64,000 bases of DNA from Paenibacillus sp. UNC499MF (lineage in GTDB: Bacteria > Bacillota > Bacilli > Paenibacillales > NBRC-103111), in assembly GCF_900107975.1 (NCBI RefSeq), contig NZ_FNVF01000005.1, forward strand, positions 62,001 to 126,000. Direction: 5' to 3'. Made by a program: the position numbers and the translations under genes. Below are positions 1-64,000 of this stretch, piece after piece. Position 1 is the first letter of the stretch. Each line of letters starts with the position of its first letter. Under the pieces are notes generated by a model. That model ran no database searches, was not told where the DNA came from, and saw only the letters and a list, made by a program, of their open reading frames with translations.

Positions 1-1422
1 CAAGCGCTCGACCGCTTCGAACGCCGCTTCCCGTCCCTGACGGATGCAGTCCGGCAGACCGACGCCGTGGAAGCCCGCGCCCGTCACGTACACGCCCGGC
101 ATACGCTCGGCAAGATCGCTCCGCAGCTCCCGGACATGATCCAGATGACCGACCGGATACTGCGGCATCGACCGGTACAGGCGGGTCACTTCGTAGAACA
201 GAGGCTCCGCCGTGATGCCCATCAGCTCCGCAACGTCCTTGCGGACTTTAGCCACGATTTCTTCGTCTGTGAGATGAACCCAGTCTTCCTCGCCCGAGCG
301 CCCCACATAGCAGCGGAGCAGTACGTGTCCTTCCGGCGCTGTGTGAAGCCACTTCGTGGACGTCCAGGTACATGCCGTAATCGAGCGCCCTTCGGATCTC
401 GGGATCAGGAAACCCGATCCGTCGAATTTGACGTTCGCGTCTTTCTCCCGGTAAGCGATGACTACGTTCGCCACCGATACGTAATTGATCGCCTTCAGCT
501 TGTCGACAGTCGGGTGATCGCCCAGCAGCTCCGCGGAATGATACGTCGGCAGGGTCAAAATGACGCTGTCGGCCGTCTCCCGCTGTCCGCCTTCGTACCC
601 GAGCTCGTAGCGCTCCCCTTCCTTGCGCAGTTCCGTTACTTTCGTGCCCGTCCGAATCGCAATTCCTTCCTCCCGCAGCACTTCCTCCAGACGCTCAACC
701 AGCGTCTGCAGGCCGTTCTTGTAGGTCAGGAAGACGGAATTGCGGCCGGGTGCCGGCAAGTTCAAAGCCTCCTGCTGGGATTTCTTCCGATTCGACATCA
801 TGCCGTAGATCAGACTGCGGTACTTCTGCTCCATTTCGCCGAACTGCGGAAAAGTCGACTGCAGACTGAGCGCATACGTATCGCCGGCATAAATGCCCGC
901 CAGAAGCGGTTCGACGATCTGATCCAGCACTTCTTTGCCCAGCCTCCGGTGAAGGAAATGGCCGAGAGATTCGTCCTTGTCGTCTTCCTTCTTGGGCAGC
1001 ACCAGATCCATCAGCGCCCGCGCCTTGCCTTTTGCAGAAACGAGACCCGTTCTCATAAACGGTTCTATATCCGTCGGAATGCCCAGCACGAGTCCCGCAG
1101 GCATCGGATGCAGAGTGCCGTCCCGCAAAATATACGTCTTCTTCGCCTCCGGATTCGTACCGGTGAGCTCCCCTTCCAGTCCGAGCTCGCGGCTCAGTTC
1201 AATGATCGGAAGCTTCCGGGCCAGGAAAGAATCCGGCCCCTTCTCGATGACGAATCCCTCTTTACGCAGGGTATGGATTCTGCCGCCAAGCTTTTCCGTT
1301 CCTTCAACCAGGGTAACATCAGCCGCACATCCGGCCTCCTTCAACCGCTTCTGCACGTAATAAGCGGCGGTCAATCCGGTGATGCCTCCGCCGACAACAA
1401 TTACTTTACGGGCCTCGTTCAT
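1..1422 (-). CDS. hemY: Coproporphyrinogen III oxidase (protoporphyrinogen oxidase family), 3' end cut by window
   Basis: FAD-dependent enzyme that oxidises coproporphyrinogen III to coproporphyrin III in the coproporphyrin-dependent heme pathway of Gram-positives (also called CgoX). The frame is open from an ATG at 1422 to base 1 without a stop, giving 474 codons, close to full length for the family (about 470). The N-terminus has the dinucleotide-binding glycine motif VVGGGITGLTAAY and a following acidic stretch. The last visible part (GVYVTGAGFHGVGLPDCI) is the C-terminal FAD-binding motif of flavin amine oxidases, so only the last few residues are missing. It lies 100 bases after hemH as third gene of hemE-hemH-hemY. 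By family the substrate is more likely coproporphyrinogen than protoporphyrinogen. Confidence 0.93.
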   Translation of the reverse strand, partial: MNEARKVIVVGGGITGLTAAYYVQKRLKEAGCAADVTLVEGTEKLGGRIHTLRKEGFVIEKGPDSFLARKLPIIELSRELGLEGELTGTNPEAKKTYILRDGTLHPMPAGLVLGIPTDIEPFMRTGLVSAKGKARALMDLVLPKKEDDKDESLGHFLHRRLGKEVLDQIVEPLLAGIYAGDTYALSLQSTFPQFGEMEQKYRSLIYGMMSNRKKSQQEALNLPAPGRNSVFLTYKNGLQTLVERLEEVLREEGIAIRTGTKVTELRKEGERYELGYEGGQRETADSVILTLPTYHSAELLGDHPTVDKLKAINYVSVANVVIAYREKDANVKFDGSGFLIPRSEGRSITACTWTSTKWLHTAPEGHVLLRCYVGRSGEEDWVHLTDEEIVAKVRKDVAELMGITAEPLFYEVTRLYRSMPQYPVGHLDHVRELRSDLAERMPGVYVTGAGFHGVGLPDCIRQGREAAFEAVERL

Positions 1423-1522
1423 AGGGCTACTTCCTTTCCGCCCGGACCGCATCTTAAGGCCGTCCGGATTATAAAATCGCAAAGAGGCGCATCCGAATGT
1501 CTGCGCTCTCTTATCGTCACAT

Positions 1523-2467
1523 TTAAACTTGCTTCGTCAATTCGCCGTACTGCTTCCATACGGCATCGCTGAGCGTCTGCATATACAACGGGTCCGTATT
1601 AAGCGAATCCGTACGTTCCAGGTGCAAGCCGATTTCCTTGGCAAGCTGCTGCGCCTCGATGTCCAGATCGTACAGTACTTCCAGGTGATCCGATACGAAT
1701 CCGATCGGACACACGAGTACGCGCTTCTCGCCCTCCTGAGCGAGAGTTCGCAGTACATCCAGAATGTCCGGGCCAAGCCAAGGTGTTGCCGTTTGGCCCG
1801 CGCTCTGCCACGCAAACTGCCAGTTCTCGATGCCGGCTTTCTCTGCGATCGCCCGCGACGTTTCTAGCAGCTGCTCCGGGTAAGGATCGCCCAGCTCCAA
1901 AATCTTCTCCGGCAGACTGTGCGCCGAGAACAGGACACGGACGGAGGAGCGGTTCTCCTCTCCGAACTTGTCCAGCGCGCGCTCCACCCGCTCGGTAAGA
2001 GCTTGAAGCAGCTTCGGATGAAGATGGTAGCTGTCGACAAACGTCATGGAAATGCCATGCTCGGCCGCTTTTTCGCGTGCGCGTTTGTTATAGCTGCCGA
2101 TGCTCATCGTCGAATAGTGGGGGGCGAGAACAATACCCACGCCTTCCGTGATTCCGCTTTGAGCCATTTGCTCAATACCGTCTTCGATAAAGGGATAAGC
2201 GTGCTTCAAGCCCTGAAAACAGACGAATTCCACCTCGTCATGCTCGGAAGCCAGTGCACTTTGCAGACCCGCTACCTGATTATCCGTATTTTCCCGCAGT
2301 GGAAAAACACCTCCAACAATCGCTTCATAACGGCTTGTCAGCTCATGCAGCTGTTCGGGACTCGGCTTGTTGCCGCGCCGGATATGCGTGTAATAGGCTT
2401 CGATATCCTCCATGCTCTGGGGCGTGCCGTAAGACATCACCAGTACGCCGACTTTCTTCCTGCTCAT
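1523..2467 (-). CDS. hemH: Coproporphyrin ferrochelatase
   Basis: Inserts ferrous iron into coproporphyrin III (CpfC activity in Firmicutes). The product is 314 residues, close to Bacillus HemH (about 310). The N-terminal VGVLVMSYGTP motif is typical. His183 in FSAHSLPEKI and Glu263 in GFVSDHLEVLYDLD match the metal-binding histidine and glutamate of Bacillus ferrochelatase. The start codon lies only 2 bases after the hemE stop (TGA-GC-ATG), so translation is probably coupled. There are no membrane segments, as expected for the soluble Firmicute form. The family assignment is secure; the coproporphyrin substrate is inferred from the Gram-positive context. Confidence 0.96.
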   Translation of the reverse strand: MSRKKVGVLVMSYGTPQSMEDIEAYYTHIRRGNKPSPEQLHELTSRYEAIVGGVFPLRENTDNQVAGLQSALASEHDEVEFVCFQGLKHAYPFIEDGIEQMAQSGITEGVGIVLAPHYSTMSIGSYNKRAREKAAEHGISMTFVDSYHLHPKLLQALTERVERALDKFGEENRSSVRVLFSAHSLPEKILELGDPYPEQLLETSRAIAEKAGIENWQFAWQSAGQTATPWLGPDILDVLRTLAQEGEKRVLVCPIGFVSDHLEVLYDLDIEAQQLAKEIGLHLERTDSLNTDPLYMQTLSDAVWKQYGELTKQV

Positions 2468-2469
2468 GC

Positions 2470-3534
2470 TCAGACCCCCTTGCCCGTGTTCCGCCCGGCC
2501 AGCGCCTCGGCGGAATACGCATGTATAAAATCAGTGAGTTCCTTCAATTTATCCAGCGACGCTTCCGGGAACAGGCCGTGACCCAGGTTGAAAATGAAAC
2601 CCGGCTCCGTGATCCCCTGGTCGATGATGCGCTTCGCGTGCTCCTGGATGACCGGCATCGGCGCCGTAAGCACGTAAGGATCGAGATTTCCCTGGACGGC
2701 AAAGCGTCCTCCGGTTCTTCTCCGTCCTTCCGGAATGGAGACGCGCCAATCGAGACCGATTACGTCTGCCTGAAGGTCTCCAAGCAGAGGAAGCAGTTCG
2801 CCCGAGCTCACACCCGGGAAGTAGATCTTCGGCTGTTCCAGATCCCCGAGCTCGCGGAAAATCCGCTGGATCGTAGGCAGGACGAACACCCGGAAATCTT
2901 CCGGTGCAAGCGCGCCGACCCAGGAGTCGAAAAGCTGGACCGCTTTCGCGCCCGCCTCGATATGAGCCCGCAAATATGTAATGACCATGTCTCCGAGCTT
3001 ATCCATCAGCGCGTGCCAGACTTCCGGACTTCCGTACATGAGTTCTTTTGTGCGAATATAGCTTTTTGAAGGACGGCCTTCTATCAAATAACTTGCGATG
3101 GTGAAAGGCGCTCCGGCGAACGTAATGAGCGGAACCGTCAGCTCGCGGTCCAAAATCCGGATCGTTTCGATGACATGGGACAAGTCGCCTTCCACGTCGA
3201 TCGGTTTCAGCTTCATCACATCTTCACGGGAGCGGATCGGATTATCGATCACCGGCCCCACATTTTTTACGATATCGAATTGAATACCGAGCGACGCTAC
3301 GGGATTCATAATGTCGGAATACAAAATAGCCGCATCCACGCCGAGCTTTTTTACCGGCATCAAAGTGACTTCAGCAGCCAGTTCCGGCTGTTCGCAAATT
3401 TCTAGCAGCGAGTAATTTTCTTTGATCTTGCGGTATTCGGGATCGTAGCGTCCGGCTTGACGCATATACCACACAGGCAGCCGGTCTACTTCCTGCCTGC
3501 GGCAGGCTCGAATAAAACGGTCATTATTTATCAC
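2470..3534 (-). CDS. hemE: Uroporphyrinogen decarboxylase
   Basis: Decarboxylates the four acetate side chains of uroporphyrinogen III to give coproporphyrinogen III. The N-terminal family signature PVWYMRQAGRYDPEYR is intact. A GTG start at 3534 is chosen: AGGAGAAGG at about 3541-3549 is well spaced for it and the product is 354 residues, the usual length. An ATG at 3573 would add 13 residues unlike the family and would sit inside a possible -10 element. First gene of hemE-hemH-hemY, separated from hemB by a terminator, so it is probably transcribed from its own promoter. Confidence 0.95.
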   Translation of the reverse strand: MINNDRFIRACRRQEVDRLPVWYMRQAGRYDPEYRKIKENYSLLEICEQPELAAEVTLMPVKKLGVDAAILYSDIMNPVASLGIQFDIVKNVGPVIDNPIRSREDVMKLKPIDVEGDLSHVIETIRILDRELTVPLITFAGAPFTIASYLIEGRPSKSYIRTKELMYGSPEVWHALMDKLGDMVITYLRAHIEAGAKAVQLFDSWVGALAPEDFRVFVLPTIQRIFRELGDLEQPKIYFPGVSSGELLPLLGDLQADVIGLDWRVSIPEGRRRTGGRFAVQGNLDPYVLTAPMPVIQEHAKRIIDQGITEPGFIFNLGHGLFPEASLDKLKELTDFIHAYSAEALAGRNTGKGV

Positions 3535-3571
3535 AAGACACCTTCTCCTGACCCTGTCATGATTTGTTACC

Positions 3572-3600
3572 ATTATGCCCTAATTATACCCCGGTCACAA
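3572..3600 (-). promoter_or_regulatory. Candidate sigma-A promoter for hemE-hemH-hemY
   Basis: On the minus strand TTGTGA (3595-3600) and CATAAT (3572-3577) are 17 bases apart, just upstream of the hemE GTG start. A second TATAAT (3583-3588) lies nearby but lacks a matched -35. Position after the hemB terminator fits a separate operon start. The match is moderate. Confidence 0.4.
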
Positions 3601-3755
3601 CCGGAACCGCGTACCGACTTCCGACAAATGTTTGACAAAGCCGCCGGCAGCGGGCTTAGCTCCGTGCTCTTACTTTCATAAAAGCGATAGTTTACCTGGG
3701 ATACGGTTTCATCTATACACGGCTGTTTGAGCCGGCTCCCGCCCTATTTTACCCG

Positions 3756-3798
3756 GATAAAAAACACTCCGCAGTTTCCCGGCCGGGCTCCTGCGGAG
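3756..3798 (-). terminator. Rho-independent terminator after hemB
   Basis: Arms CTCCGCAG (3767-3774) and CTGCGGAG (3791-3798) form a GC-rich hairpin which on the minus strand is followed by GTTTTTTAT. It lies directly downstream of hemB and separates it from hemE-hemH-hemY. Confidence 0.85.
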
Positions 3799-3821
3799 AA
3801 AGATAACGGAATGTATTTTCG

Positions 3822-4820
3822 TTAAACGTTTTTCAACCAGCGTGCGGCATCCTTGGCATGGTAAGTCAAAATGATATCGGCTCCCGCGCGCTTAAATCCA
3901 AGCAGCGTTTCCAGCACGATTTCTTTTTCGTTGATCCAGCCGTTCTGGGCCGCAGCCTTGACCATCGAATATTCCGCGCTTACGTTGTAAGCCACGAGCG
4001 GAAGATCGAAGTTTTGCTTAAGAAGCTGCAGAATGTCCATGTACGCAAGCGCAGGCTTGACCATCAGAAAATCCGCGCCTTCCAGTACGTCGCTTTCGGC
4101 TTCGCGCAGCGCTTCCCGGGAGTTAGCCGAATCCATCTGGTACGTTTTGCGGTCCCCGAACTGCGGGGCGGAATCGACCGCTTCACGGAAAGGTCCGTAG
4201 TACGCGGAAGAGTACTTGACGGAATATGCCATGATCGGCACATGTTCCAAACCTTCCGCATCCAGCCCTGCCCGGATGGCATGCACGTAGCCGTCCATCA
4301 TGTTGGACGGAGCAATAATGTCCGCCCCTGCCTTCGCCTGGGAAACGGCTGTTTTGACGAGCAGCTCCAGCGATTCGTCGTTGGCGATATCCGTGCAGCC
4401 CGTTTCCGGATTATGATGCACGACGCCGCAGTGGCCGGTATCCGTGAACTGGCACAGGCAGGTATCCGCAATAATGAGCAGGTTCGGGTTGATCTTCTTG
4501 ATCAGCCGCGATGCCTGCTGGACGATACCTTCCTCATGAAAAGCCGATGTTCCTACCGCGTCTTTCGTCTCGGGAACACCGAACAGAAGAATCCCCTGGA
4601 TACCCAGCTCGGAAATATCGCGGATTTCTTCTTCCAGACGATCCAGGGAAAAATGGTAAACGCCCGGCATCGACGGAATTTCGGATTTGATATTATGACC
4701 GGCCTCTACGAAAACCGGCTGAATCAGATCGTTAACGGACAACGCGTTTTCACGCACGAGATTGCGGATTGCAGCCGAACCGCGCAGACGGCGGTGGCGC
4801 ACTAATGGGAAACTCATCAT
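3822..4820 (-). CDS. hemB: Delta-aminolevulinic acid dehydratase (porphobilinogen synthase)
   Basis: Condenses two 5-aminolevulinate molecules to porphobilinogen. The product is 332 residues. The zinc-binding cysteine triad is present (Cys121, Cys123 and Cys131 in DTCLCQFTDTGHC), so this is the zinc-dependent type. The Schiff-base lysines are Lys202 (AYSVKYSS) and Lys255 (MVKPALAY). Two adjacent ATG codons follow AAGGAGG; the second (4817) has slightly better spacing. It is the last gene of the hemA-to-hemB run and is followed by a strong terminator. No hemL lies next to it, unlike in Bacillus subtilis. Confidence 0.96.
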   Translation of the reverse strand: MMSFPLVRHRRLRGSAAIRNLVRENALSVNDLIQPVFVEAGHNIKSEIPSMPGVYHFSLDRLEEEIRDISELGIQGILLFGVPETKDAVGTSAFHEEGIVQQASRLIKKINPNLLIIADTCLCQFTDTGHCGVVHHNPETGCTDIANDESLELLVKTAVSQAKAGADIIAPSNMMDGYVHAIRAGLDAEGLEHVPIMAYSVKYSSAYYGPFREAVDSAPQFGDRKTYQMDSANSREALREAESDVLEGADFLMVKPALAYMDILQLLKQNFDLPLVAYNVSAEYSMVKAAAQNGWINEKEIVLETLLGFKRAGADIILTYHAKDAARWLKNV

Positions 4821-4909
4821 AACTTCCTCCTTTTAATCCATGCCGGCAGGGCAGCGGACCCTGAACCTGGGACCGGCGCTCCCGCCGCATAACGAAAAGT
4901 TTATCGGAT

Positions 4910-6472
4910 TCAAGAGCCGGCAGGCTCTCCTGCTTTAACGGCCCGGCCTGCGGCAATGCTTTCCACAAGGGACGAAATGGTCGCTTCCTGCGGCATATAA
5001 GCCGCTGCCAGCTCGTAACCGGCCAGCGTCGCTTCGGTTTTCGGACCTATGCAGGCGATTTCCGTGTTTTTCAACAGGGATACGGGATTTTGAACTCCAA
5101 GCTTCTCAAGCGCTCCGATCAAATTCGTAACGGTCGAGGAACTGGTAAAAGTCGTAATGTGCAGCTGCCCTTCTTCCAGCAGCCGGACCACATCTTCGCC
5201 GCCTTCGACTTCGGGAACATTCTCGTAAACGTCCACCTCATTTACTTCAAGACCTAGTGAACGCAGCCCCTGTGGAAGCGCATTGCGGGCAATGTCTGCA
5301 GTAGGCAGCAGTGCGCGCTCTCCCGCGCGGACGACTTTCCCCAGTTCTGCAAGCAGTTCGTCCGCATGAAACTCCCCGGGAAGCGTCTCGACGAGCAGGC
5401 CCCGGGATTCCAGAGCTTCGGCGGTCTTAGGTCCAACTGCCGCGATCCGTACGCCGGACAGGCTGCGTATATCCAGGCGCAGCTCCCGCATACGGCGGAA
5501 GAAGAACTCCACTCCGTTCGTGCTCGTAAACACGATCCAATTGTAACTGCCGAGTCCGCGAAGAGCTTCGTCCAGCATACGCTGCGCGTCCGGGCTGCTC
5601 GGCGGCTGGAGCTTGATGACCGGAAACTCGACCGGTTCTCCTCCAAGCTCCTCGATCATCGCGACGAGCTCGCTGGCCTGACTGCGCGCCCGCGTAACGA
5701 GCACGCGTTTGCCGAACAGAGGCTTCTTTTCGAACCAAGCCAGCTTCTCCCGCAGCTTCACCACTTCGCCGATGATAATGACGGCCGGAGACTGAAAGCC
5801 CGCCTCCTTCGCTTTGGCGCTAATGTCCGCCAAGGTACCGGTCAGCGTCTGCTGCTCGGTCCAAGTGCCCCAGCGAATCAAGGCGACCGGCAGATCGGCA
5901 GGCTTCCCGTGGCGGATCAGCTCCTCGCTGATCTGCTCCAGATTCGCCACGCCCATCAGGAACACAAGTGTGCCGATCCCTTTGGCCAAATGCTCCCAAT
6001 CAAGCTTCGTGTAAGTCTTGTTCGGATATTCATGCCCGGTTACGATGGCGACCGAAGAAGTGAAATCCCGGTGTGTGACGGGGATGCCTGCATAAGCGGG
6101 AACCGCTATGGCGGAAGTAATGCCGGGAATGATTTCGAACGGAACCGCATGGTCGGCCAGAAGCTCGGCTTCTTCCCCGACACGGCCGAATACGCTCGGA
6201 TCGCCGCCTTTCAGACGGGTCACGACTTTGCCCTGGAGGGCCAAATCCACGAGCAGACGGTTAATGTCTTCCTGTTTCATCATATGTTTGTCCGGGAGCT
6301 TTCCCACGAATACCAGTTCCGCATCAGGCTTGCGGTGTTTGAGCAGTCTCGGACTTGCCAGCCTGTCGTAGACAATCACGTCGGCCCGCTCAATCGCCTG
6401 GAGCCCACGGACCGTAATCAACTTCGGATCGCCGGGTCCTGCACCGACTAAATAAACTTTCCCTCTCTCCAC
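4910..6472 (-). CDS. cobA-hemD: Fused uroporphyrinogen-III C-methyltransferase / uroporphyrinogen-III synthase
   Basis: A 520-residue two-domain enzyme. Residues about 1-245 are a SUMT/CobA methyltransferase (VGAGPGDP at the N-terminus, GGDPSVFGR near 100, PGITSAIAVPAYAG), which methylates uroporphyrinogen III to precorrin-2 for siroheme or cobalamin. Residues about 255-510 are a HemD-type synthase (GKRVLVTRARSQASEL, then VFTSTNGVEFF and TFTSSSTV), which cyclises hydroxymethylbilane. The fusion therefore makes the branch-point metabolite and starts the siroheme branch in one chain. It lies between hemC (550 bases upstream) and hemB (89 bases downstream). CobA-HemD fusions are known in Gram-positives; both halves look intact. 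Confidence 0.94.
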   Translation of the reverse strand: MERGKVYLVGAGPGDPKLITVRGLQAIERADVIVYDRLASPRLLKHRKPDAELVFVGKLPDKHMMKQEDINRLLVDLALQGKVVTRLKGGDPSVFGRVGEEAELLADHAVPFEIIPGITSAIAVPAYAGIPVTHRDFTSSVAIVTGHEYPNKTYTKLDWEHLAKGIGTLVFLMGVANLEQISEELIRHGKPADLPVALIRWGTWTEQQTLTGTLADISAKAKEAGFQSPAVIIIGEVVKLREKLAWFEKKPLFGKRVLVTRARSQASELVAMIEELGGEPVEFPVIKLQPPSSPDAQRMLDEALRGLGSYNWIVFTSTNGVEFFFRRMRELRLDIRSLSGVRIAAVGPKTAEALESRGLLVETLPGEFHADELLAELGKVVRAGERALLPTADIARNALPQGLRSLGLEVNEVDVYENVPEVEGGEDVVRLLEEGQLHITTFTSSSTVTNLIGALEKLGVQNPVSLLKNTEIACIGPKTEATLAGYELAAAYMPQEATISSLVESIAAGRAVKAGEPAGS

Positions 6473-7022
6473 TCGCCCACTCCCTCTCAGCTGCTTCCGT
6501 CTCTGCGGGAAGGCCCGCCATTTCTTCCCCGGCGTTCCTTCTGCCGCTTCTCGATCGGAAGCTTTCCCCCGCTGCTTGCACTCGTTCCTCTATCCCTCAC
6601 TGCTAATTGCTTAATCGGATGACTGAAAATGCAACCCGTGCCCGTCAAGCTCTTGCCACCGGGCCGTCCAATTCCATTCACTATGAGCCGACTAGCCGAG
6701 GCGTTTTTCGCATTGATGAATTCGTCGCTGCCGTTCGGTATTTAAACGTGAACGCCGGCTCTGCGGATAAGTTGAAACGGATCTTCCTTCTTACGGAAAT
6801 CCATTCCCGCAGCCATGCTCGATTTGTAAAAGTAAGAGCGAACAGACCCATACGTCTGTTCGGTTCGGCTGCTTTCGTAAGGGTCGGCGAAATCCATGCG
6901 CTCACGAATCACCAGCAAACACCCGCCGACCCTATACGCCAAAACCTTTACCCTGACTTCTCATGTAAAGCTTCGGAGCGGCAGTATATACCTACTGTCC
7001 AAAACGCTAAAGCCATCCAGCC
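6473..7022. other. 550-base gap inside the hem run, no supported gene
   Basis: No reading frame here has both a good ribosome site and protein-like content. The clearest structure is a perfect 9-base inverted repeat, CGAACAGAC (6839-6847) and GTCTGTTCG (6854-6862), with a 6-base loop; on the minus strand it is followed by a weak T-rich stretch. Several short frames on both strands (60-75 codons) look random. This is unusual because hemC and hemD are normally contiguous. It could be a decayed gene or a processing/attenuation site. Confidence 0.5.
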
Positions 7023-7982
7023 CTACGGCTGCTCGATCTGCCCGCTTTCGTAAGCTTCGGCCAAAATTCGGTCCGCACCGCGGGCGATCAGCTTCTCCGC
7101 GGCTTCTATGCCGAGCGCTTCCGGATCGCTGCCCCGCAGCGTCTCCTTCAGCAGCTCGGCGCCGTCCGGCGAACCGACCATCGCCGTCAGCGACAGCTCC
7201 GTGCCGCTGCCGGTACGCTCGACGGTCGCGTGAGCGCCGAGAGGCACCTGGCAGCCTCCGTTCAGTCTGCCGAGGAAACTGCGCTCGGCTCTGACTGCGA
7301 ACGCCGTATCTTCATCTTGAATCTTGCCCAGCAGATTCAAGACGAACTCGTCATCCGCCCGGCATTCGATGCACAGCGCGCCCTGTCCTACGGCAGGCAC
7401 GCACACTTCGGGCGGAACGTAAGCGCTGATGCGATCCTGCCAGCCGATCCGGTGCATACCGGCGGCGGCCAATACGATCGCATCGAAGCCTTCCGATTCG
7501 AGCTTGCGCAGCCTCGAATCGATATTGCCGCGGACCGGCTGGATGCGCAGGTCCGGGCGGCTGTGCTGCAGCTGGCTGGAACGCCGCAGCGAGCTCGTGC
7601 CGACGAGCGCGCCCTGGGGCAGCTCGTCCAGGGACTTCTCCCCTTTCGTGATGAGCACATCACGCGGGTCCTGGCGCTTCGGTACCGCGCCAACCATCAG
7701 CCCTTCGGGAAGCTCGAACGGCATGTCCTTCATGCTGTGTACGGCAATGTCGATTTCTTTGTCCATCATCGCCTGCTCGATTTCTTTGACGAACAGCCCT
7801 TTGCCGCCGACCTTGGACAGCGTTACATCCAGAATCCGGTCTCCTTTGGTCACGATCTTGCGAAGCTCAAACTCGCATTCGATGCCGTATTGCCGGCTCA
7901 GTTCCTTTAATTCGTCGATTACCTGATTCGTTTGAGTGAGGGCCAGTGCGCTCTGACGGGTGCCCACGACGATCGTACGCAT
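7023..7982 (-). CDS. hemC: Hydroxymethylbilane synthase (porphobilinogen deaminase)
   Basis: Polymerises four porphobilinogens to hydroxymethylbilane. The product is 319 residues. The start is the ATG at 7982 ([17 protein letters not shown]) behind CGGAGGAATTAC; an upstream in-frame start would add 16 unrelated residues. Cys244 in [13 protein letters not shown] is the attachment site of the dipyrromethane cofactor. VHSMKDMP and [10 protein letters not shown] are the conserved substrate-binding motifs. It follows sirC by 75 bases and precedes the fused cobA-hemD across the 550-base gap. Confidence 0.96.
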
Positions 7983-8057
7983 GTGTAATTCCTCCGTTTC
8001 TACTATGAAGCCATGAAGATGTCTATTCACTGCCGGGCCCGCAGCCGGGTGCCGGCT

Positions 8058-8810
8058 TTAATTCCGATCCGCTTCCATCCAGGCCGCGGCGAAAGCTTCT
8101 TCCGTATTCTGCGCCCGGAGCCTGTCCAGCAGCGCGGTTTTCCAAACTTCGTATGTACCGGCGGCGATGCGTTCCAGGACACGCCAGTGGGGCAGCTCTC
8201 TGAGCAGTTCGTGCCGCAGCGGCATATCGCCGACCCGGCGGCGGGCGAGTTCTCTCAGCTCCGCCAAAAAATCCACGTAAGACTCATACTCCGGTCCGTA
8301 TCTCTCCAGCAGGTCGCGGCGTATGGCCGCCGACAGAGCGGGACTCGCCCCCGACGTCGATACGGCCAGGGTCAGCTTGCCGCGCCTTACCACGGCCGGC
8401 ACGACCAGGCTACCGCCGTCGGGCTTGTCCGCCACGCTGACCAGCTTTCCCGCCTCGTCGGCATCGGCTCGGACCCGCTCGTTGACCTGCGGGTTGTCCG
8501 TCGCCGCAAAAACAACGAGATATGGAGAGAGGTCCGGATATAAGGCGGCCTCCTTGCCCGGCCGGCCCTTATCCGAACCCACACTATCTTTTGTGTAAGA
8601 ATGAGCTTGCTCTCCGTAGCATCCGCGGTGCCAGACGATCCGTCCGGTTTCCGCCCACTTCTCTACGGCTTCGGCGGCCGACGGGCTGATCACCGTTACG
8701 AGCGCGCCCGCTTCCAACAGGGAAGCGATTTTTCTTTCGGCTACGGCCCCGCCGCCTACAACGAGGCAGCGCTTGCCCTGAAGCCGCAGCATCGCCGGGT
8801 ATTCCTTCAT
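8058..8810 (-). CDS. Precorrin-2 dehydrogenase (siroheme synthase N-domain, SirC/YlnF-like)
   Basis: NAD-dependent enzyme converting precorrin-2 to sirohydrochlorin; some relatives also chelate iron. The 250-residue product has an N-terminal Rossmann motif (CLVVGGGAVAERKIASLLEAGA) and the Met8p/CysG-N signature VVFAATDNPQVNERV, followed by the conserved STSGASPALSAAIR segment. Its start overlaps the hemX stop by 4 bases (8807-8810), indicating coupling. Together with the CobA half of the downstream fusion it gives two of the three steps from uroporphyrinogen III to siroheme inside the heme operon. A separate sirohydrochlorin ferrochelatase is not seen here. Confidence 0.88.
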   Translation of the reverse strand: MKEYPAMLRLQGKRCLVVGGGAVAERKIASLLEAGALVTVISPSAAEAVEKWAETGRIVWHRGCYGEQAHSYTKDSVGSDKGRPGKEAALYPDLSPYLVVFAATDNPQVNERVRADADEAGKLVSVADKPDGGSLVVPAVVRRGKLTLAVSTSGASPALSAAIRRDLLERYGPEYESYVDFLAELRELARRRVGDMPLRHELLRELPHWRVLERIAAGTYEVWKTALLDRLRAQNTEEAFAAAWMEADRN

Positions 8811-9649
8811 CCTCCGACCCCCGTCTGCTGCCAGTTATGAAACCCGGAGAGTACGTTGGAAAGAATAAAATTCAGCAGCACGATGACAAAAGCCGCCAAA
8901 TTCCACTTCGCCAGCTTGGGACCCGACATGCTTAGCGAATGATGCTGGAACAGGTAAAATCCGTACGCGCACAGCACCAGCAGCGAATTGATGACTTTCG
9001 AGTCGAACAGCACGTTGACATTCTTCTCGATAAGCACCCACACAACCCCCAGTGCCAGCGCCAGCATAAGCAGAGGCGTTCCGATGACGACGCTCACATA
9101 CGTGTACCGCTCGATTTTTTCCAGGGAAGGCAGCCGTTTCATCGTATTCGTCCAGCTCTTCTGCTTCAGTTTGCGGTGCAGGAACAAGTACATGCCGGAG
9201 AAAATGGCCGAGATCGTATAAGCCGCATAACTGCCGACAGCCAGTGATACGTGAATAAACAACAGCTCGTCGTTGACGTTCCAGGAATCAATCAAGGGAG
9301 AAACGTTCGAATCGCTGAAAAAATTTAAAGCCAGTACGGCAAGCCCGAATAAATTGACGAAAAAGACCACAAGTTCAATCCGGAAAAACCGGCTCATAAT
9401 GAGCGATACCGTAACGAGCACCCATGAAAATAAAAACAGCGTTTCGAACATGGAGAACACCCATCGTCCCAGGTGCTCATATAAATTGTAGCCTAGATAG
9501 CCTGTCTGCAAAACCCATACAAAAGAAAGCAGCCCCGTACCCATCCGTTTCGCACTCCGATTCGCGCGCGCAACATCAGAGAAGTAAAACAGCAGGCTCA
9601 GGGCATATAAATAAATTATCGCATCGTACACAAAGCTGCGAGTGAACAC
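8807..9649 (-). CDS. hemX: HemX-type membrane protein (CcsA/cytochrome c assembly family)
   Basis: A 280-residue integral membrane protein with about eight hydrophobic segments spread along its length. The segment LFIHVSLAVGSYAAYTISAIFSGMYLFLHR is typical of the HemX/CcsA family. In Bacillus subtilis HemX lies after hemA and lowers HemA protein abundance; the same order (hemA, then hemX 36 bases on) is seen here. It lacks any soluble catalytic domain. The name rests on position and fold; whether it handles heme or tunes HemA cannot be told from sequence. Confidence 0.85.
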   Translation of the reverse strand: MFTRSFVYDAIIYLYALSLLFYFSDVARANRSAKRMGTGLLSFVWVLQTGYLGYNLYEHLGRWVFSMFETLFLFSWVLVTVSLIMSRFFRIELVVFFVNLFGLAVLALNFFSDSNVSPLIDSWNVNDELLFIHVSLAVGSYAAYTISAIFSGMYLFLHRKLKQKSWTNTMKRLPSLEKIERYTYVSVVIGTPLLMLALALGVVWVLIEKNVNVLFDSKVINSLLVLCAYGFYLFQHHSLSMSGPKLAKWNLAAFVIVLLNFILSNVLSGFHNWQQTGVGG

Positions 9650-9685
9650 GGCATTTCTCCTTCCTCTATCTCGGAGAACCGGGAA

Positions 9686-11083
9686 TCAGGAGCGTGCAAG
9701 CGCCGGCTGCATCGTAAATCCGCCGGTCAGCTCTTCTTTGGCATGCTTCTGGGCAGCCGTCTGGACCGCTTCCGCTCTGGCTTCTTCCAAAGCTTCGGCT
9801 TGTGCCTGCTCCGCCATAAGTTCCTCTAAAGCGAACATTTTCGTAAACATTTCAAGCGCCTCGTCGCCCTTCTTCTCCGCAGCCATTTCCTTAATGGCCA
9901 GAATCGGGTCCCTCAGCATCTGATTAACAATGCTTTTGGTCAATTTCCGGATCACTTTCATCTCGCGCTCATCAAGGTCCGGCAGCTTCTTGAACAAGCT
10001 TTCCATCGTTTCCTGATGCACCAAGTTCGCTTTGGCCTGGAGAGCGTGAATAACCGGGCTCACTCCGAGCGTCTTCGTCCACTGTTCGAAAGCCGCAATC
10101 TCGGCGCCGATCATTTCCTCGATTTTGACAGCTTCTTTCTTGCGTTCCTTTAGATGGCTGTCCACGATAGCCTCCAGATCGTCAATGTCGTATAAGAAAA
10201 CGTCCGGAAGATCGCTGATGTCCGGATCAAGGTCGCGCGGAACCGCAATGTCCATCATGAACAACGGACGAGACTTCCGCTTGGGCAGCACGGACTGCAG
10301 CTGCTTCTTCGTCAGCACGTAATCGCTCGATCCCGTGGACGAAATGACGATGTCCGCTTCGGCCAGCCGCTCGTAAAGCTGCGCCATCGGGTAAGCGTGG
10401 CCGTTGAACTTGCCCGCCAGCTCCAATGCCCGCTCATACGTGCGGTTCACGACGTCAACGCGTTCGGCGCCGCTCGCGTACAGGTGCTTCACCGTCAGCT
10501 CGCTCATCTTGCCCGCGCCCACGATCAAAATTTTCTTGCCCTCGTAGCTTCCGAAAATCCGTTTGCCCAGTTCCACGGCGGCATAGCTGACGGAAACCGG
10601 GTTTTCTCCGATCGAAGTCTCCGAATGAGCGCGTTTGGCCATCGTTACGGCCTGTTTAAACAACGTATTAAAAATCGTGCCCGTGGCGCCAAGACGCTGG
10701 GCTTCCAAAAACGCGTCCTTCACTTGCCCCAAAATCTGCGTTTCGCCGATAATCATCGAGTCAAGACCGCTTGCGACCCGGAACAAATGCTCAATGGCCC
10801 GGTCATGTTCATATATATACAGATGGTTATTGAATTCCGTCCGCGGAATCTCGAACCACTCTTCCATAAACTTGCGAATGTAGTGCCCGCAAATGTGTAC
10901 ACGATCGACCACGGCGTAGATTTCAGTACGGTTGCAAGTGGCCACGACAACACATTCCAGTATGCTTTTTGTCTGCCTCAGCTCCACGAGCGCCTGCGAC
11001 AACTCTTCCTGTGTAAAAGTAAACTTCTCGCGGATCGCGACGGGAGCTGTCCGGTAATTTAATCCGACGACGACAATATGCAT
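9686..11083 (-). CDS. hemA: Glutamyl-tRNA reductase
   Basis: Reduces glutamyl-tRNA to glutamate-1-semialdehyde, the first committed tetrapyrrole step. The product is 465 residues starting MHIVVVGLNYRTAPVAIRE at the ATG at 11083, spaced behind AGGTAGG. Cys50 in VVATCNRTEIY is the catalytic cysteine. The NADPH-binding region is near residues 185-215 (KKILIVGAGKMSELTVKHL). The C-terminal dimerisation domain is followed by a glutamate- and alanine-rich helical tail from about residue 415. It is the first gene of the operon, downstream of an extended -10 promoter. The partner hemL is not in the window. Confidence 0.96.
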   Translation of the reverse strand: MHIVVVGLNYRTAPVAIREKFTFTQEELSQALVELRQTKSILECVVVATCNRTEIYAVVDRVHICGHYIRKFMEEWFEIPRTEFNNHLYIYEHDRAIEHLFRVASGLDSMIIGETQILGQVKDAFLEAQRLGATGTIFNTLFKQAVTMAKRAHSETSIGENPVSVSYAAVELGKRIFGSYEGKKILIVGAGKMSELTVKHLYASGAERVDVVNRTYERALELAGKFNGHAYPMAQLYERLAEADIVISSTGSSDYVLTKKQLQSVLPKRKSRPLFMMDIAVPRDLDPDISDLPDVFLYDIDDLEAIVDSHLKERKKEAVKIEEMIGAEIAAFEQWTKTLGVSPVIHALQAKANLVHQETMESLFKKLPDLDEREMKVIRKLTKSIVNQMLRDPILAIKEMAAEKKGDEALEMFTKMFALEELMAEQAQAEALEEARAEAVQTAAQKHAKEELTGGFTMQPALARS

Positions 11084-11120
11084 GGGGCACACCTACCTTT
11101 CTTTGCAGCTAACAATAATT

Positions 11121-11130
11121 ATTATAACAT
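11121..11130 (-). promoter_or_regulatory. Extended -10 promoter element for the hemA operon
   Basis: The minus strand reads TG-T-TATAAT (TATAAT at 11121-11126, TG just upstream), a full extended -10 about 40 bases before hemA. The -35 region is poor: TTGTCG at 11147-11152 would need a 20-base spacer. An extended -10 can work without a good -35. Confidence 0.6.
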
Positions 11131-11228
11131 AGCCGACGTTCGTGACCGACAAATATTTTGACTAAATTTTGAATGCTGCCGGCGGCCGCTATGCCTAGTG
11201 TGGTCTATGTTTCTTGTAGATATACCGA

Positions 11229-11762
11229 TTATTGGAGCAGCTTTTTTTCAAGCAGTTCTCTTAACGCTTCATCATTTTTCGACACGGCTTCACTTTGCGA
11301 AGCAACGACGCTCCCCGAGGAGGTCATAAGCTTGCCGTAGGCCTCGTAAAGCTGCGCGTAGAGCTTGGCGGATTCCTGCAGGACTCCCTGTTCATCCGCT
11401 TTAAGAGCCCGTTCTCCGCCGATCTGCAGCCTCAGTATGTACTGCATCAGTTGAGGCAGGCTGCCCAGCGTATGCAGCTTCTCGCTACCTTCGGCAAGAA
11501 CGAGCCGCTCGTGCGTATAACTGGCCGTGTACAGGGCCTGTTTAAGCGAATCCAGCTCCCGTGTATCGGCCGAACGCGCGGCGTCCTGCAAAAAACGATT
11601 CAGCAGTTCGATCTGAAACAAAGAAACTTGGAACAAAAGACGCTCCGCATCCGGCTTAGCCGGGCCTTTCGTCACATAGCCATACAAGCTGGTAAGCGGC
11701 CAGGCGATAAGCCCGGCTGCCAGCACAAACACGATGATCTTCGATTTGATCCGGCTTCGCAC
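11229..11762 (-). CDS. Unrecognised membrane-anchored or exported protein
   Basis: No family recognised. A GTG start at 11762 is preferred because AAGGAGAGAGG lies just upstream, giving 177 residues. It begins MRSRIKSKIIVFVLAAGL, a positively charged stretch followed by one hydrophobic segment (residues about 8-25), so it is probably anchored in the membrane or exported. The remainder is predicted largely helical and charged (LDSLKQALYTASYTHERL, ESAKLYAQLYEAYGKL), without cysteines or recognisable catalytic motifs. It lies between the speD terminator and the hemA promoter, on the same strand as both, and appears monocistronic. Confidence 0.6.
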   Translation of the reverse strand: MRSRIKSKIIVFVLAAGLIAWPLTSLYGYVTKGPAKPDAERLLFQVSLFQIELLNRFLQDAARSADTRELDSLKQALYTASYTHERLVLAEGSEKLHTLGSLPQLMQYILRLQIGGERALKADEQGVLQESAKLYAQLYEAYGKLMTSSGSVVASQSEAVSKNDEALRELLEKKLLQ

Positions 11763-11819
11763 GGCACCTCTCTCCTTCCGGGTCGTTAGGAAGACCCGTA
11801 CCATTGTATGAGAGGCCTG

Positions 11820-11857
11820 ACAAACAAATAACCACGGAATGCGGACTCCGTGGTTAT
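11820..11857 (-). terminator. Terminator after speD
   Basis: An 11-base perfect stem, ATAACCACGGA (11828-11838) and TCCGTGGTTAT (11847-11857), with an 8-base loop. On the minus strand it is followed by TTGTTTGT, a modest T-tract. It lies 43 bases after the speD stop. Confidence 0.75.
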
Positions 11858-11900
11858 CTTACTTATATAAACGCTTATCTTGTATACTGAAACAACGAAC

Positions 11901-12302
11901 TTACTTAGCCAATACGGCTTGCTTGATTTCCGGCGTTTCGACTTCAAACTCGCCCATTCCGCGAACCAGTTTCTTGGCATAGACCTTCTCGGGCTTAAGC
12001 AGCGAGATCATGTGGTCGATAGCCAATTGAGGATCTACCGTTTCACCGCAAGTGTAGCAATCCAGCGCGGCAAAACCTCTCTCAGGATACGTATGAATGG
12101 AAAGATGACTCTCAGACAGCAGTACTAGTACTGTGGCACCTTGTGGCTCAAATTGCTTGGACTGAACAGACATGACCGTTGCTCCACACGCTTCAGCTGC
12201 GTCTACCATTTGGGCTTGCAGCCACTCTGCATTGTTCAAAAGTTCAAAATCTACTCCCCAAGTATCTACAGCAACGTGTCTTCCGAAAGTTGAATATTCC
12301 AT
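11901..12302 (-). CDS. speD: S-adenosylmethionine decarboxylase proenzyme
   Basis: Pyruvoyl enzyme that decarboxylates S-adenosylmethionine to supply aminopropyl groups for spermidine. At 133 residues it is the short prokaryotic form. The processing site is in LLSESHLSIHTYPE: cleavage between Glu64 and Ser65 should convert Ser65 to the pyruvoyl group. His70 and the cysteine in LDCYTCGE fit the conserved active-site residues. The ATG at 12302 follows GGAAGGGGG. It is a single-gene unit with its own leader and terminator; speE is not nearby. Confidence 0.95.
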   Translation of the reverse strand: MEYSTFGRHVAVDTWGVDFELLNNAEWLQAQMVDAAEACGATVMSVQSKQFEPQGATVLVLLSESHLSIHTYPERGFAALDCYTCGETVDPQLAIDHMISLLKPEKVYAKKLVRGMGEFEVETPEIKQAVLAK

Positions 12303-12477
12303 CTTCCGGTTCCCCCTTCCTAGGAATAAAATTGTTCTCGCATTTCATCCGCTAGGACCTACGTCATTCACTTCCCGAGGGAATAATCTCTCGCAACATT
12401 CAATGTCCTGAGTGAATCCTGGTTCCTATATTGTTTTCAACGAAATTAAAAATAACATCTATTGAACAGAAATGCAA
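12303..12477 (-). promoter_or_regulatory. speD promoter and possible structured leader
   Basis: A promoter is suggested by TTGCAT (12472-12477) and TATTTT (12449-12454) with a 17-base spacer and a TG just before the -10. The transcribed leader of roughly 140 bases contains inverted repeats, for example ATTCACT with AGTGAAT and CCTAG with CTAGG. No known riboswitch class was recognised. The remaining stretch to 12608 is AT-rich with no gene. Confidence 0.4.
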
Positions 12478-12608
12478 TAGTTTTTTTTCATATTCGCTAA
12501 ATTCATTTTTGAAAGCTTCGCCCCGCATTTCTGTCGTAATACACTATGCAGCGGCACCCCGCTTGGTGTCTGCGGAAGCGCATCGGCCGAATCCATTTTT
12601 TTCTTCAC

Positions 12609-12642
12609 GGAAAAAATAAAAAAAGAGCCTGTGGACAGGCTC
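12609..12642 (-). terminator. Terminator after the 12.7-13.3 kb gene
   Basis: GAGCCTG and CAGGCTC arms (12625-12642) with a 4-base loop are followed on the minus strand by TTTTTTTATTTTTT. It lies about 70 bases after the stop of the upstream minus-strand gene. Confidence 0.88.
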
Positions 12643-12709
12643 CCCGCTTCTGTATATAGAGCTTAACTTGCACGTAAAATAGTAGGCCTACTGCCGGGCT
12701 TGTGCCGGT

Positions 12710-13297
12710 CTACGCTTCGAGTACGAACAAACGGCGGGTCAGCATGCTGAGCCGGTCGTCGATATCGCGCTTGAGCGAAGGGCAGGGAACTTCATTGCGC
12801 ATATCCAGCAGATGGTTGATCTGATCCTGGATCATGCCGATTTCGCGTTCGATCTCCGTCCGTCGGAACAGGTTCTCGAGCTGGCCGAGCGTATCGTGGT
12901 ATTCATAGACGACGTTCGTATGCTGGCCTTTGATCTCGACGATTTTGACGACTTTGCCGTTCTCGTAGGTGTACATCATCACAAACGTAGCGTATATCCG
13001 CTTAACGATGGCCGAACCTTTGAATTCCGCTATCGCCTTACGCATAAGATTAGTCAAACGCAGACTCGTTACACGGCAGGATCCCGAGCTAATATACTGC
13101 TTACCGACGCGTTCAAACGAAAGAACGATCTCTTCTCCCGCTTCTTCCTGAAAGACAAACTCCTGGTTTCCGTTCTCGATGACTTTGACCTGAGCCGTGA
13201 TTTGCTGGTCGGCAAACATTTGGACAAATTTGGACATTTCGGCTTCCGTTAATTGCAGGCGGGTTTTGACATATTCAGTCGCTAACCTCTGTGCCAT
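12710..13297 (-). CDS. Conserved-looking hypothetical cytoplasmic protein
   Basis: No function recognised. The 195-residue product has no signal peptide or membrane segment. It begins MAQRLATEYVKTRLQLTEAE after GAGGG. The middle looks like a mixed alpha/beta domain (VKVIENGNQEFVFQEEAGEE, YTYENGKVVKIVEIKGQ). The C-terminal 60 residues (LENLFRRTEIEREIGMIQDQ and on) look like a helical hairpin or coiled coil. It is monocistronic, with its own terminator. Similar proteins have, I believe, been labelled NRPS module in some Paenibacillus genomes, but nothing here resembles an adenylation, condensation or carrier domain. Confidence 0.7.
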   Translation of the reverse strand: MAQRLATEYVKTRLQLTEAEMSKFVQMFADQQITAQVKVIENGNQEFVFQEEAGEEIVLSFERVGKQYISSGSCRVTSLRLTNLMRKAIAEFKGSAIVKRIYATFVMMYTYENGKVVKIVEIKGQHTNVVYEYHDTLGQLENLFRRTEIEREIGMIQDQINHLLDMRNEVPCPSLKRDIDDRLSMLTRRLFVLEA

Positions 13298-13613
13298 GGA
13301 AATCCCTCAATTCTATTTTTTCAACGCCTTTGATCTTGCCTACTTCATATTATACTACATCAAGACTTAATATTCCTGCGTGCGATGCATGAAAATCCGG
13401 CGAAAACAGGAAAAAACGCTCTCCTGCCTGAAAAAATTGGCTATCAGCACCGTTTAGTCTCCAATTGCCTTGAAAACTCATCGCTTTCCATATAGACTTC
13501 CCAAAATAGTCTTCCATACGGCTGTTTACCCGTTCATGCTTCCGATTAAACAAAAAAAGCGCGGAATCCGCGCTTTTCACTTTCAATGCCGTTATCGACC
13601 GTCGGTCAGGAAT
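13298..13613. other. Intergenic region with a -10-like element and a terminator
   Basis: A TATAAT on the minus strand about 60 bases before the 13297 start could drive that gene, though no good -35 was found. The rest holds the terminator of the sdpI-like gene. A 78-codon minus-strand frame at 13350-13586 overlaps that terminator and is not accepted as a gene. Confidence 0.5.
13551..13577 (-). terminator. Terminator after the sdpR-sdpI-like genes
   Basis: A near-perfect palindrome, AAAAGCGCGGA (13555-13565) and TCCGCGCTTTT (13567-13577). On the minus strand the stem is followed by further Ts (TTTTTTTG), as expected for transcription coming from 13614. Confidence 0.85.
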
Positions 13614-14282
13614 TTAATTTTTCAGCTCCCGGTATTTAAGAAAGGAATATAAGGTCGGGACGAGCACGCTCAGCAAAATAACGACTAGACCGAACCAGAC
13701 GGGCACGACCGCCGGGAACAGCGACACTCCGATAAATACGACTCCCGCCAGCATCCAGACGGGACCGGCCATCCGGTGGGTCCGGCGCCATACCTCCTCG
13801 TCAGCCAGCGTCCACGGAGTCCGGATGCCGAACGTATAGTTGGGGCGCGCGCGTCCCATATAGTTGCCGACCACCATCCAAAGAGCGCCGACGCCAAGCG
13901 GAACCCAGAAGTTGACGGGCACGTCGTACCCGAGATTGGTGAGCAGGGTGATGAAGAAAACGCCGCTTAACAAAACCGTGATTAAAATCCGGAAAAGATC
14001 GTAAAACCCTTGGAATTTCTCGTAATTCGTACGTTTCGGATCCAGGGATGGCGACCATTTCATCAGCAGAGGAAGACCCAGGCTGAGGACGGATATCAGA
14101 ATCAGGAACGCCCCTTTGCTCTGGTATCCGTTGGCTTCACCGCCCGTTCCGAAGTGGACAGCCATTTGCTCGGGCAATCGGTCGTAAACCCCTAAGGCGT
14201 AAAGGATGGGCGCGGCGGCAATGAGCAGCAGCAGGGTGTCCTTCCACGTCCATCTCGGCGTTTTACGAATCGCGTTAGTCAT
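13614..14282 (-). CDS. SdpI-family membrane protein (DUF1648 plus SdpI)
   Basis: A 222-residue integral membrane protein with six or so hydrophobic segments. Residues about 15-60 match the DUF1648 pattern (LLLLIAAAPILYALGVYDRL, then PEQMAVHFGTGGEANGY). The later GNYMGRARPNYTFGIRTPWTL matches the SdpI family motif (G-N-x-x-x-x-x-x-P-N-x-x-x-G-I-R-x-P-W). In Bacillus subtilis SdpI gives immunity to the SdpC killing peptide. Its start overlaps the upstream ArsR-type regulator by 8 bases, the same arrangement as sdpR-sdpI. No SdpC-like toxin gene is seen in the window, so immunity is an inference only. Confidence 0.85.
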   Translation of the reverse strand: MTNAIRKTPRWTWKDTLLLLIAAAPILYALGVYDRLPEQMAVHFGTGGEANGYQSKGAFLILISVLSLGLPLLMKWSPSLDPKRTNYEKFQGFYDLFRILITVLLSGVFFITLLTNLGYDVPVNFWVPLGVGALWMVVGNYMGRARPNYTFGIRTPWTLADEEVWRRTHRMAGPVWMLAGVVFIGVSLFPAVVPVWFGLVVILLSVLVPTLYSFLKYRELKN

Positions 14283-14556
14283 GTTGATTTCCTCCTTCGT
14301 CTTTATGCGTAAAATCCATCAACCATCCCAGAGCATCCTGGATAACGGTCGTGTTCAGCGAATAGATAATGCTTTGGCCTTTGCGTTCGTCCAGCACCAG
14401 CTTAGCCTGCTTCATGACGCTCAGGTGATGGGAGATACTCGGTTTGGACATTTGAAAATGGTCGGCGATTTCGCCCGCGGATAAATCCCTTTCCTTCAGG
14501 AGCTTCAGGATTTGTCTCCGCGTCGGGTCCGACAGGGCTTTAAAGGTATCGTTCAC
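14275..14556 (-). CDS. ArsR/SdpR-family transcriptional repressor
   Basis: A 93-residue winged-helix regulator. The start is a GTG at 14556, 8 bases after AGGAGG, giving MNDTFKALSDPTRRQILKLL, the classic ArsR N-terminus. The recognition helix region is IADHFQMSKPSISHHLSVMK. There are no paired cysteines for metal sensing, consistent with the SdpR type rather than a metal sensor. It is the second gene of the candidate unit 15338-13614, and its stop overlaps the sdpI-like start. A palindrome at 15362-15383 upstream of the first gene is a plausible binding site. Confidence 0.9.
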   Translation of the reverse strand: MNDTFKALSDPTRRQILKLLKERDLSAGEIADHFQMSKPSISHHLSVMKQAKLVLDERKGQSIIYSLNTTVIQDALGWLMDFTHKDEGGNQHD

Positions 14557-14633
14557 CACCCTCACCTCCTCATGAAAACTTATTTGAAATAGCAGGATGA
14601 TAGAAAGGAACCGGGTGTGCGGCAGTTTCCGGG

Positions 14634-15338
14634 TTACAAGTACAGCTGCCAGCCGATCGCAAGCACTGTCGTTCCGACGAAAGCGGCGATGGCTTCGGCC
14701 TGGGGCAGCGATTTTTTGGCGGCTGCCGTTACGGCCAGGTTCAGCAGGGAATGAACCGGTATGAGAATGACCACCGACCAGGGATAGCGGGCTATGCACA
14801 AGGCGGCGCCGATGTGGAAAGCGCTGGCGAAAACCCGTTCGATGAGTCCCCATGCCGGATGGGCCCCGTATGTCCCCTGAGCCTCCAGCATGGCTTTGGC
14901 CTGCATAGCTTTCTCATCCGTGCGCTTGGAAAGGGAGATTACCGCGAAAAGAGTTACGAGCGTGTACACGATCTCGATCGCGGCCCAGCCTATGCCTATC
15001 GAAGCCGCGGAGCCGATCGTCATACCGGCTGCAAGCAACGTAAACAGACGGACAAGCTCCTCCAGAGGTCCGGATGACGACACGAGCAGCAGGCGCCCTT
15101 TAGCGGCGGGCATCCGGGCTGCAAGAAAACTTACCGGTCCTCTCAGAACGAGAGCCGCTATCCAGCCGGCTGCGCCCAGGAGGACAAGTTTTACGGTTAC
15201 GGCCACACCCTGATAGTCGAAAAACGCCCAGAAGGCAAGCGGTATCAGGAGATAAAGCGGAGACATGAGCTGGGCCAAGCGAATGTGGTGATCCTGAAGT
15301 TGTTTGGAATCGGCAGGCTGGTTCACGGTCGGCTGCAC
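14634..15338 (-). CDS. Polytopic membrane protein, possible YhfC/CPBP-like intramembrane protease
   Basis: A 234-residue protein with about seven hydrophobic segments. Three features suggest a glutamic-type intramembrane protease of the YhfC/CPBP group: an EExxR motif in GPLEELVRLFTLL (residues about 91-103), a further in-membrane glutamate in GWAAIEIVYTLV, and a histidine in ERVFASAFHIGAALCI. Family recognition is from memory and moderate; it could be a non-catalytic relative. It is followed 77 bases later by the SdpR-like regulator on the same strand. The start codon is uncertain because AAAGG lies very close to the first GTG (15338). Confidence 0.55.
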   Translation of the reverse strand: MQPTVNQPADSKQLQDHHIRLAQLMSPLYLLIPLAFWAFFDYQGVAVTVKLVLLGAAGWIAALVLRGPVSFLAARMPAAKGRLLLVSSSGPLEELVRLFTLLAAGMTIGSAASIGIGWAAIEIVYTLVTLFAVISLSKRTDEKAMQAKAMLEAQGTYGAHPAWGLIERVFASAFHIGAALCIARYPWSVVILIPVHSLLNLAVTAAAKKSLPQAEAIAAFVGTTVLAIGWQLYL

Positions 15339-15361
15339 ATCCTTTATCGTTCTTAATTAGA

Positions 15362-15383
15362 TATTTAGATAAATGTCTAAATA
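15362..15383 (-). promoter_or_regulatory. Palindromic operator candidate for the SdpR-like repressor
   Basis: Perfect 8-base arms TATTTAGA (15362-15369) and TCTAAATA (15376-15383) with a 6-base centre lie just upstream of the membrane-protein gene. A TTGTAT further upstream could serve as -35, which would place the palindrome between -35 and -10. That is a typical autorepressor position. Confidence 0.5.
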
Positions 15384-15507
15384 AAGAATACAATGTTTTC
15401 CGCTCTCCGTCAAGAGACCGTTCCGCCCTTCTTATGTTCGGCCGTACAAGGCCCCCGACCGCGGCATTCGGCATTACGCGGCGTTCATCCCTTCACCGGG
15501 CGGACAG

Positions 15508-15535
15508 CAAAAAACCGTCTCCGTAAGAGACGGTT
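15508..15535 (-). terminator. Terminator after engB
   Basis: AACCGTCTC (15513-15521) and GAGACGGTT (15527-15535) form a 9-base stem with a 5-base loop, followed on the minus strand by TTTTTTGC. It lies about 40 bases after the engB stop. Confidence 0.9.
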
Positions 15536-15574
15536 CTCGCCCTGCGGCCGCGGCCTAACGAGAGGCCACGGAAT

Positions 15575-16216
15575 TTATTGCTCCGAAGGGGCCGATTCCG
15601 GCAAAGCTTCGCTATCCGGCTCCTGCTGTCCCCAGCCGATGGCGGACTCCAGGATCTCCCACAGCTCGTCCTTCCCCATTCCCGTTTCCGATGAGAAGAT
15701 GATAAAAGGACCGGAACGGTCAAACTCCAGATCGTCCTTGATGATCTTGGCGTGCTTCTGCCACTTGCCTTTGGGCACCTTGTCCGCTTTGGTCGCAACC
15801 ACAATAACCGGCACGTCCATATGCTTCAGCCATGCGTACATGGCCTGGTCGTCCTTGGACGGCGGGTGACGCAGATCGACCAGCTGCATGACCGCTTTCA
15901 GCGGTTCCCGCTTCAGCAGGTAATTTTCGATAAACTTGCCCCATTCGGCACGTTTCGTTTTGGAAACTTTGGCATAGCCGTAACCGGGAAGATCGACGAA
16001 ATATAAGTCATCATTAATGCGGTAATAATTGAGGGTTTGCGTTTTGCCCGGCTGGGAGCTTGTCCTGGCCAGATTTTTACGGGAAATCATGCGGTTGATG
16101 AGCGAAGACTTACCCACGTTGGAACGCCCTGCCAAAGCAATCTCCGGCAAGGCATCCTCAGGGTATTGTCCCGGTCCCACCGCACTGATAATAAATTCAG
16201 CCTGGTTGACCTTCAT
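15575..16216 (-). CDS. engB: Ribosome-assembly GTPase EngB (YsxC)
   Basis: Essential-type P-loop GTPase involved in 50S subunit assembly. The 213-residue product shows all GTPase motifs: G1 GRSNVGKSS (about 30-38), the G2-region sequence [15 protein letters not shown]3 [10 protein letters not shown]4 ATKADKV and G5 near FSSETGMG. The C-terminal 25 residues ([18 protein letters not shown]) are a short acidic tail beyond the usual domain. It lies 73 bases after lonA, the same order (lonB-lonA-ysxC) as in Bacillus subtilis. Confidence 0.95.
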
Positions 16217-16289
16217 GTTTCACACTCTTTTCATCGATATGCGCCCGGTCTCCGCTTTGGGGAAAGGAAGACGGGAAGATCTCCGGCGC

Positions 16290-18629
16290 TTAAGCCTTCA
16301 GATCCACTTCCTTGACGAGCGCGTGTTCCAGTACCTGGTCCATATGAGAGACCGGAATAAACGTAAGATCGTTACGGACGCTTTCGGGAATATCCCGGAT
16401 GTCTTTCTCGTTGTCCTTCGGCAGGATGATGGTGCGGATTCCCGCGCGATGCGCGGCAAGCGCCTTCTCCTTCAGTCCGCCGATCGGGAGGACGCGGCCG
16501 CGCAGCGTAATCTCCCCGGTCATCGCCACTTGGCTGGACACGGGGATGTTCGTCAGCGCGGAAATCAGCGCCGTTCCCATCGTAATCCCCGCCGACGGTC
16601 CGTCTTTGGGAATCGCGCCTTCGGGAATATGAATATGGATATCATTCTTTTCATGGAAATCCGGCGCGATTTTGAGCTGCTCCGCTCTTGAGCGGGTGTA
16701 GCTGAATGCCGCCTGGGCGGATTCCTTCATCACGTCGCCGAGCTTGCCCGTCAGCGTCAGCTTGCCGCTGCCCGGCATAACCGTGACTTCGATGACCAGC
16801 GTATCGCCGCCCACTTCCGTCCAGGCAAGACCCGTCACGGCACCGATCTGGTCCTGCTCTTCCGCCATATTATAGCGGAATTTAGGCGGACCGAGGTCTT
16901 CTTTGACGGTGTCGACCGTAACCTCAACCGTCCGGCCGGGTTCGGAGACGATTTTCTTGGCGGCCTTACGGCAGATCGCGGCAAGCTGCTGCTCCAGATT
17001 GCGGACGCCCGCTTCGCGGGTGTACTCGCGGATCACCTGGAGCAGAGCATCGCGGTTCATCACCATCTGGCCGTCTTCGAGCCCGTGATCGCGTTTCTGC
17101 TTAGGCAGCAGGTAGCTGTCCGCGATTTCAAGCTTCTCGATTTCCGTGTAGCCCGGAAGGTACAGGACTTCCATCCGGTCGAGCAGAGGCCGCGGAATGT
17201 TGTGCAGGGCGTTGGCCGTCGTAATGAACATCACGTTGGAAAGATCGAACGGCACTTCGATAAAGTGGTCGCTGAACGTGTTGTTCTGTTCCGGATCGAG
17301 CACTTCAAGAAGTGCGGCAGCCGGATCTCCACGGAAGTCCATCGCCATTTTGTCGATTTCATCGAGCAGGAACACCGGGTTCACACTGCCGGCCGTCTTC
17401 ATGGCCTGGATAATCCGTCCCGGCATAGCCCCGACATACGTGCGGCGGTGGCCGCGGATTTCGGCCTCGTCCCGGACCCCGCCCAGTGAAATGCGGACGA
17501 ATTCACGGTTCATCGATTTCGCGATCGAACGCGCGATGGACGTTTTACCTACTCCCGGAGGACCCGAAAGGCAAAGGATAGGCCCTTTCAGCTTTTTGAC
17601 GAGCTTCTGGACCGCCAAATATTCCAGCACGCGTTCTTTCGGTTTTTCCAGTCCGTAATGATCGGCGTTCAAAATTTCTTCCGCTTTATGAATATCGAGA
17701 TCGTCTTCCGTCTTCTTCGTCCACGGGAGGGCGAGCAGCCAGTCGATATAATTGCGGATAACGCTTCCTTCCGCCGACGTGGAAGGCATTTTCTCGAGAC
17801 GGTCGATTTCCTTCTCGATTTTTTCCTGAACGTTCTCCGGCACTTCCGAAGCGGCAAGCTGGCTGCGGAGCTCTTCGATCTCTCCGGCCCGGCCTTCTTT
17901 ATCTCCGAGTTCCTTCTGAATCGCCTTCATCTGCTCGCGCAGGTAGTATTCCTTCTGCGTCTTCTCCATCTGTTTCTTCACGCGCTGGCTGATTTTGCGT
18001 TCCAGTTCAAGCACTTCGCGTTCGTTATTCAAAATACTAAGCAGTTTTTCCAGACGGCTTCGCACGTCCACCGTTTCCAGAATATCCTGCTTATCTTTGA
18101 TTTTAAGGGAAAGATGGCTGCAGATGACATCGGCAAGTCGCCCCGGCTCGTCAATGTCGGATACCGCTGCCAAAGTTTCCGGCGTTACTTTCTTGGACAG
18201 CGTAATGTAGTGCTCGAACTGATTGAGCACCGTACGCATCAGCGCGTCGATTTCGGCGTCGTTCACTTCTTCTTCGGGAAGCTCTTTCGCGTTGACCTCA
18301 TAAAACTCGTCGTTGGCGATGTACTCCGCGATCTCCGCACGGACGACTCCTTCTACAAGCACGCGAATCGTACCGTTCGGAAGCTTGAGCATTTGACGCA
18401 CTTTCGATATGGTCCCGACCCGGTAAATATCTTCCTTGGCGGGTTCTTCTATATTCACTTCGGCCTGGGAACAGAGCAGGATCATACTGTCTTCGATCAT
18501 TGCTTTTTCCAAGGCTTTGACCGACTTCTCCCGGCCTACGTCCAGATGCAGTACCATGCTCGGATATACGAGCAGTCCCCTGAGAGGCAATAACGGCAGG
18601 CGGCGTATCCGCGTTTTATTAGTCCCCAT
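16290..18629 (-). CDS. lon: ATP-dependent protease La (LonA)
   Basis: Cytoplasmic AAA+ serine protease that degrades misfolded and regulatory proteins. The 779-residue product is full length. It has an N-terminal substrate domain ([21 protein letters not shown]), a coiled middle section, Walker [10 protein letters not shown] and Walker [11 protein letters not shown]. The C-terminal protease domain has the catalytic serine in [11 protein letters not shown] and lysine in [11 protein letters not shown]. It is separated from lonB by 148 bases containing a promoter-like sequence. Confidence 0.97.
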
Positions 18630-18669
18630 GTTCCGACACCTCCACTTTTTTACTGGTGGGCTAATGCTG

Positions 18670-18699
18670 TAGATAACATTTTAACAAAATTGTCTGCAA
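18670..18699 (-). promoter_or_regulatory. Candidate sigma-A promoter for lonA
   Basis: On the minus strand TTGCAG (18694-18699) and TATCTA (18670-18675) are 18 bases apart, about 40 bases upstream of the lonA start. No CtsR-like heptamer repeat was noticed. Confidence 0.45.
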
Positions 18700-18777
18700 A
18701 ACACCAATTGGGCACAAAACGGCCCCCGGAAAGGAATTTCTCCCTGCCGAAAGCCGCTTCTGCCCGGAGACGGAATA

Positions 18778-20544
18778 TTACGATTTGGCGGATTCCGATC
18801 CGTCGGTCGGTCCCGCGTGCAGGAACGGCATCGTGCCCGTCATCATCTGCTCTCCCGCCGCAGGCATCGGAATGACATTGCCGCCGATCTGCAGGCCCAG
18901 GGCAAGCGAAAGCACCTCTTCGACCGATTCTACCGCGACCACCTCGACACCCGGCAGATCCGCGAAAAGCTCCTGCCAGTTCTCCTTCGGAATGAGCACG
19001 CGCGTCGCCCCCGCCTGGAAGGCGGCTTCTACCTTGGCGACCACGCCGCCCACCGGCTTCACTTTCCCGTGTATGCTCATCTCGCCGGTCATGGCAAGCT
19101 TGTTGTCCACGGGAATCTGGTGAAGGGCCGAAGCGATCGCCGTGGCCATGGCGATTCCCGCCGACGGTCCGTCGATGGGCGTACCGCCGGGAAAGTTGAT
19201 ATGCAGGTCGTAGTCCGATGTGCGCAGCCCCATCCGTTTCAAGACTGTCAGCACATTTTCAACGGAGCCGCGGGCCATGCTTTTGCGGCGGAGCGTCCGG
19301 GAACCTCCGCCCATCTCTTCTTCGTCGACGACTCCGGTGATGTTAAACGAACCGCTTCCCGGACGGGCGGCGGGGATCGCGATAACTTCCAGCTCCAATA
19401 GCGTGCCCAAATTCGGACCGTATACCGCAAGCCCGTTAACAAAACCGATCTGCGGCTCCGAAGGGATTTTGCGTTCCGGTCTGGGCTGGATCTGGGAGCT
19501 GTTGACGACCCACTCGATATCGGCCGCCGTCACCTCTTCGCGTTTGTCCGTCAGAGCGAGTCCGGCCGCGAGCTGAATCACATTGACCGCTTCGCGGCCG
19601 TTTGTGGCATAGCGCTTGACGACGTCAATAGCGGATTCATTCGCCGGGAACCCGATTTTGGCCAGCGCATTGGCCGCGATTTCGCCGATTTCCTCCGGAA
19701 GGAGCGGACGAAAGAAGATTTCCATACAGCGGGAACGGATAGCCGGAGGAATTTCATTCGGCGTGCGCGTCGTTGCCCCGACGAGACGAAAATCCGCAGG
19801 CAGCCCGTTTTGAAAAATATCATGGATAAAGTTCGGAATGTTGTTGTCTTCCGAATTGTAATAGGCGCTCTCCAGAAAAACTTTACGGTCTTCCAGCACC
19901 TTGAGCAATTTATTCATCTGGATCGGATGGAGTTCCCCGATTTCGTCAATGAACAAGATACCTCCGTGAGCCTTCGTAACGGCACCCGGCTTCGGCTGCG
20001 GAATCCCGGCAACGCCCATTGCGCCGGCGCCCTGGTAAATCGGGTCGTGAACGGAGCCGATCAGCGGGTCGGCGATTCCCCGCTCGTCGAAACGGGCCGT
20101 AGTCGCGTCGATTTCGGTAAATTTCGCTTCGTTGCGGAACGGCGACTGCGGATTTTTCTTCGCTTCTTCCAGAACGACCCGGGCAGCCGCCGTTTTTCCC
20201 ACGCCCGGAGGACCGTAGATCAGCACATGCTGGGGATTCGGACCGCACAGAGCGGCTTTTAACGCTTTAAGCCCTTCTTTTTGGCCGACGATATCCTGCA
20301 TGCTGGAAGGTCTTGTTTTTTCCGCCAGAGGCTTGGTCAACGAAACGGACCGGAGTTTTCTCAGCTTCTCCAGCTCTTTCTTCGACTCTCTATCGATGGC
20401 AGACCGGTTGGTCTGCTGGTTGCGCAGTAAATTCCAGAAGTACATCCCGATGACAACGGCAAAAAACACCTGAATCAACATTAAAATCATACTAAAGCTC
20501 ATATCCATTTTATCTTCAGTCCTTTCCGGTCCGGTCTCATACAT
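18778..20544 (-). CDS. lonB: ATP-dependent protease LonB
   Basis: Membrane-anchored Lon paralogue; in Bacillus subtilis LonB acts in the forespore under sigma-F. The start at 20544 is chosen because AGGAGGGG lies 9 bases upstream (588 residues); a start 12 codons later (MDMSFSMILMLIQVFF) is also possible. One membrane segment near the N-terminus is followed by a charged linker. Then come the AAA+ module ([40 protein letters not shown]) and the protease domain with Ser in IDGPSAGIAMA and a conserved Lys in KPVGGVVAKVEAA. It is very like B. subtilis LonB along its whole length. Confidence 0.95.
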   Translation of the reverse strand: MYETGPERTEDKMDMSFSMILMLIQVFFAVVIGMYFWNLLRNQQTNRSAIDRESKKELEKLRKLRSVSLTKPLAEKTRPSSMQDIVGQKEGLKALKAALCGPNPQHVLIYGPPGVGKTAAARVVLEEAKKNPQSPFRNEAKFTEIDATTARFDERGIADPLIGSVHDPIYQGAGAMGVAGIPQPKPGAVTKAHGGILFIDEIGELHPIQMNKLLKVLEDRKVFLESAYYNSEDNNIPNFIHDIFQNGLPADFRLVGATTRTPNEIPPAIRSRCMEIFFRPLLPEEIGEIAANALAKIGFPANESAIDVVKRYATNGREAVNVIQLAAGLALTDKREEVTAADIEWVVNSSQIQPRPERKIPSEPQIGFVNGLAVYGPNLGTLLELEVIAIPAARPGSGSFNITGVVDEEEMGGGSRTLRRKSMARGSVENVLTVLKRMGLRTSDYDLHINFPGGTPIDGPSAGIAMATAIASALHQIPVDNKLAMTGEMSIHGKVKPVGGVVAKVEAAFQAGATRVLIPKENWQELFADLPGVEVVAVESVEEVLSLALGLQIGGNVIPMPAAGEQMMTGTMPFLHAGPTDGSESAKS

Positions 20545-20668
20545 GGCAGTATTCCCCTCCTGTGACGGAATAATCATGCCGTTCAAATGTTTTCTCCCCG
20601 AATAGTGAATGAGAGAACCGATGGCGTAGAAAGCTACGCGTATACTTATTCCGGAAAGGATGGACCGG

Positions 20669-21589
20669 ATGTTTACCAAACGTTTACTGGCGGGCACTTG
20701 TCTGGCCGCTTGCATAACCGGCTTTTCTTTGCTTTCCGCGGCTTGCGGAGCGCAAAACCGGCTCGCCGAAACCAAGCCTCATACCGGCGATCCCGCAGCA
20801 CAGGCATCCAGGCTTGCAGCCGATGCCGGAAAGTCGCTCCTTACGGGGAAAGCCCATGCGGAATCGCTGCCCGAGGCAGAACCCCCGCCGACGTCCGACA
20901 CCGGCTTTTTCACGGTTCCGCCAAAAGACGCTTCCAGAACCAACAGCCATATAAATCCGCCTGATGTGCTGATTGATGTCGGACACGGCGGCATTGACGG
21001 CGGGGCCGTTCACGGCAGCCTGCTCGAAAAAGACATCAACCTGGCCGTTGCCAAACAGACTTATCAACTGCTGACGAAAGCGGGCTACCGGGTCGTATTG
21101 AACCGCGACAAAGACTACGCTCTGAGCGACGACAACAAATGGCTCAATAACCGCAGCCGGCATATTCGGGATCTTGCCCAGCGGATGCAGATGGCTAACG
21201 ACCTTAAACCGAAGCTGCTCATTTCGCTTCATGTCAATTCTTCTTTCGTCCGGTCCAAAAAAGGGCCGTATGTGCTGCATCAAAACAATGCGGGTTCACT
21301 TTTTCTAGCCACCCAGATTCAGGAGCGCTTAAATGCCCTTTCCGGAACCCGGCATCTTCCTATCCACGGTAAAACGTATTATCTTCTTAAAAGGGCGCAG
21401 AGCCCGGCGGTTATCGTGGAAGTCGGATTTATCACGAATGCGGAGGACCGGACACGGATGACTAGCGACGAAGGTCGGCAAAAAATCGCCGCAGCGATCC
21501 GGGATGCCGTTGCCGCTTATATCGCGCATGGAGATTTAGGACCCGGACCTAGCGGGAAAGCAGGCAGCGCTCCTTTACCGGTAAAATAA
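20669..21589 (+). CDS. N-acetylmuramoyl-L-alanine amidase (Amidase_3 family)
   Basis: Cell-wall hydrolase cleaving the amide between muramic acid and L-alanine. It begins with an N-terminal hydrophobic export signal ending near ACGAQ, then a low-complexity linker of about 60 residues. The Amidase_3 domain has zinc ligands and catalytic residues in IDVGHGGIDGG, the glutamate in LLEKDINL, the histidine in ISLHVNSSF and the catalytic glutamate in VIVEVGFITN. The ATG at 20669 has better spacing to GGAAAGGA than the ATG 9 bases upstream. It is divergent from lonB. It resembles CwlD/AmiC-type amidases; a role in spore cortex is possible but not shown. The cysteine near residue 26 is not in a canonical lipobox. 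Confidence 0.9.
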   Translation: MFTKRLLAGTCLAACITGFSLLSAACGAQNRLAETKPHTGDPAAQASRLAADAGKSLLTGKAHAESLPEAEPPPTSDTGFFTVPPKDASRTNSHINPPDVLIDVGHGGIDGGAVHGSLLEKDINLAVAKQTYQLLTKAGYRVVLNRDKDYALSDDNKWLNNRSRHIRDLAQRMQMANDLKPKLLISLHVNSSFVRSKKGPYVLHQNNAGSLFLATQIQERLNALSGTRHLPIHGKTYYLLKRAQSPAVIVEVGFITNAEDRTRMTSDEGRQKIAAAIRDAVAAYIAHGDLGPGPSGKAGSAPLPVK

Positions 21590-21741
21590 CGGGCAACCGG
21601 TAGCTCAACAGGGAAAGGCAGCTTGGGGCTAAAGCAGGCGAAAAGATTTCGGCAGTGCTGCCAGAATAAGCTCCAGGATGGCGGAGGGCGAAAATGCCCG
21701 GTACCGTCTCCACCCCGCTTCTGTGGATAGTTCAAAACTCT

Positions 21742-21835
21742 GCATACAATAATTTGGGGTTAAATTCCGGCACACGGTGACGATAACAGTTAGGATTGCA
21801 TTCCGGCATACACTAATTTTAGGACAAGCACCGGT
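21742..21835. repeat. Degenerate short direct repeats
   Basis: GCATACAATAATTTGGGG (21742-21759) and GCATACACTAATTTTAGG (21806-21823) are near copies, and ATTCCGGCACAC and ATTCCGGCATAC recur between and beside them, with a third weaker copy ending CCGGTTTG. They have the look of a small decayed tandem array. Origin unknown. Confidence 0.4.
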
Positions 21836-21861
21836 TTGTGCAAATGTCAGTTCAAGCTTCA

Positions 21862-21903
21862 ACAAAAAAAGTCACGATCCCAGAGGATCGTGACTTTGCT
21901 TTT
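21862..21903 (-). terminator. Terminator after ispG (bidirectional form)
   Basis: A 13-base perfect stem, AAAGTCACGATCC (21868-21880) and GGATCGTGACTTT (21885-21897), with loop CAGA. T-tracts occur on both sides, so it can stop ispG transcription on the minus strand and read-through from the amidase on the plus strand. Confidence 0.92.
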
Positions 21904-21952
21904 TTAACGTTCGTACCGGTCGCCCCAGCCTAAGCCGGGGAATTCTTCCGCA

Positions 21953-23119
21953 TCAGGAATGCTGGGCTTGAGCCTGCTTCTGAGCGAGCTCGATACGCTC
22001 TTGATGCTGGCGGCGTCCCGGAATTTCACCCGTACGGTTGAATTCATGGACAATGATGTCGATTTCCTTCTTCAGTTCATTCAGAAGCTCGGCTTCCGGT
22101 ACCTTGCGAACCATCTCCCCGTAGCGGAAAAGCAAGCCCTCGCCTCTCGCTCCGGCAATTCCGATATCGGCTTCGCGGGCTTCGCCCGGGCCGTTCACGG
22201 CGCAGCCGAGTACGGAAACTTTAATCGGCACCTTAAGGTTGGCAATGTAAGCCTCGACTTCATTCGCGATGGAAAAGAGGTCGATGTCCAGACGTCCGCA
22301 GGTCGGACACGAAATCAGCGTCGCCGCATTGGTAATGAGGCCGAATGTTTTCAGCAGCTCGCGGGCGACTTTCACTTCCTCGACCGGATCTGCGCTGAGC
22401 GAGATCCTCATCGTGGAGCCGATGCCCATGCTGAGCAGCGCGCCCAGCCCCGCGGCGCTCTTCACCGTACCGGAAAACAGCGTTCCCGCCTCGGTAATAC
22501 CGAGGTGAAGCGGATAATTAAATGCCTGTGCAGCCTGGGTATACGCGGCAATCGCCATAGGCACATCGGACGCCTTCAGGGACACGATGATGTCGTGGAA
22601 ATCGAGCTCTTCCAAAATACCGATGTGGAACAAGGCGCTCTCCACCATCGCCTCAGGCGTCGGATAACCGTATTTCTCCAAGAGGTGGTTTTCCAAAGAA
22701 CCGGCGTTTACGCCGATACGGATCGGAATTCCCCGCTCTTTACAAGCCTTCACAACGGCTTCGACTTTCGAGCGGCGGCCGATGTTGCCCGGGTTGATCC
22801 GGACTTTATCGATGCCGTTCTCAATGGCAGCCAAGGCGAGGCGATGATCGAAATGAATATCCGATACAAGCGGAATGTTAATCTGCTTCTTGATTTCCTT
22901 GACGGCGTCCGCCGCTTCCATATTGTTGACGGTCACACGGACGAGCTGGCAGCCGGCTTCTTCCAGACGGTGGATTTCGGCTACCGTCGCTTTGACGTCC
23001 GCCGTTTTCGTCGTACACATACTTTGAATGATAACCTCGTCGCTGCCGCCGATCGTTAAATCTCCGACACGAACCGGTCTCGTATCTTTTCTGTGAAACA
23101 TACGTGTCTTCTCTCCCAT
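21953..23119 (-). CDS. ispG: 4-hydroxy-3-methylbut-2-enyl diphosphate synthase
   Basis: Iron-sulfur enzyme of the MEP isoprenoid pathway converting MEcPP to HMBPP. The 388-residue product has the conserved start ([21 protein letters not shown]) and the [4Fe-4S] cysteines in [11 protein letters not shown] and [16 protein letters not shown]. The length matches the single-module bacterial form. Two in-frame ATGs are possible (23119 behind GGAGG at 11 bases; 23101 behind GGGAGAG). It sits between clpX and the lonB region; the clpX-ispG gap is 129 bases. A C-terminal glutamine- and alanine-rich tail follows the domain. Confidence 0.96.
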
Positions 23120-23248
23120 GAACCAAACATCCTCCGCGCCGCATCGGCAGAAGCCGCGCCGGCCTCAAATGATGAAGCGGGCAGCCAAGGCCGGGCAGCT
23201 TGGAGGCTGTCGGTTACTCTATAGTATGAGCTCCAGTCTCAACCGAGA

Positions 23249-24514
<1,266 letters not shown>

Positions 24515-24526
24515 TGGATCACTCCT

Positions 24527-25120
24527 TTAAGATTTCAGGTCGCTTCGAGTGATGACTTCGTCGATCAAACCGTACGCCTTCGCATCTTCCGCGCTCATGA
24601 AGTTATCGCGGTCTGTATCGCGATCTATTTTATCATACGGCTGGCCGGTATGCTTCACATAGATATTATTCAGCTTCTGCTTCGTTTTAATGATCCAGTC
24701 GGCGTGGATTTTGATATCCGACGCCTGCCCCCGGACACCGCCCAGCGGCTGATGGATCATAACCTCGCTGTTCGGCAAAGCAAAACGCTTGCCGGGTGCG
24801 CCGGCCGTCAAAAGCAGAGAACCCATGCTCGCTGCCATGCCCACGCAAATCGTCGACACGTCCGGTTTGATATGCTGCATCGTATCGTAAATTCCGAGTC
24901 CGGCCGTTACCGAGCCACCCGGAGAATTAATGTATACGTGAATGTCTTTCTCTGCGTCCTGGGACTGTAAAAACAGCAGTTGGGCAATGACAAGGTTAGC
25001 CACATCATCATCAATCGCGCTGCCGATAAAGATAATACGGTCTTTGAGCAGGCGAGAATAGATGTCGTAGGAACGCTCACCACGGGCTTCTTGCTCCACA
25101 ACCATAGGGATAAGACTCAT
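24527..25120 (-). CDS. clpP: ATP-dependent Clp protease proteolytic subunit
   Basis: Serine peptidase that forms the tetradecameric chamber of ClpXP/ClpCP. The 197-residue product has the catalytic triad Ser98 ([10 protein letters not shown]), His123 (VMIHQPLGG) and Asp172 (DTDRDNFM). The N-terminal [25 protein letters not shown] is typical. It lies between tig and clpX. The upstream region has its own promoter and the tig terminator; no CtsR operator was recognised. Confidence 0.97.
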
Positions 25121-25152
25121 TGGACCAACTCCTTTGCGGGTACTTACTTTTC

Positions 25153-25181
25153 ATTTTACCATGTTTAAAAGGTAAAGTCAT
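25153..25181 (-). promoter_or_regulatory. Candidate sigma-A promoter for clpP-clpX
   Basis: ATGACT (25176-25181) and TAAAAT (25153-25158) are 17 bases apart on the minus strand, about 35 bases before clpP and after the tig terminator. Confidence 0.5.
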
Positions 25182-25225
25182 TTTTAGGATAAATCCCGCC
25201 AAAAATCGTTTCCGCGGCTGTTTTC

Positions 25226-25264
25226 GGGTAAAACAAAGGCACGCTTTGGATTACGTGCCTTTGT
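25226..25264 (-). terminator. Terminator after tig
   Basis: Stem arms ACAAAGGCACG (25233-25243) and CGTGCCTTTGT (25254-25264) with a 10-base loop. On the minus strand TTTTACCC follows the stem. It separates tig from clpP. Confidence 0.85.
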
Positions 25265-25323
25265 ATGTGTCCTATTTTACAGCTTTTGTCGGGATCGTGC
25301 AGTGCCTGTGAAGGCGAAGCGAT

Positions 25324-26691
25324 TTACTCGGCCGCTTCTTCTTCTTTAGCTTCCTCTTTCGCTGCTTTTTTAGCTTTCGTTTCTTTCTTAGCCGGCTTTT
25401 CCTTCTCTTCCGTGCTGTTAGCGAGCAGGAAGTCTACGGTTTTGCGAACAGCCAGATCCTGCTTGATGCCTTCCAGGCTGCCGTTAGCTTCGAAGATCGA
25501 ACGAAGCTCTTCAACGGATTTCTGGTACTGCTCGGCAAGACGCTCCAGCTCGGCGTTCACGTCTTCGTCCGTCGCTTCGATTTTCTCCGCGACCGCGATC
25601 GCTTCAAGAACCAGGTTGTTGCGGACGCGTTTTTCGGCGTCTTCTCTCATTTGAGATTTCAGCACGTCCACGTTCTGGCCGGAGAATTGGAAGTACAGAT
25701 CCAGCGTCATGCCCTGCATGCGCAGACGTCTTTCGAATTCACTTACCATCTGGTCGAGTTCGGTTTCGATCATGGAAGCCGGGATTTCAACGTTCGCGTT
25801 AGCTGCGGCCTTCTCAACCACGGCCGTTTCACGCTGAACTTCCGCCTCCTGCTTCTTCTTCTCTTCCAGGTTCTTCGCGATGTCCTGCTTGTACTCTTCG
25901 AGCGTGTCGAATTCACTTACGTCTTTAGCGAACTCGTCGTCGAGCACAGGAAGGTTTTTGCGTTTGATGTCATGCAGCTTCACTTTGAAAGTAGCCGCTT
26001 GACCTTTAAGCTGCTCGGAGTGGTATTCTTCCGGGAATGTCACTTCGATATCCTTCTCTTCGTCCTTGGTCATGCCGACGATTTGCTCTTCGAAACCAGG
26101 GATGAAGCTGTTGGAGCCCAGCTCAAGGGAATACTTCTCCGCTTTGCCGCCTTCAAACGCTTCGCCGTTCACGAATCCTTCGAAGTCGATGATCGTGATG
26201 TCGCCGTTAGCCGCCGCGCCTTCTTCAACCACGACAAGCTCAGCGTGTCTTTGCTGCAGGCGTTCCAGCTCTTCGTCGATTTCTTTCGGAGTTACCGCGC
26301 TGTCGGCTGCAGGAATCGCGATGCCTTTGTAGTCGCCGAGTTCCACTTCCGGCTTCACGGCTACTTTCGCTTTGAACTTCAGGGCTTGGCCTTTGCCGAA
26401 TTGTTCAACGTCCACTTCAGGACGGTCAACAGGCTCGATGCCCGTTTCTTGAACGGCCTGCATGTAAGCTTCCGGCAGAATGATGTCCAGTGCATCCTGG
26501 TACAGGCTTTCGATGCCGAAACGCTTTTCAAAGATGGACCGCGGTACTTTACCTTTGCGGAATCCCGGAACGTTCACTTTGGCTACGACTTTCTTAAAAG
26601 CTCTGTCGAGAGCGTCGGCAACTTGCTCCGCTTCCACTTCGATATCAAGAACTGCAGTGTTCTTCTCTATTTTTTCCCAGCTTGCTTTCAT
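25324..26691 (-). CDS. tig: Trigger factor (ribosome-associated chaperone and peptidyl-prolyl isomerase)
   Basis: Binds nascent chains at the ribosome exit tunnel. The start is the ATG at 26691 ([20 protein letters not shown]) behind GGAGGGG, giving 455 residues; the in-frame extension upstream is unlike the family. The ribosome-binding tail signature [19 protein letters not shown] lies near residues 38-56, the FKBP-type domain near 150-240 and the C-terminal chaperone helices after that. The last 27 residues are an unusual lysine/glutamate/alanine-rich tail ([20 protein letters not shown]). Monocistronic with its own promoter and terminator. Confidence 0.96.
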
Positions 26692-26793
26692 TTTATGCTT
26701 TCCCCTCCAAAAATGTACCCTGACAAGTATTTTTTCACGTTCTGACCTCGTAAATAAGCTTATAAGCCTTTTAGTGGCCATTATAACCATTCT

Positions 26794-26821
26794 AGTATAC
26801 CACAAAACCTTGCTTTTTCAA
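26794..26821 (-). promoter_or_regulatory. Candidate sigma-A promoter for tig
   Basis: TTGAAA (26816-26821) and TATACT (26794-26799) are 16 bases apart on the minus strand. They lie about 100 bases before the tig start. Confidence 0.5.
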
Positions 26822-26845
26822 GCGACTGACTGGAATGCCTTTATT

Positions 26846-27760
26846 TTACCCGCCCGTGTACAAAGCCTGGATAAAAGATTGCAGGCAAGCGTAAGCTTCG
26901 CCCCACGGCTGCAGCATGGAAGCGGTGATCCCGTACTGCTCCCGCAGGTGCTCCCTGTCCGCGCTCCCGAACAAAGATTCGTGAAGAACGGTATGCAGGG
27001 CGCTCGCCCAGACGTCCACTTCTTCTTCCCGGCAGTTGCTCATGGACGTGTACAACTCCGTGCCGTACACCGTTTTGAGAAATTCCATCCACGTCTGCTC
27101 CGCAAAAAAACCGAAGTCCGGCTGCTCAGACTCGCTGATCTGCTGAACCCGGTAAACCATCTCGCGGATCCGCTCCGGAAAATCTTCCAGCTTCAGCGGC
27201 GTATCCTCGGTGCGGAGCACGATTTTGTTCTGGGCGCGGGCAAGCACGACCGGCCCTTTGCCTCCCCGCTGCTTCAGCATCTGCAAGGCTCTGAACTGGA
27301 CGAAAGGATGGCTCCGGGCCGTATGGAGCCACTCTTTTACAAACTCGTCGATCCGGTCGTCCTCCGCAAAAGCAAGCTGCTCCAGGGCAATCATCTGCCG
27401 CTCCATATCCGTACCGTCTTCGAGCATATCCAGCAGACGCCCGACATACTGCCGGCCTTCCGCGGATTTTCCGGCGACGGACTGGCGCTTGAGATCTTCC
27501 TCGGTAATCTCCTCCTCTTCTCCGCCCTCCTTCATGATGGCGTCGTCGTACAGAGTTTCCGGGAACATCGTTTCCAGCCATTGCAGGAGTGCTCTCCACT
27601 GGGCTTGTTTCTCGGCGTCCTCCCTGGCGAACTGCAGCAGGTAACGAAGCAGGCGGACCGCTTCTTCATAGCGTTCCTGCTCCAGCAGCTCGGTCATCTG
27701 CTTCTCGTAGGAAGCGGCCGTTTTCGGAAATAAAACTACATTATCGTAGGAATGAGTCAA
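26846..27760 (-). CDS. Hypothetical helical-repeat (TPR-like) protein
   Basis: No enzyme family recognised. A TTG start at 27760 is preferred, 7 bases after GAGG, giving 304 residues; a GTG three codons upstream is also possible. The N-terminal 60 residues look like helical hairpins (ASYEKQMTELLEQERYEEAV, LLRYLLQFAREDAEKQAQWR), resembling a tetratricopeptide repeat. An acidic linker (EGGEEEEITEEDLKRQ) follows, then a larger all-helical region. There is no signal peptide or membrane segment. It is immediately upstream of tig on the same strand, with no clear terminator between them. A role as an adaptor is possible but not shown. Confidence 0.7.
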   Translation of the reverse strand: MTHSYDNVVLFPKTAASYEKQMTELLEQERYEEAVRLLRYLLQFAREDAEKQAQWRALLQWLETMFPETLYDDAIMKEGGEEEEITEEDLKRQSVAGKSAEGRQYVGRLLDMLEDGTDMERQMIALEQLAFAEDDRIDEFVKEWLHTARSHPFVQFRALQMLKQRGGKGPVVLARAQNKIVLRTEDTPLKLEDFPERIREMVYRVQQISESEQPDFGFFAEQTWMEFLKTVYGTELYTSMSNCREEEVDVWASALHTVLHESLFGSADREHLREQYGITASMLQPWGEAYACLQSFIQALYTGG

Positions 27761-28007
27761 AGGTTCCACCTCAAAGCCGATCTCGTCCCGGCTGATTTTG
27801 AAAATTCTCTCGCAGACGCTCCTGCAAAAAGTTCATCCATAAAGTGTACCGGATTACCGGGAGGAAATCAAAAGAGCGGGATTATAGGAGGGAAAGAAGC
27901 ACGAAATTATTCATGCCAAAATAATTCAATTTATGACTAGAAGTATTTTCCTTATTCTGTTAAGATCTGTTTTGTGACTATTTATCTATATCGAGAGGGT
28001 GTCAAGT

Positions 28008-28718
28008 GTGAAAAGTCAGATTTTTAAAAAATGGTGGTTTTGGGTGATCGTCGTCGTATTCATCGGCGCATTGGCAAACAACAATAACAGCGATAAAGAA
28101 AAAGCGGAAGCAGCACCTAAACAACAGCCTGCCGCTACACCGGCCGCAACCCAGCCACCCGCTGATGCAGTCGTTCAAAAAGAAGCTCCCGCGACGGCAA
28201 CGCCGGCTCCAACCGACGCTAAAAAAGAAGCCGATAAAAAGGAAACATCCGATAATAAGTTCGGAAATATCGGAATTACCGCTAACCAGTTCAAGACCGC
28301 CTTCAATAAGGCAGCCGCTGAATTCAAATCCGATTTGAAGATAGGCAGCCTGAAAGTGGAAGACGGAGCCGTGCAGAACACTTTTTCGACAAAGTTGACG
28401 GAGCACCTTTACGTAAACGGATCCGTTAATAAAAGCGACGGAAAGTTAAGAGAGGTTTATGTTTTAGGAAACGGGGACGGAACACCTAAATCCGGAGCTG
28501 ATCTGATGGTGTCCTTCGGTCTCATCGTTACGGCAACCAATCCTAATTTAAGCGCCGACGAGAGAGGCACCGTCTTTAAAGATTTAGGGTTGATCGGGGA
28601 TAATGTGGATATCAAAAAATTAGATAAATCCATTGTTAGAAAAAACATTAAATACACCATTAAATATATGGATCAGATCGGATTTATGTTTATCGCCAGC
28701 GATCCGAACGAAAAATAA
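28008..28718 (+). CDS. Hypothetical membrane-anchored protein with a proline/alanine-rich linker
   Basis: No family recognised. A GTG start at 28008 is chosen, 8 bases after GAGAGGG (another in-frame GTG is at 27999). The 236-residue product begins MKSQIFKKWWFWVIVVVFIG, one membrane anchor. A low-complexity linker rich in alanine, proline, lysine and threonine follows (about residues 30-85), then a folded-looking domain of about 150 residues (GITANQFKTAFNKAAAEFKS to the end). The layout suggests an extracytoplasmic domain on a tether. It stands alone on the plus strand and shares a bidirectional terminator with the facing PIG-L gene. Confidence 0.75.
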   Translation: MKSQIFKKWWFWVIVVVFIGALANNNNSDKEKAEAAPKQQPAATPAATQPPADAVVQKEAPATATPAPTDAKKEADKKETSDNKFGNIGITANQFKTAFNKAAAEFKSDLKIGSLKVEDGAVQNTFSTKLTEHLYVNGSVNKSDGKLREVYVLGNGDGTPKSGADLMVSFGLIVTATNPNLSADERGTVFKDLGLIGDNVDIKKLDKSIVRKNIKYTIKYMDQIGFMFIASDPNEK

Positions 28719-28727
28719 TATTTACAC

Positions 28728-28785
28728 AAAAAAGAACCGCGGATCTCCTTCTTTTCTTAAGGAAGATTCTCGCGGTTCTTTTTGA
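28728..28785. terminator. Shared bidirectional terminator between converging genes
   Basis: Arms AAAGAACCGCG (28731-28741) and CGCGGTTCTTT (28771-28781) with further inner pairing (CTCCTTC with GGAAGA) are flanked by A- and T-tracts. It serves the plus-strand gene ending at 28718 and the minus-strand operon ending at 28806. Confidence 0.88.
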
Positions 28786-28805
28786 TTCGATAACAAATCG
28801 AACAA

Positions 28806-29543
28806 TCAGACCAGTTCAACGACCGGAATCTCTCCGGCGCATTTGTTTAACCCGGCGGGCCGGCCGCCTCTCCGTACAAGCGTAAAGTATTCGTAGCGCC
28901 CGATAACCGAATAATCGCCGTGCATGACGCCCGGGTAAGCCCGGTCCACGGAATAGACCTGGCTTTTATGCGCCTGGAGCGCTTCTCCCTTGCGGCTGCG
29001 GAATTCGGATATGTTCACGCGTGCCGTAATGGGGCAGCATTCGGACGGCCCGCAGTCTCCGCAGTGGTCGTAGTAGTTCGGAATGGACGCGTAATAAAGG
29101 TCGGGCGCGGCCCGACCGTCCGCCGCTAATCCCTCGACCGCCCGCAGCACCGCCTTGGAAATGGCGATATGGTCGGGATGCCCCGTAACTCCGTCCGGGG
29201 GAAACGTGACGACGAGATGAGGCTGCAGGGCCTGAATCGTTGCGGCTACCCGGGCGGCCAGCAGATCTTCGCGGACCCCGGCAAGGCCGCCGTCCGGGTA
29301 GCGGTAGAAGTGAACCTGCTCAACGCCGAGAACGTCTGCCGCCCGGCGGAGCTCCCCTTCCCGGTACAGCGCGATCTCTTCCCTGCAGGTAAACGTATAC
29401 TCCCCTGTTTTGCCTTTGCAGCCGGACGTGGCGCAGGCCAGATGGACAGCATGTCCACGCTCCGCATATTTGGCGATCGTGCCTCCGCAGGCAAACGATT
29501 CGTCGTCCGGATGCGCAAAAACAAAGAGCAGCGTTTTTCTCAT
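28806..29543 (-). CDS. Cytoplasmic PIG-L/LmbE-family deacetylase
   Basis: Zinc hydrolase family that usually removes N-acetyl groups from N-acetylglucosamine-containing substrates (for example BshB, MshB). The 245-residue product has the first zinc motif FAHPDDES (about 9-16) and the second motif in GVTGHPDHIAIS. There is no signal peptide. A cysteine cluster in DHCGDCGPSECC is unusual and could bind metal. It is the last gene of the 12-kb catabolic run and starts 23 bases after the BadF-type kinase. It could be a bacillithiol-type BshB, but its operon suggests a substrate-specific catabolic role. Confidence 0.85.
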   Translation of the reverse strand: MRKTLLFVFAHPDDESFACGGTIAKYAERGHAVHLACATSGCKGKTGEYTFTCREEIALYREGELRRAADVLGVEQVHFYRYPDGGLAGVREDLLAARVAATIQALQPHLVVTFPPDGVTGHPDHIAISKAVLRAVEGLAADGRAAPDLYYASIPNYYDHCGDCGPSECCPITARVNISEFRSRKGEALQAHKSQVYSVDRAYPGVMHGDYSVIGRYEYFTLVRRGGRPAGLNKCAGEIPVVELV

Positions 29544-29566
29544 AACGTCCCCGACCCTCCTCCGGT

Positions 29567-30529
29567 TTACGGCAGCAGGGTGAGCCCCTGGGCGATTACT
29601 CCGTAAATCGGTTCTTTTTTTATTTCTTCCAGATTACATGAAGGGGCGAATTCGCGCAATTTTTTCGTTAAACGACTCCGCACAAATTCATTATTCTGGA
29701 GAACCCCGCCCTGGAGAATCAAAGTGAAGGAAGTGTCTTTCATTCCAAGCTTGTCGATAACGGCCCGCCCCCCGTAAAAAAGCTCATCCGCCGCAGCTTC
29801 GAGGATACGCATGGAAGCCGCGTCCCCCTCACGCGCGGAATCGCTGACGAGAAGCGACAGCTCCGCAACGGTGTCTACCCGGTAGTCCGCCGAATAGACC
29901 CAGTTGTACAGCTCCTCCTCCGAGCGGAGGTCAAGATAGGGAAGCACTCTGCGGGCGAGGCTTGTCGGCCCCTGTCTGCCGTCCAAACTCTGCAGAATGG
30001 CCGTAAGAGCCTGCTTGCCGATCCAATACGCGCTCCCCTCGTCTCCGACCCTGTAACCCCAGCCGCCCGCGCGTGCGCTGCATCCCTGCACGTTGACGCC
30101 GTAGACGATGGAGCCGGTGCCCGCAATGAGAAGGACGCCCGGTTTGCCGTCCGTCGCTCCGAGCAGCGCGGCAAGCCCGTCGTTCTCGACAACGATGCGG
30201 TCCGCCCGAATCTCCGCCTTGGAGAGGGCTTCCCGGACGAGCGCTTCAATGATCTCCCGGTCATAGCCGGTATCCAGCCCGGCCATTCCGAAGACGGCGC
30301 ATTCGACGCTCAGCGTTTCGTCCGGGCCGGCAGGCTCCGGCAGATCCTCTCTGGCGATCCGCATGGCCCGCACCAGCTCATCCGCGGCCGCTTCCGTGCC
30401 TGTCGTCTGATAATTGCAGGAACCTCCCCGGCCGGTTCCCTCTATTTCCCCCTGCTTACCGGTAAAAACAGCCAGGCACTTGGTTCCACCGCCGTCTACG
30501 GCAAGCAGCGGAATTTTGCGCCCCTTCAT
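29567..30529 (-). CDS. BadF/BadG-type sugar kinase (N-acetylglucosamine kinase-like)
   Basis: ASKHA-fold ATPase that probably phosphorylates an amino sugar. The start is the ATG at 30529 (MKGRKIPLLAVDGGGTKCLA), overlapping the upstream lyase stop by 4 bases. Phosphate-binding motif 1 is DGGGTKCLAVF; the adenosine region includes VLLIAGTGSIVYGV; YRVGDEGSAYWIG is the typical GlcNAc-kinase segment. It has 320 residues. Within the operon it would trap the freed sugar inside the cell after import. Substrate identity (GlcNAc, GlcN or other) is inferred. Confidence 0.85.
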   Translation of the reverse strand: MKGRKIPLLAVDGGGTKCLAVFTGKQGEIEGTGRGGSCNYQTTGTEAAADELVRAMRIAREDLPEPAGPDETLSVECAVFGMAGLDTGYDREIIEALVREALSKAEIRADRIVVENDGLAALLGATDGKPGVLLIAGTGSIVYGVNVQGCSARAGGWGYRVGDEGSAYWIGKQALTAILQSLDGRQGPTSLARRVLPYLDLRSEEELYNWVYSADYRVDTVAELSLLVSDSAREGDAASMRILEAAADELFYGGRAVIDKLGMKDTSFTLILQGGVLQNNEFVRSRLTKKLREFAPSCNLEEIKKEPIYGVIAQGLTLLP

Positions 30530-32037
30530 TGGCCGGAGCTCCATCCTTCAAGCGCCGCATCCAGATGCGACAGCGCCTCTTCCGTTTGGCTCTGCGAGTC
30601 CCGGAGCCAGTCTTCCTGGGCTTGCTGGCGGCTGCGGCGGTCTGCGATCGTGCGGCGGATTTCGTCCGGAGCGGGACCTCCGGGCAGGGTGCGGATGTAG
30701 ACGAAGTGGACCGGGTCCAGCGAGCTGCGGAACGCTTCCTCCGTAATCGATAAGTCGCGGCCGATCACCTGGCGGGCAATCCCGTTGACCATCTCCAGCG
30801 TGATCTCGTTGGCCGCCAGTCCTTCGGCTACCGCCCGTTTCACGACGCCGCTGACGATGTGATGGGCTTTGCGGAAAGACAGATTGTCGGTCCGCACCAA
30901 CGTATCGGCAAGCTCGGTCACCGTGGCGAAGCTTCCTTCCGTCCGCTTGCGCAGCACTTCCTTGTCCACATGAATCGTGCCGATGACGCAGGACAGGAGA
31001 CGGTACATCTGATCGAGGACGGCCAAGGCTTTCCACGCGTAAGGCTGCATGTCGTCTTCGGTGTCGACGATGTCGCCGAAAGGCGTGTTGTGCATCATCG
31101 TCAGAACGGTCTGGGTGTTCCCCACGCAGCTCGAAAGAAGCGAGCGCATATGTTCGAACGAGACCGGATTCCGTTTCTGCGGCATGATCGACGAGATCTG
31201 AACGTAAGGGTCCGCAACGCGCAGAGCGCCGAATTCCTGTGTGCACCACAGCAGGAAATCCTGGGAGGAGCGGCCGAGGTTAATGGCGGCCAGCTGCACC
31301 GCCGTCGCAATCTCCCCGACATAATCGGCACCGCCGATGGCGTCGTAGGAGTTGTAAATCAGCTCGTCAAAGCCAAGCAGTTCCTGCATTCTCTCCCGGG
31401 AAATATTGAACCCCGAGGTAGTCAGGGCGGCGGAGCCCATGCTGCTGCGGTTGCAGTTGGCGTAGGCGGCCTGGAGGCGGCGCACATCCCGGTCGAGCGA
31501 ATCCGCCACCGCCATGATGTAGTGAGCAAGCGTTGTCGGCTGCGCCTGCTGGGTATGCGTATAGCCGATCATGATCGTTTCGGCGTGTTCCTCGGCGAAG
31601 GCGAGCAGCTGGCTTTTCAGGGCAAGCGCTCCCCGGATCGTGGTCTGGAGCTTCTCCCGGAGCACGATGCGGTAAATCGAGATGCCCATATCGTTGCGGC
31701 TGCGGGCCAGATGCAGATTGCCGGCGATGTCTCCCGCCGCTTCCAGCAGATCGCTTTCCACCTGGAAGAACAGGTCTTCGAACTGGCCGGTATATTCGGC
31801 CCGGCGAAGTCCTTCCAGATCCAGCCCGCGGATCGCCTTCGCGATTTGCGCCGCTTCTTCTCCGGTAACGAGCCCCTGGTCCTTGAGCATAATCAGGTGC
31901 GCTTTGTTAATCGCCATCATGGGGCCGAGAAGGCTTGCTTTCGCTTCGTTGAATGCGGGTTTAAGCACAGCTTCCGTATAAGTCAGTCCCGGAAAAGCCG
32001 CCCCTTCTTCCTGTAAAATCTGTTCGCGGTTTCTCAT
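30526..32037 (-). CDS. Argininosuccinate lyase/adenylosuccinate lyase superfamily protein
   Basis: Fumarase/aspartase-superfamily lyase, closest by eye to ArgH. The start is the ATG at 32037, 10 bases after AGGAGG. Conserved region 1 is HLARSRNDMG, region 2 GYTHTQQAQPTTLAHY and region 3 SSIMPQKRNPVSFEHMR (about 282-298). True ArgH usually has KKNPD after the MPQ; here KRNPV is more like PurB or carboxymuconate enzymes, and NRSSMGSAALTTSGF replaces the ArgH NRSPLGAGALAG pattern. There is no argG neighbour. It lies in a catabolic operon, so I infer a lyase acting on a different C-N bond substrate, releasing fumarate or a related acid. Confidence 0.75.
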   Translation of the reverse strand: MRNREQILQEEGAAFPGLTYTEAVLKPAFNEAKASLLGPMMAINKAHLIMLKDQGLVTGEEAAQIAKAIRGLDLEGLRRAEYTGQFEDLFFQVESDLLEAAGDIAGNLHLARSRNDMGISIYRIVLREKLQTTIRGALALKSQLLAFAEEHAETIMIGYTHTQQAQPTTLAHYIMAVADSLDRDVRRLQAAYANCNRSSMGSAALTTSGFNISRERMQELLGFDELIYNSYDAIGGADYVGEIATAVQLAAINLGRSSQDFLLWCTQEFGALRVADPYVQISSIMPQKRNPVSFEHMRSLLSSCVGNTQTVLTMMHNTPFGDIVDTEDDMQPYAWKALAVLDQMYRLLSCVIGTIHVDKEVLRKRTEGSFATVTELADTLVRTDNLSFRKAHHIVSGVVKRAVAEGLAANEITLEMVNGIARQVIGRDLSITEEAFRSSLDPVHFVYIRTLPGGPAPDEIRRTIADRRSRQQAQEDWLRDSQSQTEEALSHLDAALEGWSSGQ

Positions 32038-32100
32038 GCAGTCCATTCCTCCTAATGGTACTTTCTATATGTTTATGATGCCGGCAGACTCTGTGCGGGT

Positions 32101-32847
32101 TCAGGGAGTGCAGCGGCCAAGCCAGTTCGCTATAAGCGCGTTCATATTGGCCGTAACCTCGCCTACAATCCAGTCGCCTGCCTGAAGAGAAATCTGGCGG
32201 ATGTGCCCCGTGTAGCCCTCCCAGCCTTCCGGCGTGCCTTCCACCAATACGTAAGGCATCGGGGAAAGCGGGGGAGGCGGAGTCAGCTCCGCGTCTTCTT
32301 CCGAAACATGAACCAGGTCGGGACGGAACGCTTTGACAGCGGACATTTCGTAAGGACCGCCATGTCCTCTTCCTGTCGTCCCTTGAAAAAATCCGAGCTT
32401 TTCCGGAGCGTCGGCGGCAGCCAGCTGCCACCAGTTGATCAGGAGAAAGCTTGCATCCTTCCAGCGGGAAGTCACTTCCTCGGCTACCGTTCTGGAGACG
32501 CCGATATTGCCGTCATGGGCGTTAAGCAGCACGATTTTTCTCAGGCCCGAACGGCAAATGCCTTCCAGCACATCGCTCAAATACCGATGAAACACGGCCG
32601 GATCGATGGAAATGGTACCGGGATAATCATTCGTTTTGCCCGGACATGCCGTGTAAGGAACGGCCGGGTATACGAGCGGTTTTAACCCCTGGTCAATAAG
32701 GGAGGCAAAGCCTTGGGCCAGAAAAAAATCCGTCCCCAGCGGAGAATGCGGACCGTGGTATTCGAAGCTGCCAAGCGGAACGACCGCAAAGGCGGCACTC
32801 GCGAAAGCGGCCTCGGCATGCCTTCCGTGAATATCTAGCGCCTGCAT
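32101..32847 (-). CDS. Creatininase-family amidohydrolase
   Basis: Metal-dependent hydrolase family acting on cyclic or linear amides (creatininase, MftE, FAPy deformylase). The 248-residue product shows the family metal motifs: PLGSFEYHGPHSPLGTD with glutamate, histidine and aspartate near residues 28-39; LLNAHDGN; and GRGHGGPYEMSAV with the terminal glutamate. No signal peptide. It starts after GGAGGGG and precedes the ArgH-like gene by 63 bases. Within the run it probably opens an amide bond of the imported compound or an intermediate; the substrate is unknown. Confidence 0.8.
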   Translation of the reverse strand: MQALDIHGRHAEAAFASAAFAVVPLGSFEYHGPHSPLGTDFFLAQGFASLIDQGLKPLVYPAVPYTACPGKTNDYPGTISIDPAVFHRYLSDVLEGICRSGLRKIVLLNAHDGNIGVSRTVAEEVTSRWKDASFLLINWWQLAAADAPEKLGFFQGTTGRGHGGPYEMSAVKAFRPDLVHVSEEDAELTPPPPLSPMPYVLVEGTPEGWEGYTGHIRQISLQAGDWIVGEVTANMNALIANWLGRCTP

Positions 32848-32896
32848 CTTATCCCCTCCGGTTTCTTTAGGTTGTCACTGCTCTTTTGATCAAGCG

Positions 32897-32939
32897 GACC
32901 GCGATAGAACGGAGGATCGGAAGATCCCCCGCTGCGGTC
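32897..32939 (-). other. Stem-loop between the secreted deacetylase and creatininase-like genes
   Basis: Outer arms GACCGC (32897-32902) and GCGGTC (32934-32939) enclose an inner GGATC/GATCC hairpin. No T-tract follows on the minus strand, so it is not a good terminator for the operon. It could be an mRNA stability or processing element. The gap 32848-33030 holds no gene. Confidence 0.4.
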
Positions 32940-33030
32940 TTTCTTCATTAATAATGACTAGCCCTGAAGAAAGGCTGCCATGCTTTTTCAAATAAAAGAA
33001 CGGTACAAGTTCAAATCACGACTGCCTATC

Positions 33031-35583
33031 TTACTGCTTCAGGCTGATCATGTTCACGAACATCCGGATGGAGCCCGGAACAAGACTAGGCATTTCACGG
33101 TACCACACAAGCGAGCTGTACGTGTACGTGCCTTTGCCGTAATCGGCGGACAGGAAGGTGCCCGTAAATTCTTTCTCGCCCGGATCGCCGTTGGAAATCA
33201 GTTCGGTATACTCCTTGCCCCACTCAGCCGGATTATAAGCCGAACGGTCCTGAATCCAGTTCTGCCAGTCGGCGTCCGTAATTTTGTTCGGCGTATTGAA
33301 AATCTTGTGATCCGGAGCCAGCATGGTGACCTTCGAATTCTCGTCGGTTACCCTCCATTGAATGAGAGGCTGGCCGATTTTGATCGGGTACGGAGCGAGG
33401 TCCGGCGTCCATTTGTCTTCCGGCTTGTGGTACTGAACGACCAGGTTGCCGCCGTTTTTCGCATAATCAAGCAGACGCTGGTTGCTCGGAATCAGCTCCG
33501 GACGGAACGCGTAAGCGCGAATGCCGAGCACGATCGTATCGTATTGGGACAGGTCCCCGAACTGGATCGCTTTCGCATCCAGATTCGTCACGTTAACGCC
33601 TACCTGGCGCAGAACGGCGTCGATATTGTCAAAGCCGCTGGAAACGTAGCCGACTTTAAGATCTTTAGGCAAGTTAAGATCGAAAGCTTGAATCGTCAGT
33701 GTGGCCGGCTTAACGTAATAGGTCGTGCCGATATGCGGGTACGAAATAACCTGCACCGTCCGGCTCGTGTCGGTCTGCCCTTCTTTGGCCACAGCGGAAA
33801 TTTCCACCTTGCCCGGTTTCACGCCCTTCGGCGCTTTCACGGTAAACTCGACGGCTTTCGTTTCGTTCTTCGCCGCAAAGCTCACTTCCCGGGAAGCGGG
33901 CTCGATCGTCCAGCCTTCCGGAGCTTTCAGCGTCACGGTCGTTTTGGAAGCTCCCGGCGCGTAATTGCGGGCGGTTACTTTCACCGGTACCGCTTCGTCC
34001 GGCTTAAGCGTATTGAACACGGCCGCTTCCGGGCTGAGAGTCAGGGACGTTGCCGGAAGAACGGCAACCGCGTTGTCCGGTACCGCGTGGACGTTTGCCT
34101 GCGTGCCGTAGGCTGTGTATGTAACATCAGCGCTGATGAGCGGCAGGGCGTACGGATTGAAGTCGGCGGATTTCGCCGGAACGGTCACTTCGAACTCGGT
34201 CTTGACCGTCTGGTTGTAGCCCAGTTTCTTGAATTCGGCGACGCCCGCCGGCTTGGCCGTCCAGCCTTCGGGAACGTTCAGCTTCATCGCGATGTCCGAG
34301 ACATCCACGCTGCCGCCACTGTGTGCGGTAACCGCTACCTTCGCCGTCTGTCCGGCTACAAGCTCGCCCGATACGGGCTTCACTTTAACGGTCAGAGAGG
34401 CCGCTTCCATGCTTGCTTTGTTAAGCTGATCGGTTTTCACCTGAAGCCTATGAAGGAGATCTGTTTTAATAGAAGATTCTAAAGTGGATTTTTCCACATT
34501 TTCAATCGCTGACTTTACGTCCGCTTTCATCTCATGAACCTCGCGTGCGACGCTCGCGAATTTCGGATAAGCGGCTATAACTTCATTGGCATCCTGCTGC
34601 AGGGTTTTCAGATCTTTGACGATCTTGTTGTCCTTGCCTTTGGTGTCCAGTTCTTTGGCAAGATCCTCGAACGTAAAGGAAATACCCTCGAAGAGCGAGC
34701 TGCTTTTCGAAACGGCTGCCTTGTCGTTCCCCGCCGTCCCTGCCAGCTTGTAATAGGAGTTGCCGGGACCTTCATCTACGTGGCGGCCCATGCCTTGGCT
34801 TTTGTGCATAAAACGCGACTCTTCACCCAATTGGGAGTAGGAGGCTCCGTAAATTTCGTTATAATCTCCGACCGGAAGGGCGACATCGTAATCTTTGTCC
34901 GTGGCCGGGAGATACAGCTTCTTCGGCTGCCATACGGCAAGGCCTTCTTTAAGCTGCTCCGGGAAAATCGCCGGATTGCCTGCGTCTTTGAACGCCCGTA
35001 CCGTCAGCACGTTGATGGCCCGGTGATGCCCGTGCGTGGACGCTTCGTTGAGGAAAGCGGGAATCAGCACATCCGGCCGCTTCTGGCGGATTTGACGGAT
35101 CAGCCGCTCGTAGGCGACGGATTCGCCCCACTTTTCCAGCGTTTCGTCCGGGCTTTTGGAAAAGCCGAAATCGTAGATCGGATCGTCGAGCTTCACGCTG
35201 AGGTTCGCCAGCGTAATGTTCGTGATCTTGGAAGCTTCCTGCAGTTCCCGGGTCCGGATAATGCCGAGGGCATTGCCGAGCTCGCTGCCGATTTCGTTCT
35301 GTCCGCCTTCTCCGCGGTTGGCGATGACACTGGAGGTGTCGGCCCCTTGACCGAGAGATACATACGCGAGTGTAGCACTGTGCTCATCATCGGGGTGAGC
35401 CCCCGTGTTCATGGCACTGGCGATTGTGGTGAGCGGCTTGATCGATTTCCAGAGATCGACAACCCCTCTGTCGGCCGAGGCTGTCTGCGGCGCCGCCGGT
35501 AAGGCGACGGTTCCGACAACCGTCAGCGAGACGGCGGCTGCCACCCACTTTTTCATCCATCTGTTTGCACTTGCTTGACTCAA
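33031..35583 (-). CDS. Large secreted PIG-L/LmbE-family deacetylase with accessory domains
   Basis: An 850-residue exported protein. The start is a TTG at 35583 behind AGGAGGAGAAGCGA; it gives a clean signal peptide (hydrophobic WVAAAVSLTVVGTVALPAA, predicted cleavage after TASA near residue 37). The PIG-L domain follows, with zinc motif GAHPDDEHS at 61-69 and a later histidine group in EASTHGHHRAIN. Next are a helical linker (about 320-400) and two beta-sandwich segments resembling NEW3/glycosidase-associated domains (LNVPEGWTAKPAGVAEF; LKAPEGWTIEPASREVSF). The C-terminal region (LKVGYVSSGFDNIDAVLRQV and NGGNLVVQYHKPEDKW) looks like a ThuA/GATase-like domain. It probably deacetylates a polymer or glycoconjugate outside the cell. 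It lies 131 bases after the permease. Confidence 0.82.
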   Translation of the reverse strand: MSQASANRWMKKWVAAAVSLTVVGTVALPAAPQTASADRGVVDLWKSIKPLTTIASAMNTGAHPDDEHSATLAYVSLGQGADTSSVIANRGEGGQNEIGSELGNALGIIRTRELQEASKITNITLANLSVKLDDPIYDFGFSKSPDETLEKWGESVAYERLIRQIRQKRPDVLIPAFLNEASTHGHHRAINVLTVRAFKDAGNPAIFPEQLKEGLAVWQPKKLYLPATDKDYDVALPVGDYNEIYGASYSQLGEESRFMHKSQGMGRHVDEGPGNSYYKLAGTAGNDKAAVSKSSSLFEGISFTFEDLAKELDTKGKDNKIVKDLKTLQQDANEVIAAYPKFASVAREVHEMKADVKSAIENVEKSTLESSIKTDLLHRLQVKTDQLNKASMEAASLTVKVKPVSGELVAGQTAKVAVTAHSGGSVDVSDIAMKLNVPEGWTAKPAGVAEFKKLGYNQTVKTEFEVTVPAKSADFNPYALPLISADVTYTAYGTQANVHAVPDNAVAVLPATSLTLSPEAAVFNTLKPDEAVPVKVTARNYAPGASKTTVTLKAPEGWTIEPASREVSFAAKNETKAVEFTVKAPKGVKPGKVEISAVAKEGQTDTSRTVQVISYPHIGTTYYVKPATLTIQAFDLNLPKDLKVGYVSSGFDNIDAVLRQVGVNVTNLDAKAIQFGDLSQYDTIVLGIRAYAFRPELIPSNQRLLDYAKNGGNLVVQYHKPEDKWTPDLAPYPIKIGQPLIQWRVTDENSKVTMLAPDHKIFNTPNKITDADWQNWIQDRSAYNPAEWGKEYTELISNGDPGEKEFTGTFLSADYGKGTYTYSSLVWYREMPSLVPGSIRMFVNMISLKQ

Positions 35584-35714
35584 TCGCTTCTCCTCCTCAG
35601 GCGTAAAAGTGGCGGCAGGAATGCTGCGTGACTCCCTGCCTTTATCAAAATCGCGGGACGCGGCGTTCCGCGGGGGAACGGCCGGCGTCCGTGCGACAAT
35701 GAACCGTAGCTGGG

Positions 35715-37460
35715 TCAGATAGCGGACCCGGCGTTGCCGCCGGTCAGCTTTCTGGAAACGAAAAGAACGAGAATGATCATAACAATTTGCAGAACCCCGT
35801 AGGCGCACGCCGTACCGAATTCGAACGCGTACATGCGCTGGAAAATTTCAACCGACATAGGTGTCGTGTTATTCGTATACAGGAGAATCGAGGCCACGAA
35901 CTCACCGAGCCCTTCCACCATGGCGAGCAGCGTTCCCGCGAGAATACCGCTCAGGGCCATCGGGAAGACGATCCGGCGGAAGCTGTACCACCAGGAAGCT
36001 CCCAGATTGCGCGCCGCTTCCTCTACCGAGCTGTCCATCTGCATGAGCGTCGACGAGGTCGACCGGAAAATCAGCGGCAGGTGGCGGACGAAATAGGCGA
36101 GCGGCAAAATCCAGAAGCTGCCGATCAGAACCTGATTGAACGAGAAGACGTTCGGCTCGCTGAACGCCGTGATCAGGTTGACGGCTACGACCGTACCCGG
36201 CAAGGCCCACGGCAGCATGATCAGGATGTCGAGCAGCGTTTTGCCCTTGAATTTCATCCGTACGATGGCATAAGCCGCCGCAACGCCGAAGAGCAGGTTG
36301 CCGATGGTCGCCACGAAACTCATCTTGAAGCTGTTGGCGATCGGCCGCCACGTTTTCGGATCGGTAAACAGGTCTTTAAAGTGCTGGAGCGTGTACTCCG
36401 GCGGAAGAACCTGGACCGTCCATGTACTGTCTTCGGAGAAGGAAAGCAGGACGATGACGAGTATCGGCAGCATCAGCACGAGCGTGGCGATAAAAGACAG
36501 CACCATCGCCGTGTACTTGCCTGCCTTGCTTTTCACTTCGGTCCGGTGGACGCTGACGCCCTTGCTCATGTTCTGATAGTTCCGCGCGTTCTGGTACCAG
36601 CGCATCATAATCAGGAACAGGATCGATACGATTGACAGCAGGGTCGATTGGGTCGCCGCCATGTCCAGGTCCCCGTTCGTGCGGGACAAATAAATCTGCA
36701 TGGTGAGCGTCCGGTCGATCCCGAATACGAGCGGCGCCGTATAAGACGCCATCGAGATCATGAAGACGAGCAGCGAAGCCGCAATGATGGCCGGCGTCAG
36801 CATCGGCAGAATGACTCTGCGCCAGATGAGCAGGCGCCCGGCGCCCAGATTGGCCGCCGCTTCTTCCAGCGACGGGTCCAGACCTCTTATGGCGGTGGAC
36901 GCCGTCATATAGAAATAGGTGTACATCGTGAACGTATGAACGACGATAACACCCCAGATGCCCTTAAGCGCAAGCGGCGCGTGATCGAGGTCAAACAGCT
37001 TCTGCAGCGCGCGCGGGATAATCCCGCTGTCCCCGTACAGGAACGAGAAGGACAGCACCCCGATCAGCGGCGGAAGAGCCATCGGCACGATCGCGAGGAC
37101 GGACAAAATTTTGCGTCCGGGAAACTCGTACCGCTCCAGCAGGAACGCCATCGCGACACCGACGATGCCGCAGGTGACGACGCTGAGAACGGAAATGTAG
37201 ACGCTGTTCCAAAGCGCTTCCAGATTCGATGTATGATCAAGGCTGAAGAAACGGGCGTAGTTTTTGAACGAAAAAGCCCCTTCTAGCTTCACACTCTGCA
37301 AAAACGTCTGAAAAAACGGATAAATGACATAGGCAAGCAAAATCAGAAACAACGGCGCGATGAGCACATAGACGAAGTAAGGCGACGTCGTGATCGTGGT
37401 CCATCGGCTGTTCGGACGGATGGCCGGCTGCTGCTTGGCTTGCGGTTTGTTCGTCTGCAC
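35715..37460 (-). CDS. Fused double-domain ABC permease (iron/2-AEP/polyamine transporter type)
   Basis: A 581-residue inner-membrane protein made of two MetI-type permease halves in one chain, about twelve membrane segments. Each half carries an EAA loop that docks the ATPase: EEAAANLGAGRLLIWRRV (near 210-230) and EEAARNLGASWWYSFRRI (near 500-520). Fused permeases of this kind accompany FbpC/PotA-like ATPases and family-1 binding proteins for ferric iron, phosphonates, thiamine or polyamines. The ATPase gene ends 13 bases upstream. Substrate is inferred from the operon, not from the permease. Confidence 0.9.
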   Translation of the reverse strand: MQTNKPQAKQQPAIRPNSRWTTITTSPYFVYVLIAPLFLILLAYVIYPFFQTFLQSVKLEGAFSFKNYARFFSLDHTSNLEALWNSVYISVLSVVTCGIVGVAMAFLLERYEFPGRKILSVLAIVPMALPPLIGVLSFSFLYGDSGIIPRALQKLFDLDHAPLALKGIWGVIVVHTFTMYTYFYMTASTAIRGLDPSLEEAAANLGAGRLLIWRRVILPMLTPAIIAASLLVFMISMASYTAPLVFGIDRTLTMQIYLSRTNGDLDMAATQSTLLSIVSILFLIMMRWYQNARNYQNMSKGVSVHRTEVKSKAGKYTAMVLSFIATLVLMLPILVIVLLSFSEDSTWTVQVLPPEYTLQHFKDLFTDPKTWRPIANSFKMSFVATIGNLLFGVAAAYAIVRMKFKGKTLLDILIMLPWALPGTVVAVNLITAFSEPNVFSFNQVLIGSFWILPLAYFVRHLPLIFRSTSSTLMQMDSSVEEAARNLGASWWYSFRRIVFPMALSGILAGTLLAMVEGLGEFVASILLYTNNTTPMSVEIFQRMYAFEFGTACAYGVLQIVMIILVLFVSRKLTGGNAGSAI

Positions 37461-37473
37461 GGGCGCACCCTCC

Positions 37474-38556
37474 TTATTCTACGAAATAGACGCTTTCCTT
37501 CGGGACGGCAAAAGCAATATCCTCATCGCGGTGGCGCATGCGCTGGCCGGGGCCGATAAACATCGCTTTCACCGGCAGCGTGCCGACCTGCGCGACGTAG
37601 TTGACGCTCACGCCCGTAAATTCCGACATCAGTACTTTGCCGGCCAGAACGTTCTCCAGGCCTCTCTCCGAAGCCGCGGCTTCGCGGATCGATTCCGGAC
37701 GGACCGAAACCGTCACCTTGCTGCCCAGGGACAGGCGGCACTCGGGGGAAGCGTTGGCGGCAAATCCCGTGATAAGCGTGCCGGACGAAGTGCGGACATA
37801 CACCGTGTCGCCTTCCAGGCGTTCCACGGTTCCTTCCCACAGGTTCGATTCCCCGATAAAAGAGGCGACGAACCGGTTGACGGGACGGTTGTAAATGTCG
37901 TGCGGGGTGCCGATCTGCTGCACGATGCCGTCTTTCATGACCATGATTCTGTCGGACATGGACATGGCTTCGGCCTGGTCGTGCGTCACGTAAATCGTCG
38001 TAATGCCGAGCTCCAGCTGTAAGCGCTTAATTTCCAGGCGCGTCTCTTCCCTCAGCTTCGCGTCAAGGTTGGACAGCGGCTCATCAAGCAGGAGAATATT
38101 CGGTTCGATCACCAAGGCGCGGGCCAGTGCCACACGCTGCTGCTGCCCGCCGGACAGCTGGTCGATTCTGCGGTCGCCGTATCCGTCCAGGTGGACGAGC
38201 TTCTGGGCGCGCGTCACCTTCTCCATAATTTCCGATTTGGACTGTTTGCGGACTTGGAGACCGAAAGCAATATTCTCGAATACGGTCATATGCGGAAACA
38301 AGGCGTAGTTCTGAAACACCATTCCGGTGTTGCGTTTATTCGGAGGCGTGTAGGTCACATTGTTCTCGCCGAACATAATGCGCCCCTCCGTCGGGTAATA
38401 GAAACCGGCGATCATGCGGAGCGTCGTCGTTTTGCCGCAGCCGCTGGGTCCGAGGAACGTGAAGAATTCGCCTGGCTGGATGTGAATGTCGACGTTCTCG
38501 ACGCCGCGGGCGCCGTTAAACTGCTTGCTTACTTTATCGAGCTTGACTTCTATCAA
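37474..38556 (-). CDS. ABC transporter ATP-binding protein (PotA/FbpC type)
   Basis: A 360-residue importer ATPase. Walker A GPSGCGKTTTLRM (about 36-48), Q-loop in YALFPHMTVFENIAFGL, signature LSGGQQQRVALARAL, Walker B NILLLDEPLSNLDAKLREE and the switch histidine in YVTHDQAEAMSMSD are all intact. The C-terminal 120 residues are a TOBE-type regulatory domain. It lies between the binding-protein and permease genes. The class handles ferric iron, polyamines, phosphonates or sugars. Confidence 0.93.
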   Translation of the reverse strand: MIEVKLDKVSKQFNGARGVENVDIHIQPGEFFTFLGPSGCGKTTTLRMIAGFYYPTEGRIMFGENNVTYTPPNKRNTGMVFQNYALFPHMTVFENIAFGLQVRKQSKSEIMEKVTRAQKLVHLDGYGDRRIDQLSGGQQQRVALARALVIEPNILLLDEPLSNLDAKLREETRLEIKRLQLELGITTIYVTHDQAEAMSMSDRIMVMKDGIVQQIGTPHDIYNRPVNRFVASFIGESNLWEGTVERLEGDTVYVRTSSGTLITGFAANASPECRLSLGSKVTVSVRPESIREAAASERGLENVLAGKVLMSEFTGVSVNYVAQVGTLPVKAMFIGPGQRMRHRDEDIAFAVPKESVYFVE

Positions 38557-38699
38557 GTGGAATCCCTCCTAAAAAGTAAAACTTCCCTGCCTATCCGTAC
38601 GTCTCTCCCGCCGGCACAAAGGCGCAAATCGTATGCGGCGCCCGGCCTAAACGGGCCCGGATGAGGCTTCCCCCACCCGGATCTGTCAGGCTTCGGGCT

Positions 38700-39788
38700 T
38701 TATTTCTTGCCTTTGCCCTTGATGTTTTCATCCCAGTACTGCATCCACTCTTTTTCTTTGGAGGCCAGTACTTTCCAATCGAGCTGCAGCGGTTTCGTTT
38801 CGATTCCTTTCAGCCAAGCCGGGAATTCATCCTTGTTGATATCCGTCCGGGTCGGGATCTGGAACAGCTTCTCCGCTTTCTTCTTCAGTTCATCTTTATC
38901 GAAAAGGAACTCGTAAAACTTCTTGGCGGCGTCCATGTTTTTGGCGCCTTTGACAATGCCTACACCGTCCACGAGAATCGGCGCGCCGCTGGCCGGATAG
39001 ATGAAATCGAACGGCTGCTTCTTCATTTCCTTCTGGATCAGGATGTCCTGAAGGTTCCAGAGGGAGAGCGTGCCTTCCTGTCGGGCCATTTTCAGATACA
39101 GGTTAGTCGGGTCCTGCGTGTATTCTTTTGTGTTCGCATCCAGCTTCTTGAGCCACTCGTACCCTTTTTGGGGGTCCGCAGGGTCCTGGCGGTAAATCAT
39201 CGAAGAGTAAATCGTGCGCATCGTACCGGACGCCATAACGCCGCGGATCAGAAGCTTATCTTTATATTTCGCGTCGAGCAGCTCATCCCAGTCTTTCGGA
39301 GCGTCTTCTTTCTTCAGCGCCTGGGAGTTGTACATGATCACTTCGGGCAGGAGCATTTCGCCGTACCAGCGGTCCTGGGCGTCTTTGTTCTCGGCCGCCA
39401 CATTATCCGCGAAGGTCGGTTTATACGGCTCAAGCAGGCCTTCCTCGGCTCCGGTTATGAAAGAGGACTGCGTGCCTCCCCACCAGAAGTCCGCCTGGGG
39501 ATTCGATTTCTCGCCGCGGATACGCTCCAGAACCTGCTGGGCGCCCATCGTCATGACTTCCACGTCGATGCCCGGATTTTTCTCTTTGAATCTCGGCAAA
39601 ATCTCGTCTACCACGTTCTTGTCGCGGGCCGTATAGATCACGAGTTTCTGGGAACCGGAAGCGGCCCCGCCGCCGGCGCCTTCGGCACCCTTCTTCGCGC
39701 CGTCGTCACCGCCGCCGCAGGCCGAAAGGCCGACAGCCATTGCCGCGATAAGAGTCAAACTGGTCCATTTGGTCATCTTCTTTTTCAC
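38700..39788 (-). CDS. ABC transporter solute-binding lipoprotein, family 1
   Basis: Extracytoplasmic receptor for the adjacent importer. A GTG start at 39788 follows GGGGGAG. The signal ends in a canonical lipobox, LSAC, at about residues 22-25, then a glycine/alanine linker. The mature part begins KLVIYTARDKNVVDEILPRF, the pattern of iron/2-aminoethylphosphonate/thiamine-type binding proteins. DFWWGGTQSSFITGAEEGLL and VDGVGIVKGAKNMDAAKKFYEF are further family features. No iron-binding tyrosine pair was recognised with confidence, so the substrate is open. It is the second gene of the operon, after the ROK regulator. Confidence 0.9.
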   Translation of the reverse strand: MKKKMTKWTSLTLIAAMAVGLSACGGGDDGAKKGAEGAGGGAASGSQKLVIYTARDKNVVDEILPRFKEKNPGIDVEVMTMGAQQVLERIRGEKSNPQADFWWGGTQSSFITGAEEGLLEPYKPTFADNVAAENKDAQDRWYGEMLLPEVIMYNSQALKKEDAPKDWDELLDAKYKDKLLIRGVMASGTMRTIYSSMIYRQDPADPQKGYEWLKKLDANTKEYTQDPTNLYLKMARQEGTLSLWNLQDILIQKEMKKQPFDFIYPASGAPILVDGVGIVKGAKNMDAAKKFYEFLFDKDELKKKAEKLFQIPTRTDINKDEFPAWLKGIETKPLQLDWKVLASKEKEWMQYWDENIKGKGKK

Positions 39789-39819
39789 TTGTACTCCCCC
39801 TAGTTCTAGATTGTATCGT

Positions 39820-41028
39820 TTAATCCGCGCCGGCAGATCCGGAGGATCTTGCCGGCTGGGCGGACGGAAACGCTTCCAGCACACTGTGCACGGCTCCCAG
39901 CAAACCGGCCCGCTCCCGCAGGCCCGCCAGCTGAATGTCCGGCAGCACCGGTACCCACTGCCCGAGCAGCTCGCGTATACGCGCCAGGCCGCTTTCGCTC
40001 AGATGGACCATTTCGCCGCTCAGGATGAGCAGCTCCGGGTCCAGTACGCTGACGGTATTGGCGATACCCGACGCCCAATGTGTGTAAACATCTTCGAGCA
40101 GCGTCCGGGCTTGGCGGCTTCCCTGATCCGCCTGCTCGCCCAGCTGCCGCAGGATGCTGCGCCCGGGGTCGACGGTCAGGCCGGCAGCCTTCGCCTTGTC
40201 GCAGATGCCGGTAACGGAGTAGTTCTTCTCGAACACCCCGAATTCGCCTTGTCTGCGGAGACGGTCGCCGCCGATGAGCATGTAGCCGATTTCGCCGGCG
40301 GCTTCTTTGCTGCCTCTGTAAAACTGCTTGTCGATGATAATGCCGGCCCCGATTCCGGTTCCCACATACATGTAGACAAGACTGGAAACCCCCGAGCCGG
40401 CGCCTCCGTAAAACTCGCCCATCGTCATCATATTGACGTCGTTGTCGAGAATAACGGGAAGCCCGAGCCGTTCTTCGATTTCCTTCCCGACCGGCAGGTT
40501 CATCCAGCCCGTACTCGGCGCGTAGCTGACGGTACCGCTGCGCTTCTGGGTAATACCCGGCAGGCCGACGCCGATCCCGATGACGCGGTCGCGGCCGAAC
40601 CCGCTTTTCTCAAGCAGCGTGTCCAGGTTGGTCTTGAGCGCTTCCAGAGCGGAATCGCCGTCAACCGGCTGCTCCAGACGGGTATGTACATGATGGAGCA
40701 GCTCGCCTTTCATATCGGCAATGGCCATCTCCAGTTCACTGCCTTCAAAAACGGCCCCGACGACCGTGTACGCCTGCACATTGTATTCCAGGAGAATCGG
40801 CTTGCGTCCGCCCTTCGACTCTCCGGTTCCCACTTCATGAATAAGCCCTTCATGGATCATTTCGTCAACGAGAGAGGAGACGCAGGGTCTGCTCAGCTTC
40901 GTCCGGACCGACAATTCGGCTCTCGACAAACGGGGATGCTGGCGCAGCTGGTAGAGAATGCCTTCCCGGTTCATTTGTTTCACTAACTTCGTATTTCCCG
41001 TTTTCCCCCTGCCGATCACAAGCCTCAT
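39820..41028 (-). CDS. ROK-family transcriptional repressor (NagC/XylR-like)
   Basis: A 402-residue regulator. An N-terminal winged helix (MNREGILYQLRQHPRLSRAE, TKLSRPCVSSLVDEMIHEGL) is followed by a sugar-kinase-like ROK domain (GIGVGLPGITQKRSGTVSYA, PVILDNDVNMMTMGEFYGG, VYMYVGTGIGAGIIIDKQFY). The usual zinc-binding cysteine cluster after the GE motif (C-G-x-x-G-C) is missing: the region reads GGDRLRRQGEFGVFEKNY. It is first in the operon and probably represses it, with the inducer bound in the ROK domain. The ATG at 41028 follows AAGGTGG; two GTG codons upstream are alternatives. Confidence 0.9.
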   Translation of the reverse strand: MRLVIGRGKTGNTKLVKQMNREGILYQLRQHPRLSRAELSVRTKLSRPCVSSLVDEMIHEGLIHEVGTGESKGGRKPILLEYNVQAYTVVGAVFEGSELEMAIADMKGELLHHVHTRLEQPVDGDSALEALKTNLDTLLEKSGFGRDRVIGIGVGLPGITQKRSGTVSYAPSTGWMNLPVGKEIEERLGLPVILDNDVNMMTMGEFYGGAGSGVSSLVYMYVGTGIGAGIIIDKQFYRGSKEAAGEIGYMLIGGDRLRRQGEFGVFEKNYSVTGICDKAKAAGLTVDPGRSILRQLGEQADQGSRQARTLLEDVYTHWASGIANTVSVLDPELLILSGEMVHLSESGLARIRELLGQWVPVLPDIQLAGLRERAGLLGAVHSVLEAFPSAQPARSSGSAGAD

Positions 41029-41039
41029 CACCACCTTAC

Positions 41040-41064
41040 TTAGTTAAAATGACTAACAAACTAA
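41040..41064 (-). promoter_or_regulatory. ROK/XylR-type operator
   Basis: On the minus strand the 25-base site has left half TTAGTTTGTT and right end AACTAA, the same length and left half as the Bacillus xylose operator (halves TTAGTTTGTT and AACAAACTAA, from memory). It lies right after the -10, over the likely start of transcription. That position would block initiation, so autorepression by the adjacent ROK protein is likely. A second palindrome, AATTAG and CTAATT (41114-41134), lies upstream of the -35. Confidence 0.6.
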
Positions 41065-41072
41065 TTAAATCA

Positions 41073-41101
41073 AGTATATGTATACGTTTACATGATGTCA
41101 A
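41073..41101 (-). promoter_or_regulatory. Strong sigma-A promoter of the 12-kb catabolic operon
   Basis: A consensus TTGACA (41096-41101) and near-consensus TATACT (41073-41078) are 17 bases apart on the minus strand, 45 bases before the ROK gene. It is one of the best promoter matches in the window. Confidence 0.85.
41078..41093 (-). promoter_or_regulatory. cre site (CcpA catabolite-response element)
   Basis: The 16-base site ATGTAAACGTATACAT on the minus strand fits the Bacillus cre consensus WTGNAARCGNWWWCAW at every position. It fills the spacer between -35 and -10, where bound CcpA would repress. This points to a carbon-catabolic role for the operon. Confidence 0.7.
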
Positions 41102-41246
41102 TATAAAAAGTGAAATTAGTCATAGAATCTAATTATTAATTGCGTTATTATGAATAATTTCGCCTAATTCCCGCCTTTCTCATTCTTAATAAGCTTATAT
41201 TCTTCCCCTTCAGTTTATTAGCTCCTCCGCTTCCTTATGCGTCCGC

Positions 41247-41285
41247 GCCGAAAAGCCCGCTGCCGATGCAGCGGGCTTTTCGCGT
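41247..41285 (-). terminator. Terminator after the small 41.3-41.4 kb gene
   Basis: A 13-base perfect stem, AAAAGCCCGCTGC (41251-41263) and GCAGCGGGCTTTT (41268-41280), with loop CGAT. On the minus strand the stem ends in TTTT and then CGGCG; T-tract is moderate. It follows the 42-residue gene by 10 bases. Confidence 0.8.
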
Positions 41286-41294
41286 TCCCTACGC

Positions 41295-41423
41295 TTACTT
41301 CTCCGTCCCGTGGCTGGGATTGTTCTGGGCCGCATGCTTGACGTTTTTGGCCTCCATCTCCTCGGCAAATTCCGCGTTGACTTCGTACTTTTTGCCTTTG
41401 GTCGCTTTCGAAACCTTCGCCAT
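41295..41423 (-). CDS. Small hydrophilic protein, weakly YfhD-like
   Basis: A 42-residue protein starting MAKVSKATKGKKYEVNAEFA at the ATG at 41423, well placed after GGAGGTG. It is basic at the N-terminus and acidic in the middle (EFAEEMEAKN). The EFxEEx segment recalls the YfhD family of small Bacillales proteins, but the match is weak. It is followed immediately by a strong terminator, which supports it being a real gene. Function unknown. Confidence 0.6.
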   Translation of the reverse strand: MAKVSKATKGKKYEVNAEFAEEMEAKNVKHAAQNNPSHGTEK

Positions 41424-41512
41424 GTTCATCACCTCCGCCCGGTTGTCGATTTTTCGTTTCCCGGCTTCCGCCGCAAGCGGACGGTTCACCGGATTACTCA
41501 AAGCGGCACGGC

Positions 41513-41626
41513 TCAGTGCTGTTTGTTCGGGAGCCGTTTTTCCGGGCGGTTTCTGCCTTGTGTCCTCCGGTTGCGTTCGTCTTTACGCTGAGTGTCATGC
41601 AGTTTGCTGATGAAATGACTGTCCAT
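41513..41626 (-). CDS. DUF4023-type small protein
   Basis: A 37-residue protein from the ATG at 41626, spaced behind GGGGAGG. It is highly charged, and its end ENKKT-like basic stretch is followed by KRLPNKQH, which matches the C-terminal LPNKQH signature that I associate with DUF4023 proteins of Bacillales. Function is unknown. It lies 89 bases upstream of the other small gene on the same strand. Confidence 0.65.
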   Translation of the reverse strand: MDSHFISKLHDTQRKDERNRRTQGRNRPEKRLPNKQH

Positions 41627-41710
41627 CTCCGCAAGCCTCCCCGAGAAATAAGTTTCGTGAAGCCGTCTTAGTATGTCCGGGCTTAAGGGGATAACATGCC
41701 GGGGTTTCTG

Positions 41711-41741
41711 AAAAAAAGAAAAAGAGCACCATCCGGCGCTC
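41711..41741 (-). terminator. Terminator after the 41.8-42.1 kb gene
   Basis: GAGCACC (41724-41730) and GGCGCTC (41735-41741) form a short stem with one mismatch, followed on the minus strand by TTTTTCTTTTTTT. It lies 43 bases after the gene stop. Confidence 0.8.
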
Positions 41742-41784
41742 CTCGGTTCTTTATACGTATAAGTGCGTGTCCATTCGAAAAAAC

Positions 41785-42138
41785 TTAAGCTTCCGCTTCC
41801 AGTCTCATGGCCATGTCAACCAGAACCGCGCGCGCTTCCGGCTTCGTTTTCACTTCGCTGTAAAGCTTCTCGAAAGCCGCTTTGTTTTCTTTGAACTCGC
41901 CTTCGTTCTTGATCGTGAAATGACTCCACTCGATCAGACGGTTCTCCGCTTGGCGCAGCTCATTGAAAGCTTTATGGAAACCGCTGCGTTCAATCGCGTC
42001 TTCCATTTCTTTCTGACCGATCTCCGCACCGTCTTGTCTCATGTCGTTCAGTTTCTTGTCAGCCTGCTGGCTGGCTGCGAGAAATTGTTCCTTGGCCGCC
42101 AAATAATCGATTTGCGCCCTGGCGTATTTACGTTTCAT
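41785..42138 (-). CDS. Hypothetical helical protein (YlbF/YmcA-like appearance)
   Basis: A 117-residue, almost wholly helical and charged protein starting MKRKYARAQIDYLAAKEQFL at an ATG behind AAAGGTGG. Phrases such as AENRLIEWSHFTIKNEGEFK and KAAFEKLYSEVKTKPEARAV suggest long amphipathic helices. There is no signal, membrane segment or cysteine. It superficially resembles small helical regulators such as YlbF/YmcA, but I do not recognise a family signature. Monocistronic, with a good terminator. Confidence 0.65.
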   Translation of the reverse strand: MKRKYARAQIDYLAAKEQFLAASQQADKKLNDMRQDGAEIGQKEMEDAIERSGFHKAFNELRQAENRLIEWSHFTIKNEGEFKENKAAFEKLYSEVKTKPEARAVLVDMAMRLEAEA

Positions 42139-42379
42139 CAATAACAGTCCACCTTTAGCATGATTTCCCCGATAGCGCTTGCAGGGGGAGTTTTCTTCTA
42201 CCGGATTCTATTGTAACAAAATTTTTCTGGAAACAAAACCGATTTCGCCCTTCCAGTTCTTCCGCACCTTCCGGGATGGACAGACATTTTCGCCTCCGGC
42301 GCCGCATACCTTTTAATCATCGCATTCGGCAGTCTTCTCGAAAGGCTCGCTTAGAACGTATTTGGAAAGGGTGAGCATC

Positions 42380-44224
42380 ATGTGCGGAATTACAGGATGG
42401 ATAGACTGGCGCAAAGATCTGACCACATCTTCATCCATTCTCGAAAATATGACGGAAACCTTGGTCCACCGCGGTCCTGACGCTTCCGGCACGTGGATAT
42501 CGGGCCACTGCGCCCTGGGACACAGACGGCTGAGTGTCATGGACCCGCTTAACGGCGCCCAGCCCATGATCCGCAAGGACGGGGACCGGACATACTCCAT
42601 CGTATATAACGGAGAGCTATACAACGCTCCCGAACTGCGCAGCGAGCTTGAACACCGGGGCCACCGGTTTACGACCTCCTGCGACACCGAAGTGCTGCTG
42701 GCCGCATTCGTCGAATGGGGCCGAAGCTGCCTGGAGCGGCTGAACGGCATTTTCGCGTTTGCGGCCTGGAACGAACAGGAACAGACTCTGTTTCTGGCCC
42801 GAGACCGCCTTGGCGTCAAGCCGCTTTTCTACAGCCACACGGACGGGGCGTTCCTGTTCGGCTCGGAGCCGAAGGCCATCCTGGCCCATCCCGATGTCAA
42901 AACCGAGGTAGGAGCCGAAGGCCTTGCCGAGATTTTCGCCGTCGGGCCCGCACGCACGCCCGGTCACGGCATTTACCGCAACCTGGCGGAACTGAAGCCG
43001 GGACATTTTATGGTGTACGACCGCAGCGGGCTGACGATCCGTCCGTACTGGAAGCTGGAAAACCGCCCCCATACGGAAAATGTGGAGGAAACGGCTCTCC
43101 ATATCCGCGAGCTCCTGGCCGATACCGCCCGGCGGCAGCTCGTCTCGGACGTCCCGGTCTGCACCCTGCTCTCGGGCGGGCTGGATTCCAGCGCGCTGAC
43201 CACCCTCGCCGCCCACCATTACCGGGACAGCGGCAGCGGCGTGCTGGATACGTACTCCGTCGATTATGCCGATAACGACAAGAACTTCAAGGAAAACGCG
43301 TTCCAGCCGAACTCCGACGCCCCCTGGATCAAGCGGATGACGGAGTACCTCGGGACTGAGCATCACTACATCGAGTTCGACACGCCCGAGCTCGTCGAAT
43401 CGCTCCGCACCGTCGTACTCGCCCGCGACACGCCCGGAATGGCCGACATCGACGGCTCGCTTTACCTGTTCTGCCGCGAAATCAAGAAAGGCGCCACGGT
43501 GGCGCTTTCCGGCGAAGCGGCTGACGAAATCTTCGGCGGCTACCCCTGGTTTCACCGGGAAGACGCCCTCAATGCGAACACGTTCCCGTGGTCGCTTTCG
43601 CTGCCTCAGCGGGTCGGCATTCTGGCGCGCGATTTCGCCGACTGGATCAAGCCCGAGGCTTACGTCCGCGGCCGCTATGAGCAGGCGCTGGCCGAGGTGC
43701 CCCGTCAGGCGGGGGAAACGCGGGAGCAGAACCGGATGCGGGAGATGTCCTACCTGAACATTACCCGCTTCATGCCGACTCTGCTTGACCGCAAAGACCG
43801 AATGAGCATGGCCGTCGGGCTCGAGGTCCGGGTGCCCTTCTGCGACCATAGGCTCGTCGAATACGTGTGGAACATTCCGTGGGACATCAAAACGGCCGGG
43901 GAGCGGGAGAAAGGTATCCTGCGGAAGGCGCTCGCCGGCGTACTGCCGGAGGATGTGCTGGCCCGCAAAAAAAGTCCCTATCCCAAGACGCACAACCCGA
44001 ACTACGCGACCGCGGTCAAAAGGCAGGCGCTTGAAATTTTAAGCGATCCGTCGTCACCGCTGCTTCCTTTTGTAGATGCCAAAACGCTTCGCGCCATGGC
44101 GGCTCCGGGAGCCGAATCGACGGAATTCCCCTGGTTCGGCCAGCTCATGTCCGGCCCGCAAATGTTCGCGTATCTGATCCAGGTGGATACGTGGCTCCGC
44201 GAGTACAAGGTGTCGATCCGCTAA
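42380..44224 (+). CDS. asnO: Glutamine-hydrolysing asparagine synthetase (AsnO-like)
   Basis: Makes asparagine from aspartate, glutamine and ATP. The start is the ATG at 42380 behind AAAGGGTGAG, so the catalytic Cys2 of the N-terminal nucleophile glutaminase (MCGITGWIDW) is correctly placed. NGELYNAPELR and EVLLAAFVEWG are glutaminase motifs. The synthetase domain has the PP-loop LLSGGLDSSALT near residue 260 and ALSGEAADEIFGGYPWF. At 614 residues it equals B. subtilis AsnO, which is needed for normal sporulation; assignment to AsnO rather than AsnB is from length and resemblance. It is alone on the plus strand between minus-strand genes. Confidence 0.93.
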   Translation: MCGITGWIDWRKDLTTSSSILENMTETLVHRGPDASGTWISGHCALGHRRLSVMDPLNGAQPMIRKDGDRTYSIVYNGELYNAPELRSELEHRGHRFTTSCDTEVLLAAFVEWGRSCLERLNGIFAFAAWNEQEQTLFLARDRLGVKPLFYSHTDGAFLFGSEPKAILAHPDVKTEVGAEGLAEIFAVGPARTPGHGIYRNLAELKPGHFMVYDRSGLTIRPYWKLENRPHTENVEETALHIRELLADTARRQLVSDVPVCTLLSGGLDSSALTTLAAHHYRDSGSGVLDTYSVDYADNDKNFKENAFQPNSDAPWIKRMTEYLGTEHHYIEFDTPELVESLRTVVLARDTPGMADIDGSLYLFCREIKKGATVALSGEAADEIFGGYPWFHREDALNANTFPWSLSLPQRVGILARDFADWIKPEAYVRGRYEQALAEVPRQAGETREQNRMREMSYLNITRFMPTLLDRKDRMSMAVGLEVRVPFCDHRLVEYVWNIPWDIKTAGEREKGILRKALAGVLPEDVLARKKSPYPKTHNPNYATAVKRQALEILSDPSSPLLPFVDAKTLRAMAAPGAESTEFPWFGQLMSGPQMFAYLIQVDTWLREYKVSIR

Positions 44225-44535
44225 GGAACTTACACACTCTCTAATAACCATAACGCACGTGCTGCACGTCTATGCGTACGACTGTTTGCACGCATACGCA
44301 CATGATTTCCGAGTTGGTACCGGGTATCTCAAAAAACCTCCGGCCGCCATTCCAATGGCACTGGAGGTTTTTCGCTTTTCACGCAGAGCTTGGAGTTTCC
44401 GTTTCTCTTGCTCTCTCTTGCTCTTACGCTAGCGCTTTCTGCTTCCTATCCGCTTCTTCTGCCGCAGCCGCTGCCGGACCACACCTCCGTGTCGTATCCC
44501 TTGTCCGTATCCCCGACCCGGCACCGGATCTCGCA
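44225..44535. other. Intergenic region after asnO
   Basis: It contains the asnO terminator and an inverted repeat TATGCGT (44271-44277) with ACGCATA (44290-44296). The remainder, up to the yvfU-like stop, is pyrimidine-rich with no supported gene. Confidence 0.5.
44332..44376 (+). terminator. Terminator after asnO
   Basis: AAAAACCTCC (44332-44341) and GGAGGTTTTT (44363-44372) enclose a GCCATT/AATGGC inner stem; the T-run follows on the plus strand. It lies about 110 bases after the asnO stop. Confidence 0.85.
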
Positions 44536-45138
44536 CTAGTCGAGCCAGCCGTTCTTCTCCGCCGCGGCAATGGCGTCGATCCGGTTCTTGGCCTCCAGCT
44601 TCTGGATCGCCTCCGACAAGTAATTGCGTACCGTGCCGCCCGAAAGGAACAGCCGCGACGCGATCTCCCCGGACGACAGCCCCTCTCTGGCCAGCTTAAG
44701 CACCTCGCGTTCCCGGTCCGTCAGCGGATTCTCCGCCTCCCAGAACGTGAGGGCCAGCTCCGGGCTGACCGCGCGCTTGCCCGCCTGCACATCCCGGAGA
44801 GCGGCCGCAAGCTCACCGACCGGCGAATCCTTCAGAAGAAAGCCGCGCGCTCCCGCACGCATGGCCCGCTGAAAATAACCGGAACGTGAAAAAGTCGTTA
44901 ACATAACGACTCCGCACGGATCTTTGCTTTTCTGGAGCGCCTCGGCCACTTCGAGGCCCGACATTTTCGGCATTTCAATATCCATGACGCAAAGATCCGG
45001 CCGGATCTTACGGATCATCTCCAGCGCTTCCGCACCGTCCGCCGCCTGGCCGACCACCTCGATATCGTCTTCCAAATCAAGCAGGGCGCTCAGCGCTCCC
45101 CGCAGCATGCCCTGATCTTCCGCTACAATGACCTTCAT
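44536..45138 (-). CDS. NarL/LuxR-family response regulator (YvfU/DesR-like)
   Basis: A 200-residue two-component regulator. The receiver has the phosphorylation site Asp53 (LCVMDIEMPKMSG), with Thr in MLTTFSRSG and Lys in FLLKDSPVGE. The C-terminal LuxR-type helix-turn-helix is NPLTDREREVLKLAREGLSS to SGGTVRNYLSEAIQKL. It overlaps the kinase gene by 4 bases. The ATPase-permease-kinase-regulator order equals yvfR-yvfS-yvfT-yvfU of B. subtilis. It probably autoregulates the set; see the palindrome at 48087-48102. Confidence 0.92.
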   Translation of the reverse strand: MKVIVAEDQGMLRGALSALLDLEDDIEVVGQAADGAEALEMIRKIRPDLCVMDIEMPKMSGLEVAEALQKSKDPCGVVMLTTFSRSGYFQRAMRAGARGFLLKDSPVGELAAALRDVQAGKRAVSPELALTFWEAENPLTDREREVLKLAREGLSSGEIASRLFLSGGTVRNYLSEAIQKLEAKNRIDAIAAAEKNGWLD

Positions 45139-46286
45139 TCGCCGCCCGCCTCCTTTTCCGTGCTTTTGGTAACTTTAGGAACCTTAAAAACGACCCGCGT
45201 ACCCCGGCCGCCCGCCGATTCGAACGAGCAGGTCCCGTCCACCAGCTTAAGCCGCTCCCTCATGCCCCGGAGCCCGTTCGTTCCCAAATCCGGCTGTCTT
45301 TCATCCCTGTCGAAGCCGATGCCGTTATCCGAAACGGTCAGCCTGTAGCCCTCCTCATCGGAAGCCCACTGTACGGCACACACCTTCGCTTTGCTGTGCT
45401 TGACGACGTTCGTTACCGCTTCCCGCAGACACATGCCGAGGATGTTGCCGATAAGCGGGGGAGCTTCGTCTTCCGCGCCTTCACCGGCCATTAATTCCAG
45501 TACTATTCCGCCCGCCGCAAGAATTTGCTTGGCCCGGTCAAACTCTTCCCGGATCGTCACCATATTCATATCCGAGACAAGCTCCCGCACCTGTTTCAGC
45601 GCCGCCCGGGAGGTCGCCTGGATATCTTGTACTTCCCGGACCGCTTTCTCCGGATTTTTCGGGATCATTTTTTCGGCCAACTCTCCCTTTAGCGTAATAA
45701 GAGACAGCGTATGCCCGAGCGTATCATGCAAATCGCGGGATATCCGCTGACGCTCCTCGATTTTGGACAGACGTGCAATTTCTTCGTTAGCCAGCTGGAG
45801 CTTGCCCCGGAGTTCCTTCGACCTGCGCCCGATGCGCATCGCAACCGGCATGATCAGAATAATGACAAGCGCCGGCAGAAGCTGCAAAAACAAATCGACA
45901 TCGTTCATTAGCTTGTAGTGCCAGCCTACCGCCACGAACATCAGAAACAAACCCGCTATCGCGGCGGCCATCTGTCTGACGCTCCGCAGCATCCCGATCA
46001 CCGGGGACGGGTAAAACGCCAGATAAATGAAATTCTCGTTATACCGGATCGCCAGAAAGCCGATAACGATAGTCTGAAACAGAATGAACCAGTACCTTCC
46101 CGCCGCCCGGTTAAAAGAAGTCAAATAAGCCGCCACAAAGGCGATAAGCAGTCCCGAACCCAGTATTTTTTCCGGAAAAGGAAGCTGCAGAACCGAAACG
46201 ACCGGAAAGATCAGATAGACCAGCCAGATGATCGTAAAAATAAAAGGGGGCCCCTCGCGGGGCCTTGCCGGTTGCCGACGAAACAT
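45135..46286 (-). CDS. DesK-type sensor histidine kinase (YvfT-like)
   Basis: A 383-residue membrane kinase with about five N-terminal hydrophobic segments (residues 15-150). A coiled helix and the HisKA_3 phosphoacceptor follow, RISRDLHDTLGHTLSLI with the histidine in DLHD. The HATPase domain has EAVTNVVKHSKAK (N box) and SDNGIGFDRD (G1 box), then GLRGMRERL. It is adjacent to the permease stop (TAA-ATG) and overlaps its regulator, so the pair is translationally coupled. The signal may be membrane state or the transporter substrate. Confidence 0.92.
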   Translation of the reverse strand: MFRRQPARPREGPPFIFTIIWLVYLIFPVVSVLQLPFPEKILGSGLLIAFVAAYLTSFNRAAGRYWFILFQTIVIGFLAIRYNENFIYLAFYPSPVIGMLRSVRQMAAAIAGLFLMFVAVGWHYKLMNDVDLFLQLLPALVIILIMPVAMRIGRRSKELRGKLQLANEEIARLSKIEERQRISRDLHDTLGHTLSLITLKGELAEKMIPKNPEKAVREVQDIQATSRAALKQVRELVSDMNMVTIREEFDRAKQILAAGGIVLELMAGEGAEDEAPPLIGNILGMCLREAVTNVVKHSKAKVCAVQWASDEEGYRLTVSDNGIGFDRDERQPDLGTNGLRGMRERLKLVDGTCSFESAGGRGTRVVFKVPKVTKSTEKEAGGE

Positions 46287-47042
46287 TTAAACCGCTTCCT
46301 GTCTCTTGATGATATAGGAAGATAATATCACAAATACGACGACGTACACAGCCAGAATAAGCACGCCCGTCCAGTCGATCGAACCGCCTCCGATCAAATT
46401 CCAGGCTCCCTGCCCCAACCGGTAGGTCGGCGTGAACTTGGCGATCGTCTGAAGAGTCCCGGACATGGACGCGGTCGGGAACCATAACCCACCCAGAATG
46501 GATAGACCCATATACAGAATCATCGTCAGCACCTGAACCACATCAGGGTTGCGCATGGAACCAAGCAGCGTACCGAGAGCCATGAACGAGAAACCGCCGA
46601 TCCAAATCCAGAGGAAGCTTTCGATCCATACGGAAACCGGCAGATCAACCTGTTTGCCGAGCCCTCCGATAATAAACATCATCAGAATGATAAATAAATT
46701 AATAACGCCTTGGGCGGCTACCTTCGATACCATGTAAGACCAGGAAGGCAGCGGCGTAATGCTGAGCAGGCGGACCCAGCCCTGGGTGCGTTCCCTCGAA
46801 ATCCGCTGGGCAAAGGAAGTCAGGCTGGCGCCGATAACACCATATACCGTCATAGACATGAGATAGTAGGATGTCCAGTCCACACTGCCGATCTTCGTAT
46901 CGCTTCCCATCGTACTCGTAAACAGAAAATAAAAGGCCACCGGCATAACGATCGAAAAGAAAATAAATCGTTTGTTACGGAAGGTGCGCAGCAGCTCCGC
47001 GCGGCACTGGGCCATAGTCGCTTTCAGAATCGTCGCATTCAT
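46287..47042 (-). CDS. ABC-2 type permease (YvfS-like)
   Basis: A 251-residue membrane protein with six hydrophobic segments. The start is the ATG at 47042 (MNATILKATMAQCRAELLRT) behind AGGGGAG. The segment RNKRFIFFSIVMPVAFYFLF and the later GTLLGSMRNPDVVQVLTMIL are typical of exporter permeases with a large extracellular loop. It lies 16 bases downstream of the ATPase gene. Probably an exporter of a toxic amphiphile or lipid-active compound, as for related DesKR/LiaRS-linked transporters. Confidence 0.88.
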   Translation of the reverse strand: MNATILKATMAQCRAELLRTFRNKRFIFFSIVMPVAFYFLFTSTMGSDTKIGSVDWTSYYLMSMTVYGVIGASLTSFAQRISRERTQGWVRLLSITPLPSWSYMVSKVAAQGVINLFIILMMFIIGGLGKQVDLPVSVWIESFLWIWIGGFSFMALGTLLGSMRNPDVVQVLTMILYMGLSILGGLWFPTASMSGTLQTIAKFTPTYRLGQGAWNLIGGGSIDWTGVLILAVYVVVFVILSSYIIKRQEAV

Positions 47043-47058
47043 ATTCGTTATCTCCCCT

Positions 47059-47955
47059 TCAGCCTGCATTCGTATTTTGAATTAAAGTCTGGAAGGCGTC
47101 TTCCAGTCCGCCGCTACGAACTTCGATATCTTTCATATCGATGCGTTTGTCGATCAGCACGGTAAGCAGCCGGTCCGTGTCCGGTCCGAACATTTCGATG
47201 CGCCGTCCGTTCCACTTGATATCGCTGACTCCCGGGAGAGCCCTCAGCAGATCATGAGTAACCCCGGCGCCCGCCGTAAATGAAATGATTCTTCCCGTCG
47301 TTTCCGCCTTAATCTCGCTGGGTGTCCCGTCGGCAATTAGTCTGCCGTTATTGATCACGACGACTCTGTCGGCCAACTGATCCGCTTCCTCCAGATAGTG
47401 AGTCGTCAGGACAACGGTTTTTCCTCTCGCGGCCATGGCGCGGATCGTATCCCAGAACAGCTGTCTGGAGGTCACGTCCATGCCGACGGTCGGTTCGTCC
47501 AGGAAAATAATTTCCGGGTCTCCCGCCGCGGCCATCGCGAAGCCCAGTCTGCGCTGCTGGCCGCCGGAAAGAGCCGAAGCCGTCTTGTTCCGCTCGGCTG
47601 CGAGACCCGAGATAAGCAGAAGCTGCTCCATCGGGAGCGGGTTCTCGTAATAGTGGCGGAACAGGTCGATCGTTTCCCATACCTTCAGATTGTCGATCAC
47701 ACTGACATCCTGGAGCATGGCTCCGATTCTGTTCCTCACCCGCCGCTCCTTCGGATGGCCTCCCAGCAGCTTGACAGTTCCGCTCGTAGGCTCCTGCAAG
47801 CCGAGAATCATCGAAATCGTGGTCGTCTTTCCCGCTCCGTTCGGGCCGAGCAGCGCAAGCACCGTTCCTTGTTCCACGGTCAGCGTTAACCCGTCCACCG
47901 CCTTTTTACCTTTAAATTGTTTCGTAACCTGCATCAATTCGATAGCTGTTGTCAC
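47059..47955 (-). CDS. ABC exporter ATP-binding protein (YvfR-like)
   Basis: A 298-residue ATPase starting at a GTG behind AGAAGGAGC. Walker A is GPNGAGKTTTISM (about 35-47), the signature ALSGGQQRRLGFAMAAAG, Walker B EIIFLDEPTVGMDVTSR, and the switch histidine is in VLTTHYLEEADQLAD. The C-terminal 80 residues are the usual DUF4162-like extension. It is first in the four-gene set with the permease, kinase and regulator. Confidence 0.93.
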   Translation of the reverse strand: MTTAIELMQVTKQFKGKKAVDGLTLTVEQGTVLALLGPNGAGKTTTISMILGLQEPTSGTVKLLGGHPKERRVRNRIGAMLQDVSVIDNLKVWETIDLFRHYYENPLPMEQLLLISGLAAERNKTASALSGGQQRRLGFAMAAAGDPEIIFLDEPTVGMDVTSRQLFWDTIRAMAARGKTVVLTTHYLEEADQLADRVVVINNGRLIADGTPSEIKAETTGRIISFTAGAGVTHDLLRALPGVSDIKWNGRRIEMFGPDTDRLLTVLIDKRIDMKDIEVRSGGLEDAFQTLIQNTNAG

Positions 47956-48035
47956 AGGGATTCAGCTCCTTCTGTACTATGTGGGCTTTCCGGTTCTTCG
48001 GTTCATCGCTGCGTGAAGCTCTTTAACCTGAATTC

Positions 48036-48102
48036 ATCATACCGCGAGGCGGATTTCCTCCCTACCCACAACCGTAACCTTTTCCGGGTGACAATTGTCA
48101 CC
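48036..48102 (-). promoter_or_regulatory. Palindrome and -10 upstream of the yvfR-like gene
   Basis: A perfect 16-base palindrome, GGTGACAATTGTCACC (48087-48102), lies about 50 bases upstream of a minus-strand TATGAT (48036-48041) that lacks a good -35. Its centre would be near -65, a position typical for activation by a response regulator such as the YvfU-like protein. Confidence 0.45.
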
Positions 48103-48136
48103 TTCGTCCGCCGGGCCCTTGTGACACGAAAAAAGA

Positions 48137-48176
48137 ACGAAAAAACCGGTTTCCGAGAAAACTCGGAAACCGGTTT
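48137..48176 (-). terminator. Terminator after rdgB
   Basis: A 15-base perfect stem, AAACCGGTTTCCGAG (48143-48157) and CTCGGAAACCGGTTT (48162-48176), with loop AAAA. On the minus strand T-runs follow. It lies about 40 bases after the rdgB stop. Confidence 0.93.
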
Positions 48177-48213
48177 GGTTCGTGCCCGCAATGGAGGCAC
48201 GTTGTCTATGCGG

Positions 48214-48978
48214 TTAAGTCAAGCGGCCGGAGTGGCGCTCGAAAAACTGGCGCAGCGCCGCAGCCCGGTGGCTGACCGCATTTTTCTCTTCGAGCGGCAG
48301 CTCCGCCATCGTCCGTCCGAGCTCGGGCAGGTAAAACAGCGGATCGTAGCCGAATCCGCCCGCACCGCGCGGCTCCGCGATAATAACACCCTCGCAGGTC
48401 CCCTCTGCCTCGAGCGTGTCCCCGCGGAGCGGGTCGACCAGCGCCAGCGCGCAAACGAAGCGCGCGGTGCTGAGCACCTGCGGCGCAGCCGCATCCGCGG
48501 CCTCCGCGGGGCCCGTCGCCCGCGCGGCGCTGCTGTCCGCCGCTGCGTGGGCGACGGCTGCGGTCGCCGCATCGCCGGCGGTAGCCGCCTGCCCGGCAGC
48601 GCCGGACCCGGGCCGGCCGGCCGCGGCCGTGACCGCGCCAAGCTCACGCAGCAGCTTGGCGTTGTTGTCCGCGTCGGCGGCGTGCTCGCCGGCATACCGG
48701 GCGGAGTATACGCCCGGGTCGCCGCCGAGCGCGTCGACGCACAGCCCGGAGTCGTCGGCTAGTACCGGCAGGTTCAGCCTGCCTGCAATCGCCGACGCCT
48801 TGATCCGGGCATTCGCCGCGAAGGTCGCGCCGTCCTCGACGATGTCGGGCATATCATCGAAATCGTCGAGGCTGCGCACTTCCTTGCCGAAGCGGGCGAA
48901 GTAATGGGCAAATTCCCGGACTTTGCCCTTGTTGCGCGTCGCGATCACCACGACGCGGGAAGCAGATAGATCAGACAC
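48214..48978 (-). CDS. rdgB: Non-canonical purine NTP pyrophosphatase (RdgB/HAM1) with an alanine-rich insert
   Basis: Hydrolyses ITP/XTP and deoxy forms to keep them out of nucleic acids. Family motifs are intact: [46 protein letters not shown] and [20 protein letters not shown]. Between residues about 115 and 168 a low-complexity alanine/glycine-rich stretch of about 50 residues (for example [20 protein letters not shown]) replaces the short loop normally before RFVCALALV, making the protein about 254 residues against the usual 200. The frame is open throughout, so this is an insertion, not a frameshift. A GTG at 48978 or 48984 is the start; the gene overlaps the rph end. Confidence 0.9.
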
Positions 48979-49720
48979 GGACACCCGCTCCGATCAGGCC
49001 GCTTACGCGTCCGAGCGCTTTTTTCTGCTCCTCGACCATTGTGTGGATACCGCCCTCGGCCAAGGCCAGCAGGGTGTTCAGCTCCTCGCGCGAGAAAGGC
49101 GCCTCTTCTCCTGTCCCCTGAACCTCCACGAATTTCCCGGTTCCGGTCATAACCACGTTCATATCGACGTGCGCCTGGGAATCCTCCGTGTACATCAGGT
49201 CCAGCAGAGGCTTGCCGTTCACGATTCCGACGCTGACGGAGGCAAGGTAATCCGTAATCGGCAGCTTGCTCAGCTTGCCGCCCGCCACCAGCTTCTCCAT
49301 GGCAAGCGCCATCGCGACGAATGCTCCCGTAATGGAAGTCGTTCTCGTCCCGCCGTCCGCCTGGATCACATCGCAGTCAAGCGTCACGGAACGCTCTCCG
49401 AGCGCTTCCAGATTAACGACGGAGCGCAGCGCGCGTCCGATCAGCCGCTGGATTTCCATCGTGCGGCCGCCGAGCTTTCCTCTGGCCGCTTCTCTCTGGT
49501 TGCGGACCTGGGTAGCGCGCGGAAGCATCGAATACTCCGCGGTTACCCAGCCTTTGCCCTGGCCCTTCATAAAGGGAGGAACCCGCTCTTCCACGGTTGC
49601 GGTACAAATGACTTTCGTCTCTCCGATTTCTATTAGAACCGAACCTTCGGCATGTTTGATATAGTGCGGCGTAATTTTCATCGGTCTTAGCTGGTCATTC
49701 TGTCTTCCATCGGCTCGCAT
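48971..49720 (-). CDS. rph: Ribonuclease PH
   Basis: Phosphorolytic exoribonuclease that trims tRNA 3' ends. The start is the ATG at 49720 ([20 protein letters not shown]) behind AGGAGG, giving 249 residues; the long upstream in-frame extension is unrelated. Conserved motifs include [54 protein letters not shown] and [20 protein letters not shown]. It overlaps rdgB and follows gerM, matching gerM-rph-ysnA of Bacillus subtilis. Confidence 0.97.
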
Positions 49721-49920
49721 TCTGTATCCTCCTGTACGATCATAGCATCCATTTCTATCCTTCCTATTGTAGCAAACAAAGGAGCCGAGCAAAAGCGCCG
49801 CGGAATTTGACGAAAAAAGAGAGAGCTCTCCTCTCCCCGAAATCTCCGTAAGGTCCGGCAATGAGGCTCCGACCCTTCCGCTTTTCACCCTGCCCCGCGG
49901 CGCACTCCCCCCGGATGCCC

Positions 49921-50979
49921 CTACAGTTTTTCCGGGTTCGGGTTCAGATGAAGCGGACGCGATACGGGCTGGCTGTAGGTCTGGGAATCGGAGGTTTCCA
50001 CCTTCGGGCTGCCGTTCACCGTAATTTGCACTTTGGCGGCGTTCGTATTTTCCGTCAGGGACAAAATAACCGACTGGAGCCCGTCCGCAGGCGCTTTTTT
50101 GTTCTCGTCCAGAAGCTGATCCGAGAAGTTTACCGTGAGCACCGTATCCGACGTCTTCTTGACATCAAGCACCTTGGCGGAAGCGTTAAGCACCGGCTGC
50201 AGGCCCTTCGACGTGTTGGGACCTTTCAAAAGTTCGTCCATGACCGCCTTGGCGACGTCATCGGTCCTTTTTACCAGGCGTGTAACCGGTACATAATATT
50301 TGCCGTTTTGCGCCGTTGCATTCGTAAAGTACAGCGTTACGGGCGTGGACTGGCCGTAATCGACCCCTTCCTGCTTCTCCAGGTTGATGCCGATTTTGCG
50401 CGAAAGCGGTTCGTCCAGCGGGGTGCGGGCCACCGGCATTTCCTTGAGCTCCTGCCCGTTTATTTTGATTTTCACCTGTTCGACGGTTGAAAACCCGGTC
50501 ATCGCCCAGGTGATTCCCTCCATGATTTTGCGTTCTTCTTTGGCGTCGTATTTTTTGAAGGCCTGGTTGAAATTGACCGTGGCCAGTTTATCCTTTATGT
50601 CCACCGTCAGCGTAGTCCCTTCGGGCAGCAGAGAAGCAAATCCGGCGGGAAGCTGGCTTTCGCCCGGGCCTTTGGCCACCATATATTCCAGCGTGGTTTT
50701 CGCCACCGACTGTGTTTTCGGCAAATCCAGACTGACCGGAACGACGAAGCCTTTCGGGTCTTTCGCATAGACGGTCATTTTGGCGGTTTGCGAAGTTTTG
50801 GCGCCCGCGTCCGCCGCTCCCGTTCCCCCCGTGCCGGTTCCCGTCTCCATCGCGGTTTCGGTACCGGGCGGCGGAGCGTCGATCGATTGGGACTCTGTCC
50901 CCCACAAGCTGCATCCCGTCCCGAGAATCGCGATCGCCCCTGTCATGGCTGCCGCCTGAAGCCAGCGTACTTTTCTCAA
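49921..50979 (-). CDS. gerM: Spore germination/sporulation lipoprotein GerM
   Basis: Exported lipoprotein with two GerMN domains, needed for efficient sporulation and germination in Bacillus. A TTG start at 50979 is preferred, 6 bases after AGGAGGGGATGG; the product has a signal ([20 protein letters not shown]) ending at a cysteine in GTGC, an imperfect lipobox. A glycine/threonine linker follows. The two repeats share [17 protein letters not shown] starts and [40 protein letters not shown] cores. It lies 200 bases upstream of rph on the same strand. Confidence 0.92.
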
Positions 50980-51285
50980 TTCCATCCCCTCCTGTTCGTA
51001 TGTGCCCTGCGCAAAGGTTCGGTACGGCCTGGGCCCGCCGCCGGCAGCGCCTTCTTCCGGGTGTTTCCTGCCGGTCCTGATGACGTTTGTCCTTCGTACT
51101 CCTATGTATACAGGGGGCTCTCTTACTTTATGCCCGAGTTGTCCGAAAAAACGGGACAATTTCCAGGCTTGTTCCATTCCCGCTTTCCTTTAAGGAACAC
51201 AAATCCGAACTAAAGCGATACTCTTTCCTAAAATAAGGGTATACTAGGGTATCTGCTTTCATTTGACAACGGAGGAGAAGCCCAC

Positions 51286-51813
51286 GTGAAATATTCCCTG
51301 GATAGTGAAAAAGTAGCTTCAGCTACCCGCGAGCTGCTTGAAAAAAGAGGCGTTCAAACGTCTCAAATCGCCGAGCTTACCTATTTTCTGCAAAAAGATT
51401 ATTTCGAATCGCTAACGCTGGAGCAGTGTCTGGCGAGCGTTGAATCGGTCCTTGCCAAGAGGGAAGTACAAAACGCCGTACTGACCGGCATTCAGCTGGA
51501 CATGCTGGCGGAAGAAGGCAAGCTGATCTCCCCTTTGCAGGAGATGATTCAGCATGACGAAGGGTTATACGGCTGCGACGAGATCCTCGCCCTGTCGATC
51601 GTGAACGTCTACGGCAGCATCGGATTTACGAATTTCGGCTACATCGACAAGCTGAAACCGGGCATCCTGAAAAAGCTCAACGATAAAAGCACCTACGAAA
51701 AACATACGTTTCTCGACGATATCGTCGGCGCCATCGCCGCTGCCGCAAGCTCCCGGATTGCCCACCGCAAGCAGTCGGAAGCCGAAAAGAAAGGCGACGC
51801 GCCGGGAAGCTGA
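51286..51813 (+). CDS. Phosphatidylglycerophosphatase A-family protein (YutG-like)
   Basis: A 175-residue protein from a GTG behind GGAGGAG. The N-terminal 60 residues (SATRELLEKRGVQTSQIAEL) and the later YGCDEILALSIVNVYGSIGF and DDIVGAIAAAASSRIAHR match the PgpA/YutG family, where conserved aspartates carry out phosphatidylglycerophosphate hydrolysis. Here the invariant-looking acidic residues are Asp in YGCDEIL and the pair in FLDDIVGA. There is no strong membrane segment. Monocistronic, ending in a bidirectional terminator. Enzyme activity is inferred from family. Confidence 0.8.
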   Translation: MKYSLDSEKVASATRELLEKRGVQTSQIAELTYFLQKDYFESLTLEQCLASVESVLAKREVQNAVLTGIQLDMLAEEGKLISPLQEMIQHDEGLYGCDEILALSIVNVYGSIGFTNFGYIDKLKPGILKKLNDKSTYEKHTFLDDIVGAIAAAASSRIAHRKQSEAEKKGDAPGS

Positions 51814-52131
51814 GTAGCTTGACTCCATTCAGCATGCGCCCACGTTATGCGGCACACCCGTTCGCGGCCTGCCCAAACACCGCAAGCTGCCGGGAACTGC
51901 GAGCAGAGCGAGAAGATGAGCCCCTTGTGAAGGAACGGATAAGGCGGACACAACCGTCCGTCCGGAGAGTGGTTTCCCGTTCTCGCAGAGGACGCTTTGA
52001 ATATAGGAGCGACAAAAAAGGGAACCGCCGTTATAGCGGTTCCCTTTTTTTCTTTTTTCATCGCAAGATGGCTCTGCGGCTTTCTTCCTGCCCGCCCCAC
52101 GTATATAGGCGGCATGCGGCGGCCTATCCGG
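51814..52131. other. Intergenic region between converging genes
   Basis: No gene supported. About 200 bases of moderately GC-rich sequence precede the bidirectional terminator at 52014-52050. I saw no known RNA family in it. Confidence 0.5.
52014..52050. terminator. Bidirectional terminator
   Basis: A 15-base stem, AAAAAAGGGAACCGC (52014-52028) and GCGGTTCCCTTTTTT (52036-52050), with a 7-base loop. T-tracts on both strands serve the pgpA-like gene and the converging membrane-protein gene. Confidence 0.93.
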
Positions 52132-52536
52132 TTACCGGTACTTCCGGGCCACGATATATTCCGCCGCCGGGAGTAGCACGATGCCCAGTCCAAGCAAAAT
52201 CAGCACCCCCATGTTATCCCGGCCGAAAGCCAGCTTCTCGACCATACAAACGATAAGGGCGGCCGCAAGCATAATAAAATAGGCCGCTTTAACGCTGACG
52301 AAAGTAATGTGCCTGCCCATCTCTTCCTCCTGCGTAATGCCTTCCCCGTCCTCCTTGCTCCCCCAGGTCAGGGCTCCGAACATGGCTGCCAGCGCAGCCG
52401 CTATGCTCGTTAATTCACTGGTGCCGACCGGTTCTCCGGACCAGCACTTTTTAAGCGTAAATCCGATAACAACTAGTGAAGTAAGTCCGAAACCCGCGGC
52501 GATGAGCCGCCGCTTCGGTGTTTTCCGTCCGGTCAA
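52132..52536 (-). CDS. Small four-segment membrane protein paired with an XRE regulator
   Basis: A 134-residue membrane protein with four hydrophobic stretches (LIAAGFGLTSLVVIGFTL, LTSIAAALAAMFGALTW, AAYFIMLAAALIVCMVE, MGVLILLGLGIVLLPAAEYI). An acidic loop (SKEDGEGITQEEEM) lies between segments 2 and 3. No catalytic motif recognised. It begins 27 bases after the XRE regulator gene and is probably cotranscribed with it. Pairs of a short XRE regulator and a small membrane protein of this type (DUF2178-like) are common in Firmicutes; their function is unclear. Confidence 0.75.
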   Translation of the reverse strand: MTGRKTPKRRLIAAGFGLTSLVVIGFTLKKCWSGEPVGTSELTSIAAALAAMFGALTWGSKEDGEGITQEEEMGRHITFVSVKAAYFIMLAAALIVCMVEKLAFGRDNMGVLILLGLGIVLLPAAEYIVARKYR

Positions 52537-52563
52537 AATTCCCGCCCCCTCTTATCCTGCCGT

Positions 52564-52764
52564 TTACGTCGCTTGGTCTGCCTGGAACAAATCATCCACG
52601 GTTACGCCCAGCGTCCGGGCCAGATGAAAGGCCAGCTGGAGACTCGGATCGTACTTGTTGTTTTCAATGGCGTTAATGGTCTGTCTGGAGACGCCGCACG
52701 CTTTGGCGAGGTCTTCCTGTGACAGCCTGATTCGTTTGCGCAGCTCATGAATCCGATTTTCCAT
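52564..52764 (-). CDS. Short XRE-family transcriptional regulator
   Basis: A 66-residue protein that is essentially only a helix-turn-helix domain (MENRIHELRKRIRLSQEDLA, KACGVSRQTINAIENNKYDP, LARTLGVTVDDLFQ). The start is the ATG at 52764, after GGAGC. It matches the YvaO/YgzD-type single-domain regulators. It probably controls its own promoter, where two near-identical sites occur (52775-52795 and 52822-52842), and the membrane protein gene that follows. Confidence 0.92.
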   Translation of the reverse strand: MENRIHELRKRIRLSQEDLAKACGVSRQTINAIENNKYDPSLQLAFHLARTLGVTVDDLFQADQAT

Positions 52765-52774
52765 AACAAGCTCC

Positions 52775-52842
52775 AATGTCCAAATGTTTTTACATCCTGA
52801 TTGTAAGCAAGGTGTGTTTTGAATGTCAAATGTTTTTTACAT
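52775..52842 (-). promoter_or_regulatory. Promoter with duplicated operator for the XRE regulator
   Basis: TTGACA (52824-52829) and TACAAT (52800-52805) are 18 bases apart on the minus strand. Two 21-base near copies, each AATGTC(C)AAATGTTTTT with final ACAT on the plus strand, lie at 52822-52842 over the -35 and at 52775-52795 downstream of the start site. This is a classic repressor layout. Confidence 0.65.
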
Positions 52843-52916
52843 TAAGCCGGGCAGAACGGCATCTGGCGGGGCCAGATTCCTCGGCAGGGAAGACAGGGAG
52901 CCATCTCTGCGATGCA

Positions 52917-52947
52917 CAAAAAACGGACTCTCTTACACGAGAGTCCG
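52917..52947 (-). terminator. Terminator-like hairpin on the minus strand
   Basis: CGGACTCTC (52924-52932) and GAGAGTCCG (52939-52947) with a 6-base loop are followed on the minus strand by TTTTTTGTG. Confidence 0.85.
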
Positions 52948-53080
52948 CCGTATGGTTATTTGCCGGGCACAGGCAGCACGAGAAAAAAAGTGTGTGCCGC
53001 CGGCATGAGGTTTGTGCGAGAACAGACACGAGTCCGCACGGGGCATCGGCACCGTCCTTCGGTCAGCCACGCCGTTACGT

Positions 53081-53139
53081 GTTACGAAGCCTGACGGAAT
53101 GTCCGCCCCGGCGTTACGAAACCTGGCGGAACATCAGCC
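53081..53139. repeat. Two imperfect 27-base direct repeats
   Basis: Copies at 53081-53107 and 53113-53139 begin GTTACGAA and share CCTG and CGGAA; 22 of 27 positions match, with a 32-base period. They are in the non-coding region downstream of the MBL gene. Nature unknown. Confidence 0.5.
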
Positions 53140-53254
53140 GCTGAGCTTGAAGTGGTGCAAGATGAAGGGGAATCCGCGCCTGGAAAATCAAGCTCGCTTT
53201 CCATGCGCAAGATTGAAACCGCGAGCGAGACACGAGGATTTCCGCGTCTCCCCC

Positions 53255-54244
53255 TTACACCCGCGCCCGGTACACGATGACGCCTTCCCTCTCGCTCTCG
53301 GCCACTCTGCCCTCAATCGCAAGACGCACGGTGTGGGCGATCGTCTCCGCCATGGCGAAGCGGAGCTGATGTAGCGTAAGCCGGTCGCCGAACGTATCGC
53401 GGCAGAGCGCGTAAGCCGTCATCGGCTCGCGCAGCTTGTCCGCCATGAGCGCAAGCCGCTCCTCGTGATGGCGGACCAGTTCTTCCGCCCGCTGACCGAA
53501 GGCCGCGAAGGGCGACCGGTGGCCCGGGTACGCCATCTTGACCGGCAGCCGGCTCATCTCCCGCAGGCTGTCCATGTACGCGCCGAGCGGATCTTCTTCG
53601 ACGCCCGGCATGAAGCTCACGTTCGGCGATATTTGCGGCAGCAGATGATCGCCGCAAAATATCTCGTGCGTCTGTGCGTCGTAGAAGCACAGATGCCCGG
53701 CCGCATGTCCGGGCGTCTCGATCGCTTCGTACGACGCGCCGCCCAGACGCACGCGGTCTCCCGCCCGCAGCGCGGTAAGCTGCGGCTGCGGGGATACGAG
53801 CGGGACGAAGCTGTCCATATGCTTCGCCAGCTCCCCGCAGAGCGCGGCGTCCATGCCGTGCCGCGCGAAAAACCCGGTCAGCTCCTCCGTCATCGGCTGA
53901 CGGGGACCCCACAGGAGACGCACCTGACCGATGCCGGTTTCCGACAAGTAAACCGGCGCGCCCGTGCGCTCCTGAAGCCAGCCCGCCATCCCGTAATGAT
54001 CGGGATGGTGGTGGGTCAGTACGATCTGCGCGATGCGGCCGTATCCGAAGCCGAGCTCTTCCAGCGCTTCGTTCCACAGCATCTCTCCGGCTTCCGTCCG
54101 CAGGCCCGGGTCGATCACCGTCAGACTCCCGTCCGGCTCCCGGAGCAGATAGCTGTTGACCCAGCGCAGGGGAAAAGGCAGAGGGACTTTGATCTGCCAA
54201 AGCCCCTCCCGTAAAGCGATAACCGTTGTAGTTGCATGACTCAT
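53255..54244 (-). CDS. MBL-fold metallohydrolase
   Basis: A 329-residue metallo-beta-lactamase-fold hydrolase. The metal-binding motif is LTHHHPDHYGMAG near residue 78, followed by the histidine in ETPGHAAGHLCFYD and the aspartate in IFCGDHLLPQ, giving a full two-metal site. The C-terminal winged-helix-like extension (MTAYALCRDTFGDRLTLHQL) is like that of LACTB2/glyoxalase-II-type proteins acting on thioesters or RNA. No signal. It overlaps the methyltransferase stop by 4 bases. Substrate unknown. Confidence 0.85.
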   Translation of the reverse strand: MSHATTTVIALREGLWQIKVPLPFPLRWVNSYLLREPDGSLTVIDPGLRTEAGEMLWNEALEELGFGYGRIAQIVLTHHHPDHYGMAGWLQERTGAPVYLSETGIGQVRLLWGPRQPMTEELTGFFARHGMDAALCGELAKHMDSFVPLVSPQPQLTALRAGDRVRLGGASYEAIETPGHAAGHLCFYDAQTHEIFCGDHLLPQISPNVSFMPGVEEDPLGAYMDSLREMSRLPVKMAYPGHRSPFAAFGQRAEELVRHHEERLALMADKLREPMTAYALCRDTFGDRLTLHQLRFAMAETIAHTVRLAIEGRVAESEREGVIVYRARV

Positions 54245-54996
54245 TGCAGGCTTTCTCCTTCCCTTCCTCCGACAAAAATCATCCGGGGAGACGACTCCCG
54301 GTCATAGTCCTTTCCGTCATAGCTGCCGTAGATCCGGTCGACCCGCAGGCCAGCCCCGTACAGCATATCGACAAAAGCCTCGCGGCTGTACAGGCGCACC
54401 TGCTCCGAATAATGGCGCGGACCGTCCTCTTCATCCGTAATGCAAATTTGTTTACGGACATAACCGTTCTCGATGGAGCGCGTCTCTTCTATAAAAAGGC
54501 CGTTTTCCTCGCGGCTTGAATGGGGGACGAGATTATTTTTGACATAAGCCGGATTTAAATAATCGATAATAAATTTCCCGTCCGGCTGCAGCAGACGTGC
54601 GATTTCCGACAACACCAGGCGGTTTTCTTCCTCCCGCTCGAAATATCCGAACGAAGTGAACAAATTGACCACGGCGTGAAACGGCTCCTCGATCGGAACC
54701 TTCCGCATATCTCCATGCAGCCAGGTTACCCGGCCTTCCTCGTCCTGCCTCCGCGCCTCCTCAAGCAGGGTATCCGACAAGTCGATCCCCGTCACCGTAT
54801 AGCCGAAATCGGCGAGCGCCAGCGAATGGCGGCCCATGCCGCAGCACAGGTCCAGCACACGGGCGCCTTCGGGTAGATGAAGCCAGTTCATCATCCGCTT
54901 GACTTCGGCGTAAGCTCCTTCGAAATTGCGGTGTTTGTACACCAGCAAGTAGTCTTTCCCGAAGCTTTCCCGGTACCACGCGCTTTTTACTTTCAT
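54241..54996 (-). CDS. Class I SAM-dependent methyltransferase
   Basis: A 251-residue enzyme starting MKVKSAWYRESFGKDYLLVY at an ATG behind GGGAGG. The SAM motif I is VLDLCCGMGRHSLALADFG (about 48-66), with the acidic residue in VTGIDLSDTLL and motif II/III in FHAVVNLFTSFGYF. The N-terminus resembles the family with ESFGKDYLLVYKHRN that often methylates small molecules. It follows corA by 53 bases and is coupled to the MBL gene. Substrate unknown. Confidence 0.85.
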   Translation of the reverse strand: MKVKSAWYRESFGKDYLLVYKHRNFEGAYAEVKRMMNWLHLPEGARVLDLCCGMGRHSLALADFGYTVTGIDLSDTLLEEARRQDEEGRVTWLHGDMRKVPIEEPFHAVVNLFTSFGYFEREEENRLVLSEIARLLQPDGKFIIDYLNPAYVKNNLVPHSSREENGLFIEETRSIENGYVRKQICITDEEDGPRHYSEQVRLYSREAFVDMLYGAGLRVDRIYGSYDGKDYDRESSPRMIFVGGREGESLQ

Positions 54997-55049
54997 GCCC
55001 GCATCCTCCCGATCTTTTTTAGTACGGATTATAAATAAGCTGCCGCTTC

Positions 55050-56000
55050 TCAATCGAACCAGCCTTTTCGCTTAAACCAGACATACATGGCAAACCCGAT
55101 TCCGAACATAATGAAAAGAATAACAAAATAACCGTAGTGCCAGTGAAGTTCGGGCATGTTGTCAAAGTTCATTCCGTAAATTCCCGCGAGAAACGTCAGC
55201 GGCATAAAAATCGTCGTGATGACAGTCAGCGTTTTCATAATGGTATTCATCCGGTAAGAATTCAATGAGATGAAATTTTCCCGCATGTCCGCGGTCGTGT
55301 CCCGGATCGAATCGATCATTTCCGCCAGCTTCAGCAGATGATCGTAAATGTCCGCATAATAAACCTGCTGTTCGCGCACGTTGGGCAGCTTGTCCGAATT
55401 GACGACCCGGTAAAGCAGGTCGCGCATGGGAATGATCGACCGCCGCAGATGCGCCAGCTTGGAGCGGATGTCGAACACGCCGCGCATCAGCGCGTGAATG
55501 GACGTGCCCTTCTGGTCGGAATCGAAATCGTTCATTTCGTCTTCCAGCATATGTATACAAGGAAAATATTCATCCACAAGCTTGTCCATGACGAGATAAG
55601 CGCCGAAGGAAGAGCCTCTTTTCCAGTTATCCGGTTCGGATTGAAGCTTCTGCCAGGCGTCGTTGATCTCTTTAAGCTCGGTGAAGTGAAACGAAACGAG
55701 GAAGCGGGGCGTGACGAACAGATTAACCTCGTCGGCTTCCAGCGTCTGGGGATGAATGGCGTGCAGAACGAAAAAATGGACATCCTCATAGTGGTCCAGC
55801 TTCGGCCTCTGCAGCAGATGAAAGCAATCTTCAACCGCAAGCGGGTGAAAATGAAAATGGGTGTCGAGCAGCAGAGCTTCTTCGTGAGTCGGGTTGTTGA
55901 AGTCTACCCAGTACCAGTCGATAGAATCATCGTCCAGCTCCTGCAAAGGCAGGTCCAGGACCAGTTCTCCGCTGCGGGTGATAGCGACCGTGCGAATCAT
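55050..56000 (-). CDS. corA: CorA-type magnesium/cobalt transporter
   Basis: A 316-residue CorA-family channel. The start is the ATG at 56000 (MIRTVAITRSGELVLDLPLQ), 7 bases after GAGG; an earlier ATG has no good site. A large acidic cytoplasmic domain is followed by two C-terminal membrane segments, with the pore signature YGMNF in LAGIYGMNFDNMPELHWHYG and a basic end (WFKRKGWFD). The GMN motif is intact. It lies upstream of the methyltransferase on the same strand. Confidence 0.93.
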   Translation of the reverse strand: MIRTVAITRSGELVLDLPLQELDDDSIDWYWVDFNNPTHEEALLLDTHFHFHPLAVEDCFHLLQRPKLDHYEDVHFFVLHAIHPQTLEADEVNLFVTPRFLVSFHFTELKEINDAWQKLQSEPDNWKRGSSFGAYLVMDKLVDEYFPCIHMLEDEMNDFDSDQKGTSIHALMRGVFDIRSKLAHLRRSIIPMRDLLYRVVNSDKLPNVREQQVYYADIYDHLLKLAEMIDSIRDTTADMRENFISLNSYRMNTIMKTLTVITTIFMPLTFLAGIYGMNFDNMPELHWHYGYFVILFIMFGIGFAMYVWFKRKGWFD

Positions 56001-56129
56001 AAAGGTCCTCATTTCGTCCGTGATCAAGGTGAAAGCATTGGGTATATCGTACCATGTTTTGCCTGGAAACAAAACGGTGTCCGTCGCGGAAGCGATTGGA
56101 GCCGGTCTCCTCTCCTGAACCCCCGGACT

Positions 56130-57023
56130 CTAACGGTTCGGCCGGGACAGCCACTCTTTCGAAAACCGGAGCCATTCACGGGCGGCATAAGATAAGTAAC
56201 CCTCTTTGCGCCAAATCATAACAAGATGCCACGGAATCCGCGGAGAAACCAGGGTGACCGTGGCCACTTTGTCCGGACTCAGCTTGCGGCAGATCGTTTC
56301 GGGCAGCAGGGCGACGCCGAGACCCGCCTCCGCCATTCCGCTCAGAAAGTCCCACTGGGAGCTTTCGTAGATGATGTCGGGCTTGAAGCCCGCCTGAATG
56401 CAGGCTTCGGGTATACTCTCGTGCAGGGTGAAGCCTTCACGGAACAGAAGGAACTTCTCGCCGCTCAGCTCCGCAAGGCGGACAGTCTGTCTGCGGGCGA
56501 GCCGGTGCCCGAGATGCACGACAAGCCGGAGCTCTTCCTTGACGAAGGCGAACATCTCGAAGCGGTCCGCATCGACGGGAAGCACCGCGACGCCCAGATC
56601 AAGGCTCCCGCTCTCCACCTCGCGCTCGACCGTCCGGGCCCCTTCCTCGATCAGCCGGATACCGATTCCCGGGTACAGCCGGTGGAACGCGGCGATCAAT
56701 TCCGGGAAGAAAGGCGCCCCGGTCATCGGCGGCAGGCCGATCCGGATCTGCCCTTTGCGCATGGAAGTCACGTCCGCCAGATCGACGGTCAAATTTTCCA
56801 GGGAACGGACAATCTGCTGCGCCTGGATCAGCACGGCTTCGCCCGCATCCGTCAGCACAATCTGACGGGCCGTGCGGTCGAACAGCTCGACACCTAGCTC
56901 CTCCTCCAGAATGCGGATCATTTTGCTGATCGTGGGCTGGGTGACGTGCAGGGCTTCCGCCGCTTTGGTGAAGCTTTTACGCCTCGCCGTCTCCAGAAAA
57001 TATTGAAGATGCCGAACGTCCAT
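56130..57023 (-). CDS. LysR-family regulator, CidR-like
   Basis: A 297-residue LysR regulator starting MDVRHLQYFLETARRKSFTK at the ATG at 57023 behind AAAGGAG. The helix-turn-helix is AAEALHVTQPTISKMIRILE. The effector domain (QIRIGLPPMTGAPFFPELIA and on) is of the type found in CidR. It is divergent from the cidA/lrgB genes, 134 bases away, an arrangement like cidR-cidABC where the regulator activates the divergent genes in response to metabolic signals such as acetate. Naming as CidR is inferred from position. Confidence 0.88.
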   Translation of the reverse strand: MDVRHLQYFLETARRKSFTKAAEALHVTQPTISKMIRILEEELGVELFDRTARQIVLTDAGEAVLIQAQQIVRSLENLTVDLADVTSMRKGQIRIGLPPMTGAPFFPELIAAFHRLYPGIGIRLIEEGARTVEREVESGSLDLGVAVLPVDADRFEMFAFVKEELRLVVHLGHRLARRQTVRLAELSGEKFLLFREGFTLHESIPEACIQAGFKPDIIYESSQWDFLSGMAEAGLGVALLPETICRKLSPDKVATVTLVSPRIPWHLVMIWRKEGYLSYAAREWLRFSKEWLSRPNR

Positions 57024-57100
57024 GCCATCGTCTCCTTTATGCGTCTGCGTTGGTTCCCCTTCCATAGAGAAAAGGAATGAAAACCATTCGATATATGTAT

Positions 57101-57129
57101 TTTACCTATCCTTGTCCCCTGCGTATACT
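57101..57129 (+). promoter_or_regulatory. Candidate promoter for cidA-lrgB
   Basis: TTTACC (57101-57106) and TATACT (57124-57129) are 17 bases apart on the plus strand, 28 bases before cidA. The -35 is imperfect, as expected for a promoter that needs the LysR activator. Confidence 0.5.
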
Positions 57130-57156
57130 CGAAATTATGGAAGGGGATTATCCGGA

Positions 57157-57633
57157 ATGAACAGACAACCCGCACCACCTTTAAGCGGTCCTCATAAAAA
57201 ACAACATTTCTTTTGGACGCGTGACCGGTTTGCTCCGGTTCACGTCCGGCGCGTGCTCGTCACGACCGGCCAGATCGGCCTGCTGATCGCGTTCGCCTAT
57301 CTCGGACGTCTCGTATCCGAGCGGCTGCACCTGCCGGTGCCGGGAAGCATCGTCGGCATCCTGATCGTCTTCGCCGCCCTGCACTTCGGCTGGGTCCGGC
57401 TGGAATGGATCGAGAAAGGCGCCGACTTTCTGCTGTCGAAGCTGCTGCTCTTCTTCGTCCCGCCCGCCGTCGGCATTTTGGAATATAAGGAAATGTTCTC
57501 GGTATCGGGGAGCCGGTACCTGCTCATCATTATAATCAGCACGTTTTTCGTCATGGCCAGCACGGGACTCGTGGCGGAGTTTCTGGGACGCAGACGCGCC
57601 GTCAAAGATAAGAAGGAGGGAGCGTCCCTATGA
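57157..57633 (+). CDS. cidA: CidA/LrgA-family holin-like membrane protein
   Basis: A 158-residue membrane protein with about four hydrophobic segments. QIGLLIAFAYLGRLVSERLH and LPVPGSIVGILIVFAALHFG are the family signature, followed by LLLFFVPPAVGILEYKE. The N-terminus is about 30 residues longer than usual and hydrophilic. With LrgB/CidB it is thought to form a holin-like pore linked to murein hydrolase control and overflow metabolism. Start at the ATG at 57157 behind AAGGGG. The stop overlaps lrgB by 4 bases. Confidence 0.9.
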   Translation: MNRQPAPPLSGPHKKQHFFWTRDRFAPVHVRRVLVTTGQIGLLIAFAYLGRLVSERLHLPVPGSIVGILIVFAALHFGWVRLEWIEKGADFLLSKLLLFFVPPAVGILEYKEMFSVSGSRYLLIIIISTFFVMASTGLVAEFLGRRRAVKDKKEGASL

Positions 57634-58313
57634 CCGGTACCGGACTACTGTGCCTGCTGATCACTATCGTCGTCTTCTGGGCGGCCAACCGGTTATACCG
57701 GAAGACAGGCAAAGCCTACCTGTCGCCGCTCGTCGTCGCGCCGGTTCTGCTTATCGCCGGCCTGTTCTTCACCGGTACGCCGGTTGAAGCCTACAACGCG
57801 GGCACGAAGCCGCTGACGGAACTGCTTCAGCCCGCCACCGTGGCGTTCGCGATTCCGCTGTACCGCCAGTTCAAGCTGCTCCGCAAGCACGCCATGGTGC
57901 TTGTGGCGGGCGTACTGTGCGGCTCCGTCGTCGCCGTGCTCACGTCGGTGCTGCCTGCGGGCTGGATTCACGCCAGTCCGCAGATGATCGAGAGCGTGGC
58001 GCCGCGCTCCATCACGACTCCCATTGCCATGGAGGTGTCGCGTTCGCTCGGCGGCATTCCTTCGGTCACGGCCGTGTTCGTGGTCGTGACGGGCATCTGC
58101 GGCTCGGTGATCGGGCCGCTGGTCATCCGCTCGCTGCGCATCCGCAGCGGCATCTCGCGGGGGCTGCTGCTCGGCATGGGCGCCCACGGCGCCGGCACGA
58201 GCAAGGCCCACGAGCTCGGCAGCGAGGAAGGGGCCATCGCCAGCGTGGCGATGATCCTGGCCGCGCTGTTCTCGCTGGGGCTGATCCAGCCGATCATGGC
58301 GCCGTTTCTGTGA
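57630..58313 (+). CDS. lrgB: LrgB/CidB-family membrane protein
   Basis: A 227-residue membrane protein with about six or seven hydrophobic segments. Family motifs PATVAFAIPLYRQFKLLRKH, SVAPRSITTPIAMEVSRSLG and GLLLGMGAHGAGTSKAHELG are intact. It works with CidA/LrgA; the overlap with cidA suggests coupled synthesis in fixed ratio. It is followed by a strong terminator. Confidence 0.93.
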   Translation: MTGTGLLCLLITIVVFWAANRLYRKTGKAYLSPLVVAPVLLIAGLFFTGTPVEAYNAGTKPLTELLQPATVAFAIPLYRQFKLLRKHAMVLVAGVLCGSVVAVLTSVLPAGWIHASPQMIESVAPRSITTPIAMEVSRSLGGIPSVTAVFVVVTGICGSVIGPLVIRSLRIRSGISRGLLLGMGAHGAGTSKAHELGSEEGAIASVAMILAALFSLGLIQPIMAPFL

Positions 58314-58327
58314 TGGCGGCGAGCGTT

Positions 58328-58360
58328 AAAGACCGCTTCCTTCGGGAGGCGGTCTTTTTT
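58328..58360 (+). terminator. Terminator after lrgB
   Basis: AAAGACCGC (58328-58336) and GCGGTCTTT (58349-58357) with inner TTCC/GGGA pairing, followed by TTT on the plus strand. It lies 15 bases after the lrgB stop. Confidence 0.92.
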
Positions 58361-58581
58361 CGCGCTCCCACCAGGCGGGGGTCCGCATTGGCGATTTCCC
58401 TGCGAGGGGGCGCTTTTCCCGCAGGCGGAGCGGCAGACAAGCGCAGACAGTCTAAAAATGAATGAACACTTGGGAATTAAGCTTCGCGCCCAAAAACAAA
58501 CGATAATTAGTTCTTGCCTAACCCCCCTATTGATTACAAGTTGTGATACTATTATTGGAATATATTCCAGGGGGTGACGTA

Positions 58582-59139
58582 GTGAAATTTATTCTTATAT
58601 TTGGTCCGCAGGCAGTGGGAAAAATGACAGTTGGACAAGAACTGGAAAAGACAACCGAATTAAAGCTGTTTCACAACCATATGACGATTGAGTTACTGGC
58701 TCCCTTTTTTGACTTTAGTCCTGAAATGTGGAGATTGGTGAATAAATTTCGTCAAGACATATTTGAAACCGCTGCCGTCAGTGATATGTATGGAATGATT
58801 TTCACCTATGTATGGGGACTCGATTTGCAAAGTGATTGGGACTATGTTGATAAAATTTGTAAAATAATTGAAGAAAAAGATGGCAAAGTGTATTTTGTTG
58901 AGCTTGAAGCCGATCTTGAGCAAAGAATGGAGCGTAACAGAACCCCTCATAGACTCGAGCACAAACCAACAAAAAGGGATATCGCTCGTTCTGAACAGGA
59001 TCTGGTGCTGACAATGGAGCAACATCGATTGAACTCATTTGAGGGAGAAATCGAAAGAGAAAATTACATCAAAATTAACAATACAAATTTAACTGCTTGT
59101 GAGGTTGCTGAAATCATTAAGAACAGATTTAATTTGTAA
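58582..59139 (+). CDS. P-loop kinase-like protein in AT-rich DNA
   Basis: A 185-residue protein from a GTG behind GGGGGTGACGTA. The Walker A motif is IFGPQAVGKMTVGQEL near residues 6-20, and KVYFVELEADLEQRMERNRT resembles the lid region of small kinases such as shikimate or nucleotide kinases. The family of short proteins with GPQAVGKMTVG is common in Firmicutes and of unknown substrate. The gene is visibly richer in A and T than its neighbours, and its codon use differs from the rest of the window, which suggests recent acquisition. It is single and followed by a weak terminator. Confidence 0.8.
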   Translation: MKFILIFGPQAVGKMTVGQELEKTTELKLFHNHMTIELLAPFFDFSPEMWRLVNKFRQDIFETAAVSDMYGMIFTYVWGLDLQSDWDYVDKICKIIEEKDGKVYFVELEADLEQRMERNRTPHRLEHKPTKRDIARSEQDLVLTMEQHRLNSFEGEIERENYIKINNTNLTACEVAEIIKNRFNL

Positions 59140-59170
59140 CAACCTTGATGAACTATTGCAATAATAGCTT

Positions 59171-59198
59171 AACCGTCCTTTTATGGGGCGGTTTCTTT
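59171..59198 (+). terminator. Terminator after the P-loop gene
   Basis: AACCGTCC (59171-59178) and GGGCGGTT (59186-59193, with one G-T pair) are followed by TCTTTT on the plus strand, 30 bases after the stop. Confidence 0.7.
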
Positions 59199-59238
59199 TA
59201 GCTGAAATCACCAGTAGGAATGAAACACAGCCCCCATA

Positions 59239-59266
59239 CAAAAAACGCCCCCTCCCGGAGACGTTT
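59239..59266 (-). terminator. Terminator-like hairpin after the copper-amine-oxidase-like gene
   Basis: On the minus strand an imperfect stem AACGTCTCC with GGGGGCGTT is followed by TTTTGT, about 50 bases after the stop at 59318. Confidence 0.55.
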
Positions 59267-59317
59267 CGTCGCTGCGCCCGTAAAATTAAAGGATTATCTT
59301 AATCATTTCCTGCCCGC

Positions 59318-60043
59318 TTATTTGCCGCTCAAAGTAAAGTAATACTCGTGCAGATCCAGCCAATCCCGCAAATCCCCGAAGCCTTCCGCATCCAGCGTTC
59401 CGGGCTCGTATGGATTCTCCGCGGCCTTCTTCGCGATATACACGTACCGGTCGTTCTCGCCGAGAACTTCTGAGCCCGCTGCCGTTTTCTTCACCTCGGG
59501 CCAGTCTTCTTTCTTGTACACTTCGATCCGGGCCGCCACATCGTGCAGGCGGTGCAGGTTCTCATCCTGAACCATATAATGGATCAGGGTCAGCGACTGG
59601 GCTCGCTTATCCAAACGCCCCTCTTCAATCGACGTTTTCACGTTTTCCTCCGGTATGACGCTCACCATCACATTCTCCAGCCACCGCGGAAACCGGAATC
59701 CGTATCCGTATTTCTCAAGCAGGGCCTCGTCCTCTCCGGAAAATTCCATGTAAGGTTTGTCTTTCAAAATGACTTTATTGTTGGTGCCGTCCCAAGCGAC
59801 ACTCAAATCAAGTCGCTGTGCGAGATCGCGGAGAGGCAGGTATGTGTTGCCTTCATACGTGATGGGAACCAGGTCTTTCCCCTGCTCATCTTTCAGTGTA
59901 AACGCCGTGCCGTTCAGCTCTACCTGCAAATCCGGGTTTAAAAACGCCTGGATCTCCTTCAAATTACTCGTCGCGTAAGCGCCCGCCGTAATGCCGACCA
60001 GCAGCGCCGCTGTCATGCCTGCCGCCGTCCATCTTTTCCGCAT
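59318..60043 (-). CDS. Exported protein with a copper amine oxidase N-terminal-like (stalk) domain
   Basis: A 241-residue exported protein. A signal peptide (KRWTAAGMTAALLVGITAGAYA) is followed by an about 60-residue domain with VELNGTAFTLKDEQGKDLVP, ITYEGNTYLPLRDLAQRLDL and VAWDGTNNKVILKD, the pattern of the copper amine oxidase N-terminal-like (stalk) domain common in Paenibacillus cell-surface proteins. The rest (from about 95) has no recognised fold. No catalytic amine oxidase domain is present, so the name describes the stalk only. Function unknown. Confidence 0.82.
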   Translation of the reverse strand: MRKRWTAAGMTAALLVGITAGAYATSNLKEIQAFLNPDLQVELNGTAFTLKDEQGKDLVPITYEGNTYLPLRDLAQRLDLSVAWDGTNNKVILKDKPYMEFSGEDEALLEKYGYGFRFPRWLENVMVSVIPEENVKTSIEEGRLDKRAQSLTLIHYMVQDENLHRLHDVAARIEVYKKEDWPEVKKTAAGSEVLGENDRYVYIAKKAAENPYEPGTLDAEGFGDLRDWLDLHEYYFTLSGK

Positions 60044-60186
60044 CGCCCGAATCTCCCTCCCTAATGCCCTCCAGACCAGTGTACAACAGAGCAGACCGGG
60101 ATTTGTTACAAACGATTATCAAAATCGATACGAAATCACGGGTATGAAAACAGCCGCTGTTCCCGCCTATTTTTCCCCCGCCATCG

Positions 60187-60215
60187 CACCATTGGTAAGC
60201 GCCCTTCATACACTA
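60187..60215 (+). promoter_or_regulatory. Sigma-K-type promoter for gerE
   Basis: CACC (60187-60190), a 16-base spacer and CATACACTA (60207-60215) match the late mother-cell sigma-K consensus (mACm, 16 bases, CATAnnnTA) at every fixed position, 61 bases before the gerE start. gerE of B. subtilis is transcribed by sigma-K. Confidence 0.75.
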
Positions 60216-60276
60216 AGTTGACTGTATCCCTTACCCTTGTAATTATTCCAAAACCCGAGCAAGGAGGGATGACAAC

Positions 60277-60501
60277 TTGAAGGGCAGCGATCATAAAAAC
60301 AAATTCTTACTCACAAATCGTGAACGCGAAGTCTTTGAATTACTCGTACAGGACAAAACGACGAAGGATATCGCACAGCAGCTTTTTATCAGCGAGAAGA
60401 CCGTGCGTAACCATATCTCGAATGTCATGCAGAAGTTGAATGTAAAAGGTCGTTCACAGGCGGTAGTCGAGCTAATCAAGCTCGGGGAGCTAAAAATCTG
60501 A
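60277..60501 (+). CDS. gerE: Late mother-cell sporulation regulator GerE
   Basis: A 74-residue LuxR-type DNA-binding protein, the same length as Bacillus GerE, activating or repressing late spore-coat genes. LLTNREREVFELLVQDKTTK and FISEKTVRNHISNVMQKL are nearly identical to B. subtilis GerE. A TTG start at 60277 follows AAGGAGGG. It has no receiver domain. It lies behind a sigma-K-type promoter and ends in a hairpin terminator. Confidence 0.96.
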   Translation: MKGSDHKNKFLLTNREREVFELLVQDKTTKDIAQQLFISEKTVRNHISNVMQKLNVKGRSQAVVELIKLGELKI

Positions 60502-60526
60502 CGCAGCCACCCTTGCCAGGGCACAG

Positions 60527-60575
60527 AAAACCTCCCGGCCATCCTCTAAGGATTACGGAAGGTCTTTTCTTGTTT
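60527..60575 (+). terminator. Terminator after gerE
   Basis: An imperfect hairpin with ACCT/AGGT outer and ATCC/GGAT inner arms (60529-60562) followed by CTTTTCTTG on the plus strand, 25 bases after the stop. Confidence 0.65.
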
Positions 60576-60712
60576 TGGATTTTATAAAAAACCTCGTTAC
60601 CGTGTTTTTTTGTAATAGTTCCAATTTTTAACTACGAAAATTACCTCCACTATGACGCTTCTGCACCTGTTCTCTGTGCCATTCCTGATACCACTTTTGG
60701 ATAACCGTTGGA

Positions 60713-60856
60713 CTAGAAATCGTAGAAATCGTCGACTTTGAAATTCGAATGAGCATCATCTCTATAATACCGAATAATAAACGATTTACCTTTCGATGCA
60801 ATACACGATGCTGCAGATGCTGTTACTACGCTTGGTGTGTCGATTCCTTCTGCCAC
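60713..60856 (-). pseudogene. Fragment resembling the start of a DUF1906 glycoside-hydrolase-like protein
   Basis: A 47-codon minus-strand frame opens with GTG at 60856 behind GGAGGGGG and begins VAEGIDTPSVVTASAASCIA, then SKGKSFIIRYYRDDAHS. It resembles the N-terminus of DUF1906/Rv2525c-like glycoside hydrolase-like domains (GIDTPxxxT and a later R-Y-Y). It stops at 60713 after less than a quarter of such a domain. It starts 17 bases after the upstream lipoprotein stop. The sequence beyond has no continuation that I could align, so this is probably a truncated gene; a real small protein is possible. Confidence 0.45.
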
Positions 60857-60873
60857 TAAGCCCCCTCCGTCAA

Positions 60874-61635
60874 CTAGTTAATTGGAATTTTCTCTTCCGT
60901 ACTTGTGTTGTCGTCTCTATTTATTTTTTTATAGTAAAGCCCGCCGTTTTCTACACGGTCAAGTTTAAAGTAAACAGAGGCACTGCCGGAATTTTTAAGC
61001 TCTTTATAATCGCTGTTCGTTTCAATATTTTTGACTTTGATGGAAGACCATGCAGTGACTTTCTTGTTCTTGTCGGTCTCAAATGTTGAAAAAATTACGT
61101 TTTTCCCCGACTCATCCCAGAGCAGATCCGGATATGCTCTAATTCCGGCCACTTGTTGCTTCAAATCACTTACCTTATAAATTGTTGCAGAGACCTTGTC
61201 ATATCCAAGCTTACCAGTCGCAAAGGATTCCAGTGCATAGAAGGCAGTCCCTTGGTTATTCCATTTAAAGCCTGCCGGCTTAGGGATATCAACGATCTGC
61301 TGCGCATCAGCTCCAACCTTCTGGAGATAGGCCACCCCTGTTTCTGCATTCTTCATTTTAAAATACAAGACTTGAATCTTGTCTGGAGACCAAGTAATAA
61401 ATTTGATGCTTTGATCCTGCTTAAGTTCGCTTTCCAATTTCATCATAGCTTCCCCTTTCTCATTTTGTGTCGGCGTAGGTGTCGGGTTGGAAGTAGGGCT
61501 CATATTTGGAGTTACTGTTGATGTAGGCGTTTGAGTCGCTGGACTTGATGCAGTTACTTCTGCCTTATTGCTACATCCCATCAGCAAACTTGCAGCTATC
61601 GCTCCGGTGATAGACAAATTAAGAAACTTCTTCAT
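60874..61635 (-). CDS. Hypothetical lipoprotein
   Basis: A 253-residue lipoprotein. The signal ends in a canonical lipobox LLMGC at about residues 17-21, followed by a threonine/proline/serine linker (about 25-58). The mature domain (IKFITWSPDKIQVLYFKMKN, LLWDESGKNVIFSTFETDKN) has spaced SPDK/DESGKN motifs that recall TolB-like or WD-type beta-propeller blades, but it is too short for a full propeller. The codon use is AT-richer than neighbours. It is followed by the gene fragment at 60713-60856. Function unknown. Confidence 0.8.
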   Translation of the reverse strand: MKKFLNLSITGAIAASLLMGCSNKAEVTASSPATQTPTSTVTPNMSPTSNPTPTPTQNEKGEAMMKLESELKQDQSIKFITWSPDKIQVLYFKMKNAETGVAYLQKVGADAQQIVDIPKPAGFKWNNQGTAFYALESFATGKLGYDKVSATIYKVSDLKQQVAGIRAYPDLLWDESGKNVIFSTFETDKNKKVTAWSSIKVKNIETNSDYKELKNSGSASVYFKLDRVENGGLYYKKINRDDNTSTEEKIPIN

Positions 61636-61815
61636 GTTGGTTCATCCCCTTTTCGCGTTTGCCATATTATACCCCCTCGCTTCCTTTCCAAACATATCCT
61701 TTAACGCATCGTCGGACGAACAACAATTCCTCAATTTGGCATTTTCTATCTCTAAACGGACATTTATGACCAGCATATAAAACGTCTTAGAATCAATTCT
61801 AAAGGCATGTCAAAA

Positions 61816-61840
61816 AGTCATGATCCGAGTGGTCATGACT
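61816..61840 (-). terminator. Terminator-like hairpin with no clear gene upstream
   Basis: AGTCATGA (61816-61823) and TCATGACT (61833-61840) with a 9-base loop, followed on the minus strand by TTTTGACAT. No supported gene lies directly upstream on that strand. It resembles the hairpin after ispG (AAAGTCACGATCC arms). Confidence 0.5.
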
Positions 61841-62235
61841 ATGTTTATTTTATTTAATTTAATTTAATTTCTTATCTTTTGTGTAGTTAATGTATACATT
61901 AATGCCGGTTGAAGCGATTTATTGTAGTAATAGTGATTCTTACACTAACTGTAGAAGTTGTACAGTGCTCCAACCCGATAGTTAGAAAATTTGATATCAA
62001 ATATTTTTTATGTTCGTCATTCACAAATATTTTCTCATAACTATACGGACTAATTAAGCTCACCAATGTTACAAAATTAGAATAATTTATTGCCAGCATG
62101 TAGTACGCTATTATTGTTCCCTTCGTAACATTTTCGTCGTTCCTTTTGCCGTTCCCTTCGCGTTAGCTTCGTTTCAAAATCATTTTGTGCCTTTTTTTTA
62201 GAAAAGCTATAGTTAAATTTTAATGTTGTTTTTAC

Positions 62236-62268
62236 CCCAAAAGAAAACCGCCTTTTTCAAGGGCGGTT
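62236..62268 (-). terminator. Terminator after the acetyltransferase gene
   Basis: AACCGCC (62246-62252) and GGCGGTT (62262-62268) with a 9-base loop, followed on the minus strand by TTCTTTTGG. It lies 36 bases after the gene stop. Confidence 0.85.
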
Positions 62269-62304
62269 AATGTAACTATCATTATAATGAAACGGTTGTG
62301 AAAA

Positions 62305-62730
62305 TTAATTTTCAAATACCCTAAACATCCCTGTCATATGTGGCGAATGGTTCTTAAAACCGTACTTCTCATAAAAAGCGTCGTTACCTTCTGATGCAAA
62401 AAGTCCAACAAAGGCAATCCCGCTATCAAGACGACGCCTTTTGATATATGTAAGTAAATATTCTAGGATTTCTTTCCCTATTCCTAAACCTTGAAAAGAA
62501 GGTAAAATAGCTACGTCTTGAATGTAAAAATACATAAAATCGTCCCCGACTATACGACCCATTCCCACAGGCTCATCATTAATTGTTACGACAACACCAT
62601 AAAGGGAATTTTTTAATGAACCCTTGGACACTTCCGTATTAATACTACCCCAACCGACTGACTCCCATATAAACTTGTGTTCCGAGACAGAGGGGATACG
62701 TTCATGGATGCTATAATTCAAGGTTGCCAT
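62305..62730 (-). CDS. GNAT-family N-acetyltransferase
   Basis: A 141-residue acetyl-CoA-dependent transferase. The start is the ATG at 62730 (MATLNYSIHERIPSVSEHKF) behind GGTGG. Motif A, VAILPSFQGLGIGKEILEYL (Q-x-x-G-I-G), binds acetyl-CoA; the preceding NDEPVGMGRIVGDDFMYFYI is the beta-strand region and EGNDAFYEKYGFKNHSP is the C-terminal motif B. It is a stand-alone gene with its own terminator. The acceptor substrate is unknown. Confidence 0.88.
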   Translation of the reverse strand: MATLNYSIHERIPSVSEHKFIWESVGWGSINTEVSKGSLKNSLYGVVVTINDEPVGMGRIVGDDFMYFYIQDVAILPSFQGLGIGKEILEYLLTYIKRRRLDSGIAFVGLFASEGNDAFYEKYGFKNHSPHMTGMFRVFEN

Positions 62731-62895
62731 GTTAACCACCGTGCTTTCTTATAGTATTGGCGGCTAACCTTTAGGTTACCGCCTGTTTAACTGTTTTTGG
62801 TGTACTCCATGGCACTCACAACCTTTCTAAACAGAATCCGTCTCTCGATCAACTCGGGCTGCCCTCTTTATTTCCTATGCTATAAATATAAATGA

Positions 62896-63963
62896 TTATA
62901 ACGGAATCCAGCCCGATACGACCGCGCCGCCGTCCGAATGATTCCCTGCCGCAAGCTCGCCTCCATGCTGGCGGATGATACGTTGCGAGATGGTCAGACC
63001 GAGCCCGGCGCCTCCCGTCGCGCGGCTTCTCGACTGCTCTCCCCGATAGAGGGGCTCGAAAATCCGGTTAAGCTCCTCCGGTGTAAAGCCGGGCCCCGAA
63101 TCTTGAATCGTGAATGCCATACGGTCTTTCTCCCGTCGGCACTCTAAAACAATTCGGCCCTGAGTAGGCGTGTGCCGCACGGCATTGTCCAAGACATTGC
63201 TTATCGCGCGCTCCAGCAAATGCTCATCGGCTCTTATAAGGCATTCGCCCGGCTCAAATTGGAATGCGGCATGGATTGTGATCTGTTTCTGCTGCGCCTG
63301 CGGCTCCAGGCTGCCCACCGATTTTTGCACAATTTCAAAGAAGTTGCATGTGTCCTTGCTCAGCCCGTTCTCCTGATACTCCATCCTCGTAAATGTAAAA
63401 AGATCCTCGACCAGCCGGTCCAACTGCGCGGATTTCTCTTTGCACACGGCCACATATTTCAAAACTTGGTCCGGCGTGCGCGCAATGCCTTGCTCAAGCC
63501 CGTCCAAATACCCCCGCAGCGCAAATAAGGGAGTCCGCAGATCATGCGCGACGGCCGCGATGACGAACCGCCGTTCCTCCTCCAGCGCCGCTTGCTTCCG
63601 GTTCGAGCTTTGGAGTCCGTTCACCATGAACTCGAATCCGTCCCGGACCTCGGCGATTTCCCGGACAGCGGACTGCGGCAGCTCTATGTCCCAATCCCCG
63701 CCGGCTATTTGCCGGGCTGCAGCGCCAAGCTTTTCGAGAGGGTCGAGCAGATACCGGCGGATGCGAAAGCCAATGATCAAAAAAGCGAGCAGCAGGCCCG
63801 CAAAGGCCGCGATATGCGAAACTACATACGAGCCGGGCTGCCCGCCGCCAATATCCAGCGACCCTGTCGCAAACAAAAAGGCCGTTACAAAAAAAATCCA
63901 AGGCAGCAGCAGAAGCAGCGCCAAGCTCAGCAAAAAAGACGTTCGTATGCGAAGTCTCCTCAT
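62896..63963 (-). CDS. Sensor histidine kinase with HAMP domain
   Basis: A 355-residue kinase starting MRRLRIRTSFLLSLALLLLL at the ATG at 63963, directly after the stop of the upstream response regulator. Two N-terminal membrane segments flank a short extracytoplasmic loop; a HAMP region follows (GFRIRRYLLDPLEKLGAAAR). The HisKA box is VIAAVAHDLRTPLFALRGYL with the phosphoacceptor histidine in AHDLRTP. HATPase motifs are NVLDNAVRHTPTQG (N box), IQDSGPGFTPEEL (G1) and GGAGLGLTISQRI (G2). It is coupled to a PhoB-type regulator. The signal is unknown. Confidence 0.92.
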   Translation of the reverse strand: MRRLRIRTSFLLSLALLLLLPWIFFVTAFLFATGSLDIGGGQPGSYVVSHIAAFAGLLLAFLIIGFRIRRYLLDPLEKLGAAARQIAGGDWDIELPQSAVREIAEVRDGFEFMVNGLQSSNRKQAALEEERRFVIAAVAHDLRTPLFALRGYLDGLEQGIARTPDQVLKYVAVCKEKSAQLDRLVEDLFTFTRMEYQENGLSKDTCNFFEIVQKSVGSLEPQAQQKQITIHAAFQFEPGECLIRADEHLLERAISNVLDNAVRHTPTQGRIVLECRREKDRMAFTIQDSGPGFTPEELNRIFEPLYRGEQSRSRATGGAGLGLTISQRIIRQHGGELAAGNHSDGGAVVSGWIPL

Positions 63964-63964
63964 A

Positions 63965-64000
63965 TTACGCACGCCCGAATCGATAGCCAACGCCCCATAC
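63965..64000 (-). CDS. C-terminal end of an OmpR/PhoB-family response regulator (cut by window)
   Basis: The minus strand from the window edge reads VWGVGYRFGRA and then a stop (63965-63967). VWGVGYRF is the standard C-terminal beta-hairpin of OmpR/PhoB-type DNA-binding domains. The kinase ATG at 63963 follows the stop by one base, so the two genes are a coupled pair. Only the last 11 residues are in the window. Confidence 0.85.
   Translation of the reverse strand, partial: VWGVGYRFGRA

Follow-up and report, generated by a model that had tools for sequence, protein, structure and literature searches.

The window analysed here is a stretch of 64,000 nucleotides from Paenibacillus sp. UNC499MF (NZ_FNVF01000005.1, positions 62,001 to 126,000). 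It contains nine genes over about 12 kb, all on the minus strand, as the first-pass annotation had claimed; strand, coordinates and Pfam families agree throughout. From upstream to downstream, the genes and their flanking features are:

41073..41101, minus strand: promoter-like site TTGACA-17-TATACT upstream of the ROK gene (sigma-70-like, 11/12 matches)
41040..41060, minus strand: likely ROK operator TTTGTTAGTCATTTTAACTAA (after the promoter, ahead of the start of ROK)
39820..41034, minus strand: ROK-family repressor (PF00480, E 2.6e-41; NagC model 148 of 650 bits)
38700..39788, minus strand: 2-AEP/ferric-type solute-binding lipoprotein (among solved structures, 6wce, a pyridoxal-5-phosphate binding protein, and 4r72 match best)
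37474..38556, minus strand: ABC transporter ATPase (Pfam and NCBIfam model matches)
35715..37460, minus strand: fused two-domain ABC permease (two BPD_transp_1 stretches)
33031..35583, minus strand: large PIG-L amidase/deacetylase (NEW3 domains, signal sequence by eye, weak Mca match; C-terminal region conserved but of unknown fold)
32101..32847, minus strand: creatininase-family amidohydrolase, optional member (PF02633, E 5.4e-45)
30526..32046, minus strand: lyase related to ArgH and EDDS lyase, proposed glucosaminyl-malate lyase releasing fumarate (models, alignment, tree)
29567..30544, minus strand: BadF-type kinase, proposed to act on a hexosamine (MurNAc/GlcNAc kinase 8zo3 is the best solved match)
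28806..29543, minus strand: small PIG-L deacetylase, BshB2-like, optional member (TIGR04000, 120.4 of 195.25 bits, below cut-off)
28715..28800, minus strand: terminator-like hairpin with T run (-31 kcal/mol, z -6.5)

In the same order, the intergenic gaps measure 31, 143, 13, 131, 183, 54, -19 and 23 nt. Several short gaps are therefore present as described earlier, but the only stop/start overlap is that of lyase and kinase, and three gaps are longer. The 183-nt gap upstream of the creatininase holds a hairpin without a T run (z -2.0) and the one upstream of the large PIG-L has a comparable fold (z -2.2); whether transcription continues across 32.9 and 35.6 kb was thus fairly questioned earlier. 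At the downstream end, the terminator placed at 28.7 kb has its counterpart in the strong terminator-like hairpin. An automatic terminator scan of both strands gave 20 hits where 18.6 are expected by chance and thus carries little information; promoter-like sites in the scanned region number 10, with 6.5 expected. Two starts were set by eye from the sequence: TTG at 35583 for the large PIG-L, preceded by a good ribosome site and giving 850 residues (the listed open reading frame extends to 35808), and GTG at 39788 for the binding protein.

The candidate operator belongs to a motif shared by the upstream regions of ROK genes, where TTTGTTAG occurs in 47 of 62 and TTAACTAA in 41 of 62. Within its own genome it is the sole site at two mismatches or fewer. 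At that stringency, a scan of 59 genomes with the pattern located 14 sites. Eight of these, with no more than one mismatch, occur one per genome in eight genomes; each shares a contig with the lyase, at a distance of 9 to 10.5 kb, and is thus sited at this operon. The six with two mismatches lie away from it, and since the backward control pattern matched 21 times across these 59 genomes, such sites are no more frequent than chance allows. Only near relatives fit the pattern, which is missing from further lyase genomes of this set (G018, G002, G020 and G070 are examples); the search of these genomes for a wider ROK regulon, which might have revealed the substrate, yielded no second target.

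The gene set is conserved in Paenibacillaceae and beyond, consistent with one catabolic system, as had been suggested. Among the named loci (the best 80 of 97), 65 have the seven core genes around the lyase and 34 have all nine; the genes do not scatter among relatives, which was the check proposed earlier. The full set of nine is less fixed, the creatininase (38 of these 80 loci) and the small PIG-L (51) being optional. The large PIG-L (E<=1e-60) was found in 36 of 104 family genomes and in all 36 is no more than 1.2 kb away from the lyase, a linkage beyond chance. The distribution of the lyase itself (E<=1e-90) is patchy, at 16 of 398 phylum genomes and 68 of 296 order genomes, and in Alphaproteobacteria and Deinococcus related lyases have PIG-L, ROK, sugar-importer and kinase genes for neighbors. 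Wider comparisons used 161 loci: the 80 named loci (best 80 of 97), 59 from further genomes and 22 plasmid regions chosen out of 109 matching records (L230 being unannotated). Some species occur in both the named and the further-genome sets, Loktanella salsilacus stands twice among the plasmids, and the total includes L208, the canonical ArgH locus of the genome studied. Neighbouring genes are the longest open frames within eight genes of the lyase, named by blastp to reference proteins, so that small genes can escape. The tree started from 161 rows, including the window and its own ArgH, and was thinned to 95, with the short-frame L195 and L207 excluded.

The lyase scores 334.3 bits against the general argH model, above the cut-off of 279.5; a second, separate ArgH in the genome (C31) reaches 678 bits, twice that score. 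The loop YN-D-QED, which we take to be the arginine-side site of ArgH, reads YNKDMQED in that enzyme, the one ArgH compared; in the lyase the loop is replaced by HNTPFGDIVDTEDDMQPY, with FGDIVDTEDDMQP in place of the motif. Given the higher-scoring ArgH and the lost loop, the lyase, as judged by its sequence, differs from the arginine enzyme. The fumarate-site motifs SRND, GYTH and SSIMPQK-NP are retained, and the earlier assignment to a fumarate-type lyase is supported; the C-N cleavage suggested with it would become cleavage of a C-O bond if malate is correct. Argininosuccinate lyase and the EDDS lyase of Chelativorans, members of the same superfamily and the best solved relatives, share these motifs except that EDDS lyase has YTQ where the alignment places YTH of the window lyase. 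The window lyase differs from both in its replaced loop and in a separate group of the tree, whose context is that of sugar operons and not of arginine synthesis. Enzymes of this class typically cleave O-succino or N-succino groups to fumarate, and one member acts on an S-succino group (excerpt of PMC9706529).

The kinase falls within the BadF family but below the cut-off of NF046058 (NagK, BadF type; 101.7 of 370 bits). Across the 161 loci the kinase beside the lyase is of BadF type in 82 and PfkB in 11, and putative ROK kinases, scoring under every cut-off, replace BadF elsewhere. Five of the 161 loci, spread over three branches of the tree and including two from a single species, have NagB near the lyase; only the two Loktanella loci combine it with the large PIG-L, and the genome studied here encodes NagB away from the operon. 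These changes of kinase type and recurrent NagB partners make glucosamine-6-phosphate the likely product, and they strengthen the earlier claim of sugar phosphorylation. Muramic-acid ether cleavage was also considered, the kinase resembling the MurNAc/GlcNAc kinase 8zo3, and was set aside.

The large PIG-L carries AHPDDE and HGHHR motifs, and the sole NCBIfam model that it matches is Mca (TIGR03446, mycothiol/bacillithiol conjugate amidase), at 33 of 277 bits and under the cut-off. BshB2 is the best NCBIfam model for the small PIG-L. Both proteins are far under the respective cut-offs, which counts against a bacillithiol reading. A PIG-L is present in 102 of the 161 loci. None was found in the other 59, which include the canonical ArgH control and are mainly loci with a PF04909-like hydrolase (identified with Pfam in L103, L155 and L161 and with blastp in the others) and a CUT1 importer; nor was one found in the two Thermoflavimicrobium loci. 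The creatininase belongs to its Pfam family, scores 83.7 of 235 bits against TIGR04448, below the cut-off, and has no place in the pathway proposed below, which counts against our best explanation. The importer expected from the first-pass annotation is part of the gene set, but its class differs among relatives, with an Fbp-type binding protein in 84 and a CUT1-type in 70 of the 161 loci. Its likeness here to 2-aminoethylphosphonate, ferric or PLP systems also counts against our best explanation.

Bacillithiol, an antioxidant common in bacteria, is Cys-GlcN-malate, and its precursor is GlcNAc-malate. A YojF-BshB2 pair (GlcNAc-malate deacetylase) stands beside the lyase in three of the 161 loci (L162, L163 and L195), where BshB2 passes TIGR04000 at 285.3, 280.5 and 287.9 bits, respectively, and each of these genomes holds another BshB2 besides. 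The pair is found in three of the four loci of its group, L164 being the exception; the lyase frame of L195 is broken. An amino-sugar conjugate had been suggested previously, with a glucosaminyl-malate or thiol type offered as speculation, and that type is favored by the YojF-BshB2 pairs, the NagB partners and the Mca- and BshB2-like PIG-L proteins. Mycothiol was rejected as substrate because its inositol aglycone cannot yield fumarate. BshC was not found near the lyase in any of the 161 loci. It is present in nine of 18 lyase genomes tested, so the comparison of makers with non-makers does not discriminate, and lacking in nine, where an external source of substrate is needed. LmbE/PIG-L enzymes identified up to the time of PMC4101496 act on N-acetyl- or N-acylglucosamine cores, and bacillithiol and its derivatives have been termed the most broadly distributed low-molecular-weight thiols (PMC6282198; excerpts of both).

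We propose, with a probability of about one half, that the locus is a ROK-controlled operon for the uptake and catabolism of N-acylated glucosaminyl-malate, most likely bacillithiol and GlcNAc-malate set free by other bacteria. Gene identities, conservation of the block, the operator, loss of the loop with retention of the fumarate motifs, and the kinase and NagB partners are read from sequence. The sugar half of the substrate is well supported; malate as its succinyl part, the reactions, and the order in which deacylation, import and elimination occur are what we infer. Outside the cell, the large PIG-L would strip the N-acyl group in an Mca/Bca-type amidase step, and the ABC importer would bring in the small acidic glucosaminide. 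In the cytoplasm, the small PIG-L, with an extra BshB2 in some relatives, may deacetylate imported GlcNAc-malate. The lyase would then eliminate the malyl group as fumarate and free glucosamine, for phosphorylation by the kinase to glucosamine-6-phosphate, which NagB (beside the lyase in some relatives) would convert to fructose-6-phosphate and ammonia. We know of no lyase acting on a malyl glycoside. Also weighing against the proposal are the lyase's score above the ArgH cut-off, the loci in which no PIG-L was found, the small number with NagB, the lack of BshC beside any of the 161 lyases, the one locus of its group that has no YojF-BshB2 pair, the broken lyase frame of L195 and a distant lyase in an Amadori-type cluster (L229). 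It is tempting to extend the proposal to widespread feeding on bacillithiol in Bacillota, Deinococcota and Alphaproteobacteria, with a PIG-L amidase freeing cysteine and a new glucosaminyl-malate lyase of the fumarase superfamily splitting the malyl glucosaminide into fumarate and glucosamine through elimination rather than hydrolysis; this broader claim falls just short of an even chance.

The same pathway logic would serve a different N-acylated amino sugar whose succinyl group is attached through an ether, amine or thioether, such as a polysaccharide or antibiotic fragment. The genomes without BshC and the varied importer classes fit such a substrate, and the presence of creatininase and of PF04909-like hydrolases suggests more than a single amide; yet the YojF-BshB2 pairs indicate GlcNAc-malate, and to our knowledge no widespread molecule of this other kind exists, so we regard it as a lesser but serious possibility. 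Less probable is a sugar-aspartate adduct (Heyns/Amadori), split at a C-N bond into fumarate and glucosamine or fructosamine before phosphorylation. EDDS lyase and ArgH do cleave N-succinyl bonds, a Heyns aspartate adduct would likewise yield glucosamine for NagB, and a distant Cereibacter lyase (35%, L229, in an Amadori-type cluster) has genes annotated as fructoselysine 6-kinase, asparaginase and SIS domain no more than 8 kb away. That lyase, however, falls outside the 89-row sugar-operon group of the tree, and the adduct neither requires the PIG-L found in 102 loci nor explains the extra YojF-BshB2 pairs.

Breakdown of EDDS-like aspartate chelators through a ferric-type importer is very improbable. 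It would suit the lyase's relationship to EDDS lyase, the ferric/2-AEP importer and the NtaA-type monooxygenases near some paralogs, but would leave kinase, NagB and PIG-L without a role; moreover, YTQ replaces YTH in EDDS lyase, and CUT1 sugar-type importers accompany the same lyase group elsewhere. We give least credence of all to loosely related neighbors or a canonical arginine or creatinine pathway, as the automatic names and a lyase above the ArgH cut-off would have it: the seven-gene block recurs in 65 of the best 80 of 97 loci, and canonical metabolism was rejected because of the separate ArgH of 678 bits and the low equivalog scores, that of the creatininase included.

No description of the gene set was found in the open-access literature searched, in line with the earlier statement that no described pathway has this combination, and a targeted search of that literature found no pathway that degrades the sugar-malate half of bacillithiol. 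GlcNAc/MurNAc operons (Nag, MurK) likewise have a ROK regulator, a kinase related to 8zo3 and a NagB outlet; in the window, however, the sugar is proposed to be freed by a fumarate-type lyase. Fructose-asparagine utilisation (Fra) proceeds through an asparaginase and a SIS deglycase, in place of the lyase and PIG-L seen here. It shares with the present system an importer and a kinase, which in Fra serve a sugar-amino acid adduct (excerpt of PMC4072780). The yxe/scm locus of the S-(2-succino) lyase 2SL, likened here by description only, also joins an importer and a deacylase to a lyase of this class that removes succinyl as fumarate (class I), but from the C-S bond of N-acetyl-succinocysteine, and the excerpt of PMC9706529 names no sugar kinase, NagB, ROK or PIG-L. 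Mca/Bca amidases and BshB1/BshB2 deacetylases share the PIG-L family with the window, and extra BshB2-YojF stands beside related lyases; the window differs in the NEW3 domains and by-eye signal sequence of its large PIG-L, in scores below the cut-offs and in a proposed catabolic outlet. For Bca, the role described is conjugate detoxification, the sugar part presumably being recycled (excerpt of PMC4101496).

Should the proposal hold, a gene family named argininosuccinate lyase would have another function, a new elimination of a glycoside would be defined, bacillithiol would be a nutrient and not a protectant alone, and thiol turnover between bacteria would become testable. Even with another succinyl aglycone, lyase, PIG-L, ROK and sugar kinase would form a module in three phyla for which no described substrate was found.

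Among 15 alphaproteobacterial loci, a DMT/EamA-type transporter adjoins the PIG-L in five and a gene with the RefSeq name of the cysteine dioxygenase family occurs in one. Although neither kind of protein reaches an NCBIfam cut-off, the two provide a hint of cysteine.

On the minus strand of the window, nine genes form one run from 28,806 to 41,034, with successive intergenic gaps of 31, 143, 13, 131, 183, 54, -19 and 23 nt and a strong terminator-like hairpin at the operon end. The genes and the signals ahead of them are as follows.

28,806-41,034, minus strand: ROK repressor, binding protein, ATPase, fused permease, large PIG-L, creatininase-like protein, ArgH-like lyase, BadF kinase, small PIG-L, in that order (family matches)
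41101-41073, minus strand: promoter-like site, upstream of the 41040-41060 element (sequence scan)
41040-41060, minus strand: candidate ROK operator TTTGTTAGTCATTTTAACTAA (words recurring upstream of ROK in relatives)

The first-pass annotation had proposed a nine-gene catabolic system here. Our findings bear this out and go beyond it, revealing a coherent catabolic module that spans at least three phyla and whose likely product is glucosamine-6-phosphate, fumarate being the likely by-product. Searches of open-access papers aimed at the module found no description of it. The substrate is best read as bacillithiol or its glucosaminyl-malate core, a proposal to which we give roughly even odds (about 0.5); we infer all of the reactions, those yielding glucosamine-6-phosphate and fumarate among them.

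A lyase-based scan provided the loci, of which the best 80 of 97 named ones were kept, their neighbourhoods then being read with corrected queries. Among these best 80 of 97, seven core genes (ROK, binding protein, ATPase, permease, large PIG-L, lyase and BadF kinase) occur together in 65, on a single strand in 61 of the 65; the complete nine-gene set is found in 34/80, and protein clusters place the creatininase in 38/80 and the small PIG-L in 51/80. Genera with the block are Paenibacillus, Brevibacillus, Thermoflavimicrobium, Cytobacillus, Metabacillus and Lentibacillus; PIG-L is absent from the lyase locus of Thermoflavimicrobium, and in the last three genera the large PIG-L has changed position, still within the lyase locus. 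A lyase match at E<=1e-60 is present in 55 of 104 same-family genomes and the large PIG-L in 36 of the 104, all 36 falling among the 55, with 64 to 1179 bases to a lyase in every case (Fisher p 3e-14, in genomes that kinship makes non-independent). The lyase is patchily distributed across the phylum, at 16/398 genomes (E<=1e-90).

Arrangements of the lyase neighbourhood in relatives
(a) Bacillota: importer the same as the window's
(b) Paenibacillaceae and others: CUT1 sugar importer and PF04909-like amidohydrolase
(c) L162, L163 and L195: ROK and CUT1 divergent from lyase, YojF-BshB2, at times a kinase
(d) deep Bacillota: large PIG-L, lyase, CUT1 importer, mostly ROK
(e) alphaproteobacterial plasmids: large PIG-L and ROK divergent from binding protein, CUT1 permeases, lyase, UgpC, and PfkB or ROK-family kinase
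(f) Deinococcus ficus and D. wulumuqiensis: ROK, lyase, large PIG-L, importer, small PIG-L, kinase

The two loci of arrangement (f) have essentially the gene set of the window, two further Deinococcus loci have lyase and importer only, and L164, a locus of arrangement (c), lacks the YojF-BshB2 pair. The 15 alphaproteobacterial loci carry the large PIG-L in 10, a ROK-family protein in 12, a CUT1 binding protein in all 15 and PfkB in seven. Over 161 loci, the large PIG-L was found in 97 and any PIG-L in 102, BadF in 82 and PfkB in 11, creatininase in 45 and the PF04909-like hydrolase in 38. A second large group of lyases (L161, L165, L167-L169, L171-L173, L176-L179, L181-L194) is tied to a PF04909-like amidohydrolase, which may stand in for PIG-L, and a CUT1 importer, at times with an NtaA-type monooxygenase nearby. 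Niallia lyases belonging to the operon lyase's own group (L106:9953-16086 and L115) adjoin a TauD dioxygenase, an NtaA/DmoA-type monooxygenase and an ABC importer, with neither PIG-L nor kinase beside the lyase.

Judged by its sequence, the operon lyase is not the arginine enzyme. Although its score exceeds the general ArgH cut-off (334 vs 279.5 bits), a separate ArgH in the same genome reaches 678 bits; EDDS lyase and ArgH are the operon lyase's best solved relatives. The operon lyase retains the SRND, GYTHTQQAQP and SSIMPQKRNP motifs, which we take to be the fumarate site, whereas the loop YNKDMQED of the genome's own ArgH, presumably the arginine side, aligns with HNTPFGDIVDTEDDMQPY in operon-clade lyases; the deep Bacillota group has a related form of it. 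A tree of 95 thinned rows, built by a quick method and with some long branches, places 89 lyases in a single group (support 98) and leaves outside it the genome's own ArgH, L166, L197, two haloarchaeal lyases and one from Cereibacter. The haloarchaeal argH-named lyases (L225, L226; 35%), outside the sugar-operon group, have no PIG-L, kinase or sugar importer near.

PMC9706529 describes lyases of this class as typically releasing fumarate from O-succino or N-succino groups, and 2SL as splitting an S-succino group; glucosaminyl-malate is an O-succino compound. A passage of PMC4101496 assigns the LmbE/PIG-L enzymes known by its date to N-acetylglucosamine cores, or to N-acylglucosamine for Mca/Bca, and part of PMC10950700 has bacillithiol conjugates cleaved by Bca or BshB2. 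The window's large PIG-L best matches the Mca model and the small PIG-L that of BshB2, both well under cut-off. Three loci from three genera and two families (L162, L163 and L195) carry a YojF-BshB2 pair downstream of the lyase, whose frame is broken in L195. The lyase-linked BshB2 is over cut-off in all three, each genome has a further BshB2 over cut-off elsewhere, and the linked copies form their own branch adjoining other BshB2 copies (support 92/88). Such a duplicated GlcNAc-malate deacetylase in a lyase operon suggests GlcNAc-malate or GlcN-malate as the lyase substrate, and these loci may help define YojF function. Bacillithiol and its derivatives are described in part of PMC6282198 as the low-molecular-weight thiols of broadest distribution, and are therefore a plausible supply for scavenging. 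Release of cysteine would fit a DMT/EamA-type transporter adjoining the large PIG-L in 5/15 alphaproteobacterial loci and, downstream in 1/15, a gene that bears the name cysteine dioxygenase family, neither protein reaching an NCBIfam cut-off; by eye, the alphaproteobacterial large PIG-L proteins compared carry no signal sequence.

For the sugar, kinase type varies among lyase loci between BadF, PfkB and a putative ROK kinase that scores under every cut-off. NagB, the glucosamine-6-phosphate deaminase, lies near the lyase in 5/161 loci, two of which share a species: L151 (306.7 bits vs cut-off 236.9), L156 (by blastp) and L214, L216 and L217 (by RefSeq names). These fall in three separate parts of the lyase tree; only L216 and L217 also have the large PIG-L. 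A Roseomonas SIS protein best fits NagB-II, below cut-off (313/430 bits), and the own genome's NagB lies away from the operon. The presence of several kinases and deaminases, unrelated to one another, within a single pathway points to glucosamine or GlcNAc, together with glucosamine-6-phosphate, as its putative sugars.

Several observations count against bacillithiol: BshC is absent from 9/18 lyase genomes and lies near no lyase in the 161 loci, and no PIG-L was detected in 59/161 (one being the ArgH control). The creatininase has no clear step in the proposed pathway, and the window importer resembles 2-aminoethylphosphonate, ferric iron or PLP systems. A glycated-aspartate adduct as substrate stays alive because a distant argH-named lyase, outside the main group, sits in an Amadori-type cluster on plasmid d of Cereibacter sphaeroides (L229:1-10546). 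Its neighbours there bear the names fructoselysine 6-kinase, asparaginase, FAD-binding oxidoreductase and SIS domain, and the cluster may encode a fructose-asparagine route whose last step is a lyase that releases fumarate.

The operator words TTTGTTAG and TTAACTAA recur in 47/62 and 41/62 upstream regions of ROK genes in relatives. The own genome has a single copy of the pattern; in 59 genomes, allowing 0-1 mismatch, it occurs once in each of eight, always at the lyase operon by coordinates, and two-mismatch hits are at backward-control level. Confinement of the 0-1 mismatch pattern to this operon fits a local, autoregulated repressor as the probable role of ROK. A hairpin without a T run, at window:32850-32985 between the genes for the large PIG-L and the creatininase, is a possible attenuator or processing site. 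Convergent with the operon, on the plus strand at window:27999-28718, is a gene of 239 aa that has no Pfam/NCBIfam match at E<=0.001 and carries an N-terminal hydrophobic stretch.
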